Shown in pieces: positions 1 through 64,000 of a stretch of DNA of 64,000 nucleotides; position 1 is the first letter of the stretch; each line of letters begins with the position of its first letter. Both the position numbers and the translations under genes were made by a program. The DNA comes from Bacteroidota bacterium (GTDB lineage: Bacteria; Bacteroidota; Bacteroidia; Chitinophagales; Chitinophagaceae): positions 211,006 to 275,005 of the forward strand of contig VGFK01000001.1 in assembly GCA_016868895.1 (NCBI GenBank). The letters run 5' to 3'. A model generated the notes under the pieces. It did no database searches, was not told the origin of the DNA, and saw only the letters and a program-made list of their open reading frames with translations.

Positions 1-661
1 GATGGAGAAAGGCGACAAAAAAGAAGTGGCCATCATGCAGGTGATCAAGTCCTACATCAAAGCATCCAAGAATGTTTTGTTTGAAGGCGATGGATACAGC
101 GATGATTGGCAGAAGGAAGCAGCAAAACGTGGACTCCCCAATCTGAAGACCACGCCTTTGGCACTCGACGCCCTGGTGAGCGACAAGGCCATGCACTTAT
201 TTGAAAAACACAAGGTGCTTACCCACAAAGAATTGGAAGCCCGTTACGAGATTGAACTGGAGAAGTACATCAAGTACGTGCAAATCGAAGGCCGCGTAAT
301 CGGTGATCTCGCAGGCAACCACATCCTCCCTGCCGCTATTCGCTATCAGAACGTGCTGATCGACAACATCAAGGGATTGAAAGAAATCGGAATAAAAGCG
401 GAAGGATACAAAGCCCAATTGAACGTGCTCAACGAAATCTCCGAGCACATCAACAAGGTACAGGTCCTCACTGAAGAAATGACCGAAGCCAGAAAAGCAG
501 CGAACAACCTCGGTTCATCCAGAGAAAAAGCCATCGCTTACTGTGATAAGGTGAAGCCTTACTTTGATCAGATCCGTTATTCGGTGGACAAGCTGGAACT
601 CTTGGTAGACGACTCTCAATGGGAACTTCCTAAGTACAGAGAAATGTTGTTCCTGAGATAG
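1..661 (+). CDS. glnN: Glutamine synthetase type III, C-terminal part (cut by left edge)
   Basis: This is the last 219 residues of a type III glutamine synthetase, the long dodecameric form (about 700-730 aa) common in Bacteroidota, which makes glutamine from glutamate, ammonia and ATP in the cytoplasm. The reading frame is open to the window edge, so the start and the catalytic beta-barrel lie outside. The visible part is the helical C-terminal extension that separates type III from types I and II; it includes the stretch GNHILPAAIRYQN near residue 105, which I recognise from this family. The gene ends in a TAG at 659-661 and is followed by a strong hairpin terminator shared with the convergent accC. 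Family assignment is from memory of the sequence; the active site cannot be checked here. Confidence 0.88.
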   Translation, partial: MEKGDKKEVAIMQVIKSYIKASKNVLFEGDGYSDDWQKEAAKRGLPNLKTTPLALDALVSDKAMHLFEKHKVLTHKELEARYEIELEKYIKYVQIEGRVIGDLAGNHILPAAIRYQNVLIDNIKGLKEIGIKAEGYKAQLNVLNEISEHINKVQVLTEEMTEARKAANNLGSSREKAIAYCDKVKPYFDQIRYSVDKLELLVDDSQWELPKYREMLFLR

Positions 662-681
662 TGAAATCGAAAATTGAATCC

Positions 682-715
682 AAAAAAACCTCCTTGTCAA
701 CAAGGAGGTTTTTTT
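682..715. terminator. Bidirectional rho-independent terminator between glnN and accC
   Basis: A perfect 15-bp inverted repeat (682-696 and 701-715) with a 4-nt TCAA loop. The stem starts with seven A and ends with seven T, so a U-tract follows the GC-rich core (CCTCCTTG) on either strand. It lies between two converging genes and should end transcription from both. Confidence 0.9.
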
Positions 716-734
716 ATGGGAAGACCGAAAAAGT

Positions 735-2093
735 TTATTGCATTTTAAACGTCTCCAAAAACTTGGTTGTGAAATTACCGTTGATGAACTGTTCGTTCTT
801 CATGAGCTGCTGATGGAAAGGAATGGTGGTCTTTACTCCTTCAATTACATATTCACTCAGGGCCCTGCTCATGGTATCGATGGCTTCTTTGCGGGTGCGG
901 GCAACCGCAATGATTTTTGCAGTCATGGAATCGTAAAAGGGAGGGATCACATAACCGGCATACACGTGTGAATCGACACGAATACCATGTCCACCGGGCT
1001 GATGCAATACGGTGATCTTACCGGGACTCGGACGAAAATCGTTGTAGGGATCCTCTGCATTGATGCGGCATTCGATGGCATGCATGTCAGGGAAATAATG
1101 CCGACCCGATATGGGCTCACCCGCAGCTATTTTGATTTGCTCCTTGACCAAATCAAAATTGGTCACCTCTTCGGTTACACAGTGCTCGACCTGAATACGG
1201 GTATTCATTTCCATGAAATAAAAATTCCGGTGTTTGTCCACCAGAAACTCAATGGTGCCCACGCTCTCATACCCAATGGCCTCTGCCGCTTTTACGGCTG
1301 CAGCACCCATGCGCTCACGCAGTTCGTCGGTCATGAACGGAGAGGGAGATTCTTCCACCAATTTTTGATGGCGGCGCTGAATGGAACAATCGCGTTCACT
1401 CATGTGGCACACTTTCCCATACCGATCACCCGCTACCTGGATCTCAATGTGCCGGGGCTCTTCCACGAACTTCTCCATATAGAGTCCATCGTTCTTGAAC
1501 GATGCCAACGCCTCTGCTTTTGCAGTGTTGTATGCTTTTTCCAATTCACTCTCCTCAAAAACAACACGCATTCCTTTTCCACCACCGCCTGCGGTTGCTT
1601 TCATCATTACGGGGTATCCGATTTCTTTGGCGAGACGTTTTGCTTCATCTACACTTTGCAACAATCCCTCACTACCCGGAACAACCGGCACTCCGGCTTT
1701 GATCATGGTTTCCTTGGCAGTGATTTTATCGCCCATGGAACGAATTTGATCGGGGGTGGGACCGATGAACTTGATGCCGTGTTCACCGCAGATCTCCGCA
1801 AATTTTGCGTTCTCTGCAAGGAATCCATACCCGGGATGTACCGCATCGGCATTGGTAATTTCCATGGCCGACATCAAATGGGGAATATTCAAGTACGAAT
1901 CGGAGCTGGCAGGCTTGCCAATGCACACCGCTTCATCTGCAAATTTTACGTGAAGGCTATCCTTATCGGCTGTGGAGTATACCGCCACCGTTTTGATGCC
2001 CATTTCCCGGCAGGTACGTATAACGCGCAGAGCTATCTCACCCCTGTTCGCAATCAATATCTTTTTAAAACTCTTTTTAGAATCTTTTGTCAT
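735..2093 (-). CDS. accC: Acetyl-CoA carboxylase biotin carboxylase subunit
   Basis: This enzyme carboxylates the biotin on BCCP using ATP and bicarbonate, the first half-reaction of malonyl-CoA formation for fatty acid synthesis. At 452 aa it has the usual length of a stand-alone AccC. The N-terminal motif [16 protein letters not shown] lies at 12-27, the ATP-grasp glycine loop GGGGKGM at 169-175, and the catalytic block [10 protein letters not shown] at 295-304. It lies 36 nt downstream of accB on the same strand, and the pair is the classic accBC operon. Transcription stops at the 682-715 hairpin. The start at 2093 is the ATG just before the conserved N-terminus. A homologous carboxylase of a propionyl- or pyruvate-type complex is possible but less likely given the accB partner. 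Confidence 0.95.
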
Positions 2094-2129
2094 GTGACCG
2101 ACTTGCGTGAAAAATTAGTTCGCCTGAAA

Positions 2130-2597
2130 TCAAGCAGGCTCTACCATGAACAAAGGCTGATCGTATTCAACAGGTGAAGAGTCCTCAACCAGAATCTTTA
2201 CAATTCGTCCGTTGACTTCACTCTCTATTTCATTGAACAATTTCATGGCCTCAATGACACATACAACTTTACCCGAACGCACTTCATCTCCCTCCTCCAC
2301 GAAATTGGGTTTGCCCGGTGCGGGCTTGCGGTAGAAGGTGCCGATCATGGGACTCTTAATCGTAATCAGGTTGTCCGCTTCCTGCTTTTGAGGTGCCGCA
2401 GCAGAAGCAGCCGCTGAAACAGGGGCAGGTGCCTGTACAACAGCAGGTTGCTGATAGACCGGTGCCGGGGCAGCAGCTACTACCCGCTCTTCGTTTTGCT
2501 TGATGGTGATCTTGAAGTCTTTCTCCTCGATGGACAACTCCGTAATATTCGACTTGTTGACCATTTTCACGAGGTCCTGAATGTGTTTCAGATCCAT
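2130..2597 (-). CDS. accB: Acetyl-CoA carboxylase biotin carboxyl carrier protein
   Basis: This small carrier (155 aa) carries the biotin that AccC carboxylates and the carboxyltransferase then uses. It has an N-terminal helical segment (1-35), a flexible Ala/Pro/Gln linker (about 40-75) and a C-terminal biotinyl domain (about 76-155). The biotinylated lysine is K119 in the signature EAMK, followed by the typical IESEVNGRI strand. It is the first gene of the accB-accC pair. A TACCTTTA box at 2628-2635 is a plausible promoter, and a terminator at 2683-2720 separates it from the upstream efp gene, so accBC is probably transcribed independently of efp. Confidence 0.95.
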   Translation of the reverse strand: MDLKHIQDLVKMVNKSNITELSIEEKDFKITIKQNEERVVAAAPAPVYQQPAVVQAPAPVSAAASAAAPQKQEADNLITIKSPMIGTFYRKPAPGKPNFVEEGDEVRSGKVVCVIEAMKLFNEIESEVNGRIVKILVEDSSPVEYDQPLFMVEPA

Positions 2598-2627
2598 GTT
2601 TGTCAGTTTGGGTTACGTATGAGCAGG

Positions 2628-2635
2628 TAAAGGTA
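2628..2635 (-). promoter_or_regulatory. accB: Candidate -7 box for accBC
   Basis: Reads TACCTTTA on the minus strand, one base off the Bacteroidota TAnnTTTG -7 consensus, about 30 nt upstream of the accB ATG and downstream of the efp terminator. No clear -33 element was seen. Confidence 0.4.
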
Positions 2636-2682
2636 GGGGGAAAAGATTCAACCCGCCAAAATAAGAGAATCAATTTTTAAAC

Positions 2683-2720
2683 AAAAAAGCCTCGTTTTTG
2701 ATCGAAAACGGGGCTTTTTT
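2683..2720 (-). terminator. Rho-independent terminator of efp
   Basis: An inverted repeat of about 15 bp with one G-T wobble, A-rich on the left and ending in a run of T on either strand (AAAAAAGCC paired with GGCTTTTTT). It lies 28 nt beyond the efp stop codon on the minus strand and ahead of accB. Confidence 0.85.
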
Positions 2721-2748
2721 AGCATTTTTTAGCGATTTTTCGCAAAAA

Positions 2749-3315
2749 TCACTCTTTTACTCTTTCAATGTATTCGCCGGTTTTTGTATTGATTCGGATC
2801 ACATCCCCCTCGTTGACAAACAACGGCACCATTACGGTAGCACCGGTTGCTACGGTTGCAGGCTTCAATGTCCGGGTTGCCGTATCGCCCTTCAAACCCG
2901 GTTCTGAATACGTGATCTTGGAGACCACTTTATCGGGCAACTCTACGCTCATGGGTTGCTCGGTCTCCGTATTGAACAATACAGAAACTTCTTGTCCCTC
3001 TGTCAGGAATTGAGGGGCATCGACGAGCGACTCCTGAACAGCCACCTGCTCAAATGTTTCGTTATCCATGAAATTATACCCTGTGTCGTCTTTGTACAAG
3101 TACTGATACCCTTTGCGCTCTACGCGAACCGGATAAATGTTGTCACCACTGTTCCAGGTCTTTTCGATGGAACGGCTATTGTCCACCCCCTTCAACTTTG
3201 CCCAAACCTTTGCTGCTGCGCGCGCCGTCTTGTTTTCGCCGAACTCCACCACCGTGTATAAGCTGCCGTCAAGTTTGATGATCATGCCCCTGGAAATGTC
3301 AGATGTATTGGCCAT
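2749..3315 (-). CDS. efp: Translation elongation factor P
   Basis: EF-P binds ribosomes stalled on polyproline and helps form the peptide bond. The 188-aa product has the three-domain EF-P layout: KOW-like domain I (1-65), then two OB-fold domains, ending in the conserved INTKTGEYIERVK. I chose the ATG at 3315 (MANTSDISRGM) because it matches the family N-terminus; the frame is open a further 26 codons upstream, but that stretch covers the promoter. The tip loop that normally carries the modified Lys or Arg (usually PGK or similar) reads GENKTARAAAK at 26-36, so it is longer and lacks the Pro-Gly pair; K29 and R32 are the only candidate tip residues. See findings. It is divergent from mdh and ends in its own terminator. 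Confidence 0.95.
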   Translation of the reverse strand: MANTSDISRGMIIKLDGSLYTVVEFGENKTARAAAKVWAKLKGVDNSRSIEKTWNSGDNIYPVRVERKGYQYLYKDDTGYNFMDNETFEQVAVQESLVDAPQFLTEGQEVSVLFNTETEQPMSVELPDKVVSKITYSEPGLKGDTATRTLKPATVATGATVMVPLFVNEGDVIRINTKTGEYIERVKE

Positions 3316-3335
3316 AAAAAAATGATTAGAGGCCG

Positions 3336-3343
3336 CAAAGTTA
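3336..3343 (-). promoter_or_regulatory. efp: -7 promoter box of efp
   Basis: TAACTTTG on the minus strand is an exact TAnnTTTG match, 20 nt upstream of the efp ATG. It lies back to back with the mdh promoter. Confidence 0.65.
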
Positions 3344-3366
3344 ATCCAATTTGTGAAATTACATCC

Positions 3367-3374
3367 TACCTTTG
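3367..3374 (+). promoter_or_regulatory. mdh: -7 promoter box of mdh
   Basis: TACCTTTG on the plus strand is an exact TAnnTTTG match, 40 nt upstream of the mdh ATG. A TTTG at 3350-3353 is nearer than the usual -33 spacing. Confidence 0.6.
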
Positions 3375-3414
3375 CGCGTCTGAATACATTCAATCACCTT
3401 CAATACACCCGGAT

Positions 3415-4338
3415 ATGAAAGTAACGGTCATCGGAGCAGGCGCAGTTGGAGCAACATGCGCAGACAATATTGCCAGAGCAGGCGTTTGTACACATCTGGT
3501 TTTACTGGATATCAAAGAGGGACTCGCTGAGGGCAAAGCACAGGATATGCAGCAAACTGCCGCACTCCTGGGTTTCGATACCACCATCACTGGGTCTACC
3601 AACGACTATTCCAAGACGGCGGACAGCGACGTGGTCGTGATCACTTCCGGTATTCCCCGCAAACCGGGCATGACCCGAGAAGAATTGATCGGCACCAATG
3701 CCGGGATTGTAAAGACCGTGTGTGAGAGCGTGCTCAAGTACTCCCCCAACACCATAATAATTGTGATCAGCAACCCGATGGATACCATGACGTATCTGGC
3801 GTTGAAGTCGACCGGACTCCCTAAAAACAGGATCATCGGAATGGGCGGTACACTCGACAGCAGCCGCTTCAAATACCAGCTTTCTCAACACTTGGGATGC
3901 AGCGCCAGCGATCTCAATGCCATCGTAATTGGGGGACATGGCGATACCACCATGATTCCCTTGATCAGCAAGGCAACCTGGAACAGCATTCCCGTGACCC
4001 AATTCCTGAGCCAGGAACAACAAGATAAAATTGTGGCCGACACCATGGTGGGTGGTGCAACACTGACCAAACTGATTGGAACCTCTGCCTGGTATGCACC
4101 GGGTGCAGCAGGGGCTGCATTGGTGAGCAGCATTCTGCGCGATGAGAAAAAATTATTTACCTGTTGCGTAGCACTCGATGGGGAGTACGGTCTGCATGAC
4201 ATTTGCCTGGGCGTTCCGGTTGTGATTGGAAAAGGCGGTTGGGAAAAAATCCTTCCCCTTGAACTGAATGCAGCTGAACAAGAGGCCTTTGCAAAAAGTG
4301 CAGCGGCTGTTCGCTCCATGAATGAAGTATTGGGCTGA
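3415..4338 (+). CDS. mdh: Malate dehydrogenase (NAD, LDH-like type)
   Basis: This enzyme oxidises malate to oxaloacetate with NAD in the TCA cycle. The 307-aa product has the Rossmann motif GAGAVGAT at 7-14, NAD-selective D32, the substrate loop PRKPGMTRE starting at 81, and catalytic H175 in GGHGDT. An arginine (R82) at the specificity position of the loop favours malate over lactate, where Gln is usual. The ATG at 3415 fits the family N-terminus; the frame stays open to 3322 but that stretch overlaps the efp/mdh promoters. The gene is monocistronic and converges on the MFS transporter with a 19-nt gap and no obvious terminator. Confidence 0.95.
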   Translation: MKVTVIGAGAVGATCADNIARAGVCTHLVLLDIKEGLAEGKAQDMQQTAALLGFDTTITGSTNDYSKTADSDVVVITSGIPRKPGMTREELIGTNAGIVKTVCESVLKYSPNTIIIVISNPMDTMTYLALKSTGLPKNRIIGMGGTLDSSRFKYQLSQHLGCSASDLNAIVIGGHGDTTMIPLISKATWNSIPVTQFLSQEQQDKIVADTMVGGATLTKLIGTSAWYAPGAAGAALVSSILRDEKKLFTCCVALDGEYGLHDICLGVPVVIGKGGWEKILPLELNAAEQEAFAKSAAAVRSMNEVLG

Positions 4339-4357
4339 TCCCGCCTTCGACTCCCTT

Positions 4358-5602
4358 CTATTCTTCTACAAAATCAAGGTCCTTGTGAAAGGTCTCCTCT
4401 GTGTAGTACAGTGCAATCACAGAAATGACAGCGACTATGAGCGCTGTATAGATTCCACTTTGCAGCAGGCTGATTCCCAACTCACCCTGAAAATAATCCT
4501 TGAACAAGAGGTTCATCAAAGGAAGGGCACCACGGACCATATTGGGAATGGTCGTGGCCGCAGTGGCGCGGATATTCGTCCCGAAATGCTCAGCACCCAT
4601 GGTCACAAAGATTGCCCAGAATCCGGTTGAAAAACCAAGATAAAATGAGATGGCATACATGCTGGTGTCGGAATGGTTAAGGGGACTGAAGAAAAAGACA
4701 ATCCCCAAAAACGTCATCCCATAAAAAAGATAGAGGGCTTTCTTTCTACTCTTGAAATACTGACTCACAAATCCAATGGCAATGTCCCCGAGTGCAATTC
4801 CTATGTACCCAAACATGATCGACTCCCCTGAATCCACTGCATTCACCCCATATAGTTCCGTGGCAAAGCGATTGCTCAGGTTCAACATGATTCCAATGAC
4901 AAACCAAGTAGGCAGACCAATCAAAATCGCCAGCAAATATTTGGTAAATCGGTCGCGGTTAGTAAAGAACATCAAAAGGTTCCCTTTGGACACGTGTTTG
5001 GCTTCAATACTTTTAAAAATGCTGCTCTCGGAAACACGGATGCGCAAAAACAGCAAAAAGATACCCAGGACTCCGCCAATTTTGTAACAGAGTCGCCAGT
5101 CGCCGGTTGTTTTATATACAATGAACGCGACCACCGCTCCAAATAATCCAACACCGGCTACAAAAGAAGTCATGACACCCCGGCTCTTCTTGGGCATGAT
5201 TTCGCTTACCAATGTAATGCCCGCACCCAGCTCTCCAGCCAACCCAACACCAGCAATGAATCTCAGCCATGCATACTGATCAACTGTTTGCACATATCCC
5301 GTTGCAAAATTGGCAACTGAATACAGCAGAATTGAGCCAAACAACACACTCAACCTTCCCCGTCGATCCCCCATGATGCCCCAGACAATTCCACCCATCA
5401 ACAATCCTATCATTTGATAATTGATGATGTGTGTACTGGCAGCAAGCATATCGGCATCAGAAACGTTGATGCCCCGCAAACTGGGCTCCCGCACAATGGT
5501 AAACAACAACAAATCATAGATGTCGACAAAATATCCAAGTGCCGCAACAATTACGGCCACATTCAAAAAGTGATCCTTGGACAAACTCTCTCGGATGCTC
5601 AT
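4358..5602 (-). CDS. Major facilitator superfamily transporter
   Basis: A 414-aa inner-membrane permease with about 12 hydrophobic segments. MFS motif A appears as GDRRGR at 78-83 between TM2 and TM3, and acidic residues D27 and D30 sit in TM1. The sequence looks closest to the sugar/organic-acid porter branch (AAHS/MHS-like), but the substrate cannot be told from sequence. It follows the DedA gene with a 10-nt gap on the same strand, after the DAACS symporter, so the three membrane proteins (6313-7572, 5613-6290, 4358-5602) may be co-transcribed. Family is sure; substrate is unknown. Confidence 0.85.
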   Translation of the reverse strand: MSIRESLSKDHFLNVAVIVAALGYFVDIYDLLLFTIVREPSLRGINVSDADMLAASTHIINYQMIGLLMGGIVWGIMGDRRGRLSVLFGSILLYSVANFATGYVQTVDQYAWLRFIAGVGLAGELGAGITLVSEIMPKKSRGVMTSFVAGVGLFGAVVAFIVYKTTGDWRLCYKIGGVLGIFLLFLRIRVSESSIFKSIEAKHVSKGNLLMFFTNRDRFTKYLLAILIGLPTWFVIGIMLNLSNRFATELYGVNAVDSGESIMFGYIGIALGDIAIGFVSQYFKSRKKALYLFYGMTFLGIVFFFSPLNHSDTSMYAISFYLGFSTGFWAIFVTMGAEHFGTNIRATAATTIPNMVRGALPLMNLLFKDYFQGELGISLLQSGIYTALIVAVISVIALYYTEETFHKDLDFVEE

Positions 5603-5612
5603 GAAAATCAGT

Positions 5613-6290
5613 TTAGGGGTTTTGTTTTTTCCGGAACAACCGGATCAGGACCGGCGCAGTGGTGACCAGCACAATTCCCAATACAATCAGTTCAAGTCGG
5701 TCTTTCAGATCAAATCCATATTGGCTGAGAAAAAATTTATACAGGTAATGCCCCGCAAACATCATACTCAACACCCATGCAATACAACCGATGATGTTGT
5801 AGAGGCTGAAGGTTGATTTTTCCATGCGCACGATGCCGGCCACAATGGGCGCAAATGTTCGAATGATGGGAAGGAAACGAGCGAAAACGATAGCGCCCCC
5901 ACCGTATTTTTCATAAAACTTACGCGCGGTGAACAGGTGTTTTTTCTTAAAAAAGAAGGTATCCGGCCGGTTAAATAAATACGGGCCACTCGCTGCCCCA
6001 AACCAATACCCCACCGAGTTCCCCAAAATACCGGCTCCGATGACAAATAAACAGACCACCAAGAGGTTGAGAAAATCATTGTTGAGCAGAAAGAGCTCTG
6101 CCGCTAATTCGTTGCTGTAGATGCCCGCGACAAACAGGAGAGAATCGCCTGGAAGAAAAAACCCGGCAAACAATCCCGTTTCAGCAAATACGATGAATAA
6201 AAAAAGCCAAAGTCCTCCGTGTTGAATATAGAACTCCGGATTCACCAAATCTCTCCATTGAAACATCACGTCCAGTATCATACGCTCCAT
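5613..6290 (-). CDS. DedA family membrane protein (VTT domain)
   Basis: A 225-aa integral membrane protein of the DedA/SNARE-associated (VTT) family; some members flip undecaprenyl phosphate or phosphatidylethanolamine across the inner membrane. Family marks are FFLPGDSLLFVAG near residue 48, the glycine-rich segment before GYWFG, and ARFLPIIRTFAPIVAG around 140, where the acidic and arginine residues needed for activity lie. Three ATGs near the N-terminus (codons 1, 4 and 9) are all possible; the first is given. It lies 22 nt downstream of the DAACS symporter and 10 nt upstream of the MFS gene. The exact lipid substrate cannot be inferred. Confidence 0.88.
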   Translation of the reverse strand: MERMILDVMFQWRDLVNPEFYIQHGGLWLFLFIVFAETGLFAGFFLPGDSLLFVAGIYSNELAAELFLLNNDFLNLLVVCLFVIGAGILGNSVGYWFGAASGPYLFNRPDTFFFKKKHLFTARKFYEKYGGGAIVFARFLPIIRTFAPIVAGIVRMEKSTFSLYNIIGCIAWVLSMMFAGHYLYKFFLSQYGFDLKDRLELIVLGIVLVTTAPVLIRLFRKKQNP

Positions 6291-6312
6291 TTGTTTTTAC
6301 TCATCAAAGATG

Positions 6313-7572
6313 TTATGCTTCTGCCGGTGCAACTGCTTCGGTTAATTCCCCTTCCCATTTACTGACTGCTGTAGTTGCCAAAGCATTTCCCACCACATTG
6401 GTCATGGTGCGGAACATGTCGCAAAAATGGTCGATGGGCAAGATCAATGCAATGCCCTCCGCTGGAATATTGAACATGGCGCAGGTGGCAGTGACAACCA
6501 CCAGCGAAGCACGGGGCACACCGGCAATGCCTTTGCTGGTGAGCATGAGCACCAACAGCATGGTCAGCTGTGTCCCCAGATCAATTTGAATGCCATATGC
6601 CTGTGCAATGGCAAGACTGGCAAACGTCATGTACATCATGCTGCCGTCTAAATTAAAACTATATCCCAGTGGAAGAATGAATGAAACAATCTTATCCTTG
6701 CAACCAAACCGTTCCAACTCCGAAGTCAATTTTGGAAACACCGCTTCACTGCTGGTGGTGCTGAAAGCAATGAGCAAGGGTTGTGAAATGATGCGCAACA
6801 ATTCCCAGAGCCGCTTGCGCAGGATGATGAACCCAACTGTGAGCAGCAGTACCCATAAGGAAGCAATGCCGGCAAGGAACGCCAGCAGGTACTGACCATA
6901 AAAAGAAAATACTTCCAATCCCTTGGTGGCAATCACTGCGGCTATGGCACCAAACACGCCCAGTGGTGCAAAATTCATGACATAGCCGACCATTTTTAAG
7001 ATGATGTGAGCCGCCGCGTCCAGTCCCTTTACAATCACCTTTCCTTTTTCGCCCAATGCCGTAGTGGCTACGCCAAAAAATATACTGAATACCACCAGTT
7101 GAAGAATCTCATTATGGGCCATGGCTTCAATCAGACTTTTCGGGAATACATGTTCCACAAATTGCTGCAGCGAAAACTGTTGTGTTTTCCCGATTAAATC
7201 CGCCGCACTTTTTGCATCTGCATTGCTCAGGTCGATGGCAGCGCCAGGACGGAAAAAATTAACCAGCAACATCCCCAGCAATAAACTGGCCAGAGAAGCA
7301 GAGATGAACCAGAGCATGGCTTTCCCTCCTACTCGTCCTACAGCAGAAAGATCACCCAATTTTGCAATGCCCACGACCAGTGTAGTGAACACCAGCGGTG
7401 CGATCACCATCTGGACCAAACGCAAAAAGATGGTCGTCAGCAGCTTGATTTTTTCGGAGAACGAAGCAATCGTTTCCGCATCCGCTTGCAGATGGATAGC
7501 ATACCCCACCAAGATGCCAATGAACATTGCGATGATGATGTACGTAGTAAGCCGACCGGAGGATCCCTTCAT
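6313..7572 (-). CDS. Dicarboxylate/amino acid:cation symporter (DAACS family)
   Basis: A 419-aa secondary transporter of the GltP/DctA family, driven by Na+ or H+ and moving glutamate, aspartate or C4-dicarboxylates inward. The C-terminal transport core is visible: the first re-entrant loop reads FSTTSSEAVFPKL (usually serine-rich), followed by LGYSFNLDGSMMYM (NxDG, cation site), GIAGVPRAS, and FRTMTNVVGNA with the substrate-binding Asn. Eight hydrophobic segments are expected. The gene heads a minus-strand run with dedA and the MFS gene and diverges from the APC permease; a TATTTTG element at 7595-7601 could be its -7 box. The substrate is not resolved. Confidence 0.92.
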   Translation of the reverse strand: MKGSSGRLTTYIIIAMFIGILVGYAIHLQADAETIASFSEKIKLLTTIFLRLVQMVIAPLVFTTLVVGIAKLGDLSAVGRVGGKAMLWFISASLASLLLGMLLVNFFRPGAAIDLSNADAKSAADLIGKTQQFSLQQFVEHVFPKSLIEAMAHNEILQLVVFSIFFGVATTALGEKGKVIVKGLDAAAHIILKMVGYVMNFAPLGVFGAIAAVIATKGLEVFSFYGQYLLAFLAGIASLWVLLLTVGFIILRKRLWELLRIISQPLLIAFSTTSSEAVFPKLTSELERFGCKDKIVSFILPLGYSFNLDGSMMYMTFASLAIAQAYGIQIDLGTQLTMLLVLMLTSKGIAGVPRASLVVVTATCAMFNIPAEGIALILPIDHFCDMFRTMTNVVGNALATTAVSKWEGELTEAVAPAEA

Positions 7573-7711
7573 GCAACAGTGATTTATACTGCCTCAAAAT
7601 ACACGATTTGAGCGGATTAACGATGCTCTTTTCAACCCGAAAATAAAAATCTTGAAAACCAAATTATTGGCTATTTTAGAACCTTCCATACGACCAACAC
7701 AATCATACCAT

Positions 7712-9205
7712 ATGAGTTTATTCAGAAGAAAATCCCTGGATGCAATGTTATCACAGGCCGCTGATTCAGAGAAAGGATTGAAGCGAACATTGGGTGCAGG
7801 TAACCTGATTGCCCTTGGCATTGGTGCCATCATTGGAGCAGGACTATTTGTGCGTACCGCAGCAGCTGCGGGACAAGCAGCAGGACCGGGAGTAACTCTG
7901 TCCTTTGTTGTTGCCGCCATCGGGTGCGCGTTTGCAGGACTCTGTTATGCAGAATTTGCTTCCATGATTCCAATCGCAGGAAGCGCATATGCATATTCCT
8001 ATGTTACCATGGGTGAACTCATTGCATGGATCATCGGTTGGGCGTTGATCATGGAATATGCACTGGGTGCGGCAACGGTTGCCATTGCGTGGAGCGAATA
8101 CCTCAATAAACTGTTGGGAGGCGGTATCCCCTATGAATGGAGCCACTCGCCTTTTGAAAGCTACACCGATGCCAGCGGAATTCACCACCAAGGCATCGTC
8201 AATGCTCCGGCACTGATCATTTTATTTGCCCTCACCCTGCTGCTCATCAAGGGCACCCAGGAATCGGCATTCATCAATGCCATCATCGTATTCATAAAAG
8301 TGGCCATCGTCCTCTTGTTCATTGCGCTGGGATGGCAGTTCATCAATCCGGACAACCATACTCCATACCTCATTCCGGAAGGCACAGCAGCCGTAACCGA
8401 TCAAGCGGGAAAAGTAATCGCCGATTACAGTGGATGGAACAAACATGGATGGGGCGGTGTACTCGGTGGAGCGGCTATTGTGTTTTTTGCGTTCATTGGA
8501 TTTGATGCGGTTTCCACAGCAGCGCAGGAAGCTAAGAATCCAAAGCGCGACATGCCCATTGGCATTTTGGGTTCACTGGTTGTCTGCACCATATTGTATA
8601 TACTCTTCGGGCATGTACTCACCGGAGTGGCCAACTGGCAGGATTTCGTAGATCCTGAAAAAGGAAGAGAGGCTTCGGTGGCCTATGCCATTTCCACGTA
8701 TATGTCGGGTTACGGCTGGCTGGCCACTGCCGTTACTGTCGCAATCCTGGCCGGCTTCTCGTCGGTCATCTTGGTGATGCTGATGGGACAAAGCCGCATT
8801 TTCTATACGATGAGCAACGACGGATTGATTCCAAAAGTGTTTGGCGATCTCCACCCCAAGTTCAAAACACCGTATAAATCGAACATGATTCTATTCGTGT
8901 TCGTAGGAGCATTTGCAGCCTTTGTTCCTGGTCATGTAGCAGGCGATCTCACCAGCTTTGGCACGCTCTTCGCTTTTGTTCTGGTCAGCATCGGTGTCTG
9001 GATCCTGCGGGTCAAGGCCCCTCAACTGGAGCGTCCTTTCCGGACTCCAATCGCCCCAGTAGTGTCGGTGCTGGGTGCCATCATCTGTACAGCCATGATT
9101 GTGGGACTGGATGGCCAGACCCTCAAAGTAGCCTTTGGATGGATGGCCTTGGGACTGGTTGTTTATTTTCTGTACAGCAAAAAGAATAGTCGACTAAATT
9201 CTTGA
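7712..9205 (+). CDS. APC superfamily amino acid permease (cationic amino acid transporter type)
   Basis: A 497-aa permease with about 12-14 membrane segments. The N-terminus carries the APC signature GIGAIIGAGLFV in TM1 and a GSAYAYSYVTMGE motif typical of the CAT-like branch; a mid-protein FFAFIGFDAVSTAAQEAKNP stretch is the TM6 family mark. The ATG at 7712 (MSLFRRKSLDAM) fits the family; the open frame upstream overlaps the divergent promoter region, where TATTTTAG at 7672-7679 is a plausible -7 box with a TTG 17 nt upstream. The following lipoprotein gene starts 2 nt after the stop, so the two are probably co-transcribed. The substrate is not resolved. Confidence 0.9.
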   Translation: MSLFRRKSLDAMLSQAADSEKGLKRTLGAGNLIALGIGAIIGAGLFVRTAAAAGQAAGPGVTLSFVVAAIGCAFAGLCYAEFASMIPIAGSAYAYSYVTMGELIAWIIGWALIMEYALGAATVAIAWSEYLNKLLGGGIPYEWSHSPFESYTDASGIHHQGIVNAPALIILFALTLLLIKGTQESAFINAIIVFIKVAIVLLFIALGWQFINPDNHTPYLIPEGTAAVTDQAGKVIADYSGWNKHGWGGVLGGAAIVFFAFIGFDAVSTAAQEAKNPKRDMPIGILGSLVVCTILYILFGHVLTGVANWQDFVDPEKGREASVAYAISTYMSGYGWLATAVTVAILAGFSSVILVMLMGQSRIFYTMSNDGLIPKVFGDLHPKFKTPYKSNMILFVFVGAFAAFVPGHVAGDLTSFGTLFAFVLVSIGVWILRVKAPQLERPFRTPIAPVVSVLGAIICTAMIVGLDGQTLKVAFGWMALGLVVYFLYSKKNSRLNS

Positions 9206-9207
9206 TA

Positions 9208-10014
9208 ATGAAATTCAACTCCCCGCTGAAGTATTTTATATTCTCGTGTATCCTGTTCATGCTTGCCTGCGGAAGCAAAGGCGATGTCCACGAAATGGAA
9301 GGTTGGTACACCATGGAACAACAAATTTTCATTGCAAATGGAGTAGAAGATGTCCGGGATCACACCAAACAGTACAAGGTGTTTTCCGATGAATACTATT
9401 CCTACACCAACATGCGAGAGGATACACTGACCACATTTGGTTTTGGCTACTACACGTACGATCCGGCGACAAAAAAACTGGTGGAACACAACCTATTCAA
9501 CACTTCGTTATTGGATTCCGCCTCTTCGTTTGATCTACAAATTGAACCACACCCTGCCGGTTACAAACAGGTCATTCCCAAGATCATGATTGCAGGCGTA
9601 CCCAATCGACTGATTGAGGATTATACCCGCATCAATTTTAACAACACCTCGGAAATGGATGGCGTATGGAAATTGACCGAGCACTATACGATTGAGAATG
9701 CAGACACAGTTCGGGATACGCGCATCCAATATAAAATTTTCAAAGGAGGCCGTTTCATGTGGCTGCAGTATTTCACTGACAAAGAAACCGGCGCACCCAA
9801 GAAAGGATTTGGATACGGAGAGTTCCAGCTCAACGATGGATCCATCGTTGAGACCAATCAATTCTCCAGCTACCCGTCCATTACAGGTGTTCCTGTAAAT
9901 CTTCAGCTGGACATCATTGATGAAGACAATTTTACCCAAACCATTACCTCTGATACCGACGGCAGTATTTCGGTTGAAAAATATACCCGAATGCCAAAAA
10001 GATCAAATAGCTGA
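9208..10014 (+). CDS. Lipoprotein with two copies of an unrecognised domain
   Basis: A 268-aa predicted lipoprotein: positive N-terminus, hydrophobic stretch 8-20, lipobox FMLAC with C21 as the lipidated residue. The mature part is an internal duplication. Copy 1 (about 30-125) begins MEGWYTMEQQIFI and contains VRDHTKQYKVF, FGFGYYTYD and EHNLFNTS; copy 2 (about 150-240) has MDGVWKLTEHYTI, VRDTRIQYKIF, FGYGEFQLN and ETNQFSS at matching places. The pattern resembles a small beta-barrel, possibly lipocalin-like, but I do not recognise a named family. The frame also offers TTG at 9202, but ATG 9208 precedes the signal peptide. It is tightly coupled to the upstream permease. A perfect 24-bp palindrome lies inside copy 2. 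Confidence 0.75.
   Translation: MKFNSPLKYFIFSCILFMLACGSKGDVHEMEGWYTMEQQIFIANGVEDVRDHTKQYKVFSDEYYSYTNMREDTLTTFGFGYYTYDPATKKLVEHNLFNTSLLDSASSFDLQIEPHPAGYKQVIPKIMIAGVPNRLIEDYTRINFNNTSEMDGVWKLTEHYTIENADTVRDTRIQYKIFKGGRFMWLQYFTDKETGAPKKGFGYGEFQLNDGSIVETNQFSSYPSITGVPVNLQLDIIDEDNFTQTITSDTDGSISVEKYTRMPKRSNS
9829..9852. repeat. Perfect 24-bp palindrome inside the lipoprotein gene
   Basis: Half-site CTCAACGATGGA at 9829-9840 is followed with no spacer by its exact reverse complement at 9841-9852; the centre is GGATCC. It encodes residues 208-215 of the lipoprotein. It could be a dimeric protein-binding site, a hairpin in the mRNA, or chance. Confidence 0.8.
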
Positions 10015-10022
10015 TCTCTTTT

Positions 10023-10030
10023 TACCTTTG
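10023..10030 (+). promoter_or_regulatory. -7 promoter box of the YebC-family gene
   Basis: TACCTTTG exactly matches TAnnTTTG, 27 nt upstream of the ATG at 10058 and just after the lipoprotein stop. Confidence 0.6.
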
Positions 10031-10057
10031 CAGCCTGAACCAATCACCTGATTCACT

Positions 10058-10780
10058 ATGGGAAGGATATTCGAAGTCAGAAAGGCGTCCATGTTTGCCC
10101 GATGGGACCGAATGGCAAAACAATTCACCCGCATCGGAAAAGAAATAGCCATTGCTGTTAAGGCGGGAGGATCCGATCCCAATACCAATCCGGCACTTCG
10201 CCGCTGCATGCAAAACGCCAAAAGCGTGAACATGCCCAAAGACAGAGTAGAGGCCGCTATCAAGCGGGCCATGGGCAAGGAAATGGACAACTATGAAGAG
10301 ATCCTGTATGAAGGATATGCCCCCCATGGTGTAGCCATCCTGGTGGAAACAGCAACCGATAACCACGTGAGGACGGTCGCCAACGTCAAGTCGCATTTCA
10401 ATAAGGGCAACGGGGCATTGGGCAACAGCGGAAGCGTGAGCTTCCAGTTCAAGAAAATGGGCGTCTTCAAACTCAAGAATGAAGGAATTTCAGTAGATGA
10501 ATTGGAACTGGAGCTGATCGATTTTGGATTGGAGGAAATGGGTGAAAGCACCAACGAAGACGGCACCGAAGTCATTGTGATACGCTGCGCCTTCAGTGAT
10601 TTTGGCAACATGCAAAAAGCACTCGAAGAACGCAAATTCACACCTCTGAGTGCAGAGGTGGAATGGATTCCTGTAACAACGGTTGAATTAGCAGAAGAAC
10701 AAGCACAGGAAGTGCTGAAGCTGGTCGACCGCATCGAACAAGATGAAGACGTGCAAAAAGTATTCCACAACCTAAAGTGA
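10058..10780 (+). CDS. YebC/PmpR family DNA-binding or translation regulatory protein
   Basis: A 240-aa cytoplasmic protein of the YebC/TACO1 family. Members were described as transcription regulators, and later work links some of them to translation of proline-rich stretches, overlapping with EF-P. The family start [14 protein letters not shown] is modified here to [13 protein letters not shown], and the core block [32 protein letters not shown] is clear. Three domains are expected (helical 1-75, two alpha/beta domains after). Length is normal (about 240). It has its own promoter and its stop codon abuts the convergent E1 gene with no spacer. Whether this copy acts on DNA or ribosomes cannot be told. 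Confidence 0.93.
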
Positions 10781-13162
10781 TTATTCGGCCATTATCGCCG
10801 CGACATTTGCCATCACATCCTCCACATTGGGCTTGGAGAAATAATCACCATCACTGCCGTATGCAGGGCGGTGTTCTTTTGAACACAGGATTTTAGGGGC
10901 CGCATCCAACCAGCGGTATCCGCCTTGTTTATCCATCACTTCTGTGTACATGTATGACGTAGCTCCTCCTGGAACATCTTCATCGACAAATAAAATACGA
11001 TTGGTCTTTTTGAGGGATTCCACAATGCTGTGGCCAAGATCAAATGGCAACAAGGTCTGCACGTCGATGACCTCACATTGTGTTCCGCCTTTGGCAAGCA
11101 GTTCAGCTGCTTCCAGGACAATGCGCAGGGTTGATCCATACGATACAATGGTAATGTCTTCGCCTGCGCGAACCACTTCCGGTATCCCAAATGGTACACG
11201 ATACCCGAGCAGATCAGCTGGTAATTTTTCTTTCAACCGATATCCGTTCAGGCACTCGATGATCAGTCCCGGATCCTTACCGTTGAGCAGGCTGTTGTAA
11301 AACCCAATGGCCTGAACCATGTTGCGGGGAACACAGACCAACATACCCTTCAGGGAATTGACCAGGAGTCCCATGGGAGACCCGCTGTGCCACATGCCTT
11401 CGAGTCGGTGACCTCTTGTCCGAACGATGATCGGTGCAATTTGTTTTCCCGCAGAACGAAAATGCAAAGTGGCTACATCATCACTCAGCACCTGCAAACC
11501 ATATAACAAATAATCCAAGTATTGAATCTCAGCAATGGGCCGCAAGCCGCGCATCGACATGCCCACACCCTGTCCCATGATCGTGAGTTCGCGAATTCCA
11601 GTATCGAAAATGCGTTCTGTACCAAACTTCTGCTGCAATCCCGCAAACCCTTGATTCACGTCACCAATTTTTCCAAGATCCTCCCCAAAAGCTACAACAC
11701 GAGGATCAGATGCAAACAACGCATCGAAATAGCGATTGAGGATTTCATAGCCATTCATTGCCGGTAATTCTTCAATAACCTTAAGCTCCGGAAGTGCCTG
11801 GTCAGCTGTATACCGCTCGGCATGTAAAAAAGAATTGTACAGGTCGCGGTTTTCTTCCGACAATTGATCGCAGTAGGATTGCAGGGGCAGCGCTACTTCT
11901 TTATTCTTCAACAAGAATATGGAGCGTTTCAATGCAGCAATCACATCTCTTCTGAACGGAATTGCGTTTTTGTGAAGCTCCTGATGAATCTCTTGCAGCG
12001 TTCCGCTGGCATCATGCACAAGTGCGGCAGCCATGAGATTGAGGGCCAGTTTTTTTTGCTCCATGATGGGCTCCTCATATAAACGCCAGGTGTGAAGGCG
12101 GCTTTCATTGACGTGCGTACGTGCACGTTCTTCCATTGCCTCCAATTCTTCTGAGGAGGCCAGTGCATTTTCCAGAATCCAGGATCTGAATTTTACCAAA
12201 CAGTCCCACTCGCGCTCCCATTGGAGTCGTTCAGGCGATTTGTACCGTTCGTGGCTTCCGGATGTGGAATGCCCCTGAGGTTGTGTCAATTCTTCCACAT
12301 GAAACAACACGGGTATATGCTCGGACCGGGCCCGGGATATGCCTTCTTCGAATACTTCGCAAAGCTGCGCATAGTCCCACCCTTTCACACGATAAATCAG
12401 GATTCCGGTTCCTGTACTCTCTTTTTCAAAACCCGATAAGGCCTCTGATATGGATGACTTTACCGTTTGAACATGTTTAGGGACCGAAATGCCGTAGCCA
12501 TCGTCCCAAACACATACCACGAGCGGTACTTGCGATACAGCTGCCGCATTCAGCGTTTCCCAAAAATGCCCTTCACTGGTGGATGCATCTCCAATCGTGC
12601 AAAAGCAGACCTCATCCCCTTTATTGGAAAAACCGTTCTGTATCGGGAGTTCCGGCACATTCCGATAGATCCGAGAGGCGTAGGCCAACCCCAATGCCTT
12701 GGGCATGTGTCCTGCGGTTGGGGCCATTCCGGATGCAAAATTTTTCTGTGCAGTGTGCTGTATGAATTTCCCCTGTTCATTCACATAGGCTGTACAAAAA
12801 TGACAATTCATTTGTCGACCTGCACTGTGCGGATCATGATCCGTATTGGGATCAGCATAGAGTTGGGAAAAAAGTTCGGAGATGGTTGCAGCACCGGTTG
12901 CGAATGCCAGGGTTTGGTCGCGGTAATACCCGGCATAGTGATCGCCGGGGCGAAAAAACTTGGCCAGTGCCACTTGCGGCACCTCTTTGCCGTCACCGAA
13001 AATGCCAAATTTGGCCTTTCCGGTTAAGACCTCTTTTCTGCCCAGGAGACTGGCTTGCCGACTCTCAAACACGATGCGATAATCCTCAATGACTGCATTT
13101 CGGAATGCCTCATAGGACAACTCCTCCCTCGACAATTCCCGGGTGTGCGCATGAAGGTCCAT
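10781..13162 (-). CDS. 2-oxoacid dehydrogenase E1, alpha and beta subunits fused
   Basis: A 793-aa thiamine diphosphate enzyme that decarboxylates a 2-oxoacid and passes the acyl group to E2 lipoamide. The N-terminal half (to about 450) is the alpha chain with the ThDP/Mg motif GDASTSEGHFWE at 191-202 followed by VVCVWDDGYGIS. The C-terminal half (from about 465) is the beta chain, with FGEDLGKIGDVNQGF and RTRGHRLEGMWHS. In many bacteria the two are separate genes. The pattern fits pyruvate or branched-chain oxoacid E1; substrate is unresolved and E2/E3 are not in the window. The ATG at 13162 lies 4 nt after a TAGTTTTG box, implying a leaderless mRNA. Its stop abuts the yebC stop. Confidence 0.9.
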   Translation of the reverse strand: MDLHAHTRELSREELSYEAFRNAVIEDYRIVFESRQASLLGRKEVLTGKAKFGIFGDGKEVPQVALAKFFRPGDHYAGYYRDQTLAFATGAATISELFSQLYADPNTDHDPHSAGRQMNCHFCTAYVNEQGKFIQHTAQKNFASGMAPTAGHMPKALGLAYASRIYRNVPELPIQNGFSNKGDEVCFCTIGDASTSEGHFWETLNAAAVSQVPLVVCVWDDGYGISVPKHVQTVKSSISEALSGFEKESTGTGILIYRVKGWDYAQLCEVFEEGISRARSEHIPVLFHVEELTQPQGHSTSGSHERYKSPERLQWEREWDCLVKFRSWILENALASSEELEAMEERARTHVNESRLHTWRLYEEPIMEQKKLALNLMAAALVHDASGTLQEIHQELHKNAIPFRRDVIAALKRSIFLLKNKEVALPLQSYCDQLSEENRDLYNSFLHAERYTADQALPELKVIEELPAMNGYEILNRYFDALFASDPRVVAFGEDLGKIGDVNQGFAGLQQKFGTERIFDTGIRELTIMGQGVGMSMRGLRPIAEIQYLDYLLYGLQVLSDDVATLHFRSAGKQIAPIIVRTRGHRLEGMWHSGSPMGLLVNSLKGMLVCVPRNMVQAIGFYNSLLNGKDPGLIIECLNGYRLKEKLPADLLGYRVPFGIPEVVRAGEDITIVSYGSTLRIVLEAAELLAKGGTQCEVIDVQTLLPFDLGHSIVESLKKTNRILFVDEDVPGGATSYMYTEVMDKQGGYRWLDAAPKILCSKEHRPAYGSDGDYFSKPNVEDVMANVAAIMAE

Positions 13163-13166
13163 GCGA

Positions 13167-13174
13167 CAAAACTA
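13167..13174 (-). promoter_or_regulatory. -7 promoter box of the E1 gene, 4 nt from its ATG
   Basis: TAGTTTTG on the minus strand exactly matches TAnnTTTG. Only 4 nt (GCGA on the plus strand) lie between it and the start codon, so transcription should begin at or next to the A of the ATG. Confidence 0.65.
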
Positions 13175-13239
13175 ATTGGTTTTTGCCCAATAAAAATGAT
13201 TGCTCATCCGGTAGGGAGAAAGTGTTAAAAACTTCCTTT

Positions 13240-13653
13240 TTACTTCTTGCTCAGCTTATCAAATTCGGCAGCCGACACAACCTCTCCCGCAATACGCAAC
13301 TCCAATGGCGTATCGATTCCCTTGACCTTCACATAGACTGTTTTCTCAAACGGTCCAGGAGCCGCAGCATTGAAACCCGCTTTAATAGACGCCGACTTTT
13401 CTTTCATCACAGGAGCCTGAGGCCAGGTTGGAGTGGTGCAGCCGCAAGAGGCCGTTGCTGTTTCAATGATCACGGGCTGACCGGAAACATTGGTGAATTC
13501 AAAATCATGGGTAACCGGCACCCCTTGCTTGATCTTACCAAAATTGTGACGCAGTTCCTTGAATTTCACAAGCGCATCTGCTTTTACATTGGCCTGAGAA
13601 AATCCAAACAAGGCTGTGCTGATCAGTGCAGCAAATAAAAATATGCGTTTCAT
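13240..13653 (-). CDS. DUF1573 secreted protein (copy 2 of tandem pair)
   Basis: A 137-aa exported protein: signal peptide 1-20 ending at GFSQA, then one DUF1573 domain, an Ig-like beta-sandwich common in Bacteroidota surface and periplasmic proteins and related to MSP/ASPM folds. The domain shows FKELRHNFGKIKQG, HDFEFTNVSGQP and the family hallmark ASCGCTTP with two cysteines flanking a glycine, then GFNAAAPGPFEKTV. Function is unknown. It lies 12 nt downstream of a paralogue with the same marks, so the pair probably arose by duplication and is co-transcribed. Confidence 0.88.
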   Translation of the reverse strand: MKRIFLFAALISTALFGFSQANVKADALVKFKELRHNFGKIKQGVPVTHDFEFTNVSGQPVIIETATASCGCTTPTWPQAPVMKEKSASIKAGFNAAAPGPFEKTVYVKVKGIDTPLELRIAGEVVSAAEFDKLSKK

Positions 13654-13665
13654 AATTGTGTGATA

Positions 13666-14121
13666 TTAAAATTTTATGTTTTTCAATAATGCAATGCTTT
13701 TGTTAGCAGGCGCAGGCTGGTCGGGTGTTTTCCACACATCACCCCTGATGGTCAACTGCAATACCTGGCCATTCCCATAAAAAACCTGTATTGTTTTTTC
13801 AAATGCACCTTCTGCTGCGGCATTGTACCCCACCCGGATGACAGCACTGGATCCGGGAGCAATGGGCTGCCGGCTCCATTCTGGAGTGGTGCAGCCACAG
13901 GATGCCTGCACGTCGCTGATGGAAAGGGTCTCCGCAGATGGGTTGCGGATTTCAAAACCAACATAAACCGGTTTGCCCTGAGCGATGCGACCAAAATCGT
14001 GGATCGGCTGCTTAGCATTGAGCTGCACAACCGGGATCGACTGCACCGCTACCTGTGTATCACCTGTCATGGCCATGCACATTCCAATGATAACCAGCGT
14101 AAGCTTTTTTATCCTTTTCAT
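13666..14121 (-). CDS. DUF1573 secreted protein (copy 1 of tandem pair)
   Basis: A 151-aa exported protein with an N-terminal signal peptide (MKRIKKLTLVIIGMCMAMTG) and one DUF1573 domain: QPIHDFGRIAQGKPVYVGFEI, the hallmark ASCGCTTPEW and GYNAAAEGAFEKTIQV. It resembles the downstream gene over its whole domain. No lipid-attachment cysteine is at the signal cleavage site, so it is probably free in the periplasm or anchored through a partner. A TAATTTTA box ends 6 nt upstream of the ATG. Role unknown; the conserved Cys pair could bind metal or form a disulfide (inference). Confidence 0.88.
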   Translation of the reverse strand: MKRIKKLTLVIIGMCMAMTGDTQVAVQSIPVVQLNAKQPIHDFGRIAQGKPVYVGFEIRNPSAETLSISDVQASCGCTTPEWSRQPIAPGSSAVIRVGYNAAAEGAFEKTIQVFYGNGQVLQLTIRGDVWKTPDQPAPANKSIALLKNIKF

Positions 14122-14127
14122 CCGATA

Positions 14128-14135
14128 TAAAATTA
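14128..14135 (-). promoter_or_regulatory. Candidate -7 box of the DUF1573 pair
   Basis: TAATTTTA on the minus strand is one base off TAnnTTTG, with 6 nt to the ATG at 14121. Confidence 0.45.
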
Positions 14136-14164
14136 CATCATGTTTACGATGCTTCCAATTTGGC

Positions 14165-14172
14165 TAATTTTG
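14165..14172 (+). promoter_or_regulatory. -7 promoter box of the aminotransferase, 4 nt from its ATG
   Basis: TAATTTTG exactly matches TAnnTTTG, followed by CCCC and then the ATG at 14177. Transcription should start at the start codon (leaderless). Confidence 0.65.
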
Positions 14173-14176
14173 CCCC

Positions 14177-15373
14177 ATGTTAAAAGCTTCACAAAGAGGG
14201 GAAGCGATGCCCCCCTCGCCCATCCGCAAACTGGTCCCTTTTGCCGAAGCCGCGAAGAAAAGAGGAATCAAGGTGCACCATCTCAATATTGGTCAGCCGG
14301 ATATCGAAACCCCTCCCTCGATTCTGGATGCAGTGCGCCATGCGGATATCCACGTGCTTGCCTATAGCCACAGTGCAGGAAATGAATCCTATCGAAAAAA
14401 GTTGGTGCAGTATTACCATAAGAATGGTATCGAACTGGACTATACCGACATCATCATCACCGCCGGAGGAAGCGAGGCGATTGTTTTTGGAATGATGGCC
14501 TGCCTGGATCCGGGTGATGAAGTCATCATACCCGAACCCTTTTATGCCAACTACAATGGATTCGCCGTGATGGCGGGCATCCACATCGTGCCTGTGACAT
14601 CGCACATCGAAGATGGATTTGCGCTACCCCCCATTTCAGCATTTGAAAACTTGATTACGCCGCGTACCAAGGCCATTCTCATTTGCAATCCCAACAATCC
14701 GACCGGGTATTTGTACAGCCGGCAAGAAATGGAGCAACTTGAGGACATCTGTCTTCGCAACAACCTGTTTCTTTTTTCGGATGAAGCCTACCGGGAATTC
14801 TGCTATGAAGGCACCTATACCAGTGCCATGCACCTGAAAAAAATTCCGGAGCACGTGGTACTGATGGATACGGTTTCAAAACGGTATTCTGCCTGCGGGG
14901 CTCGGATCGGCGCATTCATCACCCGTAATAAAGAGGTGTACAGTGCTGCTTTGAAAATTGCACAAGCACGATTGAGTCCGCCAGGACTCGCCCAGATCCT
15001 GGGTGAAGCAGCCGTGGATTTGCCGGATGCATACTTTGATGCTCCAAAAGCCGCGTACCTGTCTCGCAGAAATACACTGGTAGCGCGACTCAACGCGATG
15101 GAAGGTGTATTCTGCACAACACCCGGTGGCGCGTTCTATGTAATCGCCCGATTGCCCATTGACGACGGCGATCGGTTTTGTCAATGGTTGCTGGAAGATT
15201 TTGATTACAACGGAGCAACCCTGATGCTGGCACCCGCAAGCGGTTTTTATGAGACAATAGGTTTGGGAAAAAATGAAGTCCGTTTGGCTTATGTGATCAA
15301 CGAAACCGATATCCACGCTGCCATGGATTGCCTGGAAGTCGCGCTGAAATCCTACCCGGGTAGAGTCGGCTAA
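14177..15373 (+). CDS. Pyridoxal-phosphate aminotransferase, class I/II
   Basis: A 398-aa fold-type I aminotransferase that moves an amino group between an amino acid and a 2-oxoacid. Marks: HLNIGQPDIETP near 36-47, TAGGSEAI at 95-102, the PLP-binding NPNNPTGYLYS at 171-181, SDEAYREF at 201-208, and the Schiff-base lysine K235 in DTVSKRYSACG, followed by RIGAFI. The overall look is of the aspartate/alanine-type branch used as general transaminases; substrate is not resolved. The ATG at 14177 is 4 nt after a promoter box; a second in-frame ATG lies at codon 11. It overlaps the convergent EamA gene by 4 bp. Confidence 0.92.
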   Translation: MLKASQRGEAMPPSPIRKLVPFAEAAKKRGIKVHHLNIGQPDIETPPSILDAVRHADIHVLAYSHSAGNESYRKKLVQYYHKNGIELDYTDIIITAGGSEAIVFGMMACLDPGDEVIIPEPFYANYNGFAVMAGIHIVPVTSHIEDGFALPPISAFENLITPRTKAILICNPNNPTGYLYSRQEMEQLEDICLRNNLFLFSDEAYREFCYEGTYTSAMHLKKIPEHVVLMDTVSKRYSACGARIGAFITRNKEVYSAALKIAQARLSPPGLAQILGEAAVDLPDAYFDAPKAAYLSRRNTLVARLNAMEGVFCTTPGGAFYVIARLPIDDGDRFCQWLLEDFDYNGATLMLAPASGFYETIGLGKNEVRLAYVINETDIHAAMDCLEVALKSYPGRVG

Positions 15374-16224
15374 AATCGGTTGATCAGAAACACAACACCG
15401 ATCACCATTGCTGCGCCATAGAGCATGTAGGCATGCACGGCTTCTCTCAACAGGACTACCGAAAAGACCATCGCAAATAGGGGAATGAGGTTGTTGAATG
15501 CGGAGGTTCGGACGGGACCAATTTTCTGAACCCCTTCATAGTACCAGACAAATCCGAGTACCGATCCGCAAATACCCAAGTAGGCCACAGCCAACCAAAT
15601 AGAGGGATCCACATGAACAGGCAGTGTTTCAAACGGAATGAATACTGAAATCATCATCAATCCCAATAGGATCGCCCACGTAGAGGCCTGCAATGGTGTT
15701 GCCCCTTTCAACGCATTTTTTGCGTAGTACGTATAGAAAGCCCAGGAAACCGGACACCCCAGTATAAAGGCATCGCCCCAACTGAATCGGGAAATCAATT
15801 CGTCCAGGTCGCCATGCGCAATAACAAGAGCTGTCCCCAACAAGGAAAGCAAGAGTCCCATAATTTTAACTGCACTAATTCTTTCTTTTCCTACGATTGC
15901 GGTGATCAACATCACCAAAACCGGATTGAGTGCAACAATCAATGCGCCGTGACTGGCTTTCACCAACCGAAGACCGTTGTAGAAAAAAAAGCTGTACGCA
16001 AAAATACCTGTCGCACCGAGCAACGCCATTTGCTTGAATTGTTCTCGCGTGATCTGAAAGGCCTTACGATCGGTAACGAATAATATCGGCAACATGAAAG
16101 CCAAGGCCACCAGGTAGCGCAGCGATGCGCCGGTAAACGAACCAAATACATGGGAAACCATTTTGGTGGCGATGAACGTTCCTCCCCACATCAGGGCCAC
16201 CAGAACCAATTTAAAATACGTCAC
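15370..16224 (-). CDS. EamA/DMT family transporter
   Basis: A 284-aa inner-membrane protein with about ten hydrophobic helices in two EamA repeats (about 1-135 and 145-284), as in drug/metabolite exporters. The first helix carries the family mark LMWGGTFIATK; the second repeat has PVSWAFYTYYAK. Substrate is unknown; relatives export amino acids or metabolites. The start is GTG at 16224, immediately before the first helix; no ATG fits. A perfect TACTTTTG -7 box ends 4 nt upstream of the GTG, so this is likely a leaderless GTG-started mRNA. Its 3' end overlaps the convergent aminotransferase by 4 bp. Confidence 0.88.
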   Translation of the reverse strand: MTYFKLVLVALMWGGTFIATKMVSHVFGSFTGASLRYLVALAFMLPILFVTDRKAFQITREQFKQMALLGATGIFAYSFFFYNGLRLVKASHGALIVALNPVLVMLITAIVGKERISAVKIMGLLLSLLGTALVIAHGDLDELISRFSWGDAFILGCPVSWAFYTYYAKNALKGATPLQASTWAILLGLMMISVFIPFETLPVHVDPSIWLAVAYLGICGSVLGFVWYYEGVQKIGPVRTSAFNNLIPLFAMVFSVVLLREAVHAYMLYGAAMVIGVVFLINRF

Positions 16225-16228
16225 GCCG

Positions 16229-16236
16229 CAAAAGTA
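16229..16236 (-). promoter_or_regulatory. -7 promoter box of the EamA gene, 4 nt from its GTG
   Basis: TACTTTTG on the minus strand exactly matches TAnnTTTG. Four bases separate it from the GTG start at 16224, which also supports that start. Confidence 0.6.
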
Positions 16237-16237
16237 A

Positions 16238-16387
16238 TCAACGCACGGCTTCAGCCGATAAGCGTTTCAGGATGCGGTTGACCGATTGGCGGACATCTTT
16301 TCGTTCGGCATCTTTTTGCACTATAAAGCTGTTGGCCGAAAGTGCACCTACCACTGCCTCCTGCTCTTCTGCTCCATCATACACCAT
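16238..16387 (-). CDS. Doubtful small ORF, 49 aa
   Basis: The gap 16225-16528 holds no recognised gene. On the minus strand a frame from ATG 16387 encodes 49 aa with protein-like composition (DGAEEQEAVVGAL near the start, QKDAERKDVRQSVNRILKRL near the end, likely helical). The frame stays open upstream to a GTG at 16504, but that part has the Trp/Cys-rich look of non-coding DNA. It ends just upstream of the EamA promoter. No family recognised; it could be a small protein, the tail of a decayed gene, or chance. Confidence 0.2.
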   Translation of the reverse strand: MVYDGAEEQEAVVGALSANSFIVQKDAERKDVRQSVNRILKRLSAEAVR

Positions 16388-16419
16388 GCTGCAGAAAGGA
16401 TTTGCCCACTTGGAACCCC

Positions 16420-16539
16420 ATGCAAAAAAATGGCGCATCAGAGGTAATGCACATCGGGGCAACCACACATGCAGAGAAAGAGTCTCATCCCGAACGATAT
16501 GCACTCATGAATCGCTTGCAATCCATGGTCAATAGATAG
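16420..16539 (+). CDS. Doubtful small ORF, 39 aa
   Basis: A plus-strand frame starting MQKNGASEVMHIGATT and ending in RYALMNRLQSMVNR, with balanced, soluble-protein-like composition. It begins 32 bp from, and divergent to, the other small frame in this gap, and its last 11 bp overlap the 3' end of the convergent lipoprotein gene. No promoter box or family recognised. It may be a remnant or a genuine small protein. Confidence 0.18.
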   Translation: MQKNGASEVMHIGATTHAEKESHPERYALMNRLQSMVNR

Positions 16540-16972
16540 CTTCCCAATCTGCGCGAAGCACCAAGTAGTTTTTCTTGCCTTTTTCTACCACTACAGGATG
16601 GATGGTGCCGTCCAGGTCGAAAATGGTACTGTAAAAGCCCCCATTCTTTCCCATCAATACTGTGTACCGGCCTGCGGGTAGCTTGACCTTGAATCGTCCA
16701 TCATCCGAAGATTGAAGGGTGTACAGGGGTTGCACCGATACGCTGGAGTACTCACCAATGGCCGCACCTGGGGTCACTTTTTGTCGATCCAGGGGTTCAA
16801 AGAAATAAATGGGGACGGAAATTCCCGAAAAGGAAGGCGATGGAATATCCGGAGAGGGCATTTGATTGCCCACGACTCGCTCAACTTTTCCGGTAACCAG
16901 TACTTTGGCAGGCTGGCAAGACACCCATCCTGTTGATAAAACAGTCGCCAGTAAAACAACTCGCTTCAACAT
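16529..16972 (-). CDS. Small lipoprotein with a carboxypeptidase-regulatory-like domain
   Basis: A 147-aa predicted lipoprotein. The signal peptide MLKRVVLLATVLSTGWVSC ends in a lipobox with C19. The C-terminal half (about 90-147) has the pattern DDGRFKVKLPAGRYTVLMGKN, which is the classic turn of carboxypeptidase-regulatory-like (CarboxypepD_reg) beta-sandwich domains found across Bacteroidota envelope proteins. The start is set at ATG 16972, before the signal peptide; the frame is open 20 codons further up but without a fitting N-terminus. It diverges from the subtilase gene. Role unknown; such domains often serve in envelope structure or binding. Confidence 0.78.
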   Translation of the reverse strand: MLKRVVLLATVLSTGWVSCQPAKVLVTGKVERVVGNQMPSPDIPSPSFSGISVPIYFFEPLDRQKVTPGAAIGEYSSVSVQPLYTLQSSDDGRFKVKLPAGRYTVLMGKNGGFYSTIFDLDGTIHPVVVEKGKKNYLVLRADWEAIY

Positions 16973-17062
16973 AATCAATCGTCTTAAAATGTTTACAGTA
17001 GTTTGACGCAGAGAACATTCGGAAGTTACCAATTGTTGTCAATAAGAATTATCTTCATGTGT

Positions 17063-20000
17063 ATGAAAACTCAACTTTTTCGGGGATGGCTGATGACGGG
17101 AATCGTCGTTGGTTTTTGCGCTGCCTCTCATGCCCAAACCAGACCAGAAATCATGAAAAGAGAGCTGGATCGCATTGCTGTGGACCAGCGCATCAAAGAA
17201 ACTGAGAACTACGACCGGGCATTGATGCTGGCTGCTCAGAAGGGCTGGAAAACAACCATAACCAACGATAAAGGAAATGTTGCGCGATTGGTCGGCGTAG
17301 ACGAAAAAGGGTTTCCCATGTACGTGGAAACACAGAACAATATTGTAGCAGCTCAAACGATTGGCACAAACAGGCTTTGGACGGGAACATTCAATTTAAC
17401 CGGATCCAACCCATTGTTGACCAACAAAATGGCCATGTGGGATGGAGGCAGGATCAATGCTTCACACGTAGAATACATTGGAAGAACTACGCAACGGGAC
17501 AACCCTTCAGCCAGCAGTCCCGATGGCCATGCTACACACGTAGCCGGCACGCTGATCGCATCAGGAGTCAATCCCAATGCAAAAGGAATGGCCAATGGAC
17601 TGAAAGGAATGTTGGTCTATGATTTCAACAATCACATCAGTGAGATCTCCAATGAAGCCGCCAACTTGCTTGTTTCAAACCATTCATATGGTTCCATTTC
17701 AGGATGGCGATTCAACAGTGGACAAAGCAGATGGGAATTCTGGGGAGCAGTCGGACAAAATGAAGACTGGAAATTTGGAGCCTATTCATCTGAAACGCAG
17801 ATGTGGGATTCCATTGCATGGCTTTCACCCAACTACCTTATTGTAAAGTCAGCCGGAAACAATAGAAATGAATCCGGACCGGCTGTTGGTGCATCTTATT
17901 TCCGATTCGATGCAACGGGCCAAATGACGGATGCAGGTGGACGGCCATCGGATATCAGCAATCAAACAGGCTATGATCTGCTTCCCACCTATTCCAACGC
18001 CAAGAACACACTTACCATCGGAAACGTATTTCCGATTGCAGGCGGTTATACCAATTTCACCGATGTTGCACTCAGCAACAGCAGCAGTGTGGGTCCTACC
18101 GATGATGGCCGCATCAAACCGGATGTCGTTTCAAATGGCGTTGGACTGCTTTCGACGGGTGCTGACAACAATACTGCGTATTCCATTCTTTCTGGTACCT
18201 CTATGGCCGGGCCGGGCATTGCCGGATCTGCTCTTTTGCTTCAGGAATATTTCATGCGCCTGAATAGTGACCAACCTGCTTGGTCTTCTACCATCAAGGG
18301 GTTGATTATTCATACAACCGATCCTGCCGCAGCACTTCCGGGTCCCAATTACCAAACAGGCTGGGGATTGGCAAACTTTCACAGAGCTGCAACTGTCATG
18401 AGCAGTGGCGCATCAAAAGAAATCGTTCAGCGTAACTTAAAAAACGATTCCGTTTACACGATTACAGTCGTGGCCTCCGGCTCAGGCAACTTGAAAGCCA
18501 CGTTGTGCTGGACCGATCCTGCTGCAGAACCGGTTCAAAATGGAACACTGAATTCTAGAACGAAACGCCTCATCAATGATTTAGATCTTCGCATCAAAAG
18601 AGGGTCGCGCACCTATTTTCCGTGGAAGTTGGATTTTTCAAAACCTGCAGATGCTGCCACCAAAGGCGATAACGACATTGACAACGTAGAACAAATTGAA
18701 ATCGATTCCGTACTTCTGGGAGAAACGTATACCATAGAAGTACGGCACAAAGGAAAGCTTACCCGAGGCGACAGCACACAGCGTTATTCGCTTATCATTA
18801 CCGGTATTGGCGGTACAGCATTCGGCAGTTCTGCACCTGCTCAAGCTGAAGGCAGCTTCATTGATTCGCTTTCATTTGGAGGCATCAATAAAAAACAGTT
18901 GGATACCTGCAAAACCTACAGCGATAACCGCGTGCAGACCGCCAGCATAGAATCGGGAGGCAATGCTTCCTTGTATTTGAAAATGAAGAGTTGCGACCAA
19001 ACCAATGCGACGCGATTTGTGAAGGTGTTTGTCGACCTCAACCGCGACGGTGATTTTCTTGATGCAGGTGAACTGGTGGCCAGCAGCAGTGCGCTTTTAA
19101 ATGGAGAAACATATTCTCCTTCTGTAGCCTTTCCCAAAACATTGTCAATGGGGGATAAACACATCATGCGGATCATCGTCAGCGAAACGGCATCCGTTGA
19201 TAATATTCAACCCACTGGTTCATATACCCGTGGTGAAACGCAAGACTATACACTGCTTGTTGTTCGTGCATCAAACGACCTCAGCATTTCCAGTGTAGTC
19301 TATCCGCTGGATGGTGAGTGTGCAGATCCAAAACAATACGTTACTGTTTCTCTGAGGAATGCTGGAAGCAAGCAACAAAATAACATTCCATTGACCACTG
19401 ATGTATTGGAGAACAATGTAAAAATTGCCACGTTGACCGGTGTATTCAATGGAACATTGGCCTCAGGCGCAACCAGTCAGTATACCTTTCAAACGCCATT
19501 TGCCATGCAGGCTGGAAAGCAGTACACATTCAATACTCGTACAAATTTGATCAATGATCAGAATTCCGACAATGACCAAATCACTTCATTTGCCAGTTCA
19601 ACAGCAGCAGGGGGTGTACCCACTAACCTTCAGGCGCTTGTCTGCAACAACACGGCTGTGTTATTCAAGGGAAATGCGGGCATTACGGTTGACGATTATG
19701 TTAGCTGGTTCAGCAGTGACACAGCAAAAGTGCCCTTCCTGACTGTGGCGAGCAATAAAGTTGCCAACAGTACACTGATCACTTCTGACAAAAAATATTG
19801 GGCAGCAGCTAATGATTTAGTGGGCCCAGTGGGTCCGGCGGATAAGGCTGCGTACGCATCCGGAGGATACAATGAGTTCAACGGCAACTTTGTGCGATTC
19901 ACCAATAAAGTTCCCATTGTTATTGAGTCGGTAAAAATGTATATCGGCAATCCCGGAAAGGTTCGGATCATTTATGGTGACTTGGCCAGTGAAAATGGCA

Positions 20001-20869
20001 CAGGGGGATACAGCTATTACAATTATGATCAACGGGATTTCGTCGTCAGCAATACTCGTCCCACTGCAACCGCAGGATCCGTTACCGAAAATGACCCCAA
20101 TGATAAAGGAGCGGTATTCAATTTGAATTTTGGAGTGTTTACACCAGGCAACCATGTTTTGATTATGCAGGCAACGGAGGGAGCAACCATTTATAGAAAC
20201 AATAACATCGGCGCTTCTCCCTACCCTCAAAAGATTGGTGGCATCAATGATGCTTTCACGATAACGGGCAATAGTGTTGTTCCATCTTCTGCAGATCCTG
20301 CCACGTTCTGGTACTTCTTTTACGATATGAAAACAGAAGTTGCAGCGAATACCTGTCCTGGGCCGCGGACACCAGTCACTGCAATCAGTAATGTGATTCC
20401 GGTTGTAACAAAAGTGGGAGATAGCCTGGTGAGTTCCATTGCATCCGGTAACCAATGGCAAAAAGATGGGTTTGATATTCCAAATGCAAAAGGACAGTCA
20501 TACAAACCGACTGAACCCGGCAATTACCGTACAGTAATCGTAGATGCCCTGGGATGCGAGAGCGTTTCTCAAACCATCACGGTTACCGTAACAGCAGTGA
20601 TCAACATTGACCCTGTAGAAATCGGTTTCACAGCAGCCCCCAACCCGAACAACGGTACGTTCAATGTACGCTTTAGGGTAGACGGAAGGGATGATTTGGG
20701 TATTTCGGTACTCAATGCCACCGGAGCAGAAGTGTTCAGACAGCGTCAGAATAACTTCAGTGGTGAATACAATGGAACCATACGGCTGCAGCAACACAAA
20801 GCAGGCGTCTACCTCTTGCGCATCAATCACGGCATGAAACAATACCTGAGAAGGGTGATGGTTTTGTAA
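17063..20869 (+). CDS. Secreted subtilisin-like serine protease with type IX secretion tail
   Basis: A 1268-aa exported S8 protease. Signal peptide 1-24 (cut near SHAQ), prosegment to about 100, then the catalytic domain with D127 (in MWDGGR), H156 (in DGHATHVAGT), oxyanion N266 (SAGNN) and S380 (SGTSMAGPG). C-terminal to it come a beta-sandwich P-type region (about 470-600), a GEVED domain (about 640-740, VFVDLNRDGDFLDAGE), a CARDB-like region (about 745-835), an Ig-like segment (about 1105-1180) and a type A sorting domain of the type IX system (about 1190-1268, PNPNNGTFNV to the final YLRRVMVL). It should pass the outer membrane through the SprA translocon encoded at 53-60 kb. ATG 17063 is chosen over 17057 because it starts the signal peptide. 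Confidence 0.92.
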   Translation: MKTQLFRGWLMTGIVVGFCAASHAQTRPEIMKRELDRIAVDQRIKETENYDRALMLAAQKGWKTTITNDKGNVARLVGVDEKGFPMYVETQNNIVAAQTIGTNRLWTGTFNLTGSNPLLTNKMAMWDGGRINASHVEYIGRTTQRDNPSASSPDGHATHVAGTLIASGVNPNAKGMANGLKGMLVYDFNNHISEISNEAANLLVSNHSYGSISGWRFNSGQSRWEFWGAVGQNEDWKFGAYSSETQMWDSIAWLSPNYLIVKSAGNNRNESGPAVGASYFRFDATGQMTDAGGRPSDISNQTGYDLLPTYSNAKNTLTIGNVFPIAGGYTNFTDVALSNSSSVGPTDDGRIKPDVVSNGVGLLSTGADNNTAYSILSGTSMAGPGIAGSALLLQEYFMRLNSDQPAWSSTIKGLIIHTTDPAAALPGPNYQTGWGLANFHRAATVMSSGASKEIVQRNLKNDSVYTITVVASGSGNLKATLCWTDPAAEPVQNGTLNSRTKRLINDLDLRIKRGSRTYFPWKLDFSKPADAATKGDNDIDNVEQIEIDSVLLGETYTIEVRHKGKLTRGDSTQRYSLIITGIGGTAFGSSAPAQAEGSFIDSLSFGGINKKQLDTCKTYSDNRVQTASIESGGNASLYLKMKSCDQTNATRFVKVFVDLNRDGDFLDAGELVASSSALLNGETYSPSVAFPKTLSMGDKHIMRIIVSETASVDNIQPTGSYTRGETQDYTLLVVRASNDLSISSVVYPLDGECADPKQYVTVSLRNAGSKQQNNIPLTTDVLENNVKIATLTGVFNGTLASGATSQYTFQTPFAMQAGKQYTFNTRTNLINDQNSDNDQITSFASSTAAGGVPTNLQALVCNNTAVLFKGNAGITVDDYVSWFSSDTAKVPFLTVASNKVANSTLITSDKKYWAAANDLVGPVGPADKAAYASGGYNEFNGNFVRFTNKVPIVIESVKMYIGNPGKVRIIYGDLASENGTGGYSYYNYDQRDFVVSNTRPTATAGSVTENDPNDKGAVFNLNFGVFTPGNHVLIMQATEGATIYRNNNIGASPYPQKIGGINDAFTITGNSVVPSSADPATFWYFFYDMKTEVAANTCPGPRTPVTAISNVIPVVTKVGDSLVSSIASGNQWQKDGFDIPNAKGQSYKPTEPGNYRTVIVDALGCESVSQTITVTVTAVINIDPVEIGFTAAPNPNNGTFNVRFRVDGRDDLGISVLNATGAEVFRQRQNNFSGEYNGTIRLQQHKAGVYLLRINHGMKQYLRRVMVL

Positions 20870-20914
20870 GGAAAGACCATATAGAAGCTGAATAACAATG
20901 TAAATGCAATAGAG

Positions 20915-20922
20915 TATTTTTG
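20915..20922 (+). promoter_or_regulatory. -7 promoter box of the radical SAM gene
   Basis: TATTTTTG exactly matches TAnnTTTG and lies 11 nt before the TTG start at 20934, giving a very short leader. Confidence 0.55.
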
Positions 20923-20933
20923 GCTCTAAATCA

Positions 20934-23135
20934 TTGTTGTTGCCTTCTTCGATTTTACTCCTCACCCCACCCTTTACACAGTTGAATACCCCTTATCCGG
21001 CAACGGCTTACTTGAAGGGGTTTCTCAATACTAAAAAAATTTCAGCCGTACAGGCTGACCTGGGCATTGAGGTCATTCTTGAAGTTTTTTCGAAAAAGGG
21101 GCTTACTCATTTATTTCAAGAAATAGAAAGACAATCGCCATCGTTAGATGAAAACACTGGCAGAATCATAGCCTTGAAAGAGGATTACATCCGCACCATT
21201 GATGATGTCATCTTATTCCTTCAAGGAAAAAGAGATACACTGGCACATGCCATTTGTAGTCGGCATTTTCTACCAGAAGCCAATCGCTTTGCCTTATCTG
21301 ATGATTTGAAATGGGCCTTCGGCAACATGGGCATGCAGGATAAGGCCAAGTATCTAGCGACGATGTACCTGGAAGACTTAAGCGATTTGATCAAATCCAC
21401 AATCGACGAACATTTTGGATTCAGTCGCTATGCTGAAAAACTAGGAAGATCAGCCAACAGCTTCGATGAATTATATTCGGCCTTACAGCAACCACCTTCC
21501 TATCTCGATAGAATTTTACTTCAACTATTTGAAAATAAAATCACTGCCATTCAACCTTCACTGGTTGCCATGTCTGTTCCTTTTCCGGGCAACTTATTTA
21601 CTGCATTCAGGTGTGCACAATGGTTAAGACAAAACCGACCTGATATCAAAGTAGCCATGGGTGGCGGTTTTCCCAATACTGAATTGCGTTCATTATCAGA
21701 TACTAGAGTATTTGAATTTTTCGACTTCATCACCCTAGATGATGGTGAAGCACCGATGGAAATGCTGTGGGAACACATCCAGGGCAGAAAAGAAAAACAG
21801 GAACTAAAAAGAACTTTCACCTTAGATAATAATGCAGTTGTTTATATCAACAATGCGAATTGCAAAGATTATAAACAAGGACAAGTCGGCACACCAGATT
21901 ATAGCGATCTCCTACTTGATCAATATATTTCTGTAATTGAAGTTGCGAACCCCATGCACAGTTTATGGAGTGATGGGCGTTGGAACAAGCTCACTATGGC
22001 ACATGGGTGCTATTGGGGCAAATGCACTTTTTGCGATATTACTTTAGATTATATCAAAAACTATGAGCCCATTGCAGCATCGGTTTTGGTGGATCGAATG
22101 GAGGAGATGATTGCACAAACCGGTCAAAACGGATTTCATTTTGTGGATGAGGCTGCTCCACCCTCTTTGATGAAATCATTGGCCATTGAGATTATCAAAA
22201 GAAAATTGGTAGTGAGCTGGTGGACGAACGTACGATTTGAAAAAAGCTTTACTCCAGATCTTTGTATTTTATTGAAATCATCAGGCTGCATTGCAGTCAG
22301 CGGTGGCCTGGAAGTCGCCTCCGACAGGCTATTGGCGTTGATTGATAAAGGAATTACTGTTGAGCAAGTAGCAAAGGTTTGTCGCAATTTTACTGCATCA
22401 GGCATCATGGTACATGCGTATTTGATGTATGGATTTCCCACACAGACCGAACAGGAGACGATTGATTCATTGGAGATGGTAAGGCAGTTGTTTGAGACGG
22501 GTGTATTGCAATCAGCGTTCTGGCATTTGTTTACCATGACAGCACATAGTCCCGTTGGTCTTGACCCCGAAAAATACAAAGTAAAAAAGCGTAGTGACGC
22601 AGTAGGCAGTTTTGCCAACAATGACATCGAGCACACCGATCCGACTGGAGCAGATCATGAAAGTTTTGGATACGGTTTAAAAAAAGCCCTTTTCAACTAT
22701 ATGCATGGTTTGTGCTTGGATCATCCTTTACAAAAATGGTTTGAGTTTAAAGTCCCCAAACCCTCTGTAGCCAATGATGTCATCAAACGTGTAGTAGAAG
22801 AAGCAGAGTTAAATGCAGCTCCGCACAATAAAGTAATCTGGTTGGGCAGGCAGCCAAAAACTGAAATTATTCAGAAGTCGAAAAAAGGTGCTAAATGGGA
22901 AACCATGGCGTTGAAATTTCAAACGCTACAAGGTACTTTTACGATACAAGTCGATCCACAAAAAGGCGAATGGCTATTTCAACTATTGTCAAAAATTTAC
23001 ATCCACAACAACACACAACTGACACTTCATCAAGTCAAGCAAGATTATGAAGCAGCAGGGCAAGAGGACTTTGAATTGTTCTGGGACAACAAACCCTTGA
23101 ACACCATGCGCAAAGCAGGACTTTTAGTAGTATAA
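20934..23135 (+). CDS. B12-binding-type radical SAM protein
   Basis: A 733-aa enzyme of the class with an N-terminal cobalamin-binding-like Rossmann domain (about 1-300; opening ILLLTPPFTQLNTPYPA, then MGGGFPNTELR and a DDGEAPMEML stretch) and a radical SAM barrel (about 350-600). The iron-sulfur ligands are C359, C364 and C367 in GCYWGKCTFC, a C-x4-C-x2-C spacing used by this subgroup. No canonical DxHxxG B12 motif was found in the N-domain, so cobalamin binding is unproven. The C-terminal 130 residues are an uncharacterised extension. There is no in-frame ATG near the start; TTG 20934 follows an 11-nt leader. AT-richer than its neighbours, and 15 nt upstream of a small oxidoreductase gene. 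The reaction is unknown. Confidence 0.85.
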   Translation: MLLPSSILLLTPPFTQLNTPYPATAYLKGFLNTKKISAVQADLGIEVILEVFSKKGLTHLFQEIERQSPSLDENTGRIIALKEDYIRTIDDVILFLQGKRDTLAHAICSRHFLPEANRFALSDDLKWAFGNMGMQDKAKYLATMYLEDLSDLIKSTIDEHFGFSRYAEKLGRSANSFDELYSALQQPPSYLDRILLQLFENKITAIQPSLVAMSVPFPGNLFTAFRCAQWLRQNRPDIKVAMGGGFPNTELRSLSDTRVFEFFDFITLDDGEAPMEMLWEHIQGRKEKQELKRTFTLDNNAVVYINNANCKDYKQGQVGTPDYSDLLLDQYISVIEVANPMHSLWSDGRWNKLTMAHGCYWGKCTFCDITLDYIKNYEPIAASVLVDRMEEMIAQTGQNGFHFVDEAAPPSLMKSLAIEIIKRKLVVSWWTNVRFEKSFTPDLCILLKSSGCIAVSGGLEVASDRLLALIDKGITVEQVAKVCRNFTASGIMVHAYLMYGFPTQTEQETIDSLEMVRQLFETGVLQSAFWHLFTMTAHSPVGLDPEKYKVKKRSDAVGSFANNDIEHTDPTGADHESFGYGLKKALFNYMHGLCLDHPLQKWFEFKVPKPSVANDVIKRVVEEAELNAAPHNKVIWLGRQPKTEIIQKSKKGAKWETMALKFQTLQGTFTIQVDPQKGEWLFQLLSKIYIHNNTQLTLHQVKQDYEAAGQEDFELFWDNKPLNTMRKAGLLVV

Positions 23136-23150
23136 ACAAAAATATTTTTC

Positions 23151-23792
23151 ATGTCAAATTTTGCAATTGTAGGAGCCAGCGGTTTAATTGGAAGTTGTCT
23201 TGTCGACGAACTACTTCAAACCACAACAAGCAAAATAACCTTAATCACCAGGCGTCCTTTAGGATTACATAACTCACGTATTCATGAGTTAATTGTTGAT
23301 TTTTCTAACCAAGCAGCATTGAATAAAGCAGTAAAAGGAATAGATGCTGTGTTTATTGCCATTGGCACCACACAAAAAAAGATGAAAGGCGATTTGTCGG
23401 CTTATCGAAAAATAGATTACGAGATACCCATGGCAATCGCTCAGTCATGCGCAACAAATAATATCCCAAAACTTTTACTGGTTTCATCCATAGGCGCCAA
23501 TAGCTCAAGTTCTAATTTTTATTTACGCCTTAAAGGCGAAGTGGAAGATGCCATAGAAAGAATGGCTATCCCGTATGTTGGCATATTTCAGCCATCCTTA
23601 TTACTCGGCAATAGAAAAGAATTTAGACTTGGTGAAAGGATCAGTCAATTCCTCATGCCCTTATTTTCATTTGTCATACCACCAATGTATAAACCCATTG
23701 CTGCCAAAAGTGTTGCAAAGGCAATGATACGCGAGGCAATTAGCACTCAAGTCGGGGTAAAACGGTATACGTATACTGTTATGGTTCATTAA
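23151..23792 (+). CDS. NAD(P)-binding atypical short-chain oxidoreductase (TIP30/HTATIP2-like)
   Basis: A 213-aa Rossmann protein with the dinucleotide motif GASGLIGS at 8-15, a basic ITRRP turn that favours NADPH, and LLVSSIGANSSSSNFYLRLKGE, which puts the YxxxK-like pair (Y and K five residues apart) in the place used by atypical SDRs. Length and pattern fit the HTATIP2/TIP30 branch of NAD(P)H-binding proteins. It follows the radical SAM gene after 15 nt and shares its low GC, so the two are likely co-transcribed and functionally linked (inference). The substrate is unknown. Confidence 0.85.
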   Translation: MSNFAIVGASGLIGSCLVDELLQTTTSKITLITRRPLGLHNSRIHELIVDFSNQAALNKAVKGIDAVFIAIGTTQKKMKGDLSAYRKIDYEIPMAIAQSCATNNIPKLLLVSSIGANSSSSNFYLRLKGEVEDAIERMAIPYVGIFQPSLLLGNRKEFRLGERISQFLMPLFSFVIPPMYKPIAAKSVAKAMIREAISTQVGVKRYTYTVMVH

Positions 23793-23844
23793 TTGGTTGA
23801 ATACCGAGAAAGATTTTATCCAAGCGCATTTCAATGAAATAAAA

Positions 23845-23870
23845 AATCCCCGGCAAGGTTGCCAGGGATT
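23845..23870 (-). terminator. Terminator of tRNA-Glu
   Basis: On the minus strand, directly 3' of the tRNA, AATCCCTGGCAA pairs with TTGCCGGGGATT (one G-T wobble) and is followed by a run of T. It also faces the end of the plus-strand oxidoreductase gene and could stop that transcript. Confidence 0.8.
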
Positions 23871-23872
23871 AG

Positions 23873-23944
23873 TAGCCCGTAGGGGAATCGAACCCCTCAT
23901 TCCTCCGTGAAAGGGAGGCGTCTTAACCGATTGACCAACGGGCC
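23873..23944 (-). tRNA. tRNA-Glu (anticodon UUC)
   Basis: A 72-nt cloverleaf on the minus strand. Acceptor stem GGCCCGT pairs with ACGGGCT (G-U at the first pair), D stem GTC/GAC, anticodon stem CCTCC/GGAGG with loop CTTTCAC giving anticodon TTC, and T arm AGGGG-TTCGATT-CCCCT. The discriminator is A. CCA is not encoded (CT follows). It lies between the oxidoreductase gene and the divergent gap gene and has its own terminator. Confidence 0.95.
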
Positions 23945-24007
23945 TCGCGGACAAGGCCGCAAAGATAAGTTCTTGGGGATTTATGGCAAAAAAAATCGAA
24001 TAGTTAG

Positions 24008-24015
24008 TACCTTTG
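24008..24015 (+). promoter_or_regulatory. gapA: -7 promoter box of gap-pgk
   Basis: TACCTTTG exactly matches TAnnTTTG, 32 nt upstream of the gap ATG at 24048. It is just past the tRNA-Glu 5' end, which is divergent. Confidence 0.6.
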
Positions 24016-24047
24016 CACGACTTAAAAAAGACGCAAAAGCAATCGAT

Positions 24048-25058
24048 ATGAGCACAGTTAAAGTAGCCATCAATGGGTTCGGCCGGATCGGTCGACTGGT
24101 TTACCGTCAGATCTTCAATATGGAAGGCATCGATATTGTCGCCATCAACGACCTGACCAGTCCCAAAGTCCTGGCCCACCTCCTCAAATACGATACCGCC
24201 CAGGGCCGGTTTGAACAGGATGTTACTGCAACCGATAGTTCCATCATTGTCAACGGACATGAAGTAAAAATATATGCACAGAAAGATCCTGCTCAGATTC
24301 CATGGGGATCGCATCAGGTCGACGTAGTACTGGAATGCACCGGCTTTTTCACCGACAAAGACAAAGCTGCCGCTCACCTGACAGCAGGTGCTAAAAAAGT
24401 GGTGATCTCTGCCCCGGCTACTGGAGACCTGAAAACAATCGTTTTCAATACCAACCATGAAATCCTGGATGGCAGCGAAACCATCATCAGCTGCGCTTCC
24501 TGCACCACCAACTGCCTGGCACCCATGGCCAAAGTACTCGAGGAACAATTTGGCATCGTAGCCGGTCTCATGACCACCGTGCATGCCTATACCAACGATC
24601 AAAACACACAAGACGCTCCTCACCCGAAAGGCGACCTCCGCCGGGCAAGAGCCGCCGCTCAGAATATTGTCCCCAACAGCACAGGCGCTGCAAAAGCAAT
24701 TGGGTTGGTCCTCCCTTCTCTGAAAGGAAAACTTGACGGCACCGCACAACGCGTGCCCACCCTTACCGGCTCGCTCACCGAACTGACCGTTGTACTGGCT
24801 AAAAAAACTACGGCCGATGAGATCAATGCAGCCATGAAAGCCGCTGCCAACGAGAGCTATGGCTACACCGAAGATGAAATTGTTTCCGGTGACGTGATCG
24901 GCATCCACTACGGTTCTTTGTTCGACGCCACTCAAACCAAAGTACAAACCGTAGGCGATCAACAACTGGTTCGAACCGTAAGCTGGTACGATAACGAAAT
25001 GAGCTACGTGAGCCAACTGGTGCGCACTGTTCACTACTTTGCTAAACTGATAAAATAG
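24048..25058 (+). CDS. gapA: Glyceraldehyde-3-phosphate dehydrogenase, type I
   Basis: This enzyme converts glyceraldehyde-3-phosphate to 1,3-bisphosphoglycerate with NAD in glycolysis. The 336-aa product begins [14 protein letters not shown], has D35 (NAD-selective) in AINDLT, and the catalytic C152 in [12 protein letters not shown]. The downstream [28 protein letters not shown] block is the phosphate-binding region, and WYDNEMSY lies near the end. ATG 24048 is set by homology; the frame stays open to 23907 but that would run through the tRNA gene. Its TAG stop shares one base with the GTG start of pgk, so the two are translationally coupled. Confidence 0.97.
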
Positions 25059-26257
25059 TGAGCCGCTTCAGTTCATTCAATTTTGAAGGAAAGAAAGCAG
25101 TGGTGCGGGTGGACTTCAACGTGCCACTCAACGAATCGCTCCAGATTACCGACGATACCCGTATGCGTGCGGCTATGCCGACCATCCACAAAATTCTCAA
25201 CGACGGAGGTGCAGTGATTTTAATGAGCCATCTGGGTCGACCCAAAGATGGCCCAACAAATAAATACTCCCTCATTCACCTTCTCCCCCATTTACAAGAT
25301 CTGACTGGCTCCCAACACACGGTCCACTTTGCAACCGATTGCATCGGTGAACCAGCAACAACAGCCGCTACTGCATTAAAAATGGGCGATGTCCTGCTGT
25401 TGGAAAATCTTCGTTTCCATAAACAAGAGGAAAAAGGTGATCCTGAATTTGCACAACAGCTGGCATCGCTGGGTGATGTATATGTCAATGACGCGTTTGG
25501 CACAGCCCACCGGGCACACGCATCGACCGCCGTAATGGCCGATTGTTTCTCTCCAGAAAACAAGTTCTTCGGTTTGCTGATGGAAAGTGAAGTGAGCAGC
25601 GCTGAAAAAGTACTGCACCAATCCCAACCACCTTTTACAGCCATCATCGGGGGAGCAAAAGTTTCCGACAAAATCCTCATCATAGAAAATCTGCTGGAGA
25701 AGGCGACCGATATCATCATTGGTGGCGGTATGGCCTACACCTTCTGGAAAGCACAAGGTAAACTCATCGGCAATTCGCTCTGTGAGGACGACCGACTTGC
25801 ACTGGCCCTTGATCTGCTGGGAAAAGCAAAAGCCAAAGGAGTGAACATCCATTTGCCAATGGACAGCACCATCGCCGACAAGTTTGCAGCGGATGCTACC
25901 ACTACCAATTGCGAAAGCTTTGCAATCCCCTCCGGATGGATGGGCTTGGACATCGGCATCAAGGCACGAGCAGATTTCAGGCACGTGATCCTGCGCAGCA
26001 AAACCATCCTGTGGAACGGTCCCATGGGCGTTTTTGAAATGGAAAAATTTCAAGCCGGTACACGGACCATAGCAGAAGCGGTTGCAGAAGCAACCGCAAA
26101 AGGCGCTTTCTCCCTGGTGGGTGGAGGCGACAGCGTAGCCGCTGTGAATCAATTCGGATTTTCCGAAAAAGTCAGCTACGTATCCACTGGCGGAGGCGCC
26201 ATGCTGGAATATTTCGAGGGAAAAACCCTTCCGGGCATCGCTGCCATCGCCCAATAA
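25058..26257 (+). CDS. pgk: Phosphoglycerate kinase
   Basis: Phosphoglycerate kinase moves a phosphate from 1,3-bisphosphoglycerate to ADP in the next glycolytic step after GAPDH. The 399-aa protein has the substrate-binding [10 protein letters not shown] near residue 12-21, LMSHLGRPK near 50-58, the hinge MGVFEMEKF, and the glycine-rich nucleotide site [10 protein letters not shown] near 350. Length is normal. It starts at GTG 25058, sharing one base with the gap stop codon (TAGTG). It is the last gene of the gap-pgk operon; no clear terminator follows before lemA. Confidence 0.97.
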
Positions 26258-26336
26258 CCGCTCATCCCATTTTAGGGCATTTTATGAAATCCTTGTATTT
26301 CAGCATCCTATATTTACATCCTAATTATTCAAGAAC

Positions 26337-26933
26337 ATGAGCACACGTAACATTGTACTGCTATCCATTCTCGCTTTGATCCTCCTGCTGGGAGGCTGCG
26401 GATGCAGCGGCTACAACAACCTGGTACAGAAAGACCAGAATGTAAAATCAAAATGGGCCAACGTTGAAAGCGATTACCAACGGAGAACAGATCTCATTCC
26501 CAATTTGGTGAACACCGTCAAAGGCGCCGCCAATTTTGAGCAAGAGACCATCACACAGGTAATTGAAGCCCGTGCAAAAGCCACACAGACTACGGTCAAC
26601 GCAGCCGACTTGTCTCCAGAAAAAATCGCTCAATTTCAAAAAGCACAGGGCGAACTCAGCGGCGCGATCGGTCGGCTCCTGGTCAGCGTAGAACGCTACC
26701 CCGAACTCAAAGCCACAGAAGCGTTTCGTGACCTCCAAGCACAACTGGAAGGAACGGAAAATCGCATCAAAGTGTCCCGTAATGATTTCAACGGATCTGT
26801 TCAGGATTACAATACCAGCGTCAAGAAATTTCCCATGGTGCTGTTCGCTGGACTGTTTGGATTCAGCGAAAAAGGATACTTCACTGCTGAAGCAGGTGCA
26901 GAAAAAGCTCCAACCGTTGATTTCAATAAATAA
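26337..26933 (+). CDS. LemA family membrane-anchored protein
   Basis: A 198-aa protein with an N-terminal hydrophobic anchor (about 6-24; the cysteines in GGCGCSGYN could also be a lipobox) and a long helical domain carrying the LemA marks YNNLVQKDQNVKSKWANVESDYQRRTDLIPNLV-type heptads (positions about 26-60) and TEAFRDLQAQLEGTENRI near 135. LemA proteins have an N-out topology with helices in the periplasm; their role is unresolved. It is first in a lemA-TPM-TPM operon (gap of 3 nt to the next gene), an arrangement common in Bacteroidota. A TATATTTA element at 26309-26316 is a possible -7 box. Confidence 0.9.
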   Translation: MSTRNIVLLSILALILLLGGCGCSGYNNLVQKDQNVKSKWANVESDYQRRTDLIPNLVNTVKGAANFEQETITQVIEARAKATQTTVNAADLSPEKIAQFQKAQGELSGAIGRLLVSVERYPELKATEAFRDLQAQLEGTENRIKVSRNDFNGSVQDYNTSVKKFPMVLFAGLFGFSEKGYFTAEAGAEKAPTVDFNK

Positions 26934-26936
26934 CGC

Positions 26937-27401
26937 GTGAGCTTTCTGGACCCACTTCTCGGAAAGAAAAAATCATTCTTCAATCAAGATGAGGAAGAAC
27001 GGATGGTGAAAGCCATCCGTTCTGCTGAACAACAAACCAGCGGTGAGATCCGGGTCTTCATTGAACGCCATTGCCGATTCATCGACCCACTGGATCGCGC
27101 AAAAGAAATTTTTCTGGAACTGAACATGCACCAGACCCGTGATCGAAACGGCGTGTTGCTGTATATCGCTACAGAAGATCATCAACTGGCGCTCTTGGGA
27201 GATGAAGGCATTCACCAAAGACTGGGACAATCCTTCTGGGAAAACGAGATCCGGACCATCCTATCGGATTTCAAGCACCACCACTTCATCGACGGAGTCT
27301 GCCACATCATCAGTGATGTGGGCCAGGCACTGAAACACCATTTCCCTTTTGAAAACGGGGACATCAATGAGTTGGACGACACCATCGTCTACGGCAAATG
27401 A
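26937..27401 (+). CDS. TPM domain protein without signal peptide
   Basis: A 154-aa protein covering one TPM domain (also annotated as TPM phosphatase, repair-of-photosystem-II in plants). It has the N-terminal helix EEERMVKAIRSAEQQTSGEIRVFI and the later RNGVLLYIATEDHQLALLGDEG strand-turn pattern. No signal peptide or membrane segment is visible, so it is cytoplasmic or membrane-associated, unlike the next gene, which encodes an exported relative. It starts at GTG 26937, 3 nt after lemA, and its TGA overlaps the ATG of the next gene (ATGA). Enzymatic activity is not established for this group. Confidence 0.85.
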   Translation: MSFLDPLLGKKKSFFNQDEEERMVKAIRSAEQQTSGEIRVFIERHCRFIDPLDRAKEIFLELNMHQTRDRNGVLLYIATEDHQLALLGDEGIHQRLGQSFWENEIRTILSDFKHHHFIDGVCHIISDVGQALKHHFPFENGDINELDDTIVYGK

Positions 27402-28180
27402 AACAACTACTGACCACCGCCTATCTTCTCTTTTTATGTTGCGTTTCTTTAATGGCGCAATCAGAAAAGGACTTGCCTGCCCGGCCACAACCATCTCGAT
27501 TGGTAGTGGACTATACCGGAACACTGACCGCTGATCAGTCGCAAGCCCTGGAACAAAAACTCGTCACATTCAACGACAGCACCTCTTCACAGATCGCTGT
27601 TGTGGTGATGGCCACTACTGGCGACTATGATATTGCTGATTATGCGGTAGCCTTAGGACGCTTCTGGGGCGTAGGTTCCAAAGAATTCAACAACGGCATT
27701 ATACTCCTGGTGGCCAAAGAGGATCGCAAGATGTGGATCGCGACAGGTTACGGACTGGAAGGGGCACTTCCGGATGCACTGGCCAAACGCATCATTGAAA
27801 ATGAAATCAAACCCAACTTCAGAGAGAACGACTTTTACCGGGGATTGGACCAAGGTACAGATGCCATCATCGGTGCCATCAAAGGCGAGTATACTTCTCC
27901 TGAACACCATACGCGTGGCGATGATGATGATGGACCTGTTGGATTTTTCATCATCCTGATTGTAATCATTTACATCATTTACGTCATCAAAAAAGGCGGA
28001 GGAGGTGGAGGAACCTATCATCGTCGCGGTCGACATCACTTTCCCGCCATCTGGTGGCTGCCAAGTGGAGGAAGCTCACTTGGAGGACGGAGCTCCTGGG
28101 GCGGAGGCAGCAGCGGCGGGGGTTTTGGCGGATTTGGAGGAGGAAGCTTTGGAGGCGGTGGTGCAGGGGGAAGCTGGTAA
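27398..28180 (+). CDS. Exported TPM domain protein with membrane anchor and Gly-rich tail (YgcG-like)
   Basis: A 260-aa protein: signal peptide 1-21 (ending LMAQ), TPM domain about 30-165 (VVDYTGTLTADQSQALEQKL, QIAVVVMATT, YALGRFWGVGSKEFNNGIILLVAKEDRKM-type core), a single transmembrane segment about 182-198 (FFIILIVIIYIIYVI), then a C-terminal tail that is almost all Gly, Ser and Trp (about 200-260). This architecture matches YgcG-type proteins found next to lemA. The Gly-rich tail is low-complexity and lies on the cytoplasmic side if the usual topology holds. It overlaps the preceding gene by 4 bp, and converges with the nuclease gene 2 bp on. Confidence 0.88.
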   Translation: MKQLLTTAYLLFLCCVSLMAQSEKDLPARPQPSRLVVDYTGTLTADQSQALEQKLVTFNDSTSSQIAVVVMATTGDYDIADYAVALGRFWGVGSKEFNNGIILLVAKEDRKMWIATGYGLEGALPDALAKRIIENEIKPNFRENDFYRGLDQGTDAIIGAIKGEYTSPEHHTRGDDDDGPVGFFIILIVIIYIIYVIKKGGGGGGTYHRRGRHHFPAIWWLPSGGSSLGGRSSWGGGSSGGGFGGFGGGSFGGGGAGGSW

Positions 28181-28182
28181 AC

Positions 28183-29586
28183 TCAGCCCAACCCCATTTC
28201 TTGATGCAATTCCGGAATTTCTACACCGGCAAACCCTTTTCGTTGCAACCGTTCTTTAAAATCGACTTGCACGTCGTATTCCCCATGCACCAGAAATAAT
28301 TTTTGAATGCCCTTCATGTCCTGACACGAGAGGTATTGAGATAGGTCTTCATAATCACCGTGGGCACTCATGCTTCGGATACTGCCAATTTCAGCATGCA
28401 CTTCGTGGGCCACTCCAAAAATCTTGACTTCCCTCTTCCCCGATAATAATCGCGCTCCCAAGGAATGAGGCTCACAGTATCCGGTCATCAAGATCGTATT
28501 GCGCGAGTGCTCAATGTTATTGCTGATGTGGTGCTTGACCCTACCAGCATCGGCCATACCGCTAGCCGAAATGATCACGCAGGGCTCGTCTCGAAAATTG
28601 AGCAACTTGGATTCATCCAGGGATTTCACATACCGCAGTCCCGCAAATCGAAACGGATCCTCATCCTTTTCCAACACTTTACGGATCCGTGAATTGAAAT
28701 ACTGCGGATAACTTTTTACAAGCTCCGTTGCTTCAATGCTCAGTGGGCTATCTACGAAATAATCCAGCTCCGGCAATCTTCTCTCCAACTCCAACTGATT
28801 CAATGCATACAACAACTCCTGTGTTCTGCCCACACTGAAGGATGGAATGATGAGCTTCCCTTTTTTTTGTATACAGGTTTTTTCAATCCATTGCAACAAA
28901 TGATCCGGAGTAGGGGTATGCAAATCATGCAGGGAATTGCCATAGGTCGATTCAAGGATCATTACATCGGACTGCGGGAATGGTGCCGGTGATCGCAGAA
29001 TGGCATCGCGGTAACGGCCCACATCTCCGCTAAATGTGATCCGTCGCTCTGTACCCTTTTCATTTATTTTCAAATGAACCGATGCACTGCCGATGATGTG
29101 CCCTGCATCCGTGAACAAGCACTCGATTCCATCTTCCACCTTGAACCAATCATCGTATTCACGCACATGAAAATGCTGCATGGCTGCCGCTGCATCCTCC
29201 TCTGTATACAAGGGTTTCAGCGGTTCCAGTCCTTCCAGTTTTCTGCGCTTGTTCACGTACTTCACTTCATTCTCCTGAATACCTGCCGAATCTTCCAATA
29301 ATACTCCAGTAAGTTCTCGTGTCGCAGGGGTGCAAAAAATTTTTCCTTGAAACCCATCATTGACCAATCGCGGAATCAATCCGCTGTGGTCAATGTGCGC
29401 ATGCGAGAGGATCAAATAACTCACTTCACGAGGATCAAACCCCCAGTGGCGATTGAGCGTATCGGTTTGCTTTCCCATTCCCTGGAACATGCCGCAATCC
29501 AGCAGAATCTTTTTACCATTGGTAAGACTCAGCAGATGCTTGGAACCGGTTACGCATCGTGCTGCTCCATGAAACGCAATTTTCAT
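28183..29586 (-). CDS. MBL-fold beta-CASP ribonuclease-like protein
   Basis: A 467-aa metallo-beta-lactamase-fold protein with a beta-CASP insert, of the group that includes archaeal and eukaryotic CPSF-like RNases. Metal motif SHAHIDHSG (HxHxDH) lies near residue 80, with later ligands in FTDAGHIIGSA and GDVGR; the beta-CASP domain has IIPSFSVGRTQELLY, and the C-terminal RMMBL portion has SAHGDYEDL and LVHGEYD. It probably cuts RNA in the cytoplasm (inference from family). ATG 29586 (MKIAFHGAARCVTGS) is set by homology. It is 1 nt downstream of the DUF4442 gene stop, so the two are coupled. Confidence 0.88.
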   Translation of the reverse strand: MKIAFHGAARCVTGSKHLLSLTNGKKILLDCGMFQGMGKQTDTLNRHWGFDPREVSYLILSHAHIDHSGLIPRLVNDGFQGKIFCTPATRELTGVLLEDSAGIQENEVKYVNKRRKLEGLEPLKPLYTEEDAAAAMQHFHVREYDDWFKVEDGIECLFTDAGHIIGSASVHLKINEKGTERRITFSGDVGRYRDAILRSPAPFPQSDVMILESTYGNSLHDLHTPTPDHLLQWIEKTCIQKKGKLIIPSFSVGRTQELLYALNQLELERRLPELDYFVDSPLSIEATELVKSYPQYFNSRIRKVLEKDEDPFRFAGLRYVKSLDESKLLNFRDEPCVIISASGMADAGRVKHHISNNIEHSRNTILMTGYCEPHSLGARLLSGKREVKIFGVAHEVHAEIGSIRSMSAHGDYEDLSQYLSCQDMKGIQKLFLVHGEYDVQVDFKERLQRKGFAGVEIPELHQEMGLG

Positions 29587-29587
29587 A

Positions 29588-30073
29588 TCACTTCTTTTGG
29601 ATTTGCTTGAACGTCCACCTGATCCAGAATTCAGCAATACAGGTCCCGTTCTCATCCAACCCTTTTGAATAGGCTTCTACCGTTGTGCCCAATCCGGTTT
29701 GAACGGCTTCTGCTACAGCAGATTGGATTCGATCGCCTTCGGTGCACACAAACCTGATTTTGCCAACCGCTTTTTTGTGAAACGCAGAACGCATTTCCAG
29801 CACCAGCATGGAAACACGGGGCTGTTTATCACCGGTATGAACCAACGCTAAAATGCCGGAGCTCATTTCTGCAGCCATGGCCAGGCAGGCAAAATATATC
29901 GAACGAAATGGATTTTTGGAAAACCAATTGTATCGCATGACTACTGTTGCTTCATGCTCATCAACCGACTGTATTCGCAATCCCGAGAAAAACGCAGCAG
30001 GTAAAGAAAAAAATAGAAACGTCCTGAACCACAGTGGCTTATTGATCTTGGCAATCAGGCTTTCCTTTTTCAT
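29588..30073 (-). CDS. DUF4442 hotdog-fold thioesterase-like protein
   Basis: A 161-aa protein of the DUF4442/YiiD-C group of hotdog-fold proteins, related to PaaI-type acyl-CoA thioesterases. The visible pattern is the helix NPFRSIYFACLAMAAEMSSG around 53-72, which is the hotdog helix, followed by strands VSMLVLEMRSAFHKKA and AVAEAVQTGLGTTVEAY. Length is normal for a single hotdog domain; it would act as a dimer. Substrate is unknown. Its ATG is inside a 28-bp inverted repeat that also holds a TAGATTTG promoter box, and it shares a 1-nt gap with the nuclease gene. Upstream lies the FAH-family gene. Confidence 0.8.
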   Translation of the reverse strand: MKKESLIAKINKPLWFRTFLFFSLPAAFFSGLRIQSVDEHEATVVMRYNWFSKNPFRSIYFACLAMAAEMSSGILALVHTGDKQPRVSMLVLEMRSAFHKKAVGKIRFVCTEGDRIQSAVAEAVQTGLGTTVEAYSKGLDENGTCIAEFWIRWTFKQIQKK

Positions 30074-30098
30074 GATACAACAAATCTACTGTATCATG
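30071..30098. repeat. Inverted repeat with 9-bp perfect arms around a promoter box
   Basis: CATGATACA at 30071-30079 and TGTATCATG at 30090-30098 are exact reverse complements, with a 10-nt spacer holding most of the minus-strand -7 box TAGATTTG. The left arm contains the DUF4442 start codon and the right arm overlaps the end of the FAH gene. The geometry is that of an operator that could cover the promoter. Confidence 0.6.
30081..30088 (-). promoter_or_regulatory. -7 promoter box of the DUF4442-nuclease pair
   Basis: TAGATTTG on the minus strand exactly matches TAnnTTTG; 7 nt lie between it and the ATG at 30073. It lies at the end of the FAH coding region, inside an inverted repeat. Confidence 0.55.
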
Positions 30099-30697
30099 AG
30101 CTTGAACATCGACTTATCTGCTAAAAAACCTTCCAATTCATCCCCAACCACACATTCTCCTACCCCTTTGGGTGTACCGGTAAAGATCACATCCCCAATG
30201 TTCAGCGAAAAGTAATTGGATAAATGCGCAACAATTGCATCGAATCCATGGATCATATCTCGCGAATTACCCTGCTGCACGAGTTCTCCGTTTTTTTTCA
30301 TGGAGAAGGCAACATTTTTTTTATCCCAGCCGGCGCCAATTGGCTGCCAGGCTCCTACAATCGCGGAATTGTCCCACGCCTTTGCTTTTTCCCAGGGCAA
30401 TCCTTTCTTCTTCAGTTCAGATTGAATATCCCGGGCTGTGAAATCAATGCCCACTGTAATGGCATCGTAATAATTTTTGGCGCTTCGCTCCTGGATGTAT
30501 TTCCCATTTTTACAAATCCGCAACAGGAGTTCACATTCATAGTGCAACTCATTGGTGAACTCTGGATAATAAAAAGGTGTATTGGGCTGCAGCAATGCGC
30601 TTTTGGGTTTGATGAACACCACGGGTTCCTCAGGAACTTCATTGCCCAGTTCTTTTACGTGTTCTACATAGTTGCGTCCGATGCACAGAAATTTCAT
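30086..30697 (-). CDS. Fumarylacetoacetate hydrolase family protein
   Basis: A 203-aa enzyme of the FAH family, which hydrolyses or decarboxylates acyl-pyruvates and related 2-oxo compounds using a divalent metal. Marks: CIGRNYVEHVKELGN at 5-19, KPKSALL, the metal-ligand block HYECELLLRI around 52-61, VGIDFTARDIQ, and IFTGTPKGVGE near 170. The short length matches the single-domain YcgM-like class (acylpyruvase/oxaloacetate decarboxylase). Start ATG at 30697, 26 nt downstream of pth, so it probably sits in the pth transcript. Substrate is unresolved. Confidence 0.9.
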   Translation of the reverse strand: MKFLCIGRNYVEHVKELGNEVPEEPVVFIKPKSALLQPNTPFYYPEFTNELHYECELLLRICKNGKYIQERSAKNYYDAITVGIDFTARDIQSELKKKGLPWEKAKAWDNSAIVGAWQPIGAGWDKKNVAFSMKKNGELVQQGNSRDMIHGFDAIVAHLSNYFSLNIGDVIFTGTPKGVGECVVGDELEGFLADKSMFKLMIQ

Positions 30698-30723
30698 CGT
30701 GTTGGGGTTTTCAGATTGCTAAA

Positions 30724-31296
30724 TTAAAACTCTATTGCGTTTACTTCTGCCATTGTTTTTTCCAATCCCATCAGCACAAATTCTTCGATGGCCTGAGCAG
30801 AGCGGTCGACTTTCCGCGCAACGATCTCTTTTTCTCCGGGTCGCCATTTTCCCAGCACATACTCCACCTGTCGGCCTCTTGGGAAATCGTTCCCAATTCC
30901 AAAACGCAGGCGAGGATAGATTGTAGTGCCCAGCACTTCTTGAATGCTGCGCAGTCCGTTATGCCCCCCATCAGAGCCGGCAGGCTTCATCTTGATCTTA
31001 TTCAACGGAACGGCGAGTTCGTCCACCAGTACCAAAACATGATCCACCTCCACCTTTTCTTTATCCATCCAGTATTTAACGGCTTTACCGCTCAGGTTCA
31101 TGTAGGTAGTGGGCTTGATGCAGACCATTTTTTTTCCCTTCACCGTAATTTCCAAGCGCTCTGCCAGTCGGTCCACGACAAAATGAGCGTTGTGCCGAGC
31201 CGCCAGTGCATCCACAATATCAAATCCAATGTTGTGCCGGGTGCCGGCATATTCCAGCCCAATATTGCCCAAACCAACAATGAGGAATTTTTCCAT
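30724..31296 (-). CDS. pth: Peptidyl-tRNA hydrolase
   Basis: This cytoplasmic enzyme frees tRNA from peptides dropped by stalled ribosomes. The 190-aa protein has the N-terminal motif VGLGNIGLEYAGTRHNIGF with the catalytic His of RHN near position 21, NLSG near 65-70, and the conserved GSDGGHNGLRS near 108-118. Note GNI in place of the usual GNP near the N-terminus. The ATG at 31296 lies directly after the U-tract of a terminator hairpin that follows rplY, so there is no room for a normal leader. A TATCTTTA at 31329-31336 could drive a transcript whose 5' end would be that hairpin. Adjacent ribosomal L25 is a common partner. Confidence 0.95.
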   Translation of the reverse strand: MEKFLIVGLGNIGLEYAGTRHNIGFDIVDALAARHNAHFVVDRLAERLEITVKGKKMVCIKPTTYMNLSGKAVKYWMDKEKVEVDHVLVLVDELAVPLNKIKMKPAGSDGGHNGLRSIQEVLGTTIYPRLRFGIGNDFPRGRQVEYVLGKWRPGEKEIVARKVDRSAQAIEEFVLMGLEKTMAEVNAIEF

Positions 31297-31327
31297 AAAA
31301 AAAGCCCCATGAGCAACTCATGGGGCT
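31297..31327 (-). terminator. Terminator/attenuator between rplY and pth
   Basis: On the minus strand AGCCCCATGAG (31327-31317) and CTCATGGGGCT (31313-31303) form an 11-bp perfect stem with a 3-nt TTG loop, followed by six T up to the pth ATG at 31296. It begins 20 nt after the rplY stop codon. Strong enough to end transcription; it may act as an attenuator because pth starts at once. Confidence 0.85.
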
Positions 31328-31347
31328 ATAAAGATAAAGCTTTGCAC

Positions 31348-31974
31348 TTATTTTTTGGGAGCCGCCGCCGCAGGTGCAGCAGCAGGAGCAGCTGCAGCAG
31401 GAGCAGGAGCCGCCGCTTCTTCTTGCTTCAACTGACGGGTCATGGTCACAGAAGCAATTGGAATTCTGGGCGAATTCAGGATCTCGTAATTATCGGATTG
31501 GATATCCTGCACACGAATGTTCCCATTGAGCTCCAGGTGAGTGATGTCCACTTCGATATTCTCCCTCAAGTCTTTGGGAAGGCTTTTCACCTTTACAGAC
31601 TTGAGGCGAATTTCCAGTTTGCCACCGGCTTTTACTCCTTCGGCGCTACCGACAAACTTCAGTGGAATGTTGGCGGTCACTTTTTTGCCTTCTACCAGTT
31701 CTAAAAGATCCACATGAGAAAGTGCATCAGACACCTTGTCGAATTGAAGATCCTTCAAAATGCAGGTGTAGGAGGTTCCATCCACGTTCAGTTTCACCAA
31801 CTGGAAGTCAGGCGTGTAAATAAACGGCTTTAAAGCAAGAGCGTCAGCAGCAAAATTGACCTCTTTCGCACCCCCGTAAATTACACCAGGTACCAAGCCT
31901 TGAGAGCGCAACTGACGGGTGGCTGTTTTGCCAGTTCCGGTCCTCAATTGTCCTTCGATTGTAATCGTTTTCAT
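31348..31974 (-). CDS. rplY: 50S ribosomal protein L25, general stress (Ctc) type
   Basis: A 208-aa two-domain L25/Ctc protein that binds 5S rRNA. The N-terminal L25 domain (1-93) starts ITIEGQLRTGTGKTATRQLRSQGLVPGVIYGG-type; the TL5/Ctc C-terminal beta domain follows (100-185). The last 24 residues are almost all Ala and Pro with two terminal lysines, a low-complexity tail typical in Bacteroidota. It starts 30 nt downstream of prs, so the pair is probably one transcript, and it ends before a strong terminator. Confidence 0.95.
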   Translation of the reverse strand: MKTITIEGQLRTGTGKTATRQLRSQGLVPGVIYGGAKEVNFAADALALKPFIYTPDFQLVKLNVDGTSYTCILKDLQFDKVSDALSHVDLLELVEGKKVTANIPLKFVGSAEGVKAGGKLEIRLKSVKVKSLPKDLRENIEVDITHLELNGNIRVQDIQSDNYEILNSPRIPIASVTMTRQLKQEEAAAPAPAAAAPAAAPAAAAPKK

Positions 31975-32004
31975 TGTATTGTGTTTTGTTATTCGCTTCG
32001 GGAC

Positions 32005-32964
32005 CTACTTGTTCCGCATTTGAGAATGAATGAACAGGTTGGTTATGCTTTGATTCTCATAGGCATTTTTGATGGCCGTGGCGAAGAGGTTGGCAACACT
32101 GAGCACTTTTAATTTTGCAGATTCCCCTTTGAGCGGGATGGTGTCGCAAACGACCAGTTCCTCGAGCACACTGTTCTCAATATTGGCATACGCATTGCCG
32201 CTGAGAACCGGGTGTGTACAGAGGGCCCGTACACTTCTGGCACCTTTGTCTTTCAATAACTTAGCTGCTTTTGAAAGGGTGCCGGCCGTATCACAAATAT
32301 CATCTATAAGAACTATGTCCCTGTCCACCACATCACCAATGACCACCATGCTGGCAATCTCATTGGCCCGTTTCCGGTGTTTGTCGCAAATCACCATTTC
32401 TACGTTGAAATAACTGGCGACCTCCCGGATCCTGTTGGCACTTCCCACATCAGGGGCCGCAAAGGTAAGGTTTTCGAGCTGAAGATCGCGGATGTACGGG
32501 ATAAAAATTGCCGAGCTGTCGAGGTGATCCACCGGTATATCAAAGTAGCCCTGGATCTGGGGAGCGTGGAGGTCCATGGTGATCACCCGGTCGGCACCGG
32601 CAGCAGTCAGGATGTTGGCGACCATTTTTGAACCGATGGCCACCCGGGGCTTGTCCTTTCGATCCTGGCGGGCATAGCCAAAATACGGCATCACCGCAAT
32701 GATTTTGTATGCGGAAGCACGCTTGGCCGCATCGATCATCAACAGCAATTCCAGCAGATTATCCCCCGGAGCAAAGGTGCTTTGCACGAGGAAAACATAA
32801 TCTCCTCGAATACTTTCGAGGAAGATGGGCTGGATCTCTCCGTCGCTGAACTTTTGAATGCTGATTTTACCGAGGGTTCCGCCATAGGCGGTGGCGATCT
32901 TTTCGGCCAGGTATTCAGAGCTGGTTCCGGAAAAGATCTTGCAAGAGGGACCTACAAGTTGCAT
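32005..32964 (-). CDS. prs: Ribose-phosphate pyrophosphokinase
   Basis: This enzyme makes PRPP from ribose-5-phosphate and ATP for nucleotide, His and Trp synthesis. The 319-aa protein has the early KIFSGTSSEYLAEKIA, QKFSDGEI, the flexible loop FGYARQDRKDKPR (catalytic), MDLHAPQIQGYFD, and the PRPP-binding DDICDTAGTL near 225. Length is normal. A TATCTTCG box at 32983-32990, one base off consensus, is about 18 nt upstream of the ATG. It shares its promoter region with the divergent radC gene and leads to rplY. Confidence 0.97.
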   Translation of the reverse strand: MQLVGPSCKIFSGTSSEYLAEKIATAYGGTLGKISIQKFSDGEIQPIFLESIRGDYVFLVQSTFAPGDNLLELLLMIDAAKRASAYKIIAVMPYFGYARQDRKDKPRVAIGSKMVANILTAAGADRVITMDLHAPQIQGYFDIPVDHLDSSAIFIPYIRDLQLENLTFAAPDVGSANRIREVASYFNVEMVICDKHRKRANEIASMVVIGDVVDRDIVLIDDICDTAGTLSKAAKLLKDKGARSVRALCTHPVLSGNAYANIENSVLEELVVCDTIPLKGESAKLKVLSVANLFATAIKNAYENQSITNLFIHSQMRNK

Positions 32965-32990
32965 AAAAAATAGTGTGAGAAACGAAGATA

Positions 32991-33671
32991 ATGAAACCGA
33001 TTAAACATTGGCAGATAAGCGATCGACCAAGAGAAAAAATGAAACGATTGGGATGCCTTCATCTGAGCGATACCGAACTACTGGCTATTTTGATTCAAAA
33101 CGGGAATTCAAAATCCAGCGCAGTGGACCTCTCCCGGGAACTGCTGGAACACCATCAAAACGATTTACAGCAATTGGCCCGGTGCTCCGCAAAAGAACTC
33201 ATGAAAGTGGATGGAATTGGTCCCGCCAAAGCCGCCCTTATCCTCTCCGCGCTGGAATTGGGAAAACGAAGAATGGCAAGAGAATACCTGCGATCGGAAA
33301 CGATCAGCGACAGCAAATCGGTGGCCCATTACCTGCGGGCAAAACTAATGGACCTGCCGCACGAAGTATTTGCTGTTATTTTTTTAAACCGCACCAACCG
33401 CATCACCCATTTTGAAATCATCAGTTCAGGAGGCATGACCGGAACGGTGGCCGATCCGCGGATCATCTTGAAAAAAGCGCTGGAAGAGGAAGCGGTCAGC
33501 CTGATCCTCTGCCACAACCATCCCTCCGGAAACCTGCGACCGTCCAAAGCAGATGAAGAGATCACCCACAAGATTCGCCATGCGGCTGGATATTTTGACA
33601 TTCGGGTGCTGGACCACATCATCGTGAGCACCGATGGATATTACAGCTTCGCGGATGAGGGCAATTGGTAA
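32991..33671 (+). CDS. radC: RadC-family JAB domain protein
   Basis: A 226-aa RadC (DUF2466) protein: a helix-hairpin-helix-like N-domain (about 1-95, GIGPAKAALILSALELGKR) and a C-terminal JAB/MPN metalloprotease-like domain with the zinc motif HNHPSGNLRPSKAD (about 173-186). Named for DNA repair, but the role is uncertain and later work questioned it. The ATG at 32991 is 26 bp from the divergent prs start. Its last 7 bp overlap the open frame of the next gene, whose true start (33722) lies 50 nt beyond. Nothing unusual in length. Confidence 0.92.
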   Translation: MKPIKHWQISDRPREKMKRLGCLHLSDTELLAILIQNGNSKSSAVDLSRELLEHHQNDLQQLARCSAKELMKVDGIGPAKAALILSALELGKRRMAREYLRSETISDSKSVAHYLRAKLMDLPHEVFAVIFLNRTNRITHFEIISSGGMTGTVADPRIILKKALEEEAVSLILCHNHPSGNLRPSKADEEITHKIRHAAGYFDIRVLDHIIVSTDGYYSFADEGNW

Positions 33672-33721
33672 GGGATGCGCATAAATCATTTACCTTAGCT
33701 CTCAACAAATACATTCGCTGC

Positions 33722-35011
33722 ATGTACTCCGTTCATACCGATTCCCGCATATTCACCGACAACCGAAAGCGCTTCGCCGCTCGCATGAAACCAAACAGCA
33801 TGGCCATTTTCAACAGCAATGATGAAATTCCCATGAATGGCGATGCGCTCTACCCCTTCAAACAAAATGCAGATCTATATTGGCTAACCGGTATCCGTCA
33901 AGAAGATACCATGCTGATCCTTTACCCCAACCATCCGGATCCCAAGTACAGGGAAGTACTGGTGCTGGTCCGGCCCAATGAGCTCAAAGAAAAATGGGAT
34001 GGAAAACGTCACCGAACCCATGAAGCCACGGCACTATCGGGCATTGCAACCATCGTATGGCTTGATGTGCTGGATGGACTGCTCCAACCCATGATTCATC
34101 TTGCGGATACCATTTACCTGAACACCAATGAAAATGACCGCAAAGCCAATTTGTTGGCTGTGCGCGACTACCGGTTTGCACAAGAAATGAAAGCCCGCTA
34201 CCCACTGCATCACTATGAACGCTCGGCAAAAATCATGCGCGACTTGCGGGCCATCAAATCGCCGCTTGAAGTGGCTGTTGTACAACAAGCCGTCGATATC
34301 ACCGAAAAAGCATTCAGAAGATTGCTCAAGTTCATTCGTCCCGGTGTATGGGAAAATGAAATCGAAGCAGAATTGATTCATGAATTCATGATGAACCGGT
34401 CTGCCGGTCCGGCTTATACCTCCATCATTGCCGGCGGAGACCGTGCACGCACCCTGCACTATATTGCCAACAATGAACAATGCAAAAACGGAGAACTGGT
34501 GTTGATGGACTTTGGAGCAGAATACGGAGGGTACTGTGCAGACATGACCAGAACGGTTCCTGTGAATGGTAAGTTTAGCAAGCGACAAAAAACGGTTTAC
34601 AACGCCTGCCTTCATTTACACGACTACGCAAAAAGTTTGCTCAAGCCCGGTATCACGTTGAATGCATACACAGAAATGATCGGTGATGAAGCAACGGTAG
34701 TCTTCCAAAAAATCGGACTCCTGAAAAAATCAGATGTCAAAAATGAAAGTCCCGATAACCGCGCCTACCGCAAGTACCTCTATCACGGCATCTCCCATCA
34801 CCTGGGCATTGACGTTCATGATCTGGGAACAAAAACTGAACCGCTGAAAGCCGGAATGCTGCTGACCGTGGAGCCAGGCATTTACATTGAGGAAGAACAA
34901 TTGGGCGTGCGCGTTGAAAACAATATCTGGATCACCCGAAACGGGAATACGGACCTCTATAAAAATGTACCCATAAAGGCTGATGACATTGAGGCGCTGA
35001 TGAAAAAGTAA
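33722..35011 (+). CDS. Xaa-Pro aminopeptidase (M24B)
   Basis: A 429-aa aminopeptidase P that removes an N-terminal residue before proline. The N-terminal creatinase-like domain (1-165) has NADLYWLTGIRQEDTMLIL, and the C-terminal pita-bread fold carries the metal ligands: D in LVLMDFGAEYGG, D in CADMTRTVPV, H in GISHHLGIDVHD, E in LTVEPGIYIEEE and E in GVRVENN. The start ATG 33722 follows a TACCTTAG box (33691-33698, one base off consensus). The open frame extends to 33665, but that lies over the radC 3' end. It is followed 2 nt later by pssA, forming the head of an operon. Confidence 0.93.
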   Translation: MYSVHTDSRIFTDNRKRFAARMKPNSMAIFNSNDEIPMNGDALYPFKQNADLYWLTGIRQEDTMLILYPNHPDPKYREVLVLVRPNELKEKWDGKRHRTHEATALSGIATIVWLDVLDGLLQPMIHLADTIYLNTNENDRKANLLAVRDYRFAQEMKARYPLHHYERSAKIMRDLRAIKSPLEVAVVQQAVDITEKAFRRLLKFIRPGVWENEIEAELIHEFMMNRSAGPAYTSIIAGGDRARTLHYIANNEQCKNGELVLMDFGAEYGGYCADMTRTVPVNGKFSKRQKTVYNACLHLHDYAKSLLKPGITLNAYTEMIGDEATVVFQKIGLLKKSDVKNESPDNRAYRKYLYHGISHHLGIDVHDLGTKTEPLKAGMLLTVEPGIYIEEEQLGVRVENNIWITRNGNTDLYKNVPIKADDIEALMKK

Positions 35012-35013
35012 CC

Positions 35014-35775
35014 ATGAAACAACTTCCCAATCTGTTTACGCTGCTCAATCTTTGTCTGGGATGTGTGGCCATTCTGTTCACACTGCAAACCGGTGAAACC
35101 CTGCTGAACCAAGAGGGACTGGAATGGAAAATCTATCTTCCTGAAAAAATTACCTGGGCTGCCCTGTGCATCGGCGCTGCTGCACTCGTCGATTTTTGTG
35201 ATGGATTCCTGGCCCGCCTCATGAAAGCCGATTCAGAAATGGGCAAACAACTCGATTCCCTTTCGGATGTGGTTTCCTTTGGAGTGGCCCCGGGCATGAT
35301 CCTCTTTCAGTTGCTTCGACTGGCGTTTGCGGCAGAACCCAGCGGACTGGAAACGTCGCTGCTCTGGATGAGCCCGGCCATGCTGATTCCCCTGGCGGCA
35401 GCGTGGCGACTCGCTCGCTTCAACATCGACACCACTCATCGCGAACATTTCTCAGGATTGCCGGTCCCTGCAGCCAGCTTATTCATCGCCTCCCTCCCAC
35501 TGATCGCACTCTACCATTCATTTGACATTCAAGTGCTGCTGATCAACCCATGGATTTTGTACGGCATCATCCTTTGCCTGGCAGCACTGATGGTATCGCG
35601 GCTTCCATTGATGAGCATGAAATTCAACCACATGGGATTTGCTGAGAACCTGCCCCGCTTCCTGGTACTGATTCCCTCCATCCCCCTCATCCTGCTCTTG
35701 AAATGGATGTCCGTGCCCATCCTCTTCATCCTGTATATCTTAGTATCTTTGCTCTTCAAAAACCGGCTGAAATGA
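35014..35775 (+). CDS. pssA: CDP-alcohol phosphatidyltransferase, phosphatidylserine synthase type
   Basis: A 253-aa membrane enzyme of phospholipid synthesis that joins serine to CDP-diacylglycerol (phosphatidylserine, then phosphatidylethanolamine). The CDP-alcohol motif D60-x2-D63-G64-x2-A67-R68, then G77, D81 and D85, is complete. Several membrane helices follow (150-250). The N-terminal KQLPNLFTLLNLCLGCVAI and the length favour phosphatidylserine synthase of the Bacillus type over phosphatidylglycerophosphate synthase. Starts 2 nt after pepP and overlaps purS by 4 bp (ATGA). Confidence 0.88.
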   Translation: MKQLPNLFTLLNLCLGCVAILFTLQTGETLLNQEGLEWKIYLPEKITWAALCIGAAALVDFCDGFLARLMKADSEMGKQLDSLSDVVSFGVAPGMILFQLLRLAFAAEPSGLETSLLWMSPAMLIPLAAAWRLARFNIDTTHREHFSGLPVPAASLFIASLPLIALYHSFDIQVLLINPWILYGIILCLAALMVSRLPLMSMKFNHMGFAENLPRFLVLIPSIPLILLLKWMSVPILFILYILVSLLFKNRLK

Positions 35776-36017
35776 TCTATACCGTTGCCATTAATGTGAT
35801 GCCCCTTAAAGACCTTCTTGACCCACAAGGAAAAGCGGTCATGGGCGGACTGCAGAACCTGGGATTATCGGGCGTTCAGGATGTCCGAATCGGCAAGAGA
35901 ATTACCGTGCAGATCGATGCAGCAAGTGAATCAGCCGCACTGCATGCCGCAGAAGAAGCTGCAAAAAAACTCCTGGCCAATCCGGTCATGGAACATTACG
36001 AGATCAGTTTGCTCTAA
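35772..36017 (+). CDS. purS: Phosphoribosylformylglycinamidine synthase subunit PurS
   Basis: An 81-aa small subunit that helps pass ammonia from PurQ to PurL in purine synthesis. It begins MIYTVAINVMPLKDLLDPQGKAV, followed by the family turn GLSGVQDVRIGKRI and a C-terminal helix AAEEAAKKLLANPVMEHYEI. The start overlaps the pssA stop by 4 bp, so the two are translationally coupled. PurQ and PurL are not in the window, so this purS is separated from its complex partners and lies among unrelated genes. Length is typical (about 80). Confidence 0.92.
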   Translation: MIYTVAINVMPLKDLLDPQGKAVMGGLQNLGLSGVQDVRIGKRITVQIDAASESAALHAAEEAAKKLLANPVMEHYEISLL

Positions 36018-36030
36018 GGCAACTGCCAAT

Positions 36031-36699
36031 ATGCTCTACATCGTACCTACACCCATTGGGAATCTGGCCGACATGACCTACCGGGCTGTCGCAATCCTTC
36101 AATCAGTGGATACCATACTTGCTGAAGATACCCGCACCTCCGGTGTATTGCTGAAACATTATGCAATCAGCAAGCCCCTCCTCGCCTATCACCAGCACAA
36201 CGAACACCAGATTGCGCCTCGACTGATCGGATCACTTCAAACCGGACAGACCATGGCCCTGCTCACCGATGCAGGAACTCCCGGTATTTCCGATCCTGCA
36301 TTCCTATTGGTACGAGAATGCATTCGGCATGGCATTCGCGTGGAATGCCTTCCGGGTGCGACTGCCTTTGTACCGGCATTGATTTGTAGTGGTTTGCCCA
36401 CCGACAGCTTTTGTTTTGAAGGATTCCTTCCCCTGAAAAAAGGAAGACATACCCTGCTCACCGCATTGTCACAAGAAAAAAGAACCGTCATCCTCTATGA
36501 ATCGTCGATGCGACTGGTAAAAACATTGGATCAACTCATGACCTATTTTGGGGAAGACCGCTCGTGTGCTGTATCGCGGGAACTCACTAAAAAATTCGAA
36601 GAAACCGTCCGCGGTTCGTTGAAAGAAGTGCACGAACACTTTGCTGCGAAAGGTGTTAAAGGCGAGATCGTCATCGTGATTGCCGGTATTCATCATTGA
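36031..36699 (+). CDS. rsmI: 16S rRNA 2'-O-methyltransferase RsmI
   Basis: This enzyme methylates the 2'-oxygen of C1402 in 16S rRNA using SAM. The 222-aa protein has the tetrapyrrole methylase-like fold: MLYIVPTPIGNLADMTYRA at 1-19, EDTRTSGVLL, LLTDAGTPGISDPA around 85-98, CLPGATAFVPALICSGLP, and the C-terminal SRELTKKFEE. ATG 36031 matches the family start; the frame is open to 35818 but overlaps purS. The stop TGA overlaps the TTG start of the helicase gene. Shorter C-terminus than E. coli RsmI (286 aa), as in other Bacteroidota. Confidence 0.92.
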   Translation: MLYIVPTPIGNLADMTYRAVAILQSVDTILAEDTRTSGVLLKHYAISKPLLAYHQHNEHQIAPRLIGSLQTGQTMALLTDAGTPGISDPAFLLVRECIRHGIRVECLPGATAFVPALICSGLPTDSFCFEGFLPLKKGRHTLLTALSQEKRTVILYESSMRLVKTLDQLMTYFGEDRSCAVSRELTKKFEETVRGSLKEVHEHFAAKGVKGEIVIVIAGIHH

Positions 36700-39155
36700 A
36701 CGCTACTTCCATCATATCAACTTGGCTAAACAACAAGGGCTGGTCGCCTTTCGCTTTTCAGGAAGAGACCTGGCACCATATGCTCAATGGAAAAAGCGGA
36801 CTGGTCAACGCACCCACCGGATGCGGAAAGACCTACTCGGTTTTTGTGGGCGCTTTGATCCGATTCATGGAAGAACATCCGGAAGATTGGAATAAAAAGA
36901 GGAACAACGGATTGCGCTTGCTGTGGATCACGCCCCTTCGCGCACTGGCAAAAGATATTGGTCGCGCAATGGAAGAAGCCATCGCTGAATTGGGAATGCA
37001 GTGGCGGGTGGGCATTCGCAACGGAGATACTTCAACGACTGAGCGACAAAAACAAAAAAAACATGCTCCGGAAATTCTGATCATTACTCCGGAAAGCCTT
37101 CACGTTTTGCTTTCTACCTCCCATCACGAACAATTTTTTTCTACACTGGACACGATTGCTGTGGATGAATGGCATGAACTGCTGGGATCAAAAAGAGGTG
37201 TTCAGGTAGAACTGGCCATCAGCCGCATCATTCAAGCCCCCAAGCAATTGCCGGTTCTGTGGGGCATTTCAGCGACAATCGGAAATCTGAATGAAGCGCA
37301 AGATGTTTTATTGCATCCCGTTACAACACATCCAAACAATAAAAGCAGTGGCGTAACGGTAACGGCTTCGATGGAAAAACAGATAGAACTGGTCCCTATT
37401 TTCCCCGATGAAATTGAGCATTATCCCTGGGCCGGACACCTGGGCATTAAACTGGCGCATAAACTGGTCCCCATCATAGAAGCAAGTCGATCCACGTTGA
37501 TTTTCATCAATACACGGGGAATGAGTGAGATCTGGTACCAAACACTTCTATCATTGGTACCGGATTGGGCCGGCGCAATAGCCTTGCACCACGGCAGCAT
37601 CGATCGCGCCTTGCGGGTTTGGGTGGAAGAAGCCTTGCATGAAGGTCGACTCAAAGCGGTAGTGTGCACAGCAAGCCTGGATCTGGGAGTTGATTTTCGT
37701 CCCGTTGAAACAGTCATCCAGGTCGGATCACCCAAAGGCGTGGCACGCTTCCTTCAGCGAGCAGGCAGAAGCGGTCATGCTCCGGGGGCAGTGAGCCGCA
37801 TCTATTTCCTTCCCACCCATTCGCTGGAACTGGTGGAGGCCGCTGCGCTGAAAGAAGCAATAGAACTAAAAAATATAGAAGCCAAGCCACCACAGCAACT
37901 CTGTTTTGATGTGCTCACCCAATACCTCTGCACCCTCGCAGCAGGAGATGGATTTGATGCAGATAAAATCAAAGCTGAGGTATCCAGCACATTTTGTTTT
38001 CGGGAAATGATGCACCAAGAATGGCAAGAAGTAATTGCATTCATCACTACCGGAGGTAATGCATTGCAGCAATACGATGAGTTTCAAAAAATTGTGATGG
38101 AGGATGACCAGCACTACCGCATGCAAGGAAGAAGAACGATCATGCGTCACCGCATGCACATCGGGACCATCGTGAGCGATGCCATGCTCAAAGTAAAATG
38201 GATGAGTGGCGGATACATAGGCGTCATTGAAGAATGGTTCATATCCAAACTTGAACCCGGTGATGTGTTTTCACTTGCCGGCAGAAACGTTGAATTGGTA
38301 TCCATTCAAGCAATGACGGTACTGGTTCGAAAAAGCAATGCAAAAAAATCGATTGTTCCCAGCTGGATGGGGGGTCGCATGCCCCTCACGGCCAACATGG
38401 GATATTTACTTCGAAAAAAACTTTCCGATGCTGCAGTGCAGACCCCATCGGATCCAATCCTGCAGCGACTGGCCCCTTTAATGGAACAACAGGCCAATCT
38501 GTCTCACATTCCCTCCCACAATGAGCTACTGGTAGAAATGATTGAAACCAAAGACGGCCACCATCTGTTTGTGCACACGTTTGAAGGCCGCCTTGTCAAC
38601 GAGGCCATGGCCGCTATACTCGCCTGGCGCATCTCCAAGATCCAACCCATCAGCTTCACATTTGCCATGAACGATTATAGCTTTGAGCTGCTCAGTGATC
38701 AGCCTATACCGGTTGATGAAGCATCCATGCGCCACTTGTTCAGCTCAGAGAATCTGTCCGCTACCATTCAGCAGAGCGTCAATGCGACCGAAATGGCAAA
38801 ACGAAAATTCAGGGATATCGCAGTGATTGGCGGACTCATTTTTCAGGGCATGCCGGGACAAGAAAAAAAAGCACGACACTTGCAGTCTTCCGCCTCGTTG
38901 CTGTTCAACGTGTTTTTGGAATACGATCGGAATAATTTATTGATGCGACAGGCGTTCAATGAAGTCATGCAGGATCAAATGGAAGAATCACGACTCAGAG
39001 CAATGCTGCATCGTATTGAACAGTCGACAATCGTACTGACCCGACCAAAAAAATTGACGCCGTTCTCCTTTCCAGTGAAAGTCGATTCCATCCGCGAAAA
39101 CGTCTCCTCAGAAAAACTGGAAGACCGGGTCAAGAAAATGATTCAGGGGAATTAA
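36696..39155 (+). CDS. Ligase-associated DNA damage response DEXH box helicase (Lhr-like)
   Basis: An 819-aa SF2 helicase of the Lhr type with the family's C-terminal extension. Walker A is APTGCGKTY at 39-47, Walker B DEWH at 157-160, motif VI QRAGRSGHAPG near 353. The set named ligase-associated DNA damage response contains this helicase, an ATP-dependent DNA ligase, an exonuclease and PdeM; only PdeM is near here. Start is TTG 36696, overlapping the rsmI stop (TTGA). It ends the pepP-pssA-purS-rsmI string and overlaps the convergent pdeM by 4 bp. Confidence 0.9.
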   Translation: MNATSIISTWLNNKGWSPFAFQEETWHHMLNGKSGLVNAPTGCGKTYSVFVGALIRFMEEHPEDWNKKRNNGLRLLWITPLRALAKDIGRAMEEAIAELGMQWRVGIRNGDTSTTERQKQKKHAPEILIITPESLHVLLSTSHHEQFFSTLDTIAVDEWHELLGSKRGVQVELAISRIIQAPKQLPVLWGISATIGNLNEAQDVLLHPVTTHPNNKSSGVTVTASMEKQIELVPIFPDEIEHYPWAGHLGIKLAHKLVPIIEASRSTLIFINTRGMSEIWYQTLLSLVPDWAGAIALHHGSIDRALRVWVEEALHEGRLKAVVCTASLDLGVDFRPVETVIQVGSPKGVARFLQRAGRSGHAPGAVSRIYFLPTHSLELVEAAALKEAIELKNIEAKPPQQLCFDVLTQYLCTLAAGDGFDADKIKAEVSSTFCFREMMHQEWQEVIAFITTGGNALQQYDEFQKIVMEDDQHYRMQGRRTIMRHRMHIGTIVSDAMLKVKWMSGGYIGVIEEWFISKLEPGDVFSLAGRNVELVSIQAMTVLVRKSNAKKSIVPSWMGGRMPLTANMGYLLRKKLSDAAVQTPSDPILQRLAPLMEQQANLSHIPSHNELLVEMIETKDGHHLFVHTFEGRLVNEAMAAILAWRISKIQPISFTFAMNDYSFELLSDQPIPVDEASMRHLFSSENLSATIQQSVNATEMAKRKFRDIAVIGGLIFQGMPGQEKKARHLQSSASLLFNVFLEYDRNNLLMRQAFNEVMQDQMEESRLRAMLHRIEQSTIVLTRPKKLTPFSFPVKVDSIRENVSSEKLEDRVKKMIQGN

Positions 39156-39835
39156 TGGGGAATAGCCATCAACTGGGCACTTCCCTTATCTTGTAGGATG
39201 GCATAAACACGATCCTGTTTCTTCGGCTCAACAATATGCTTGCCTGAAAATGCACTGAATGCCGGTAATGTACAGCAGCGATCCGTAAGGTGAAAGCAGG
39301 GTAAAACAGCTTGCTGCTTTCCTTTGCCCGATAACCGAACCCCCGGATGCGTGTGTCCAATAAAATAAAAGCTGTTTTCGTTAAGCTGATGTGGTAACTC
39401 ATGTGAAAACGTAAATGGCCCTTTCTCAAGGTGCGAGCCTATTACGTGAACTCCGCATCGGGCGTATTCATCATCGTGTAAAATCTCATGATTGCCGCGG
39501 ACCAATTGAATTTCAATTCCCCCTAGTGCAGTTCGCCATTTTGAAAACCAATCGTGCTCCAAATTAGCTGCACTATGAAACATATCGCCGGAAATCAGAA
39601 TGGACCTAGGTCGAAAAAAATTCACTTGGTCAAACAAACGAATCAAATCTTCCTGAAACAAAGCCTGAGGAATGGGTATACCCGCCTTTCGGAAATGTGC
39701 AGCTTTACCAATGTGTAGATCTGCCAGAACCAACATCTGTTCTTCTTCCCAAAAAAGACAGCGCTGGGGACTGAGTACGATATGTTGTTGAACAAACGCT
39801 TTGCTGTGAACTGGAATTGAAATTCGTTTCATCAT
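39152..39835 (-). CDS. pdeM: Ligase-associated DNA damage response endonuclease PdeM
   Basis: A 227-aa calcineurin-like phosphoesterase. Metal motifs: LADLHIGKAAHFRKAGI (D and H), SGDMFHS, VRGNHEI and GHTHPGV, in the order and spacing expected. The family acts with an ATP-dependent ligase, an exonuclease and a DEXH helicase in DNA repair; the convergent helicase gene is directly adjacent with a 4-bp overlap. Two start ATGs (39835 and 39832) are adjacent. Starts 21 nt after the murU-like gene on the same strand and could share its transcript. Confidence 0.9.
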   Translation of the reverse strand: MMKRISIPVHSKAFVQQHIVLSPQRCLFWEEEQMLVLADLHIGKAAHFRKAGIPIPQALFQEDLIRLFDQVNFFRPRSILISGDMFHSAANLEHDWFSKWRTALGGIEIQLVRGNHEILHDDEYARCGVHVIGSHLEKGPFTFSHELPHQLNENSFYFIGHTHPGVRLSGKGKQQAVLPCFHLTDRCCTLPAFSAFSGKHIVEPKKQDRVYAILQDKGSAQLMAIPH

Positions 39836-39856
39836 GAGAGCGGTACTGTATTCTGA

Positions 39857-40594
39857 TTAACCGAAATGGGCTTCTGCAATGGCTATAGACTCTGGCCTTC
39901 CTACATCAATCACTGCATCACCGGTATGATCCATTCCTTTGATGAGGTGGTGGGCAGCGAGTTGAATATAGCTATCGGTTATTGAAAAAACACCTCCGGT
40001 GGGCAAAGCATCGAATAAGCGAGGCGAAATGATGTTCACGCCTGAAAATGAATAAGCAAGGCTATCATTGAGAGCACGATCACTCCATCGGTACTCAGAC
40101 GTCGTGTTGTTTTTCCACCCCCACAACCGCATGGTTGAATCAAACAGAAATTGTCGGGTACTGGCGCGGCTGGTGACGGCCAGCGTAGCAACAGCATCGG
40201 ATTGCTGATGTGCGGCATACAAACGGTTAAGATCAAGATCGGTAAGGATATCGACATTCATCACCACAAAGGGACGACCTCCTTCCATGAGGTGAGGACG
40301 CGCATAGACCAATCCGCCCCCCGTCTCCAGTGGCTGTTCCTGTTCGTGGGAAATAATGATAGAGGAAGGATCAGAAAGGGTTGCAATCTCATCAATGATC
40401 TGATCGGCAAAATGGTGCACATTGACTACGATGCGAGCAATGCCAAAGCTGCGCAGATAAGAAATATTTCGTTCCAGTAACGTTCGGCCATTGACCCGTG
40501 CCAGTGCTTTGGGATGATGATCCGTAAAAGGTTTCAGTCGCGTACCCAACCCTGCAGCAAACAGCAAAGCAGTTGCTCCCTCAATAGGCTTCAT
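39857..40594 (-). CDS. MurU/RmlA-like sugar-phosphate nucleotidyltransferase
   Basis: A 245-aa nucleotidyltransferase that joins NTP to a sugar-1-phosphate. The N-terminal signature LLFAAGLGTRLKPFTDHHPKAL-type (positions about 8-29) is the dinucleotide-binding loop, and NVDILTDLDLNRL holds the metal Asp. Pattern and partner suggest MurU (MurNAc-1-phosphate uridylyltransferase), since the preceding gene encodes an AmgK-like kinase; mannose-1-phosphate guanylyltransferase is the alternative. ATG 40594 is chosen; TTG 40621 is also open. It overlaps the 3' end of the upstream kinase gene by 14 bp, indicating coupled translation. Confidence 0.82.
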   Translation of the reverse strand: MKPIEGATALLFAAGLGTRLKPFTDHHPKALARVNGRTLLERNISYLRSFGIARIVVNVHHFADQIIDEIATLSDPSSIIISHEQEQPLETGGGLVYARPHLMEGGRPFVVMNVDILTDLDLNRLYAAHQQSDAVATLAVTSRASTRQFLFDSTMRLWGWKNNTTSEYRWSDRALNDSLAYSFSGVNIISPRLFDALPTGGVFSITDSYIQLAAHHLIKGMDHTGDAVIDVGRPESIAIAEAHFG

Positions 40595-42038
40595 TTTTCC
40601 AATTTTTTGACTCTTGCTCAATGTGTGAGAGGCACACCTTTACCTTATAGGTTTCCTGCAAATGATGAGCCAACTGATCGGCTGCGAAAACACTGCGGTG
40701 CTGACCACCGGTACACCCAAAACTGATGGTGAGTCCCTCAAACCCTCGTTTGAGATACTCTTCTACCGTGATCCCTACCATTCCATATACATGCTGAAGA
40801 AATAAGGGCATTTCGGTTTGACGCATCAGGTATTCCTTGACTTCTTTGTCGCGACCGGTCAGTGTTTTATACAGATCGATTCTCCCCGGATTCAAAATTC
40901 CCCTGCAATCAAATACATAACCGCCGCCGTTACCGAATCGATCTTCGGGTACCCCTTTCCGGTAGGAGAAACTGTTGATTTGAATCTGCAGAGCTGAATC
41001 GGGACCAGCAACAACCGGCTCAAACCGTCGTTGCATCTCTGGAGCAACAATGGCTTCTAATACTTTCTGCAATGCCGGTAGTCGCAACGGGAGTTTTCGA
41101 TGCTCGAGGAACCAGGCTAAATTTTTTAAAGCAAACGGGATGCTGGCGATGAAATGTTGCTTGCGTTCAAACAATCCTCTGAATCCATATGCACCCAGTG
41201 TCTGGAGCATGCGGATCAGCACAAAACCATCGTAATTATCCATGAACGCCTGTTTGGATAATTTTCCGTCCAGCAAACGGTTCACTTCGTCAAAATAATG
41301 ATCGACCAGTTGCTGTCGCCATACATACGGCATCTGTGCACGAGCCTGCCAAAGCAAGGAAGCAATGTCATACTGAAGTGCGCCCTGCATGCCCCCCTGG
41401 TAATCGATGAAATACGGTCGGCCTTCGTGGAGCATGATGTTTCGGCTCTGACAATCACGGTGCATGAAGTATTGATGCTCTTCTTGCATCAGATAATTGC
41501 TCAACATCTCAAAATCATTGAGCAACATATTTTTATCGTAGGGAAGATCGAGTGCACGAACAAAATAATAGAGGAAATACAACAGATCCGAATAAATTGC
41601 TTGCTTATCAAATGAACGTGTGGCAATGCAATGGGAATAATCAAATTCTTTCCCTCCTACTACTTGCAGTCGCGCCAATGCTGTGCAGGTAGAGCGAAAT
41701 GCTTCGAATACTTCCTGATTGAATCCTTTTTGTTGCATCAGATCGAACAAGGAATGATCACCCAGATCGGATTGAACATAGAACCGCAACGCTGGATCCT
41801 GAAATACAATGTCAGGTACATTCAGTGATTTTCCCCTGAGCTGTTGGGTAAATGCAAGAAAGGCCTTGTTTTCGGGCTGATTGGAGGGGTTATAGGTCAG
41901 GATATGCGAATGTCCGTCGGCAAGTAATCGGAAATACTGCCGATTGCTTCCCGCTTGATTTAAGCTGGTCAGTGAAGTTGAGGCGCCCGGCTTCCACTGT
42001 TCCAGGGCATCCAGCGTAGATTGAAATGAAGTATGCAT
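40581..42038 (-). CDS. AmgK-like aminosugar kinase fused to a RapZ C-terminal domain
   Basis: A 485-aa fusion. Residues 1-340 are an aminoglycoside-phosphotransferase-fold kinase with the catalytic loop HRDCQSRN (H193, D195, N200) and metal Asp D212 in FIDYQGGM; AmgK phosphorylates MurNAc/GlcNAc at C1. Residues 350-485 match the RapZ C-terminal domain: SFSYRKGVPEDRFGNGGGY, LTGRDKEVKEYL, and the ligand-binding GCTGGQHRSV at 441-450. In E. coli that domain senses glucosamine-6-phosphate. The N-terminal kinase half of RapZ itself is not present. Overlaps the downstream murU-like gene. A TAACTTTG box lies 7 nt before the ATG. Function as a cell-wall sugar recycling enzyme with a sensor is inferred. 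Confidence 0.85.
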   Translation of the reverse strand: MHTSFQSTLDALEQWKPGASTSLTSLNQAGSNRQYFRLLADGHSHILTYNPSNQPENKAFLAFTQQLRGKSLNVPDIVFQDPALRFYVQSDLGDHSLFDLMQQKGFNQEVFEAFRSTCTALARLQVVGGKEFDYSHCIATRSFDKQAIYSDLLYFLYYFVRALDLPYDKNMLLNDFEMLSNYLMQEEHQYFMHRDCQSRNIMLHEGRPYFIDYQGGMQGALQYDIASLLWQARAQMPYVWRQQLVDHYFDEVNRLLDGKLSKQAFMDNYDGFVLIRMLQTLGAYGFRGLFERKQHFIASIPFALKNLAWFLEHRKLPLRLPALQKVLEAIVAPEMQRRFEPVVAGPDSALQIQINSFSYRKGVPEDRFGNGGGYVFDCRGILNPGRIDLYKTLTGRDKEVKEYLMRQTEMPLFLQHVYGMVGITVEEYLKRGFEGLTISFGCTGGQHRSVFAADQLAHHLQETYKVKVCLSHIEQESKNWKNEAY

Positions 42039-42045
42039 GACCCTA

Positions 42046-42053
42046 CAAAGTTA
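42046..42053 (-). promoter_or_regulatory. -7 promoter box of the AmgK-RapZ gene
   Basis: TAACTTTG on the minus strand exactly matches TAnnTTTG; 7 nt separate it from the ATG at 42038. Confidence 0.6.
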
Positions 42054-42084
42054 TCTTTTATTCAGAAGCGAAAATGCAGGGCAT

Positions 42085-42092
42085 TATCTTTG
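42085..42092 (+). promoter_or_regulatory. -7 promoter box of the RNA methyltransferase, 4 nt from its ATG
   Basis: TATCTTTG exactly matches TAnnTTTG, followed by CACC and the ATG at 42097. Leaderless geometry; divergent from the kinase promoter at 42046-42053. Confidence 0.65.
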
Positions 42093-42096
42093 CACC

Positions 42097-42642
42097 ATGA
42101 TCAAAAAATCAATGCAGGAATTGGAGCGAATGAGTCCCCAAGCATTTCACGCAATCAAAAAAATGCCATTGATCGTGATCCTGGAAAATGTGAGAAGCAT
42201 GCACAATGTCGGTTCTGTATTCAGGACAGCCGATGCATTCCGCACAGAAATGATCCTGCTCTGCGGCTACACGCCCCAACCTCCTCACCGGGACATTCAA
42301 AAAACAGCATTGGGGGCAACAGAAACGGTAGCGTGGAAAGCATACCCGGAGGCAGCTGAAGCGATTGCTTTTGCAAAAGAAAAAGGATACAGGATACTTG
42401 CCGTAGAACAGACGCACACCAGTGTGGACCTGCGGTCGTATGCTGCATCCAAGGACGAACAACTGGCACTTGTTTTTGGCAACGAAGCTGTGGGCATTGA
42501 GCAACACACGCTTGCCCTCTGTGATGGGGCGATTGAGATACCCCAGTTTGGAACGAAGCATTCGTTCAACATCAGTGTATCCGTAGGCATCGTGTTATGG
42601 GAATTGTTCAATAAAATCAAGATGCATGAAGAAAGTGAATGA
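42097..42642 (+). CDS. SpoU/TrmH family RNA methyltransferase
   Basis: A 181-aa SPOUT methyltransferase that adds a 2'-O-methyl to tRNA or rRNA. Motifs 1-3: VILENVRSMHNVGSVFRTADAF (about 26-47), LALVFGNEAVGIE (about 127-139) and IPQFGTKHSFNISVSVGIVLWE (about 151-172), with the deep trefoil knot. Length is that of a bare SPOUT domain, without an RNA-binding extension, resembling TrmL or TrmH-like; target not resolved. ATG 42097 follows a perfect promoter box by 4 nt; the frame is open to 42037 but that overlaps the divergent promoters. Overlaps the UbiA gene by 17 bp. Confidence 0.9.
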   Translation: MIKKSMQELERMSPQAFHAIKKMPLIVILENVRSMHNVGSVFRTADAFRTEMILLCGYTPQPPHRDIQKTALGATETVAWKAYPEAAEAIAFAKEKGYRILAVEQTHTSVDLRSYAASKDEQLALVFGNEAVGIEQHTLALCDGAIEIPQFGTKHSFNISVSVGIVLWELFNKIKMHEESE

Positions 42643-43525
42643 TTATTTATTACTGATCAAGTTTTCCCATACTGTTTTTGCATTGCCGTTTGCATTAATC
42701 GGATTTTTTTGGGGGGTATATTCAAATGGATTTGCTTTTGAATCCGGAGCACCCGCACTGGTTGAATATTTCAGAGAGAACACCCGCATTTTTCTTTTTA
42801 TTTTATTGTGCATGGTATTTGCGAGAAGTGCTGCCATGGCGTTTAACCGGTACCTCGATAGAGAATTTGATGCACAAAATCCAAGGACCGCGATTCGGGA
42901 AATTCCTCGAGGCATCATCAGTCCCGCCAGCGCCCTGCGCTTCACCTTGTTGAATACATTATTATTCGTTGGATCAGCGGGAATGATCAATGCGACCTGT
43001 CTATATCTATCTCCTATAGCTTTATTAGTCATCCTCGGATACAGCTATACCAAACGGTTTACCGCACTTTGTCATCTTGTATTGGGCATTGGACTTTCAC
43101 TCGCTCCACTCGGTACCTACATAGCTGTTACAGAATCGGTAGAACCCTCGATTCTCTTGCTATCCTGTTCGGTCATGTGTTGGGTGAGCGGATTTGATAT
43201 TCTCTATGCGTTACAGGATCAACAATTTGACAGCGAAAAGGGACTCCTTTCTATTCCGGTAGCACTGGGCGCAACCCGAGCCTTGGCCGTTTCACGCATG
43301 TTGCATGTGCTGTGTGCGACAGGCATCCTGGCTGCAGGATGGATACATCAGGCAGAGTTCACATATTATGTTGGGTCGACGTGCTTCATAGGATTGCTTG
43401 TCTATCAACAGAGCATTGTTGGTCCCACGGATCTCTCCCGCGTCAATATTGCTTTCATGACAGCAAATGGAATCGGAAGCATTGTGTTTGCCATTTTTGC
43501 CATAGCTGATCAAATCATATCGTAA
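42626..43525 (+). CDS. UbiA family prenyltransferase
   Basis: A 299-aa integral membrane enzyme that prenylates an aromatic ring in quinone synthesis. Two aspartate motifs are visible: NRYLDREFD near 72-80 and FDILYALQDQQFDSEKG near 191-207, each in a cytoplasmic loop between helices; about eight or nine membrane segments. The ALQDxxFD pattern resembles MqnP (futalosine menaquinone pathway) as well as UbiA; menaquinone as the final product is likely given the phylum. It starts 17 bp before the methyltransferase stop and is AT-richer than average. RuvX follows 1 nt later. Confidence 0.88.
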   Translation: MKKVNDYLLLIKFSHTVFALPFALIGFFWGVYSNGFAFESGAPALVEYFRENTRIFLFILLCMVFARSAAMAFNRYLDREFDAQNPRTAIREIPRGIISPASALRFTLLNTLLFVGSAGMINATCLYLSPIALLVILGYSYTKRFTALCHLVLGIGLSLAPLGTYIAVTESVEPSILLLSCSVMCWVSGFDILYALQDQQFDSEKGLLSIPVALGATRALAVSRMLHVLCATGILAAGWIHQAEFTYYVGSTCFIGLLVYQQSIVGPTDLSRVNIAFMTANGIGSIVFAIFAIADQIIS

Positions 43526-43526
43526 T

Positions 43527-43937
43527 ATGGGAAGAGTACTGGCTGTTGATTTTGGTAAAAAAAGAACTGGATTGGCCGTCACCGATCCCTTGCGAATCAT
43601 TGCCAGTCCGTTAGCAACATTGGATTCTATCAAAGCATTCGATTGGATTAAGCACTACGTTTCAACCGAGTCCGTCGATTGCGTCATTGTAGGGCTTCCC
43701 CTCGCGCTGGATGGCACCAAAACAGATGCAACAGACGCTGCACATCATTTTATTCGGCGGCTCCGCAATGCACTGCCGAGCATACCCGTGGAAGCGGTGG
43801 ATGAGCAATACACATCAAAAATGGCAGAACAGGCGCTTCGGGAAATGGGGCTAAAAAAGAAGGATCGCGAGAAAAAAGAGAACCTCGATCAACTGGCTGC
43901 AGTATTTATTCTCAGGCGTTACCTGGGTATGGACTGA
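43527..43937 (+). CDS. ruvX: Putative pre-16S rRNA nuclease YqgF/RuvX
   Basis: A 136-aa RNase H-fold protein that trims the 5' end of 16S rRNA (YqgF) or acts like a Holliday junction resolvase. Marks: VDFGKKRTGLAVTDP at 7-21 with the catalytic Asp, VGLPLALDG near 53-61, and VEAVDEQYTSKMAE near 89-102. It starts 1 nt after the ubiA stop, so is co-transcribed with trmH-like and ubiA. It is convergent with def after 3 nt. Length is normal (about 138). Confidence 0.93.
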   Translation: MGRVLAVDFGKKRTGLAVTDPLRIIASPLATLDSIKAFDWIKHYVSTESVDCVIVGLPLALDGTKTDATDAAHHFIRRLRNALPSIPVEAVDEQYTSKMAEQALREMGLKKKDREKKENLDQLAAVFILRRYLGMD

Positions 43938-43940
43938 ATT

Positions 43941-44519
43941 TTATTTTTGAAACAGCATTTTGTAACCTGGTTTCACACGCCCAGCGCTGATATCGTCTAA
44001 TTTTTTCTTGAGCAACTTGCGCTTGAGCAGTGGCAAGCGATCAATGAAGAGTTTTCCTTCAATGTGGTCGTATTCATGCAAAATGACACGAGCGTTTAAT
44101 CCCTTGAAAGTCTCCATCTGGGTTTCAAACTGTTCATTCTGGTATTCAAGTGTAACGGTGCTGTGCCGACTGACTTCCTCCCTGAACCCGGGCAAACTCA
44201 AACAGCCTTCATCACAGGACCACTCTTCTCCTGATAAATCGTGGATATGTGCGTTGATGAAGACTTTCTTGAAACCGGTTTCGCCCTCAAATTCTTTTCG
44301 ATCTTCTTCATCGTATTTCTCGTACACCTGTTGGGTATCGATGACAAATAACCGGATGGCCCGATTCACTTGAGGAGCAGCCAGTCCCATGCCATTGGAT
44401 TGGTACATGGTTTCCCACATATCTGCAATGAGCTGCGACAGTCCCTCGTGGTCCGATGGGATGTCGTCGCACACTTTTCGCAACACAGGGTGCCCAAATG
44501 CAACTATTGGCAGAATCAT
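43941..44519 (-). CDS. def: Peptide deformylase
   Basis: This enzyme removes the formyl group from new N-terminal methionine. The 192-aa protein shows all three motifs: GMGLAAPQV (G-motif), EGCLSLPG (metal Cys), and HEYDHIEGKLFIDRL (HExxH metal site). Length is normal. The start ATG 44519 lies 4 nt after a perfect TATCTTTG box, a leaderless arrangement, and 20 nt from the end of the glycogen phosphorylase gene upstream. It converges with ruvX. Confidence 0.95.
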   Translation of the reverse strand: MILPIVAFGHPVLRKVCDDIPSDHEGLSQLIADMWETMYQSNGMGLAAPQVNRAIRLFVIDTQQVYEKYDEEDRKEFEGETGFKKVFINAHIHDLSGEEWSCDEGCLSLPGFREEVSRHSTVTLEYQNEQFETQMETFKGLNARVILHEYDHIEGKLFIDRLPLLKRKLLKKKLDDISAGRVKPGYKMLFQK

Positions 44520-44523
44520 ATTA

Positions 44524-44531
44524 CAAAGATA
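44524..44531 (-). promoter_or_regulatory. def: -7 promoter box of def, 4 nt from its ATG
   Basis: TATCTTTG on the minus strand exactly matches TAnnTTTG; only 4 nt lie between it and the def ATG at 44519. It lies between the phosphorylase stop and def. Confidence 0.65.
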
Positions 44532-44539
44532 CTGAATGC

Positions 44540-46201
44540 CTAGCCGTTGTAGAGCAGGTCGTAATATTCGGATGCCATGCGATTGGAATCGAATCTAAAA
44601 CGAACATCGCGCATGCCGTTCTGCACGATTTGTCGCCACGTATGTGCACTATCGTAATACAACGGCAATACTTCCTCCAGGAGAATTTTATACATCTGTT
44701 CCAGATCGTATTGATCCTGATCCTGAACATGCATACTTTCGTAATCAACGGGAGGCACAACGAAACCATTGTTTCCGTGGCTGATGAATTCTACAATCCA
44801 TCCATCGTTGGTGGAAACATTCACGGCACCGTTCATGGCTGCAGTCATTCCGCTGGTGCCTGATGCCTCTCGGGGTACACGGGGATTGTTCAACCAAACA
44901 TCCGCCGATTGTTTGAGCCGTTTGCTCAAGCCAAGTTCGTAGCCCGTGCAAACTGCCATGTTGTTGTATGCCTTGCTGAGGTGCACCAAGTAGTTGAATT
45001 CAGAAATCGCGGGGTAGTCGACCGGATACGGCTTACCTGCCCAAATGATCTGCACTGGATATCTTTTATTGGAGAGCAATGCCTCAAATCGTTCTTTGTC
45101 GCGGGTCAGCATATCCGCACGCTTGTATCCGGCAAACCTTCTTGCCCAGACAATCGTGAAGATGTCCGGGTCAAACAATTTTCCTGTTTGATCCGCAACA
45201 ATATCAAATGCCCGCTTCTTCAGGTAGCGCTTGCGATCGATGAATCGTTCGTCGTTTTGTTCATCCATTGCAAAATAGAGTTGCTTATCGGCCCAGTATC
45301 TCCAGTTCTGCGAATTGGTGATATGGATGATGGGACATACCCCTGTATGCTTGCCCCACATTTTTCGGCTGACGTGTCCATGCAGCTCTGATACCCCATT
45401 GGACAACCGTGCAAAACGAAGCGCAACCAGAGAATGATTGAACTGATCGTCATCTATTCCTGTAATCTTCCTCACTTTCACTAGTGGCATGCCGCAGAAA
45501 TACGACATTTTATTACAGAGGTAGATGTCGTGTTTTTCATTTCCGGCTTCTTCGGGAGTGTGGGTAGTGAATACCAGCTTCTTTTTGAGATCATCGAGAT
45601 CTCCTCCGTTTTGATCGAGCAAGTAAAATGCTGATGAAATGGCATGTGCTTCATTGAGGTGATAGACTTCGGGACGAAACCCAAGTTCATCCACCAGTTT
45701 TGCTCCACCCACACCCAGCAAAATGAATTGAGCCACCTTTGTGGCAACATTCGCATCGTACAACCGATGGGTGATCGTTTGAGAAACATAATCGTTCTCG
45801 GGACAATCAGTGCTGAGCAGAAAAAGCGGTGCTGCGTTGAAGGTACTCGGACTCAAATAAAATACTTTCACCCACACCGGTGCATCATGGATCATGACTT
45901 GAAACTTGATGCCTGTGTCTTCCAGAAAATTGTAAATCTTTTCGTTCCACTGAACCTGTAAGGTCTGGTCCTGATTGCGGGCCTGATCATAATAACCGTA
46001 TTTCCACAGTATTCCAATACCAATCAGGTTCTGCCGAAGTTCATACGCGCTGCGCAAATGTGAACCGGACAAAAATCCAAGTCCCCCGCTATAGATTTTT
46101 AATGGTTGATGGATGGCAAATTCCATTGAAAAGTAGGCCACCTTCTTGCTGTATTTGGGATCAATGGGATAAGGCAAGGTGTAGTGACGGAAATCGGTCA
46201 T
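44540..46201 (-). CDS. Alpha-glucan phosphorylase (GT35 family, short form)
   Basis: A 553-aa phosphorylase that releases glucose-1-phosphate from alpha-glucan (glycogen or maltodextrin). It starts HYTLPYPIDPKYSKKVAYFSMEFAIHQPL-type and has ARRFAGYKRADML, VWLNNPRVPREASGTSGMTAAMNGAVN-type PLP/glucan block (about 465-491) and lacks the long N-terminal region of E. coli GlgP (about 800 aa). This is the short group seen in many Bacteroidota and archaea. ATG 46201 is chosen by homology; the open frame continues to 46453 and overlaps the divergent lipoprotein gene. A TATCTTG element at 46228-46234 is a weak promoter candidate. Confidence 0.92.
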   Translation of the reverse strand: MTDFRHYTLPYPIDPKYSKKVAYFSMEFAIHQPLKIYSGGLGFLSGSHLRSAYELRQNLIGIGILWKYGYYDQARNQDQTLQVQWNEKIYNFLEDTGIKFQVMIHDAPVWVKVFYLSPSTFNAAPLFLLSTDCPENDYVSQTITHRLYDANVATKVAQFILLGVGGAKLVDELGFRPEVYHLNEAHAISSAFYLLDQNGGDLDDLKKKLVFTTHTPEEAGNEKHDIYLCNKMSYFCGMPLVKVRKITGIDDDQFNHSLVALRFARLSNGVSELHGHVSRKMWGKHTGVCPIIHITNSQNWRYWADKQLYFAMDEQNDERFIDRKRYLKKRAFDIVADQTGKLFDPDIFTIVWARRFAGYKRADMLTRDKERFEALLSNKRYPVQIIWAGKPYPVDYPAISEFNYLVHLSKAYNNMAVCTGYELGLSKRLKQSADVWLNNPRVPREASGTSGMTAAMNGAVNVSTNDGWIVEFISHGNNGFVVPPVDYESMHVQDQDQYDLEQMYKILLEEVLPLYYDSAHTWRQIVQNGMRDVRFRFDSNRMASEYYDLLYNG

Positions 46202-46319
46202 GCCGGTTGTTTTTATTGAGTCTGCAAGATACCCCATTAAACAGAAACTTCCATGAACTAATATGTATTCTAGACACAATATTCGCATGGCCAGTGAAAT
46301 TTCAAGTACTTTGCACAGG

Positions 46320-47246
46320 ATGCGCTCAATCATATCATGGATTTGTTTATTGGGATTGGCGGCTTGCCAAAATGGACCAAAAGATATCAATACGGCAGAA
46401 GGTATTGAAGGCACCGATTTTGTTCTTTCGTTTCCAGCACAATCACTTCCCATTCAGTATGCCGATCGCGATTTGGCAAAGCCTTCTTCGGACAGTTTTT
46501 TTGTCAAGCCATCTGTGGTAGCACAGTTCATTCCGGATTCTGTTTTTCGATCAGATTTCAAATCATTGAAAAATGTAACATTCTATAGAAAAGCACGCTA
46601 CACGGCAGAAGAAACAGAGGAAACATATATATTCCTGCTCGCAGCAAGCAAAAGCAAAAACGTGCTATACCTGATTTGCTTTGATCCAGAAAATCGATTC
46701 AGCACGGCCATGGAGATGCTGTCGACTGCCACCCAATCAGGAACCAATGCGGAATGCAGCATAGACCGAAAGTTGACCATCTACAAAAACACCAATCGGG
46801 TAGGAACGGATAAGAAAATCTACTACAATAAGAATGCCTACGTGTACAATACCGAAGGAATGTTTACGCTCATTCTTACCGACAGCAATGAGCCGATTGA
46901 AAAAGAAACAGTATACAATCCAATCGATACAGTAGCGGCTAAAAATCCATTGAGCGGTGATTATAAACAGGACGATTTGAACTTTGTTGCCGTGCGGGAT
47001 GGCGGGAAAAAAGGTCGACTTCAATTTTTCATTTCGATTTCAAAGTCATCCGGCAAATGCACTGGAACCCTGAGGGGAGATCTGGCACAGGTCCGCAACA
47101 AAGTGTATCATTATAACAAAGCCGACGATCACTGCATCCTTGAATTCACGTTCAACGGAAAGCGATTGCAGGTGAAAGAGCTGGAGGCCTGTGGAAATCA
47201 CAGGGGACTTCGATGCAGCTTTGATGGAAAATTCAATAAGCGGTGA
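46320..47246 (+). CDS. Lipoprotein of unknown function
   Basis: A 308-aa predicted lipoprotein: MRSIISWICLLGLAAC with lipobox LAAC and C16, then a mature region with no domain I recognise. Segments that stand out are KNVTFYRKARYTAEETEETYIFL, FTLILTDSNEPIEKETVYNPIDT and a C-terminal beta-rich half (about 215-308) with the Cys-containing turns SGKCTGTLRG, DHCILEF and ACGNHRGLRC. ATG 46320 starts the signal peptide; the frame is open to 46263. A TACTTTG element (46307-46313) ends 6 nt upstream. It diverges from the phosphorylase and converges with lysA with zero spacing. It may be a lineage-specific envelope protein. Confidence 0.6.
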   Translation: MRSIISWICLLGLAACQNGPKDINTAEGIEGTDFVLSFPAQSLPIQYADRDLAKPSSDSFFVKPSVVAQFIPDSVFRSDFKSLKNVTFYRKARYTAEETEETYIFLLAASKSKNVLYLICFDPENRFSTAMEMLSTATQSGTNAECSIDRKLTIYKNTNRVGTDKKIYYNKNAYVYNTEGMFTLILTDSNEPIEKETVYNPIDTVAAKNPLSGDYKQDDLNFVAVRDGGKKGRLQFFISISKSSGKCTGTLRGDLAQVRNKVYHYNKADDHCILEFTFNGKRLQVKELEACGNHRGLRCSFDGKFNKR

Positions 47247-48455
47247 TCAGTATAGCTGTCCCGCAAGGATATCTTCAAACGTTTCCCTTTTCCGGATCAA
47301 TGTGATTTCACCGTGGCTGATCAATACCTCAGCAGGGCGCGCACGAGAATTGAAACGGCTGCTCATTTCAAAGCCATATGCCCCAGCGTTGCGAAACGAG
47401 AGGATATCCCCAGGTTGTACTTCCGGAAGTTGGCGATCCCATGCAAACGTATCGGTTTCACAAATGTTTCCTACAACATTATAGACGGTTGGAGGCGCAT
47501 CGGGATGAGACAAATTATCCATGTGGTGATATGCATCGTAGAACATCGGGCGAATCAAATGATTGAACCCGCTGTCAACGCCTACAAACATCCGTGATGG
47601 TCCTTTTTTGATGACATTGGCTTTTACCAAGAGATAACCGCATTCACTCACTAAAAATTTTCCGGGTTCAAACCAAATCCGATAGGAGTTGCCTGTCGAC
47701 TGCTTATGCTGTTCGAACACATCAGCCATTCGTTCACCCAGCGTGTGCAGATCCGTTCCCTGTTCACCGGGAACGTACGGTACTTTGAAACCACCACCCA
47801 GGTCGATGATTTCCAACCCATCAAATTGCTGTGCTGTGGATAGAATCAACTCCAATCCCTTGATGTACACATCAATATCCTTGATCTCACTTCCGGTATG
47901 GATGTGGAGTCCCTTCACCACCACCCCAGTCTCCTCCACTATTTGCAGAATTTTATCAGCTTGCGTAACCGATATACCAAACTTTGAATCTTCATGACCG
48001 GTGGATATTTTAAGATTCCCTCCGGCCAGAATATGCGGATTGATGCGCACCAACACGGGATAACGGCTTCCATAGTGGCTTCCAAACTCCTGGAGAATAG
48101 AAAGGTTGTCAATGTTGATGTTGACCCCCAGTGCTACAGCCTCATGGTATTCATCCATTGCTACGCTGTTGGGCGTAAAAATGATCTGCTGGGAGGAAAC
48201 TCCGGCCATTTGTGCCAACCGCACTTCATTGATGCTCACACAATCAATTCCTGCGCCCAGTCGGTTCAGGATCCGTAAAATGTTGATGTTGGACAATGCC
48301 TTGCAGGCATAAAAAATGGAAGGCTGAAAGGCTGAGAAAGCAGTCTGGAGTTTAGCATACTGCGATTCAATGGAGTGTTGATCGTATGCATACAGGGGCG
48401 TTCCGTGAACTGCAGCCGCCTTCAATAAAAGCTCAGGTGAAAGGCCGGTTTCCAT
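47247..48455 (-). CDS. lysA: Diaminopimelate decarboxylase
   Basis: This enzyme makes lysine from meso-diaminopimelate with PLP. The 402-aa fold-type III protein has the PLP lysine K52 in YACKALSN, HTGSEI near 192, the glycine-rich phosphate site DLGGGFKVPY, EPGKFLVSECG with the cofactor-contacting Glu, and GNICETDTFAWDR with the catalytic Cys. Its start abuts the scpB stop (no spacer), so both are in one transcript. It converges on the orphan lipoprotein gene with zero spacing. Length is normal (about 400). Confidence 0.95.
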   Translation of the reverse strand: METGLSPELLLKAAAVHGTPLYAYDQHSIESQYAKLQTAFSAFQPSIFYACKALSNINILRILNRLGAGIDCVSINEVRLAQMAGVSSQQIIFTPNSVAMDEYHEAVALGVNINIDNLSILQEFGSHYGSRYPVLVRINPHILAGGNLKISTGHEDSKFGISVTQADKILQIVEETGVVVKGLHIHTGSEIKDIDVYIKGLELILSTAQQFDGLEIIDLGGGFKVPYVPGEQGTDLHTLGERMADVFEQHKQSTGNSYRIWFEPGKFLVSECGYLLVKANVIKKGPSRMFVGVDSGFNHLIRPMFYDAYHHMDNLSHPDAPPTVYNVVGNICETDTFAWDRQLPEVQPGDILSFRNAGAYGFEMSSRFNSRARPAEVLISHGEITLIRKRETFEDILAGQLY

Positions 48456-49100
48456 TTATGAATTGCTTGGAGCTTCAGGTTCCGGTGAAGATTCGGGTGA
48501 AGGCTCTACCTCGAAGTGCTCAGCATTCACAAGTGTAGACTCCACAACTTGATCGGCAAGTACTTCACTAATTTTTGGCAGTTCTTCTGAAGAATTGATT
48601 CCGAAATAATCCATGAACTGGCGTGATGTTCCATAAATCAAGGGCTTACCCACCATGTGCTCGTTGCGACCGGAAATTACAATCAGTTCTTTTTCCAATA
48701 ATTTTTGAACAGAATAATCGCAGTTCACTCCACGAATGGCTTCTACTTCTGATTTGGTGATGGGTTGCTTGTACGCAATGATGGCCAAGGTTTCCAATGC
48801 GGCAGTCGACAATCGTTTCAGGAACTTATCGCCGTTCAATTGTGCAATCGTAGCATGAAACTCTTTCTTGGTCAGAAACTGCAAGCCCCCGCCACTCTCT
48901 CTTAATTCGAAGGGATAGAAGTCAGCATTGTATTTTTCGCGGATGCCATCTACGCAGGTTTCCACTTGTTCCAGCGTTACCTTGTCCTCCAAAAACCCAA
49001 AAGCACTGTTGATCAGCTCGGTGAGCTCCAGTTGGGTCAACGGCTTTTCGCTGGCAAAAATCAGTGCCTCAACGTGCGTTATCAGATTGGATATTTCCAT
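48456..49100 (-). CDS. scpB: Segregation and condensation protein B
   Basis: ScpB binds ScpA and SMC in the chromosome-condensing complex. The 214-aa protein has two winged-helix domains (about 1-90 and 95-165) with VEALIFASEKPLT at the N-terminus, and AALETLAIIAYKQPITKSEVEAIRGVN, which is the family's most conserved block. The last 30 residues are Glu/Pro/Ser-rich and disordered. The start is 26 nt downstream of atpG on the same strand, and lysA follows directly. scpA is not seen in the window. Confidence 0.93.
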   Translation of the reverse strand: MEISNLITHVEALIFASEKPLTQLELTELINSAFGFLEDKVTLEQVETCVDGIREKYNADFYPFELRESGGGLQFLTKKEFHATIAQLNGDKFLKRLSTAALETLAIIAYKQPITKSEVEAIRGVNCDYSVQKLLEKELIVISGRNEHMVGKPLIYGTSRQFMDYFGINSSEELPKISEVLADQVVESTLVNAEHFEVEPSPESSPEPEAPSNS

Positions 49101-49126
49101 GAATAAAATAAATTAATTCAATTTCA

Positions 49127-50014
49127 TTATCCCTGAAGTGCTGCTGCACCACTTACAATTTCAGTCAGTTCTGTGGTGATCGCTGCCTGACGGGCCCTGT
49201 TGTAAGAAATCTTCAAGTTTTTCAATAACTCATTGGCATTTTCAGAAGCTTTATCCATCGCCGTCATCCGGGCACCGTGCTCAGAAGCATTGCAATCCAA
49301 CACAGCCTTATAGAGTTGGGTGTTCAAGATTTTCGGCATCAGCTCAGCAATGAGTTGATCTTTTTCCGGTTCAAAAATGAAATCGGATTTTTTGACGCTG
49401 GAACCGTTGGATGATGCGTTTTTGGGTATGGGAAGAAAAGGTTCGGAGGCAAACCGCTGCGTTGCCGCATTGCGGAATTCACTGTAGACCACTTCCACTG
49501 CATCGAACTCTTTTTCTTCAAATGCCTTGATTGCGGCCTGCGCACATTGCTGCACCGCTTCAAAAGAGAGCGCCAAGAAAATATCCTTGAACCGAACGTC
49601 TACCTTGTATCCGCGCTTTTGAAAAAACTCTGCTCCTTTCTTTCCAATTGCCCAGATGTTCAATCCTCCGTTCTCCTGTTGCCGAACATATTTTTCGCGA
49701 ATAATGGTAAGTGCTGTTTTTTGAATATTAGCATTGTACGCTCCGCACAGTCCTCGATCACTGGTGATCACAATCAGTAGAACATTTTTGATGGGACGCT
49801 CTTCCGCCAGTTTCATTCCCGCACTGCTGTCGGCATTGCTGACAATATTGCTGAGCATTTCCTGCAATTTGGACGCATACGGACGCATTTGGATGATCGC
49901 ATCCTGTGCCCTGCGAAGTTTCGCGGCACTGACCATCTTCATTGCCTTGGTAATTTGCTGGGTGGATTGGACCGATTTTATCCTGTTCCGAACCTCTTTG
50001 AGTTGACCGGCCAT
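49127..50014 (-). CDS. atpG: F1 ATP synthase gamma subunit
   Basis: The rotating central stalk of F1. The 295-aa protein has the N-terminal helix LKEVRNRIKSVQSTQQITKAMKMVSAAKLRRAQDA and the C-terminal helix ITTELTEIVSGAAAL, both of which run through the alpha/beta ring, and the middle ITSDRGLCGAYNANI domain. Length is normal. It is not next to atpA or other ATP synthase genes here; it has its own TACTTTTG promoter box (50035-50042) and is followed by scpB and lysA. The gene looks intact. Confidence 0.96.
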   Translation of the reverse strand: MAGQLKEVRNRIKSVQSTQQITKAMKMVSAAKLRRAQDAIIQMRPYASKLQEMLSNIVSNADSSAGMKLAEERPIKNVLLIVITSDRGLCGAYNANIQKTALTIIREKYVRQQENGGLNIWAIGKKGAEFFQKRGYKVDVRFKDIFLALSFEAVQQCAQAAIKAFEEKEFDAVEVVYSEFRNAATQRFASEPFLPIPKNASSNGSSVKKSDFIFEPEKDQLIAELMPKILNTQLYKAVLDCNASEHGARMTAMDKASENANELLKNLKISYNRARQAAITTELTEIVSGAAALQG

Positions 50015-50034
50015 TGTATCGATGAATTAGGCTG

Positions 50035-50042
50035 CAAAAGTA
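50035..50042 (-). promoter_or_regulatory. atpG: -7 promoter box of atpG
   Basis: TACTTTTG on the minus strand exactly matches TAnnTTTG; 20 nt lie between it and the atpG ATG. Confidence 0.6.
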
Positions 50043-50058
50043 TGAAAAAACCGATGAT

Positions 50059-50514
50059 TCAGATGTCCAAAATGACATTGACCCACTCCGGATCAAAGCT
50101 GGCGCCATACTTTCGGTAAAAATGAATGGCGGGCTCGTTCCACTCCAGTACCTGCCATACGATGCGGCCAAACGATCGCTCTTTGGCTTCCTCGATGAGG
50201 CGATCCATCAGCATGGACCCAATGCCGTTTCTGCGATGGGATTCGGTAACAAGAATATCTTCCAGGTACATGACCTGACCTTTCCAGGTGGAATAACGAA
50301 TATAATAAAGGGCAAACGCTACGATGCCGTCGCTGCTCTCTACTACAAAGGCCCACCAGACGGGATTTGGACCAAATCCGCTTGCTTCAAAATGGAGTGG
50401 ATCAACGGTCACTTCCTGAGGAGCCTTTTCGTAAAGAGCGAGTTCCCGGATCAGTTCCAAAATGGCGGGACAATCCTCTCGCGTAGCGTTGCGAATGCTG
50501 TAGGGGGACTTCAT
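50059..50514 (-). CDS. GNAT family N-acetyltransferase, diamine acetyltransferase-like
   Basis: A 151-aa GCN5-related acetyltransferase using acetyl-CoA. It shows motif A LEDILVTESHRRNGIGSMLM (acetyl-CoA binding), WQVLEWNEPAIHFYRKYGA (motif B), and the N-terminal IRNATREDCPAILELIRELALYEK, a pattern typical of spermidine/spermine-acetyltransferase-like members. Its substrate is a polyamine or amine (inferred from the family look). ATG overlaps the stop of the upstream PLP-enzyme gene by 4 bp, so it is the third gene of the fabH operon. Confidence 0.9.
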   Translation of the reverse strand: MKSPYSIRNATREDCPAILELIRELALYEKAPQEVTVDPLHFEASGFGPNPVWWAFVVESSDGIVAFALYYIRYSTWKGQVMYLEDILVTESHRRNGIGSMLMDRLIEEAKERSFGRIVWQVLEWNEPAIHFYRKYGASFDPEWVNVILDI

Positions 50515-51728
50515 GAAAGTGCCTGATCGAGATCTTCCAAAATATCTTCAATGTTTTCAATGCCAATGCTCATTCGGATCAATCCATCGGTAATTCCGTA
50601 TTGGAGCCGGTTCTCTCGCGGCACTGAATAATGGGTCATCGAAGCCGGATGGGAAAGCAGGGTATCGCAGGTTCCCAGCGATACTGTGCGCGTACACATC
50701 TGCAAGCGGTTCATGAATGCAACTCCGGCATCAAATCCCCCCTTCAGTTCAACACTCATCATAGCACCGGGATGCTTCATTTGTTTTGCAGCCACAGCAT
50801 GATCGGGATGCGAAGGAAGACCATTGTAATTCACGCGACCCACCGCAGGATGTTTGTCCAGAAACCCGGCAACCTCTTGCGCATTCGCACAATGCCTGTC
50901 CATGCGCACTTCCAGGGTGCGCATTCCAGTGATGAGCAGGAAAGCGTCGAAAGGGTTGCTGCTGCCGCCCAAGACCCGAAAGGTTTTGGTCGCCCGCGTG
51001 TGCATGAATTCCAGATCAGTTCCCAGTAATGCTCCGCCTATCGCTGTTCCATGTCCATTCAAAAACTTGGTGGTGGAATGCACAATGAAATCAATTCCAT
51101 ATCGAAACGGCTGTTGCAAATACGGCGTGGAAAAGGTATTATCGCAGGCTGTTATTTTCCCGTATTGTTTTGCCAGTGTTGATAGCGCCTGAAGGTCCAC
51201 ACACTGAATGGTAGGATTGGCCGGGGTTTCTAAATACACCATGCGGATGGAGGGATCGGCTTTCAAACATTTTTCCGCAAGTTCCAGATCGCGCAAATCA
51301 GCGATCACCGGTTCAATGCCAAGAGGCTCCAGAATGGAACGTAAATAATCATGCGTTCCTCCGTACAGCGAAAAATGACTCAGAATTTTATCGCCACGTT
51401 TTAATGTAGAAATGAACAACGTACTGATTGCGGCCATTCCTGACGCATGCAGAATAGCTTTTGCTTCAAGCGGACGACCATCTTTTTCAATGCCGAATGT
51501 TTCCAGAGCGGCAATTTTCATTTCTGCTTCGTTCGAAGTGGGATTTCCCCATCTGGAATAAATATACCCGTCTTCTTTACCCGAAAAACGGCGCATGCCT
51601 TGCTCCGCTTCATCGTACACAAACGTTGAACTGGCATAGATGGGCGTCAGGTGAGCATACAGCGGGTCTTGTTGGTGACCACCATGAATGGCCAGCGAAG
51701 AAAATCCTTTGATGATTTTTTTTGTCAT
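50511..51728 (-). CDS. Cys/Met metabolism PLP enzyme (cystathionine synthase/lyase or methionine gamma-lyase)
   Basis: A 405-aa trans-sulfuration family enzyme. The Schiff-base lysine is K221 in [12 protein letters not shown]196 is the pyridine partner in [10 protein letters not shown]. Other marks are [12 protein letters not shown] near 58-69 and ASGMAAIST near 96-104. Members act as cystathionine gamma-synthase, beta- or gamma-lyase or methionine gamma-lyase; which one cannot be told. ATG 51728 overlaps the fabH stop by 4 bp (ATGA); a second ATG at 51737 overlaps by 13 bp. Together with fabH and the GNAT gene it forms a coupled operon. Confidence 0.9.
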
Positions 51729-52714
51729 ATCCACCATTTAACCCAGGTAGCGCCCCAGGTGAATCCGCCGCCAAAGGCAGCGAGTACGATGTTGTCTCCT
51801 TTATTCAGTTTATCCCGATAATCCCACAGGCACAATGGAATGGTTGCAGCGGTTGTGTTTCCGTAGCGATGGATATTCATCATGACCTTTTCGTCTGAAA
51901 GTCCCATCCGACGGGCAGTTGCATCGATGATGCGTTTATTGGCCTGATGCGGAACCAGCCACGCGATATCGTCTGCCGTGAGATGGTTTCGCTCTATCAG
52001 TTCATAGCTCACATCGGCCATTCCGGTGACGGCAAACTTGAACACAGGCTGGCCATCTTGAAAAATATAATGCTCCTTGTTATCAACGGTCTCGTGGCTC
52101 GGAGGATGATAGGAGCCGCCCCCTTTCATGTTCAAATATTTCCCTCCACTGCCATCGCTTTTTAAAATACTATCGAGCACTCCGTATCCTTCGTAATTGG
52201 GTTCGAGCAGCACTGCCCCGGCGCCATCACCAAACAGGATACAGGTAGTACGATCGGTATAATCCACAATCGAACTCATCTTATCCGCTCCTACAACAAC
52301 TACTTTTTTATATCGACCGCTTTCAATGATTGAAGCGCCTGTCGTCAGTGCATACAAAAACCCTGAACATGCCGCCAGAATGTCAAATCCCCATGCATTT
52401 TTAATTCCTACTTTATCGGAAACAAAGTTTGCGGTATTGGGAAAGAACATATCCGGGGTGACCGTTGCGACAATCAAACAATCGATTTCATTGGGATCTA
52501 TACCCCGATTCCGACACAGATCCAGCACTGCGGGAGCAGCCAAATCAGAAGTAGCTTTCCCTTCTCCCCTGAGAATGTGCCGTTCTGTAATTCCCGTGCG
52601 TGTTTTGATCCACTCATCGGTGGTATCGACCATCTTTTCGAGATCAGCATTGGTCAGTAAATCTTCCGGAACATATCCTCCCACAGCAGTGATTGCAGCT
52701 CTGATTTTTTCCAT
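51725..52714 (-). CDS. fabH: Beta-ketoacyl-ACP synthase III
   Basis: This enzyme starts fatty acid synthesis by condensing acyl-CoA with malonyl-ACP. The 329-aa thiolase-fold protein has catalytic C116 in [10 protein letters not shown], His in VPHQANKRI, and Asn in [12 protein letters not shown]; the N-terminal [11 protein letters not shown] is typical. Length is normal. A TACCTTTG box at 52732-52739 is 17 nt before the ATG. It heads a 3-gene operon with the PLP enzyme and GNAT protein, and is divergent from ruvA. Confidence 0.95.
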
Positions 52715-52731
52715 GCTACCGTTTTGGATGC

Positions 52732-52739
52732 CAAAGGTA
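52732..52739 (-). promoter_or_regulatory. fabH: -7 promoter box of the fabH operon
   Basis: TACCTTTG on the minus strand exactly matches TAnnTTTG; 17 nt lie between it and the fabH ATG. Confidence 0.6.
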
Positions 52740-52804
52740 CTAAATAGATCTCCTCATGCGTAACTGCCTTGAATTCATTACATTCGCAATTGCAACATGT
52801 CCTT

Positions 52805-53389
52805 ATGATCGCCAGCCTCACCGGTAAATTCCTTGTAAAAACTCCGTCGTTCGTCCACCTGGACGTAAACGGTGTCGGCTATGAAGTGCAGATCAGCCTC
52901 CATACCTTTTCCAGCATTCAGGATAAAAAAGAAGGGACCCTCTTCACCCATCTTCAAATCAAGGAGGATGCACATGTCTTGTTCGGATTTTCAGAACTTG
53001 CTGAAAAAGAACTGTTTATACAACTCATCGGCGTAAACGGCGTGGGGGCTTCTACTGCCCGGATGATGCTCTCCTCCATGCAGCCGGCTGAACTCCGATC
53101 CGCCATTGCCTCCGGAAATACCAGCGCGCTGGAACGCATCAAAGGGATCGGCAGAAAGTCCGCCGAGCGGATCGTGCTGGAACTCCGGGAAAAAATTGTA
53201 AAATCTGTGCCAGAAAGTACTTCTTCGGGCTTCAAATACAATACTTTAGACCAAGATGCGTTAAATGCTTTAGTGGCATTGGGTATACCCCGAAACGTGG
53301 GCGAAACAGCAATCAAAAAAGTGAAATCGTCCACCACCGGTGAACCCGATCTTGAAACACTCATTAAAAAATCCCTGCAGCTTATTTGA
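52805..53389 (+). CDS. ruvA: Holliday junction branch migration protein RuvA
   Basis: RuvA holds the four-way DNA junction open for RuvB. The 194-aa protein starts MIASLTGKFLVKTPSFVHLDVNGVGYEV, with a helix-hairpin-helix pair LIGVNGVGASTARMMLS and ALERIKGIGRKSAERIVLELREK, then a C-terminal domain III that contacts RuvB. ATG 52805 matches the family start; the frame is open to 52769. A TACATTCG box at 52779-52786, one base off consensus, is 18 nt upstream. It overlaps the maximal frame of sprA by 50 bp; ruvA next to sprA is a conserved pair in Bacteroidota. Confidence 0.95.
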   Translation: MIASLTGKFLVKTPSFVHLDVNGVGYEVQISLHTFSSIQDKKEGTLFTHLQIKEDAHVLFGFSELAEKELFIQLIGVNGVGASTARMMLSSMQPAELRSAIASGNTSALERIKGIGRKSAERIVLELREKIVKSVPESTSSGFKYNTLDQDALNALVALGIPRNVGETAIKKVKSSTTGEPDLETLIKKSLQLI

Positions 53390-56300
53390 GAAGAACTCTA
53401 CTCAAACAAACGACATCCTGAAGTTGCGAGCGTTATCCAGTACGATAACCGGTTATTTTTTGTGTGTGGGACTGCTGACGGCAGTATCCACCCTGCACAC
53501 GTTTGCCCAGTCCTCCACGTCGACGGATACACTACCCAAAACCGATACCCTGCGGTTTCCCTTGAATGATCGGCATGCAGATAAACTGAGTGCAGGCAAA
53601 CGCAACCCCTTCGATCTGCGTGATCCTTCCAATGTGGCCGATTCCGTGGTCTACGATGCCAAGACCAAAGAGTACTACATCGTTGAAAAGATCGGAAACA
53701 GCTATTTCCGAAAACCGACTCCACTGAGCTTTGAAGAATACCTGCGGATACAAAGCAGAAAGTTGGAAGTGGATTATTTTCAGAAAAAAGCAAACACCTA
53801 TAGTCTGCTCAACCGAAAGCTCGTCAAACCCAAGCTCAAGATGGGGGAAGATTTATTCAACCGCTTATTCGGCAATGGGAAAATCGATATTCGTCCACAA
53901 GGGGAAGTAAACGTCACAGCAGGGTATCAGGGGCAAAACATCAAAAACCCTACACTCCCTGAGCGGGCCAGAAGAAACGGAGGACTTGATTTTGATATGT
54001 CGGCCAACCTCAACGTGGTGGGTAACATCGGCGACAAAATGCGGTTCCCGATCAGTTACAATACGTTGTCGACATTTGATTTCGAAAATCAACTCAAACT
54101 CGATTACACCGGCGATGCCGATGATATCTTCAAGAAAATTGAAATCGGCAATACGTCTTTTGCTTCCAAAGGCACACTGATCCCTGGTGCGCAGCAACTT
54201 TTTGGCATCAAAACACAAATGCAATTTGGAAAACTCTGGGTATCGACCGTCTTTGCCAGTCAGCGTTCTCAACGTCAATCCGTATCCGTCAAAGGCGGCA
54301 CCAACGCAGCTCCGTTTGAAATAAAAGCAGACGATTACGAAGAGAACCGGCACTTCCTGTTGGCTCAACATTTCAGAAGAGAATACAACAAGGCCATGAA
54401 AAATTTACCCATCATCAATTCACAGGTGCAGATCCTTCGCCTGGATGTATGGGTGACCAATCGAACCGGAGCCACCACCAATGCACGGGATGTGGTGGGA
54501 CTCATGGACCTGGGTGAAGACAAACCCTATCAGCAACCCCCCATCATCACTCCCAATGGAAGTATTTTTCCTTCCAATGGAACCAACGACCTCTACAGCA
54601 AAATTGTACGCAACTCCATCAGCCGCGATCCTGCACAAATCGTGAACTACCTCAACGGTTTAGGATTGCAACCGGTCAGGGATTTTGAAAAAACATTTGC
54701 CAGAAAACTCGACAGCACGCAGTACTACTTCAATCGCCAACTCGGATTCATCTCCCTCAACATCAGTCTTCAACCCGACGAAGTGCTCGCCGTGGCGTTC
54801 CAATACACCATCAATGGAAAAGTCTACCAAGTGGGTGAATTCGCACAAGACATTCCAGTAGATGCAAACAACGGCGTCCAAAAAGTACTGTTCCTCAAAC
54901 TGCTGAAAGGTACCTCACAACGGACTGCACTTCCAATGTGGGACCTGATGATGAAAAATATTTATCCCGTCGGATCCGGACAATTGGAACGTCAGGATTT
55001 TCAATTCAATGTGCTCTATCAAGAACCCGGAGGTGGTGAAAAAAGATTTTTACCGGAAGGCGATCAGGCAGGTGTTCCATTGATTACCCTGCTAAACCTG
55101 GATCGACTCAACAACCAAAACGACCCACAGCCCGATGGCATGTTCGACTATGTGGAGGGCTATACCGTCAACTCCTATCAAAGCCGCGTCATCTTCCCGG
55201 TGCTTGAACCATTCGGACATGATCTTGATTTCGCGTTCAATTCAAATCCGTCACTGCGCAACCAATATTTATTTTATCCGCTCTACGACACGATTAAAGC
55301 CATAGCACAAACCTATGCCAACCTGAATCGCTTTATCATGCGCGGCAGCTCAAAATCATCGGGAGGTGCCAGCGGTGAAATCTCTCTCAATGCCTTCAAC
55401 ATTCCTCAGGGATCGGTGACGGTTACGGCAGGTGGACAAGTATTGCAGGAAAATGTGGACTACACCATCGATTATATTTCCGGTACTCTTCGCATCATCA
55501 ACAGCTCCATCACGCAATCCGGTTTACCAGTCGACGTAAAATTTGAAAACAACGCAACCTTTGGTGTGCAACAGCGCACCTACATGGGAATGCGCTGGGA
55601 TTACCTCTTCAACGACAAACTATCGGTAGGCGGTACACTCGTTCGCCTCAGCGAACGTCCCTTTTTCACAAAAATGGAATACGGATCTGATCCCATCCGC
55701 AACACCATGAGCGGAGTGGACATCGCGTACAACAGTGAATTACCTCGACTCAATAAATGGTTGAGCAAACTTCCGTTCTATGAAGCATCCGGTACTTCCC
55801 GGATCAATTTCGCAGCAGAGGCTGCACGGATGACACCTGGACATGCCCCGCAAATTGGAAGAGGTTCAGGTGGACTCATCTATTTAGATGATTTTGAAGG
55901 AACACGGGCCAGCATAGACCTAAGGTTTCCAATTGTTGGATGGACACTTGCATCTACCCCCAAAGGCGCAACAGATCGCTTCGGAAATGTTCTGTTCCCG
56001 GAAGCAACTGCATTCGATAACCTGGATTATGGAAAGAACCGCGCCAAACTTGCCTGGTACAACATTGAACCAATTCTGCAAGAACGCCGCAACCCCAACA
56101 ATCCCATCCGCAACGATCTTGAACAATTATCCGATCCCCGGGTCCGCAGCATTGGTCAGCAAGAAATTTTTCCACGTCGAACACCCGACTACGGTCAGAG
56201 CCAATTGGTGACATTTGACCTCGCCTACTACCCGCGTGAGCGAGGTCCGTACAACTACGATGCAGCAACCGTTGATGCCAACGGACGACTGCAAAACCCA

Positions 56301-59300
56301 AACAAACGTTGGGGAGGCATCATGCGTGGTATTGATCAAACCGACTTCGAAACAGCCAATATTGAATTTGTTGAATTCTGGGTCCTGGATCCGTTCATCA
56401 AGAATACCAATCCTGCCGGAGGTTCATTGTACCTGAACCTGGGTAATATTTCAGAAGATATCCTGAAGGACTCGCGCAGATTTTATGAAAATGGTCTTGC
56501 CACTCCTACCATCCCTTCTGCCACAACACGCTCCATTTGGGGCAATGCTCCGCTCAATCCTATCCAGATCACGCAAGGATTCAGCAACAACCCGGCAGAT
56601 CGTCCGTTTCAAGATGTGGGACTGGATGGCTTGAGCGACTCAGCAGAAACAATTGCACGCAGGCAGTATTTGAATGACCTGGCTGGTCGACTTGGAACCA
56701 CTTCACGACCTTATCAGGATGCAGCAGCGGACCCATCCTCGGATAATTTCAGATACTACCGCGATGAAAGCTTTGATCGCAGTAATTCAGGTATTCTTGC
56801 ACGCTACAAAAATTTCAATAACCCTCAAGGCAACTCCCCCATCGCTCGAGCAGGCGATGCCTTCGCATCCGCATTTACGCTGTATCCGGATGGAGAAGAT
56901 TTGAATCGCGACAATACCCTCAACGAAGCAGAAGAATATTTCCAGTACCGCATTGATCTGCGACCCGCAAACGATCCTGGAATGCAGGTGGGACAGAACT
57001 ACATCGCAGATCGAAAAGTTGTCGGTGTTATCCTCGCAGATGGCTCCAAACAAGATCAACTCTGGTACCAATTCCGCGTACCGGTAATGGCCTACAACAG
57101 TAAAGTGGGAGATATTCCTGACTTTAAATCCATTCGCTTCTTCAGAATGTTCCTGACCGACTTTGCCGATTCCATTGTATTGCGTTTTGCAAAGCTGGAA
57201 TTGGTGCGCAACAACTGGCGCCGCTTTGCCTATGAGCTGGATTCGACCGGCCTGTATAAACCCATAGACCTCACCAACAACCTCACCCGCTTCAATGTAT
57301 CCGCAGTAAATATTGAGGAGAACGATAAACGAGACCCTATACCCTATCGCACCCCGCCAGGAATTGAACGTGTTCAAACGCTGAGCAATGGAGGAATCAA
57401 CATTTTGCAAAACGAACAGGCTCTGAGCATGAATGTGGTCAACCTCAAAGAGGGAGATGGCAGAGCAGTGTTCAAATCATTCAGCAACGACCTTCGGCAG
57501 TATTCCCGCCTGCTGATGTTTTATCACGCTGAAAGCCTAAAGGGATACAGTGCAATACGGGATGGCGAAGTGTATGCAGTGGTGCGATTGGGAAATGATT
57601 ATGTCAACAACTATTATGAAATCCGTTTCCCGCTGAAAGTGACACCATTTGGCACCAGCGATGAGACGGTCATATGGCCATTGGAAAATGAACTCGATAT
57701 TGACTTGCTGGATCTGGTGAAACTTAAAAATGAGCGCAATCTCAACACCAGTAACGCAAATGCGATTTATAGAAAAACAATTGGAAACAAAACGTTTTCC
57801 ATCATCGGCAACCCCAATCTCGGTGAGATTCGCGGCATATTGGCCGGCCTGGAAAATCCAAAAGATCCTGCCGGAGGCAGACCTGTCAATGTGGAAGTCT
57901 GGATCAACGAGCTGCGCTTGTCGGGACTGAATGAAGATGGCGGTTGGGCTGCAGTGGGACAAATGAATCTTCAACTTGCCGACCTGGGATCCGTTTCCAT
58001 GTCGGCCAACGTACACACCATTGGCTTCGGTCAGCTGGAACAACGCGTCAATGAACGGTTTCGAGACGACTTCCAGCAATTTGATATCTCAACCAATCTG
58101 CAACTGGGCAAACTCCTTCCACAACAAATGCGGTTGGAAATCCCATTCTTTGCGAACCTTTCTCAAACCATGAGCTCTCCGGAATATGATCCATACGACA
58201 GAGACGTAAAGCTCAGGGATAAACTTAAAATCTATCGAAACAGCAGGGATTCCATACGGAACAATGCTGTAGATTTCACAGGATTGCGCACAATCAATTT
58301 CACCAATGTCCGCTTCACTCCACGTCCGGATAAAAAAATCAAATTATGGAGCATATCCAATTTTGATTTCAGTTACTCACTGACTGAAACACGGCAACGC
58401 AATCCATTGATCGAAGGAAATGAGGTCAATAAAACACAAGGGGGTATTGGATACAACTACTCATCTGAATCCAAGTACATCGAGCCGTTTAAAAAATGGG
58501 TGAAAACGCCAACACCCTGGCTCGACTTCATCCGGAACATCAACTTCAATCCGATGCCTTCACTAATCGGTGTCCGATTTGACACGCGTCGTCAATTTGG
58601 AGCAATTCGTCCTCGAAATGTAGGCGGTGGAAAATACCTGATCCCTGAAACCTATGATAAGTACTTTGTGATTGACCGGAATTATAACCTGCGCTGGGAC
58701 CTCACCCGTTCCTTTAATTTTGATTTCAAGGCCACCAATAATTCTCGGGTAGACGAACCATATGGACGAATCGATACCAAAGAGAAACGCGACTCGCTTA
58801 TGCGGAACTTTTTCAAAGGTGGAAGAAATACAGTTTACAATCAAAGCGCAGACTTCAGCTACAATCTGCCCACAACCAGCTTCCCATTCCTGGATTGGAC
58901 CACCATGAATATCGCCTACCGCAGCACTTACAGCTGGATTGGGGCCTCGCGACTGGCCATCAACCTGGGAAACACCATTCAGAACAGCGGACAATCGGGC
59001 GCAACTGCCGAACTGAATTTCACCCAGCTCTATTCAAAATTCAAGGTCTTCCGTGCTATCGATGAAAGCAGCATCGATCCAAGTGATACCGATGTACCTG
59101 CCAGTTCTGGTCCAAAACCAAAACAGAAAAAGAAAAAAGATTCGCTCACAGCAAAACAACAATCCAAGGAAGAAATCAAGCTGGCTAAAAAAGAAGAAAA
59201 GAAATTGATCAAAGAAGAGCGCAAGCAGAAACCGGTACAATTGAATGCCACCGAAAAAATGATCCTCCGACTCATTACCTCTTTGAAGCGAGTGGGCATG

Positions 59301-60680
59301 ACCTATAACGAGGGTGGCACCACTTTCCTTCCGGGGTATGTGGATAGCACCAGTTTCTTTGGACAGAATTGGAAAAGCATGGCGCCGGGATTGGATTTTG
59401 TAATGGGTCGACAACCCAATCAAAATTGGCTGGAACAAGTGGGTAAAAAGGGACTGATTACCAAAGATCCTATCCTCAATAACCTGTTCATGCAGAATTA
59501 CGAACAGCGGATGAACATCACTGCTCAGGTAGAACCCATTCGCGACCTGGTGATTGATCTGAACCTCGATAAAAGTCTTACCAAAAATTATACCACGCTG
59601 TTCAAGGATACCGTAGGGACTGGAAATTTCAATCAGCTCAATCCTTATTCAGGCGGTGGATTCAGCATCAGTTACATTTCTTTCCAAACCTTGTTTGGAA
59701 AATTTGATCCAAACAATACAAGTGAAACGTTTAAAACGTTTGAAAATAACCGATCCATTCTTTCAAAACGGTTGGGCGAGAAAAATCCATACAGCCAGCA
59801 AGCCGGTGCCGACGGATTCTATAAAGGATACGGTCGCTATGCACAGGATGTACTGGTACCCTCATTCATAGCCGCCTACACCAAAAAAGATCCGAATACG
59901 GTTGCACTCTTGAAAAATGGAGGCACCGGAGGCTCGGTGAGATCCAATCCATTCAGCGGATATTTACCCAAACCCAACTGGCGGCTCACCTATACCGGCC
60001 TCAGTCGCATGGAAAGCCTCCAACAATACTTTACTAATTTCACGGTATCGCATGGCTATAGTTCCACACTGAGCATGAACAGTTTCAATTCAGCACTCTT
60101 GTTCCAGGATACATTGCTGTATGGATTCCCCTCGTTCGTGGACACCATCTCTGGAAATTTTGTCCCCTACTTCCTGCTGCCGAACATTTTGATTTCTGAA
60201 CAATTTGCACCATTGATCGGAGTGGATTTTTCAACAACGGGACAATTCTCGGGACGGTTTGAATACAGAAAATCACGACAGCTGAGCATGAGCTTGGTGG
60301 ATTTCCAGCTCAGCGAAGTGCGCTCTACTGAAATCACTTTTGGCATGCGGTGGAGAAAACGCGGATTCCCACTGCCCTTCAGGATCAAGCTGGGTAAAAA
60401 AGATGCAACCAATAAATTGGAAAATGATATCACGTTCTCACTGGACTTCAGCATCCGAGACGACATCAACTCCAATTCACGACTCGATCAGGCAAATGCA
60501 TTTGCAACCGGTGGACAAAAAGTAGTAAGCATACGACCCACCATTGATTATGTCATCAGTAATCGGGTGAATATTCAGCTGTTCTTTGATCAGCGGCGAC
60601 TCAATCCGTATGTTTCCAATGCGGCCCCTTCGGTGAATACACGGGCCGGATTGCAGGTCAGGATTTCCCTTGCACAGTAG
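53340..60680 (+). CDS. sprA: SprA, type IX secretion and gliding motility outer-membrane translocon
   Basis: SprA forms the huge 36-strand outer-membrane barrel of the type IX secretion system through which CTD-tagged proteins leave. The 2446-aa frame is typical in length. A signal peptide ending near TLHTFAQSS is visible about residues 33-57; early blocks include RNPFDLRDPSN and NGKIDIRPQGEVNVTAGYQGQ. A highly basic region (about 1920-1970, rich in Lys and Glu) interrupts the barrel. The coordinates are the maximal frame (GTG 53340); no ATG exists near the signal peptide and the true start may be TTG 53424. It overlaps ruvA in part, and the SDR gene on the opposite strand by 23 bp. Confidence 0.95.
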   Translation: MNPILKHSLKNPCSLFEKNSTQTNDILKLRALSSTITGYFLCVGLLTAVSTLHTFAQSSTSTDTLPKTDTLRFPLNDRHADKLSAGKRNPFDLRDPSNVADSVVYDAKTKEYYIVEKIGNSYFRKPTPLSFEEYLRIQSRKLEVDYFQKKANTYSLLNRKLVKPKLKMGEDLFNRLFGNGKIDIRPQGEVNVTAGYQGQNIKNPTLPERARRNGGLDFDMSANLNVVGNIGDKMRFPISYNTLSTFDFENQLKLDYTGDADDIFKKIEIGNTSFASKGTLIPGAQQLFGIKTQMQFGKLWVSTVFASQRSQRQSVSVKGGTNAAPFEIKADDYEENRHFLLAQHFRREYNKAMKNLPIINSQVQILRLDVWVTNRTGATTNARDVVGLMDLGEDKPYQQPPIITPNGSIFPSNGTNDLYSKIVRNSISRDPAQIVNYLNGLGLQPVRDFEKTFARKLDSTQYYFNRQLGFISLNISLQPDEVLAVAFQYTINGKVYQVGEFAQDIPVDANNGVQKVLFLKLLKGTSQRTALPMWDLMMKNIYPVGSGQLERQDFQFNVLYQEPGGGEKRFLPEGDQAGVPLITLLNLDRLNNQNDPQPDGMFDYVEGYTVNSYQSRVIFPVLEPFGHDLDFAFNSNPSLRNQYLFYPLYDTIKAIAQTYANLNRFIMRGSSKSSGGASGEISLNAFNIPQGSVTVTAGGQVLQENVDYTIDYISGTLRIINSSITQSGLPVDVKFENNATFGVQQRTYMGMRWDYLFNDKLSVGGTLVRLSERPFFTKMEYGSDPIRNTMSGVDIAYNSELPRLNKWLSKLPFYEASGTSRINFAAEAARMTPGHAPQIGRGSGGLIYLDDFEGTRASIDLRFPIVGWTLASTPKGATDRFGNVLFPEATAFDNLDYGKNRAKLAWYNIEPILQERRNPNNPIRNDLEQLSDPRVRSIGQQEIFPRRTPDYGQSQLVTFDLAYYPRERGPYNYDAATVDANGRLQNPNKRWGGIMRGIDQTDFETANIEFVEFWVLDPFIKNTNPAGGSLYLNLGNISEDILKDSRRFYENGLATPTIPSATTRSIWGNAPLNPIQITQGFSNNPADRPFQDVGLDGLSDSAETIARRQYLNDLAGRLGTTSRPYQDAAADPSSDNFRYYRDESFDRSNSGILARYKNFNNPQGNSPIARAGDAFASAFTLYPDGEDLNRDNTLNEAEEYFQYRIDLRPANDPGMQVGQNYIADRKVVGVILADGSKQDQLWYQFRVPVMAYNSKVGDIPDFKSIRFFRMFLTDFADSIVLRFAKLELVRNNWRRFAYELDSTGLYKPIDLTNNLTRFNVSAVNIEENDKRDPIPYRTPPGIERVQTLSNGGINILQNEQALSMNVVNLKEGDGRAVFKSFSNDLRQYSRLLMFYHAESLKGYSAIRDGEVYAVVRLGNDYVNNYYEIRFPLKVTPFGTSDETVIWPLENELDIDLLDLVKLKNERNLNTSNANAIYRKTIGNKTFSIIGNPNLGEIRGILAGLENPKDPAGGRPVNVEVWINELRLSGLNEDGGWAAVGQMNLQLADLGSVSMSANVHTIGFGQLEQRVNERFRDDFQQFDISTNLQLGKLLPQQMRLEIPFFANLSQTMSSPEYDPYDRDVKLRDKLKIYRNSRDSIRNNAVDFTGLRTINFTNVRFTPRPDKKIKLWSISNFDFSYSLTETRQRNPLIEGNEVNKTQGGIGYNYSSESKYIEPFKKWVKTPTPWLDFIRNINFNPMPSLIGVRFDTRRQFGAIRPRNVGGGKYLIPETYDKYFVIDRNYNLRWDLTRSFNFDFKATNNSRVDEPYGRIDTKEKRDSLMRNFFKGGRNTVYNQSADFSYNLPTTSFPFLDWTTMNIAYRSTYSWIGASRLAINLGNTIQNSGQSGATAELNFTQLYSKFKVFRAIDESSIDPSDTDVPASSGPKPKQKKKKDSLTAKQQSKEEIKLAKKEEKKLIKEERKQKPVQLNATEKMILRLITSLKRVGMTYNEGGTTFLPGYVDSTSFFGQNWKSMAPGLDFVMGRQPNQNWLEQVGKKGLITKDPILNNLFMQNYEQRMNITAQVEPIRDLVIDLNLDKSLTKNYTTLFKDTVGTGNFNQLNPYSGGGFSISYISFQTLFGKFDPNNTSETFKTFENNRSILSKRLGEKNPYSQQAGADGFYKGYGRYAQDVLVPSFIAAYTKKDPNTVALLKNGGTGGSVRSNPFSGYLPKPNWRLTYTGLSRMESLQQYFTNFTVSHGYSSTLSMNSFNSALLFQDTLLYGFPSFVDTISGNFVPYFLLPNILISEQFAPLIGVDFSTTGQFSGRFEYRKSRQLSMSLVDFQLSEVRSTEITFGMRWRKRGFPLPFRIKLGKKDATNKLENDITFSLDFSIRDDINSNSRLDQANAFATGGQKVVSIRPTIDYVISNRVNIQLFFDQRRLNPYVSNAAPSVNTRAGLQVRISLAQ

Positions 60681-61425
60681 GCTTGCTCAGATAAAAGCTG
60701 TTGGCCTGCGACGTACAGGTCATCTCAATACTGTTTAAGCAAACATGTTCCGGAACTCCCACGGCATAAGCAACTACTTCTGCAATGTCCTTGGCATATA
60801 AAGGAGTATACCCTTCATATACAGTTGCCGCTTTTTGTGGGTCGCCTTTAAACCTCACCAAGGAGAATTCAGTATCCGCAGCGCCCGGATGAATGGACGT
60901 CACTTTAATGCGATGCCGCAGCAAATCAATCCGCATGGATTTGCTCAGCGCATCCAAGGCATGCTTGGACGCACAATAGCCATTTCCTTTTTCATATACC
61001 TCCAAGCCTGCAATAGATCCAATATTGATGATGTGTCCCTTCCCACGTTTAATCAGCGAAGGCAAAACAGCACGGGTAACATACATGACCCCTTTCACAT
61101 TCGTATCCAGCATGGTTTCCCAATCGTCCAATTGTGTTTCTTCAAAATAATCACGGCCCAGTGCCAATCCCGCATTATTGATCAACACATCCAACTCCGA
61201 TACAAATTTATCGTGTTCCAATGCCTGAAAAACTGCACTGCGGTCCTGCACGTCCAATACTTTCGAAAGCACCTTCACGCCATATTGCTCGGATAATTTA
61301 TTGGCAAGCGCCTGAATGCGATCCGCTCTTCTGGCAGTGATCATGATGGCATGACCCATTGAGGCAAATTGGATGGCCATGGCTTTCCCAAAACCTGAAC
61401 TGGCCCCGGTAATCAATATATTCAT
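60658..61425 (-). CDS. Short-chain dehydrogenase/reductase (YdfG-like)
   Basis: A 255-aa classical SDR. NADP-binding TGASSGFG near 6-13 with R near 34, NNAGLAL motif near 89-95, catalytic Ser in IGSIAG near 139 and YCASK (Y-x3-K) near 152-156, followed by PGAADTEF. Similar to YdfG-type 3-hydroxy acid dehydrogenases with broad substrates. ATG 61425 begins the conserved MNILITGASSG; it overlaps the DUF4105 gene by 4 bp, so they are coupled. The last 23 bp overlap the sprA 3' end on the other strand. Substrate not determined. Confidence 0.92.
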   Translation of the reverse strand: MNILITGASSGFGKAMAIQFASMGHAIMITARRADRIQALANKLSEQYGVKVLSKVLDVQDRSAVFQALEHDKFVSELDVLINNAGLALGRDYFEETQLDDWETMLDTNVKGVMYVTRAVLPSLIKRGKGHIINIGSIAGLEVYEKGNGYCASKHALDALSKSMRIDLLRHRIKVTSIHPGAADTEFSLVRFKGDPQKAATVYEGYTPLYAKDIAEVVAYAVGVPEHVCLNSIEMTCTSQANSFYLSKPTVQGKS

Positions 61426-62594
61426 AGATGTCCGTTTATTGGCCAGGATTTTGCGATCAACCATGACCGAAGCGATAGAACAGCGATAATAGGATACAAT
61501 GTCGGATTCACCAAACCGGGGAAAATGATTCCCAAGGCAATGAACAGAAGTAACATAACTGCATATATCGTCAACCAGTAACGATACCCTGAAAATTTAC
61601 GGATGAACGAAAATCCCAGTAAAAGATGAAATGGACAGGCCCATACCAAGCTGAGGTTCTTGCCTGTACTTTGATGATCCGTACCCAACCACATGAACAC
61701 TAAAAAAAAACCCAATACACCTGTTGTGATGAACAAGACCTGATCAGCGATGCGTGCCAAGCGGTTCCAGTTTTTTTCGTTGATGCTGACCCATACATAC
61801 AACACACTTATGACAATGAATACAAACAAAGGAGTCAAGAAAATGGGCAATGCCGTCGGGGTGGGTTGCTGATCAGGAAGCAATTCAATCGTTGCTTCTA
61901 CCAGCGGATCGTTTGCGGAGCGCGCTTTGGCTACTCCCAATTCCAAAAAATCCGGCAAGAACATGGATTCTCTCACATCCATGATATGATCCGCTTCCAG
62001 TCCCAAAATAATATCGATCCCCAAACGTGTCCATGTCATCTGACCTCTATCAAGGTACACATGCAAATGATCCCGAAATGTAGTTCCTTCTGGAACCAGC
62101 GCAGGCGATGCAAAGGGAGGACTGGAACGAGCGCCCCAGACTATATCCCGCAATCGAGTAGAACAATTGTCGTAGAAAAAATCGTAACGATAATTTTTAT
62201 TTTCGGGGCGAACGTTGACAAACAAAAACTGCTGCAATCGTCTTTTCTCATCGCCCGTGAGGCGTAACACTTGTTCAGAAACCCCTCTCCCAAAATAAGC
62301 ATAGGCATAAAGAAAATCGTTCAGGGTTTCCTGACTGAGAAAATAGTTAAGCTTTCCTCTGACAAACTTGGTATAAAAATCAGGATCGCTGAAATCAAAC
62401 GTACCATAATTATATACGATATCGGTTCCAGCTGCAGAGTCGACTATGCGCAATGCGTTGTGTCCAAAAATAGAATACAGTTCTGCACCAGGGGTACAGG
62501 TGAGCAAAGAAATGCGGAGTCGACTGCTGTCGGCACCATCTGCACGTGCAGTTTGACATGCCAGAATCAGAAACCAGAAAAGCAGTTGTTTCAT
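61422..62594 (-). CDS. DUF4105 membrane protein
   Basis: A 390-aa protein with a signal peptide (1-18, MKQLLFWFLILACQTARA), a periplasmic DUF4105 domain (about 25-240, with TCTPGAELYSIFGHNALRI, YNYGTFDF and YDFFYDNCSTRLRD marks) and a C-terminal membrane region with five or so hydrophobic helices (about 250-385). The conserved H and C (FGHNA, DNCSTR) suggest a papain-like or permuted cysteine-hydrolase fold (inference). Function unknown. It lies between guaB (12-nt gap) and the SDR gene (4-bp overlap), all on the minus strand, so they form an operon-like string. Confidence 0.88.
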   Translation of the reverse strand: MKQLLFWFLILACQTARADGADSSRLRISLLTCTPGAELYSIFGHNALRIVDSAAGTDIVYNYGTFDFSDPDFYTKFVRGKLNYFLSQETLNDFLYAYAYFGRGVSEQVLRLTGDEKRRLQQFLFVNVRPENKNYRYDFFYDNCSTRLRDIVWGARSSPPFASPALVPEGTTFRDHLHVYLDRGQMTWTRLGIDIILGLEADHIMDVRESMFLPDFLELGVAKARSANDPLVEATIELLPDQQPTPTALPIFLTPLFVFIVISVLYVWVSINEKNWNRLARIADQVLFITTGVLGFFLVFMWLGTDHQSTGKNLSLVWACPFHLLLGFSFIRKFSGYRYWLTIYAVMLLLFIALGIIFPGLVNPTLYPIIAVLSLRSWLIAKSWPINGHL

Positions 62595-62606
62595 CCTGCT
62601 GGTTGA

Positions 62607-64000
62607 TTAGCGACTGTAATTGGGTGCCTCTTTGGTAATGGCAACATCGTGTGCATGGCTCTCACGAATTCCTGCGTGCGTGATCTTGATGAACTGCGCC
62701 TGTTGCAGCTCTTCTATGTTTTTAGCTCCACAGTACCCCATGCCGGCACGGAGTCCCCCAACAAATTGGGTAACAATCTCACTCAGGTTTCCTTTGAACG
62801 GCACACGGCCTTCAATGCCTTCAGGCACCAGCTTCTTGATCCCTTCTTCAACATCCTGAAAATATCTATCCCCGCTGCCTTGCTGCATTGCTCCGATGGA
62901 ACCCATGCCACGGTATTGTTTGAATTTTCTTCCTTCATAGATGATGGTTTCGCCAGGACTCTCTTCTACTCCCGCAAACACGCCGCCCATCATAACAGTA
63001 GATGCACCAGCCGCCAATGCTTTCACAAAATCACCGGTATACCGAATGCCTCCATCTGCAATGATGGGAACATTCATCTTTTTCAATGCTGAAGCCGCTT
63101 CCAGTATGGCCGTGATCTGCGGAACGCCTGCACCGGCAACGATTCGGGTGGTGCAAATGGAACCGGGACCAATTCCCACTTTCACGCAATCGGCTCCTGC
63201 TGAAGCCAATGCCTTTGCACCGGAAGCAGTTGCAACATTTCCTGCAATGACCCGCAGCTTTTTAAAATTCTTTTTCAATTGCTTGAGTGCGTCCACCACC
63301 CCTTTGGTATGACCGTGGGCACTATCAAGACAAACCACATCCACACCAATTTGCTGCAAGGCTGCTGTTCGGTCTAGCATATCCCGGGTGATGCCCAATG
63401 CCGCTCCAACACGGAGTCGACCAAACTCATCTTTTACGGCCCTTGGAAAACTGTGCAACTGGAGAATGTCGCGGTACGTAATCAATCCCAATAACTGTCC
63501 GTTCTTTTTTACAACGGGCAATTTTTCAATCTTATAGTTCTGTAATATTTTTTCAGCCTTGATCAGGTCCGTTCCCTCCGGTGCTGTGACCAAATTCTCC
63601 TTGGTCATGACTTGGCTTACCTTTTTTTTCTTATCGGTCTGAAAGCGCAGATCGCGGTTGGTGAGGATGCCGACAAGTTTATTTTGCGCATTGACAATGG
63701 GAATCCCGCCGATCTTATTCTCCTTCATCAGCTTCAGCGCATCTCCAATTACTGCATCTTCATGCAAGGTTACCGGATCAATGATGAGTCCGCTTTCGCT
63801 TCGTTTCACGCGACGCACTTGTTCGGCCTGCTGATCAATCGACATGTTTTTGTGCAGAATGCCTATTCCTCCCTCCCGTGCCAGTGCAATGGCTAAGGTT
63901 GCTTCCGTAACGGTATCCATAGCTGCAGAAAGCAGTGGAACATTGAGTCGAATGTCTTTGGTCAGTTGGGTTCCAATGTTCACATCCCGGGGCAAAACAT
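62607..64000 (-). CDS. guaB: IMP dehydrogenase (cut by right edge)
   Basis: IMPDH makes XMP from IMP with NAD, the first step to GMP. About 464 of the usual 490 residues are in the window; the N-terminus (LTFDDVLL) is beyond the right edge, since the frame runs open off the end with VLPRDVNIG. Visible are the CBS pair (about residues 70-200 of the visible part), [10 protein letters not shown], the catalytic [20 protein letters not shown] and the flap [18 protein letters not shown]. The stop at 62607 lies 12 nt upstream of the DUF4105 start. Its promoter and start are not visible. Confidence 0.96.

Follow-up and report, generated by a model that had tools for sequence, protein, structure and literature searches.

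Why the C-terminal domain of RapZ (hereafter RapZ-C) should be carried on a sugar kinase and lie next to a MurU-like gene is the question raised by this locus. Within the window, meaning the whole 64,000-nucleotide stretch of DNA analyzed here, the protein concerned is encoded on the minus strand by an open reading frame (40581..42038) that starts with ATG and runs without interruption as a single frame of 485 residues. As the initial annotation had proposed, an APH-fold kinase and RapZ-C are joined in this one frame, with both Pfam matches above their cut-offs, namely APH (PF01636) at residues 26-249 (53.6 bits, cut-off 23.2) and RapZ-C (PF22740) at residues 350-469 (40632..40991, minus strand; 113.2 bits, cut-off 27, E 1.1e-32). 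Moreover, the motifs that it had named (HRDCQSRN, FIDYQGG, SFSYRKGVP, and GCTGGQHRSV) were all found in the protein. The best NCBIfam family for the C-terminal part was the C-terminal half of RapZ (NF003828; 99.9 bits, cut-off 244), and the domain matched PDB entry 5o5s at E 3e-13. In a PDB sequence search with the fusion (E 0.01), the matches were E. coli RapZ and 3csv only. A structure model of the full-length protein agrees with the model of the separate domain, with residues 381-410 at low confidence. Here, we rejected a frameshift or an assembly join of two genes, as the fusion stands in one frame in 15 of 17 relatives and in 27 of 36 RapZ-C-positive genomes from a survey (see below). The window's genome contains a single match to RapZ-C and thus no second RapZ, and scans for promoters and terminators gave matches no more numerous than in shuffled sequences.

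The kinase part (residues 1-335; 41034..42038, minus strand) has AmgK (NF045759) as its best NCBIfam kinase family, though at 58.8 bits over residues 29-253 against an equivalog cut-off of 550, and the extra RapZ-C lies outside this match. Its profile had 3csv as the sole match in the PDB, and the same entry was matched by fold with Foldseek (E 1.6e-14). With AmgK of Pseudomonas and Caulobacter, an anomeric kinase for MurNAc and GlcNAc, it shares the APH fold, the catalytic residues, and a MurU gene next door. The catalytic loop HRDCQSRN (residues 193-200; 41439..41462, minus strand) holds R194, the catalytic Asp D195, R199, and N200, all invariant in the 55 aligned kinases, as is D212 in the segment IDYQGG (residues 211-216; 41391..41408, minus strand). 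We take this segment to be the position of the metal-binding Asp in APH kinases, with D212 as the candidate residue.

The next gene (39857..40594, minus strand) encodes a 245-aa MurU-like sugar-1-phosphate nucleotidyltransferase. MurU, the MurNAc-1-phosphate uridylyltransferase, is its best NCBIfam family (NF045761), yet the score of 115.7 bits falls short of the equivalog cut-off of 250; in fact, none of the AmgK, MurU, and RapZ matches comes near its equivalog cut-off. In the PDB, the protein matched 4y7t as well as 8hhd, an entry that bears the name N-acetylmuramate alpha-1-phosphate uridylyltransferase. With its ATG at 40594, the gene overlaps the fusion gene by 14 bp (40581..40594, minus strand), which is the overlap first noted, and an alternative TTG start at 40621 would lengthen this to 41 bp.

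To see how widely the fusion occurs, as the initial annotation had suggested doing, 296 Bacteroidota genomes were searched for RapZ-C. The domain was found in 36 of them, fused to the kinase in 27, as a separate open reading frame beside the kinase and MurU in seven, and unlinked in two, and no RapZ-sized frame was present in any of the 296. The 27 fused frames are 478-524 aa long, with a MurU-like gene adjacent in 21, and the nine unfused RapZ-C frames are 134-155 aa long. At the seven loci with separate genes (L031 and L050-L055), kinase, RapZ-C, and MurU follow each other in a row. In the two unlinked cases (G180 and G271), neither kinase nor MurU is found in the 14-kb stretch around RapZ-C, and the kinase lies elsewhere in the genome, such that RapZ-C co-occurs with this kinase in 36 of 36 genomes. 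The 17 relatives came from one scan of genome contigs, with 15 records from Bacteroidota groups and two labeled "uncultured bacterium". The frames of L012 and L013 are broken, and a MurU-like gene follows the fusion in 16, truncated in L018 where the contig stops, and L014 showed none. Records of Parabacteroides distasonis and Bacteroides finegoldii, both filed as plasmids, carry 476-aa fusions under the RefSeq label "RNase adapter RapZ"; in both, the next gene is annotated as a "nucleotidyltransferase family protein" and gives a MurU match. The fusion is also present in a Prevotella record, and the stretch of it that was examined gave no MurU match. Viral contigs searched for RapZ-C yielded no relative. 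Five faecal contigs among phage records, all short and without annotation, span 84-97% of the fusion and resemble bacterial carry-over.

In the kinase tree (55 rows), six separate genes from family f4 stand beside the fusions of the window's own family (94/76, not a starred fork), and the separate-gene case L031 falls among other fusions. The tree has a midpoint root only and its bootstrap is not settled; still, with separate genes nested among fusions, fusion followed by splitting is the simpler reading, and the genes in the seven separate cases probably came apart but stayed neighbors.

We also looked for a marker of the pair in genomes at large. A MurU-like frame scoring at least 109 bits was present in 34 of the 36 RapZ-C genomes, the other two being G180 (105 bits) and G271 (an ambiguous 95 bits). 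Among 20 RapZ-C-negative genomes, the MurU score was at most 72 bits in 19, and G021 gave 121 bits in a 356-aa frame. For 59 RapZ-C-negative genomes outside family f17, scores of at least 100 bits occurred in frames of at most 262 aa in five (G016, G039, G070, G191, and G226), and elsewhere in frames of about 350 or 840-910 aa. The MurU-model score alone was rejected as a marker, being too unspecific, with matches also in genomes that lack this kinase. The kinase profile (A3) is the more specific marker: at E 1e-6 it detected the kinase in all four RapZ-C-positive genomes tried (at least 245 bits) and in 19 of 19 f17 genomes (68-142 bits), and in none of 57 other RapZ-C-negative genomes. Family f17, which we take as a guess to be the Chlorobiaceae, gave no match to RapZ-C. 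Here, the kinase adjoins the MurU-like gene without RapZ-C, and NamZ, an exo-beta-N-acetylmuramidase, adjoins that MurU-like gene in 10 of 10 genomes compared by coordinates. In one f17 locus scanned with Pfam (L080), a hexapeptide extension is attached to the MurU-like protein, and both NamZ domains are encoded by the NamZ gene. AnmK was absent from all 21 f17 genomes searched.

Judging from homology, gene order, and genome content, the kinase and the MurU-like protein very probably turn salvaged MurNAc into UDP-MurNAc. Phosphorylation at C1 of MurNAc would fall to the kinase part, and the MurU-like protein would convert the MurNAc-1-phosphate to UDP-MurNAc. The recycling unit for cell-wall sugars that had been suggested from the sequence is supported by the MurU partner, the gene order kept across the phylum, and four RapZ-C genomes lacking both MurB and a MurA over cut-off. 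Among 40 genomes (the 36 with RapZ-C and four of f17), MurA was over cut-off in 35, and the five exceptions are all RapZ-C-positive. Three of these (G115, G132, and G267) have only weak MurA matches of 47-78 bits, scores also seen for second matches elsewhere, and G180 and G216 have none. MurB, searched in 16 genomes, had no match in G115, G132, G216, and G267, though one is present in G180. These four MurB-less genomes are 99-100% complete, belong to three families (one the window's own), and have full-length fusions and MurU genes with the RapZ-C and MurU motifs in place. Lacking both a MurA over cut-off and MurB, they would have the pair as their only known route to UDP-MurNAc. The window's genome has MurA, MurB, MurQ, AnmK, and NamZ, and with MurA and MurB present the pair would be an extra route there. 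Tannerella forsythia is described as a MurNAc-dependent species without MurA and MurB, in which AmgK and MurU probably stand in for them (PMC7670621), and a preprint uses E. coli expressing T. forsythia AmgK and MurU as the positive control for MurNAc-probe labeling (PMC13041923). Given that Parabacteroides, from the family of T. forsythia, has the fusion, the T. forsythia AmgK is probably of the same kind.

What, then, does RapZ-C do on such a kinase? In an alignment of 51 Bacteroidota domains (42 fused and nine separate) with E. coli RapZ, whose numbering is used here, C247, T248, G249, G250, H252, R253, S254, D182, R184, N188, P189, and G200 are identical throughout. By alignment and models, the loop CTGGQHRS (C-x5-R-S; residues 442-449; 40692..40715, minus strand) is the phosphate pocket of RapZ-C, and its Cys, TGG, and HRS are thus invariant in all 51. 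On the other hand, H190, one of five pocket residues in E. coli, is replaced by Gly in 51 of 51. Across the 42 fusions, mean identity is 55.0% for RapZ-C versus 46.3% for the kinase, with RapZ-C the higher in 808 of 861 pairs.

For the role of RapZ-C, we rank a sensor first, the role put forward by the initial annotation, and an enzyme second. Keeping the phosphate loop of RapZ, the domain would bind an amino-sugar phosphate, either GlcN6P or MurNAc-6-phosphate, the latter as supplied by AnmK. It would then gate the kinase in cis, matching salvage to the condition of the amino-sugar pool, and would act without RNAs of the GlmY/GlmZ type. Building on the observed domains, their conservation, the gene neighbors, and the co-occurrence, we hold with moderate confidence that the whole is a MurNAc salvage system in which RapZ-C, as an amino-sugar-phosphate sensor, gates the kinase without GlmY/GlmZ, where we infer the substrates, the ligand, and the direction of control. 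GlcN6P is a ligand generally present in wall-making cells. In E. coli, RapZ-C alone is reported to bind it (PMC7073468). Against the sensor stand the loss of the pocket residue H190 and the kinase of f17, which by its genome context would serve without RapZ-C. Moreover, the higher conservation of RapZ-C and its unvarying Cys would seem to be more than a pure sensor needs.

Alternatively, and more tentatively, RapZ-C may be a phosphatase for amino-sugar 6-phosphates that depends on its cysteine, or a related transferase, and be fused to the enzyme that acts next in the pathway. A cysteine-phosphatase-like site would in this case take the 6-phosphate off MurNAc-6-phosphate made by AnmK, and one protein would replace the MupP phosphatase and AmgK kinase of Pseudomonas. 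If so, the conversion of MurNAc-6-phosphate to MurNAc-1-phosphate would need no other protein, and RapZ in E. coli would be a related protein co-opted for work with RNA. Cysteine phosphatases have as their signature a C-x5-R-[ST] loop that links a strand to a helix. Such a C-x5-R-S is invariant not only in the 51 Bacteroidota domains but also in eight RapZ proteins of other groups (seven other genera and E. coli), and in the model of the domain (mean pLDDT 86.8) the Cys (100) closes a strand and the Arg (106) opens a helix, with the same strand-loop-helix in the full-length model (Cys 442 and Arg 448). The E. coli structure paper raises the possibility that Cys247 is catalytic, with a ligand that has been altered chemically, and its C247S result and transformed ligand would suit an enzyme, though pocket mutants are described there as losing RNA binding, which explains the effect without catalysis (PMC9841335). 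AnmK occurs without MurQ in 12 of the 36 RapZ-C genomes, which implies a need for a way on from MurNAc-6-phosphate. The f17 kinase, which lacks RapZ-C, also goes with a missing AnmK (21 of 21 genomes), but f17 is one family and its pattern counts as one observation.

Several findings speak against catalysis. With the RapZ-C model, only RapZ was matched by Foldseek at E 0.001 or better, and there was no phosphatase or PTP fold among the best 50 of 171 matches. AnmK is absent from 10 of the 36 RapZ-C genomes (G019, G031, G116, G124, G140, G156, G188, G230, G267, and G294), seven of which also lack MurQ, and in G216, counted as positive, it is a 43-bit match at a contig end. With these absences, it becomes less likely that RapZ-C is explained solely as a phosphatase dedicated to MurNAc-6-phosphate. 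All seven genomes without AnmK and MurQ do have a BcrAD_BadFG-type kinase, so a source of sugar-6-phosphate there is still conceivable. In the window's genome, MurQ offers another exit for MurNAc-6-phosphate. MupP, the MurNAc-6-phosphate phosphatase, would perform the same step as a catalytic RapZ-C, yet the fusion has no HAD domain by Pfam. MupP is described as a HAD enzyme from a very large family of proteins (PMC5371407), and HAD phosphatases could perform this step in place of RapZ-C. We regard an enzyme as less likely than a sensor.

A further reading, that RapZ-C is mainly a dimerization or folding module holding together the kinase, or the kinase and MurU, seems unlikely to us. E. coli RapZ-C is reported to be a dimer (PMC5737377), and the separate RapZ-C frames adjoin kinase and MurU in seven of nine cases, as such a module might, but a polar phosphate pocket figures among the strictly conserved positions. 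That the kinase and nucleotidyltransferase act not on MurNAc but on another sugar, be it GlcNAc or a glycan sugar, is decidedly improbable. In its favor are the AmgK and MurU scores far below the equivalog cut-offs, and the short-frame MurU matches in a few genomes without this kinase, such as G070, where the neighbors appear to be polysaccharide genes. Opposing it, the pair is kept in the genomes with neither MurB nor a MurA over cut-off, NamZ lies beside the kinase-MurU pair in f17, and E. coli with T. forsythia AmgK and MurU serves in a preprint as the positive control for labeling by MurNAc probes (PMC13041923), with the fusion found in Parabacteroides of the same family as T. forsythia.

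As for RNA, the residues lining it in E. coli RapZ are given as K170, R184, K194, R196, R211, R238, and K251 (PMC9841335). R184 is kept in 51 of 51 domains and, among the 42 fusions, position 170 is basic in 41, position 196 is Lys in 37, and position 282 in the tail at the C-terminus carries Lys or Arg in 31. Even so, it is very unlikely that RapZ-C binds RNA and that the fusion regulates amino-sugar genes through RNA in the manner of E. coli RapZ. No basic residue stands at the R238 and K270 positions in any of the 51 domains, Gln replaces K251 in 50 of them, and most have lost K194 and R211. Gly also takes the place of H190 in all 51, a residue of the pocket that E. coli RapZ requires to bind RNA. 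In addition, the fusion has no RapZ N-terminal domain, and no GlmY or GlmZ model reaches its gathering score in the window. These losses, along with the lack of a RapZ-sized frame in the 296 genomes, agree with the initial view of a unit without the sRNA partners of E. coli.

Compared with known systems, the fusion has in common with RapZ/YvcJ of E. coli and Firmicutes the C-terminal domain, CTGGxHRS, and the phosphate loop, but an APH kinase replaces the N-terminal P-loop domain, and His190 and several RNA contacts are lost. Ahead of its VFDCR motif, the fusion also has a segment with GGG at its end, and E. coli RapZ has a shorter stretch at this place. Our literature search, outside of which most subscription papers fall, did not find RapZ and AmgK together and met no mention of a RapZ-phosphotransferase fusion in Bacteroidetes. 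As far as these searches go, the component parts are known, and no earlier report describes how they are combined, how widely the combination is spread, or that RNA features have been lost.

RapZ has been studied as an RNA-binding sensor of GlcN6P, whereas in the Bacteroidota its C-terminal domain sits on a metabolic enzyme without the RapZ N-terminal domain, which suggests that RapZ-C has a metabolic job independent of RNA. With the N-terminal domain and several RNA contacts missing and an enzyme attached, the action of RapZ-C on its ligand can be addressed without RNA, and the matter of Cys247 and the altered ligand can be put to the test in a protein whose pathway is probable. For annotation, the RefSeq name "RNase adapter RapZ" on two of the fusions hides a wall-sugar kinase. 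In the genomes without MurA and MurB, the fusion would be essential.

Beside the MurU-like nucleotidyltransferase gene of the window, we found convergent genes for a ligase-associated DNA damage response helicase (36696-39155, forward strand; TIGR04121, 1081 bits) and the endonuclease PdeM (39152-39835, reverse strand; TIGR04123, 196 bits), and this helicase, PdeM, and MurU gene order recurs in locus L002. Elsewhere in the window are a 2446-aa motility/secretion ORF with SprA_N (53340-60680, forward strand; 580.9 bits) and, at 17003-20869, a subtilase that carries a Por secretion tail.

Where kinase, RapZ-C, and MurU are individual ORFs, MurU is followed in L051 by a possible lysine decarboxylase or LOG-type gene (L051:8103-8855; PF03641), and similar ORFs likewise come after MurU in L052-L055, the PF03641 basis being a Pfam scan of L051 only. 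In family f17, which has the kinase without RapZ-C, the genes of L080, L081, and L082 stand in the row kinase, MurU-like, and NamZ (exo-beta-N-acetylmuramidase), with a putative transporter, judged by its appearance, coming next in L080 and L082.

The kinase-RapZ-C fusions at L095:2981-4411 and L096:2981-4411 are both named 'RNase adapter RapZ' in RefSeq, a label that conceals the kinase part. The fusion is also encoded, at 37-40% identity, in MT837443, MT839161, MT836462, MT837446, and MT839078, which are short, unannotated faecal contigs deposited as phages and are probably DNA of bacterial origin.

Lastly, searches of four near-complete Bacteroidota genomes (G115, G132, G216, and G267) gave no MurA above the cut-off and no MurB match. 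These, one of them from the window's own family, are candidate MurNAc auxotrophs.
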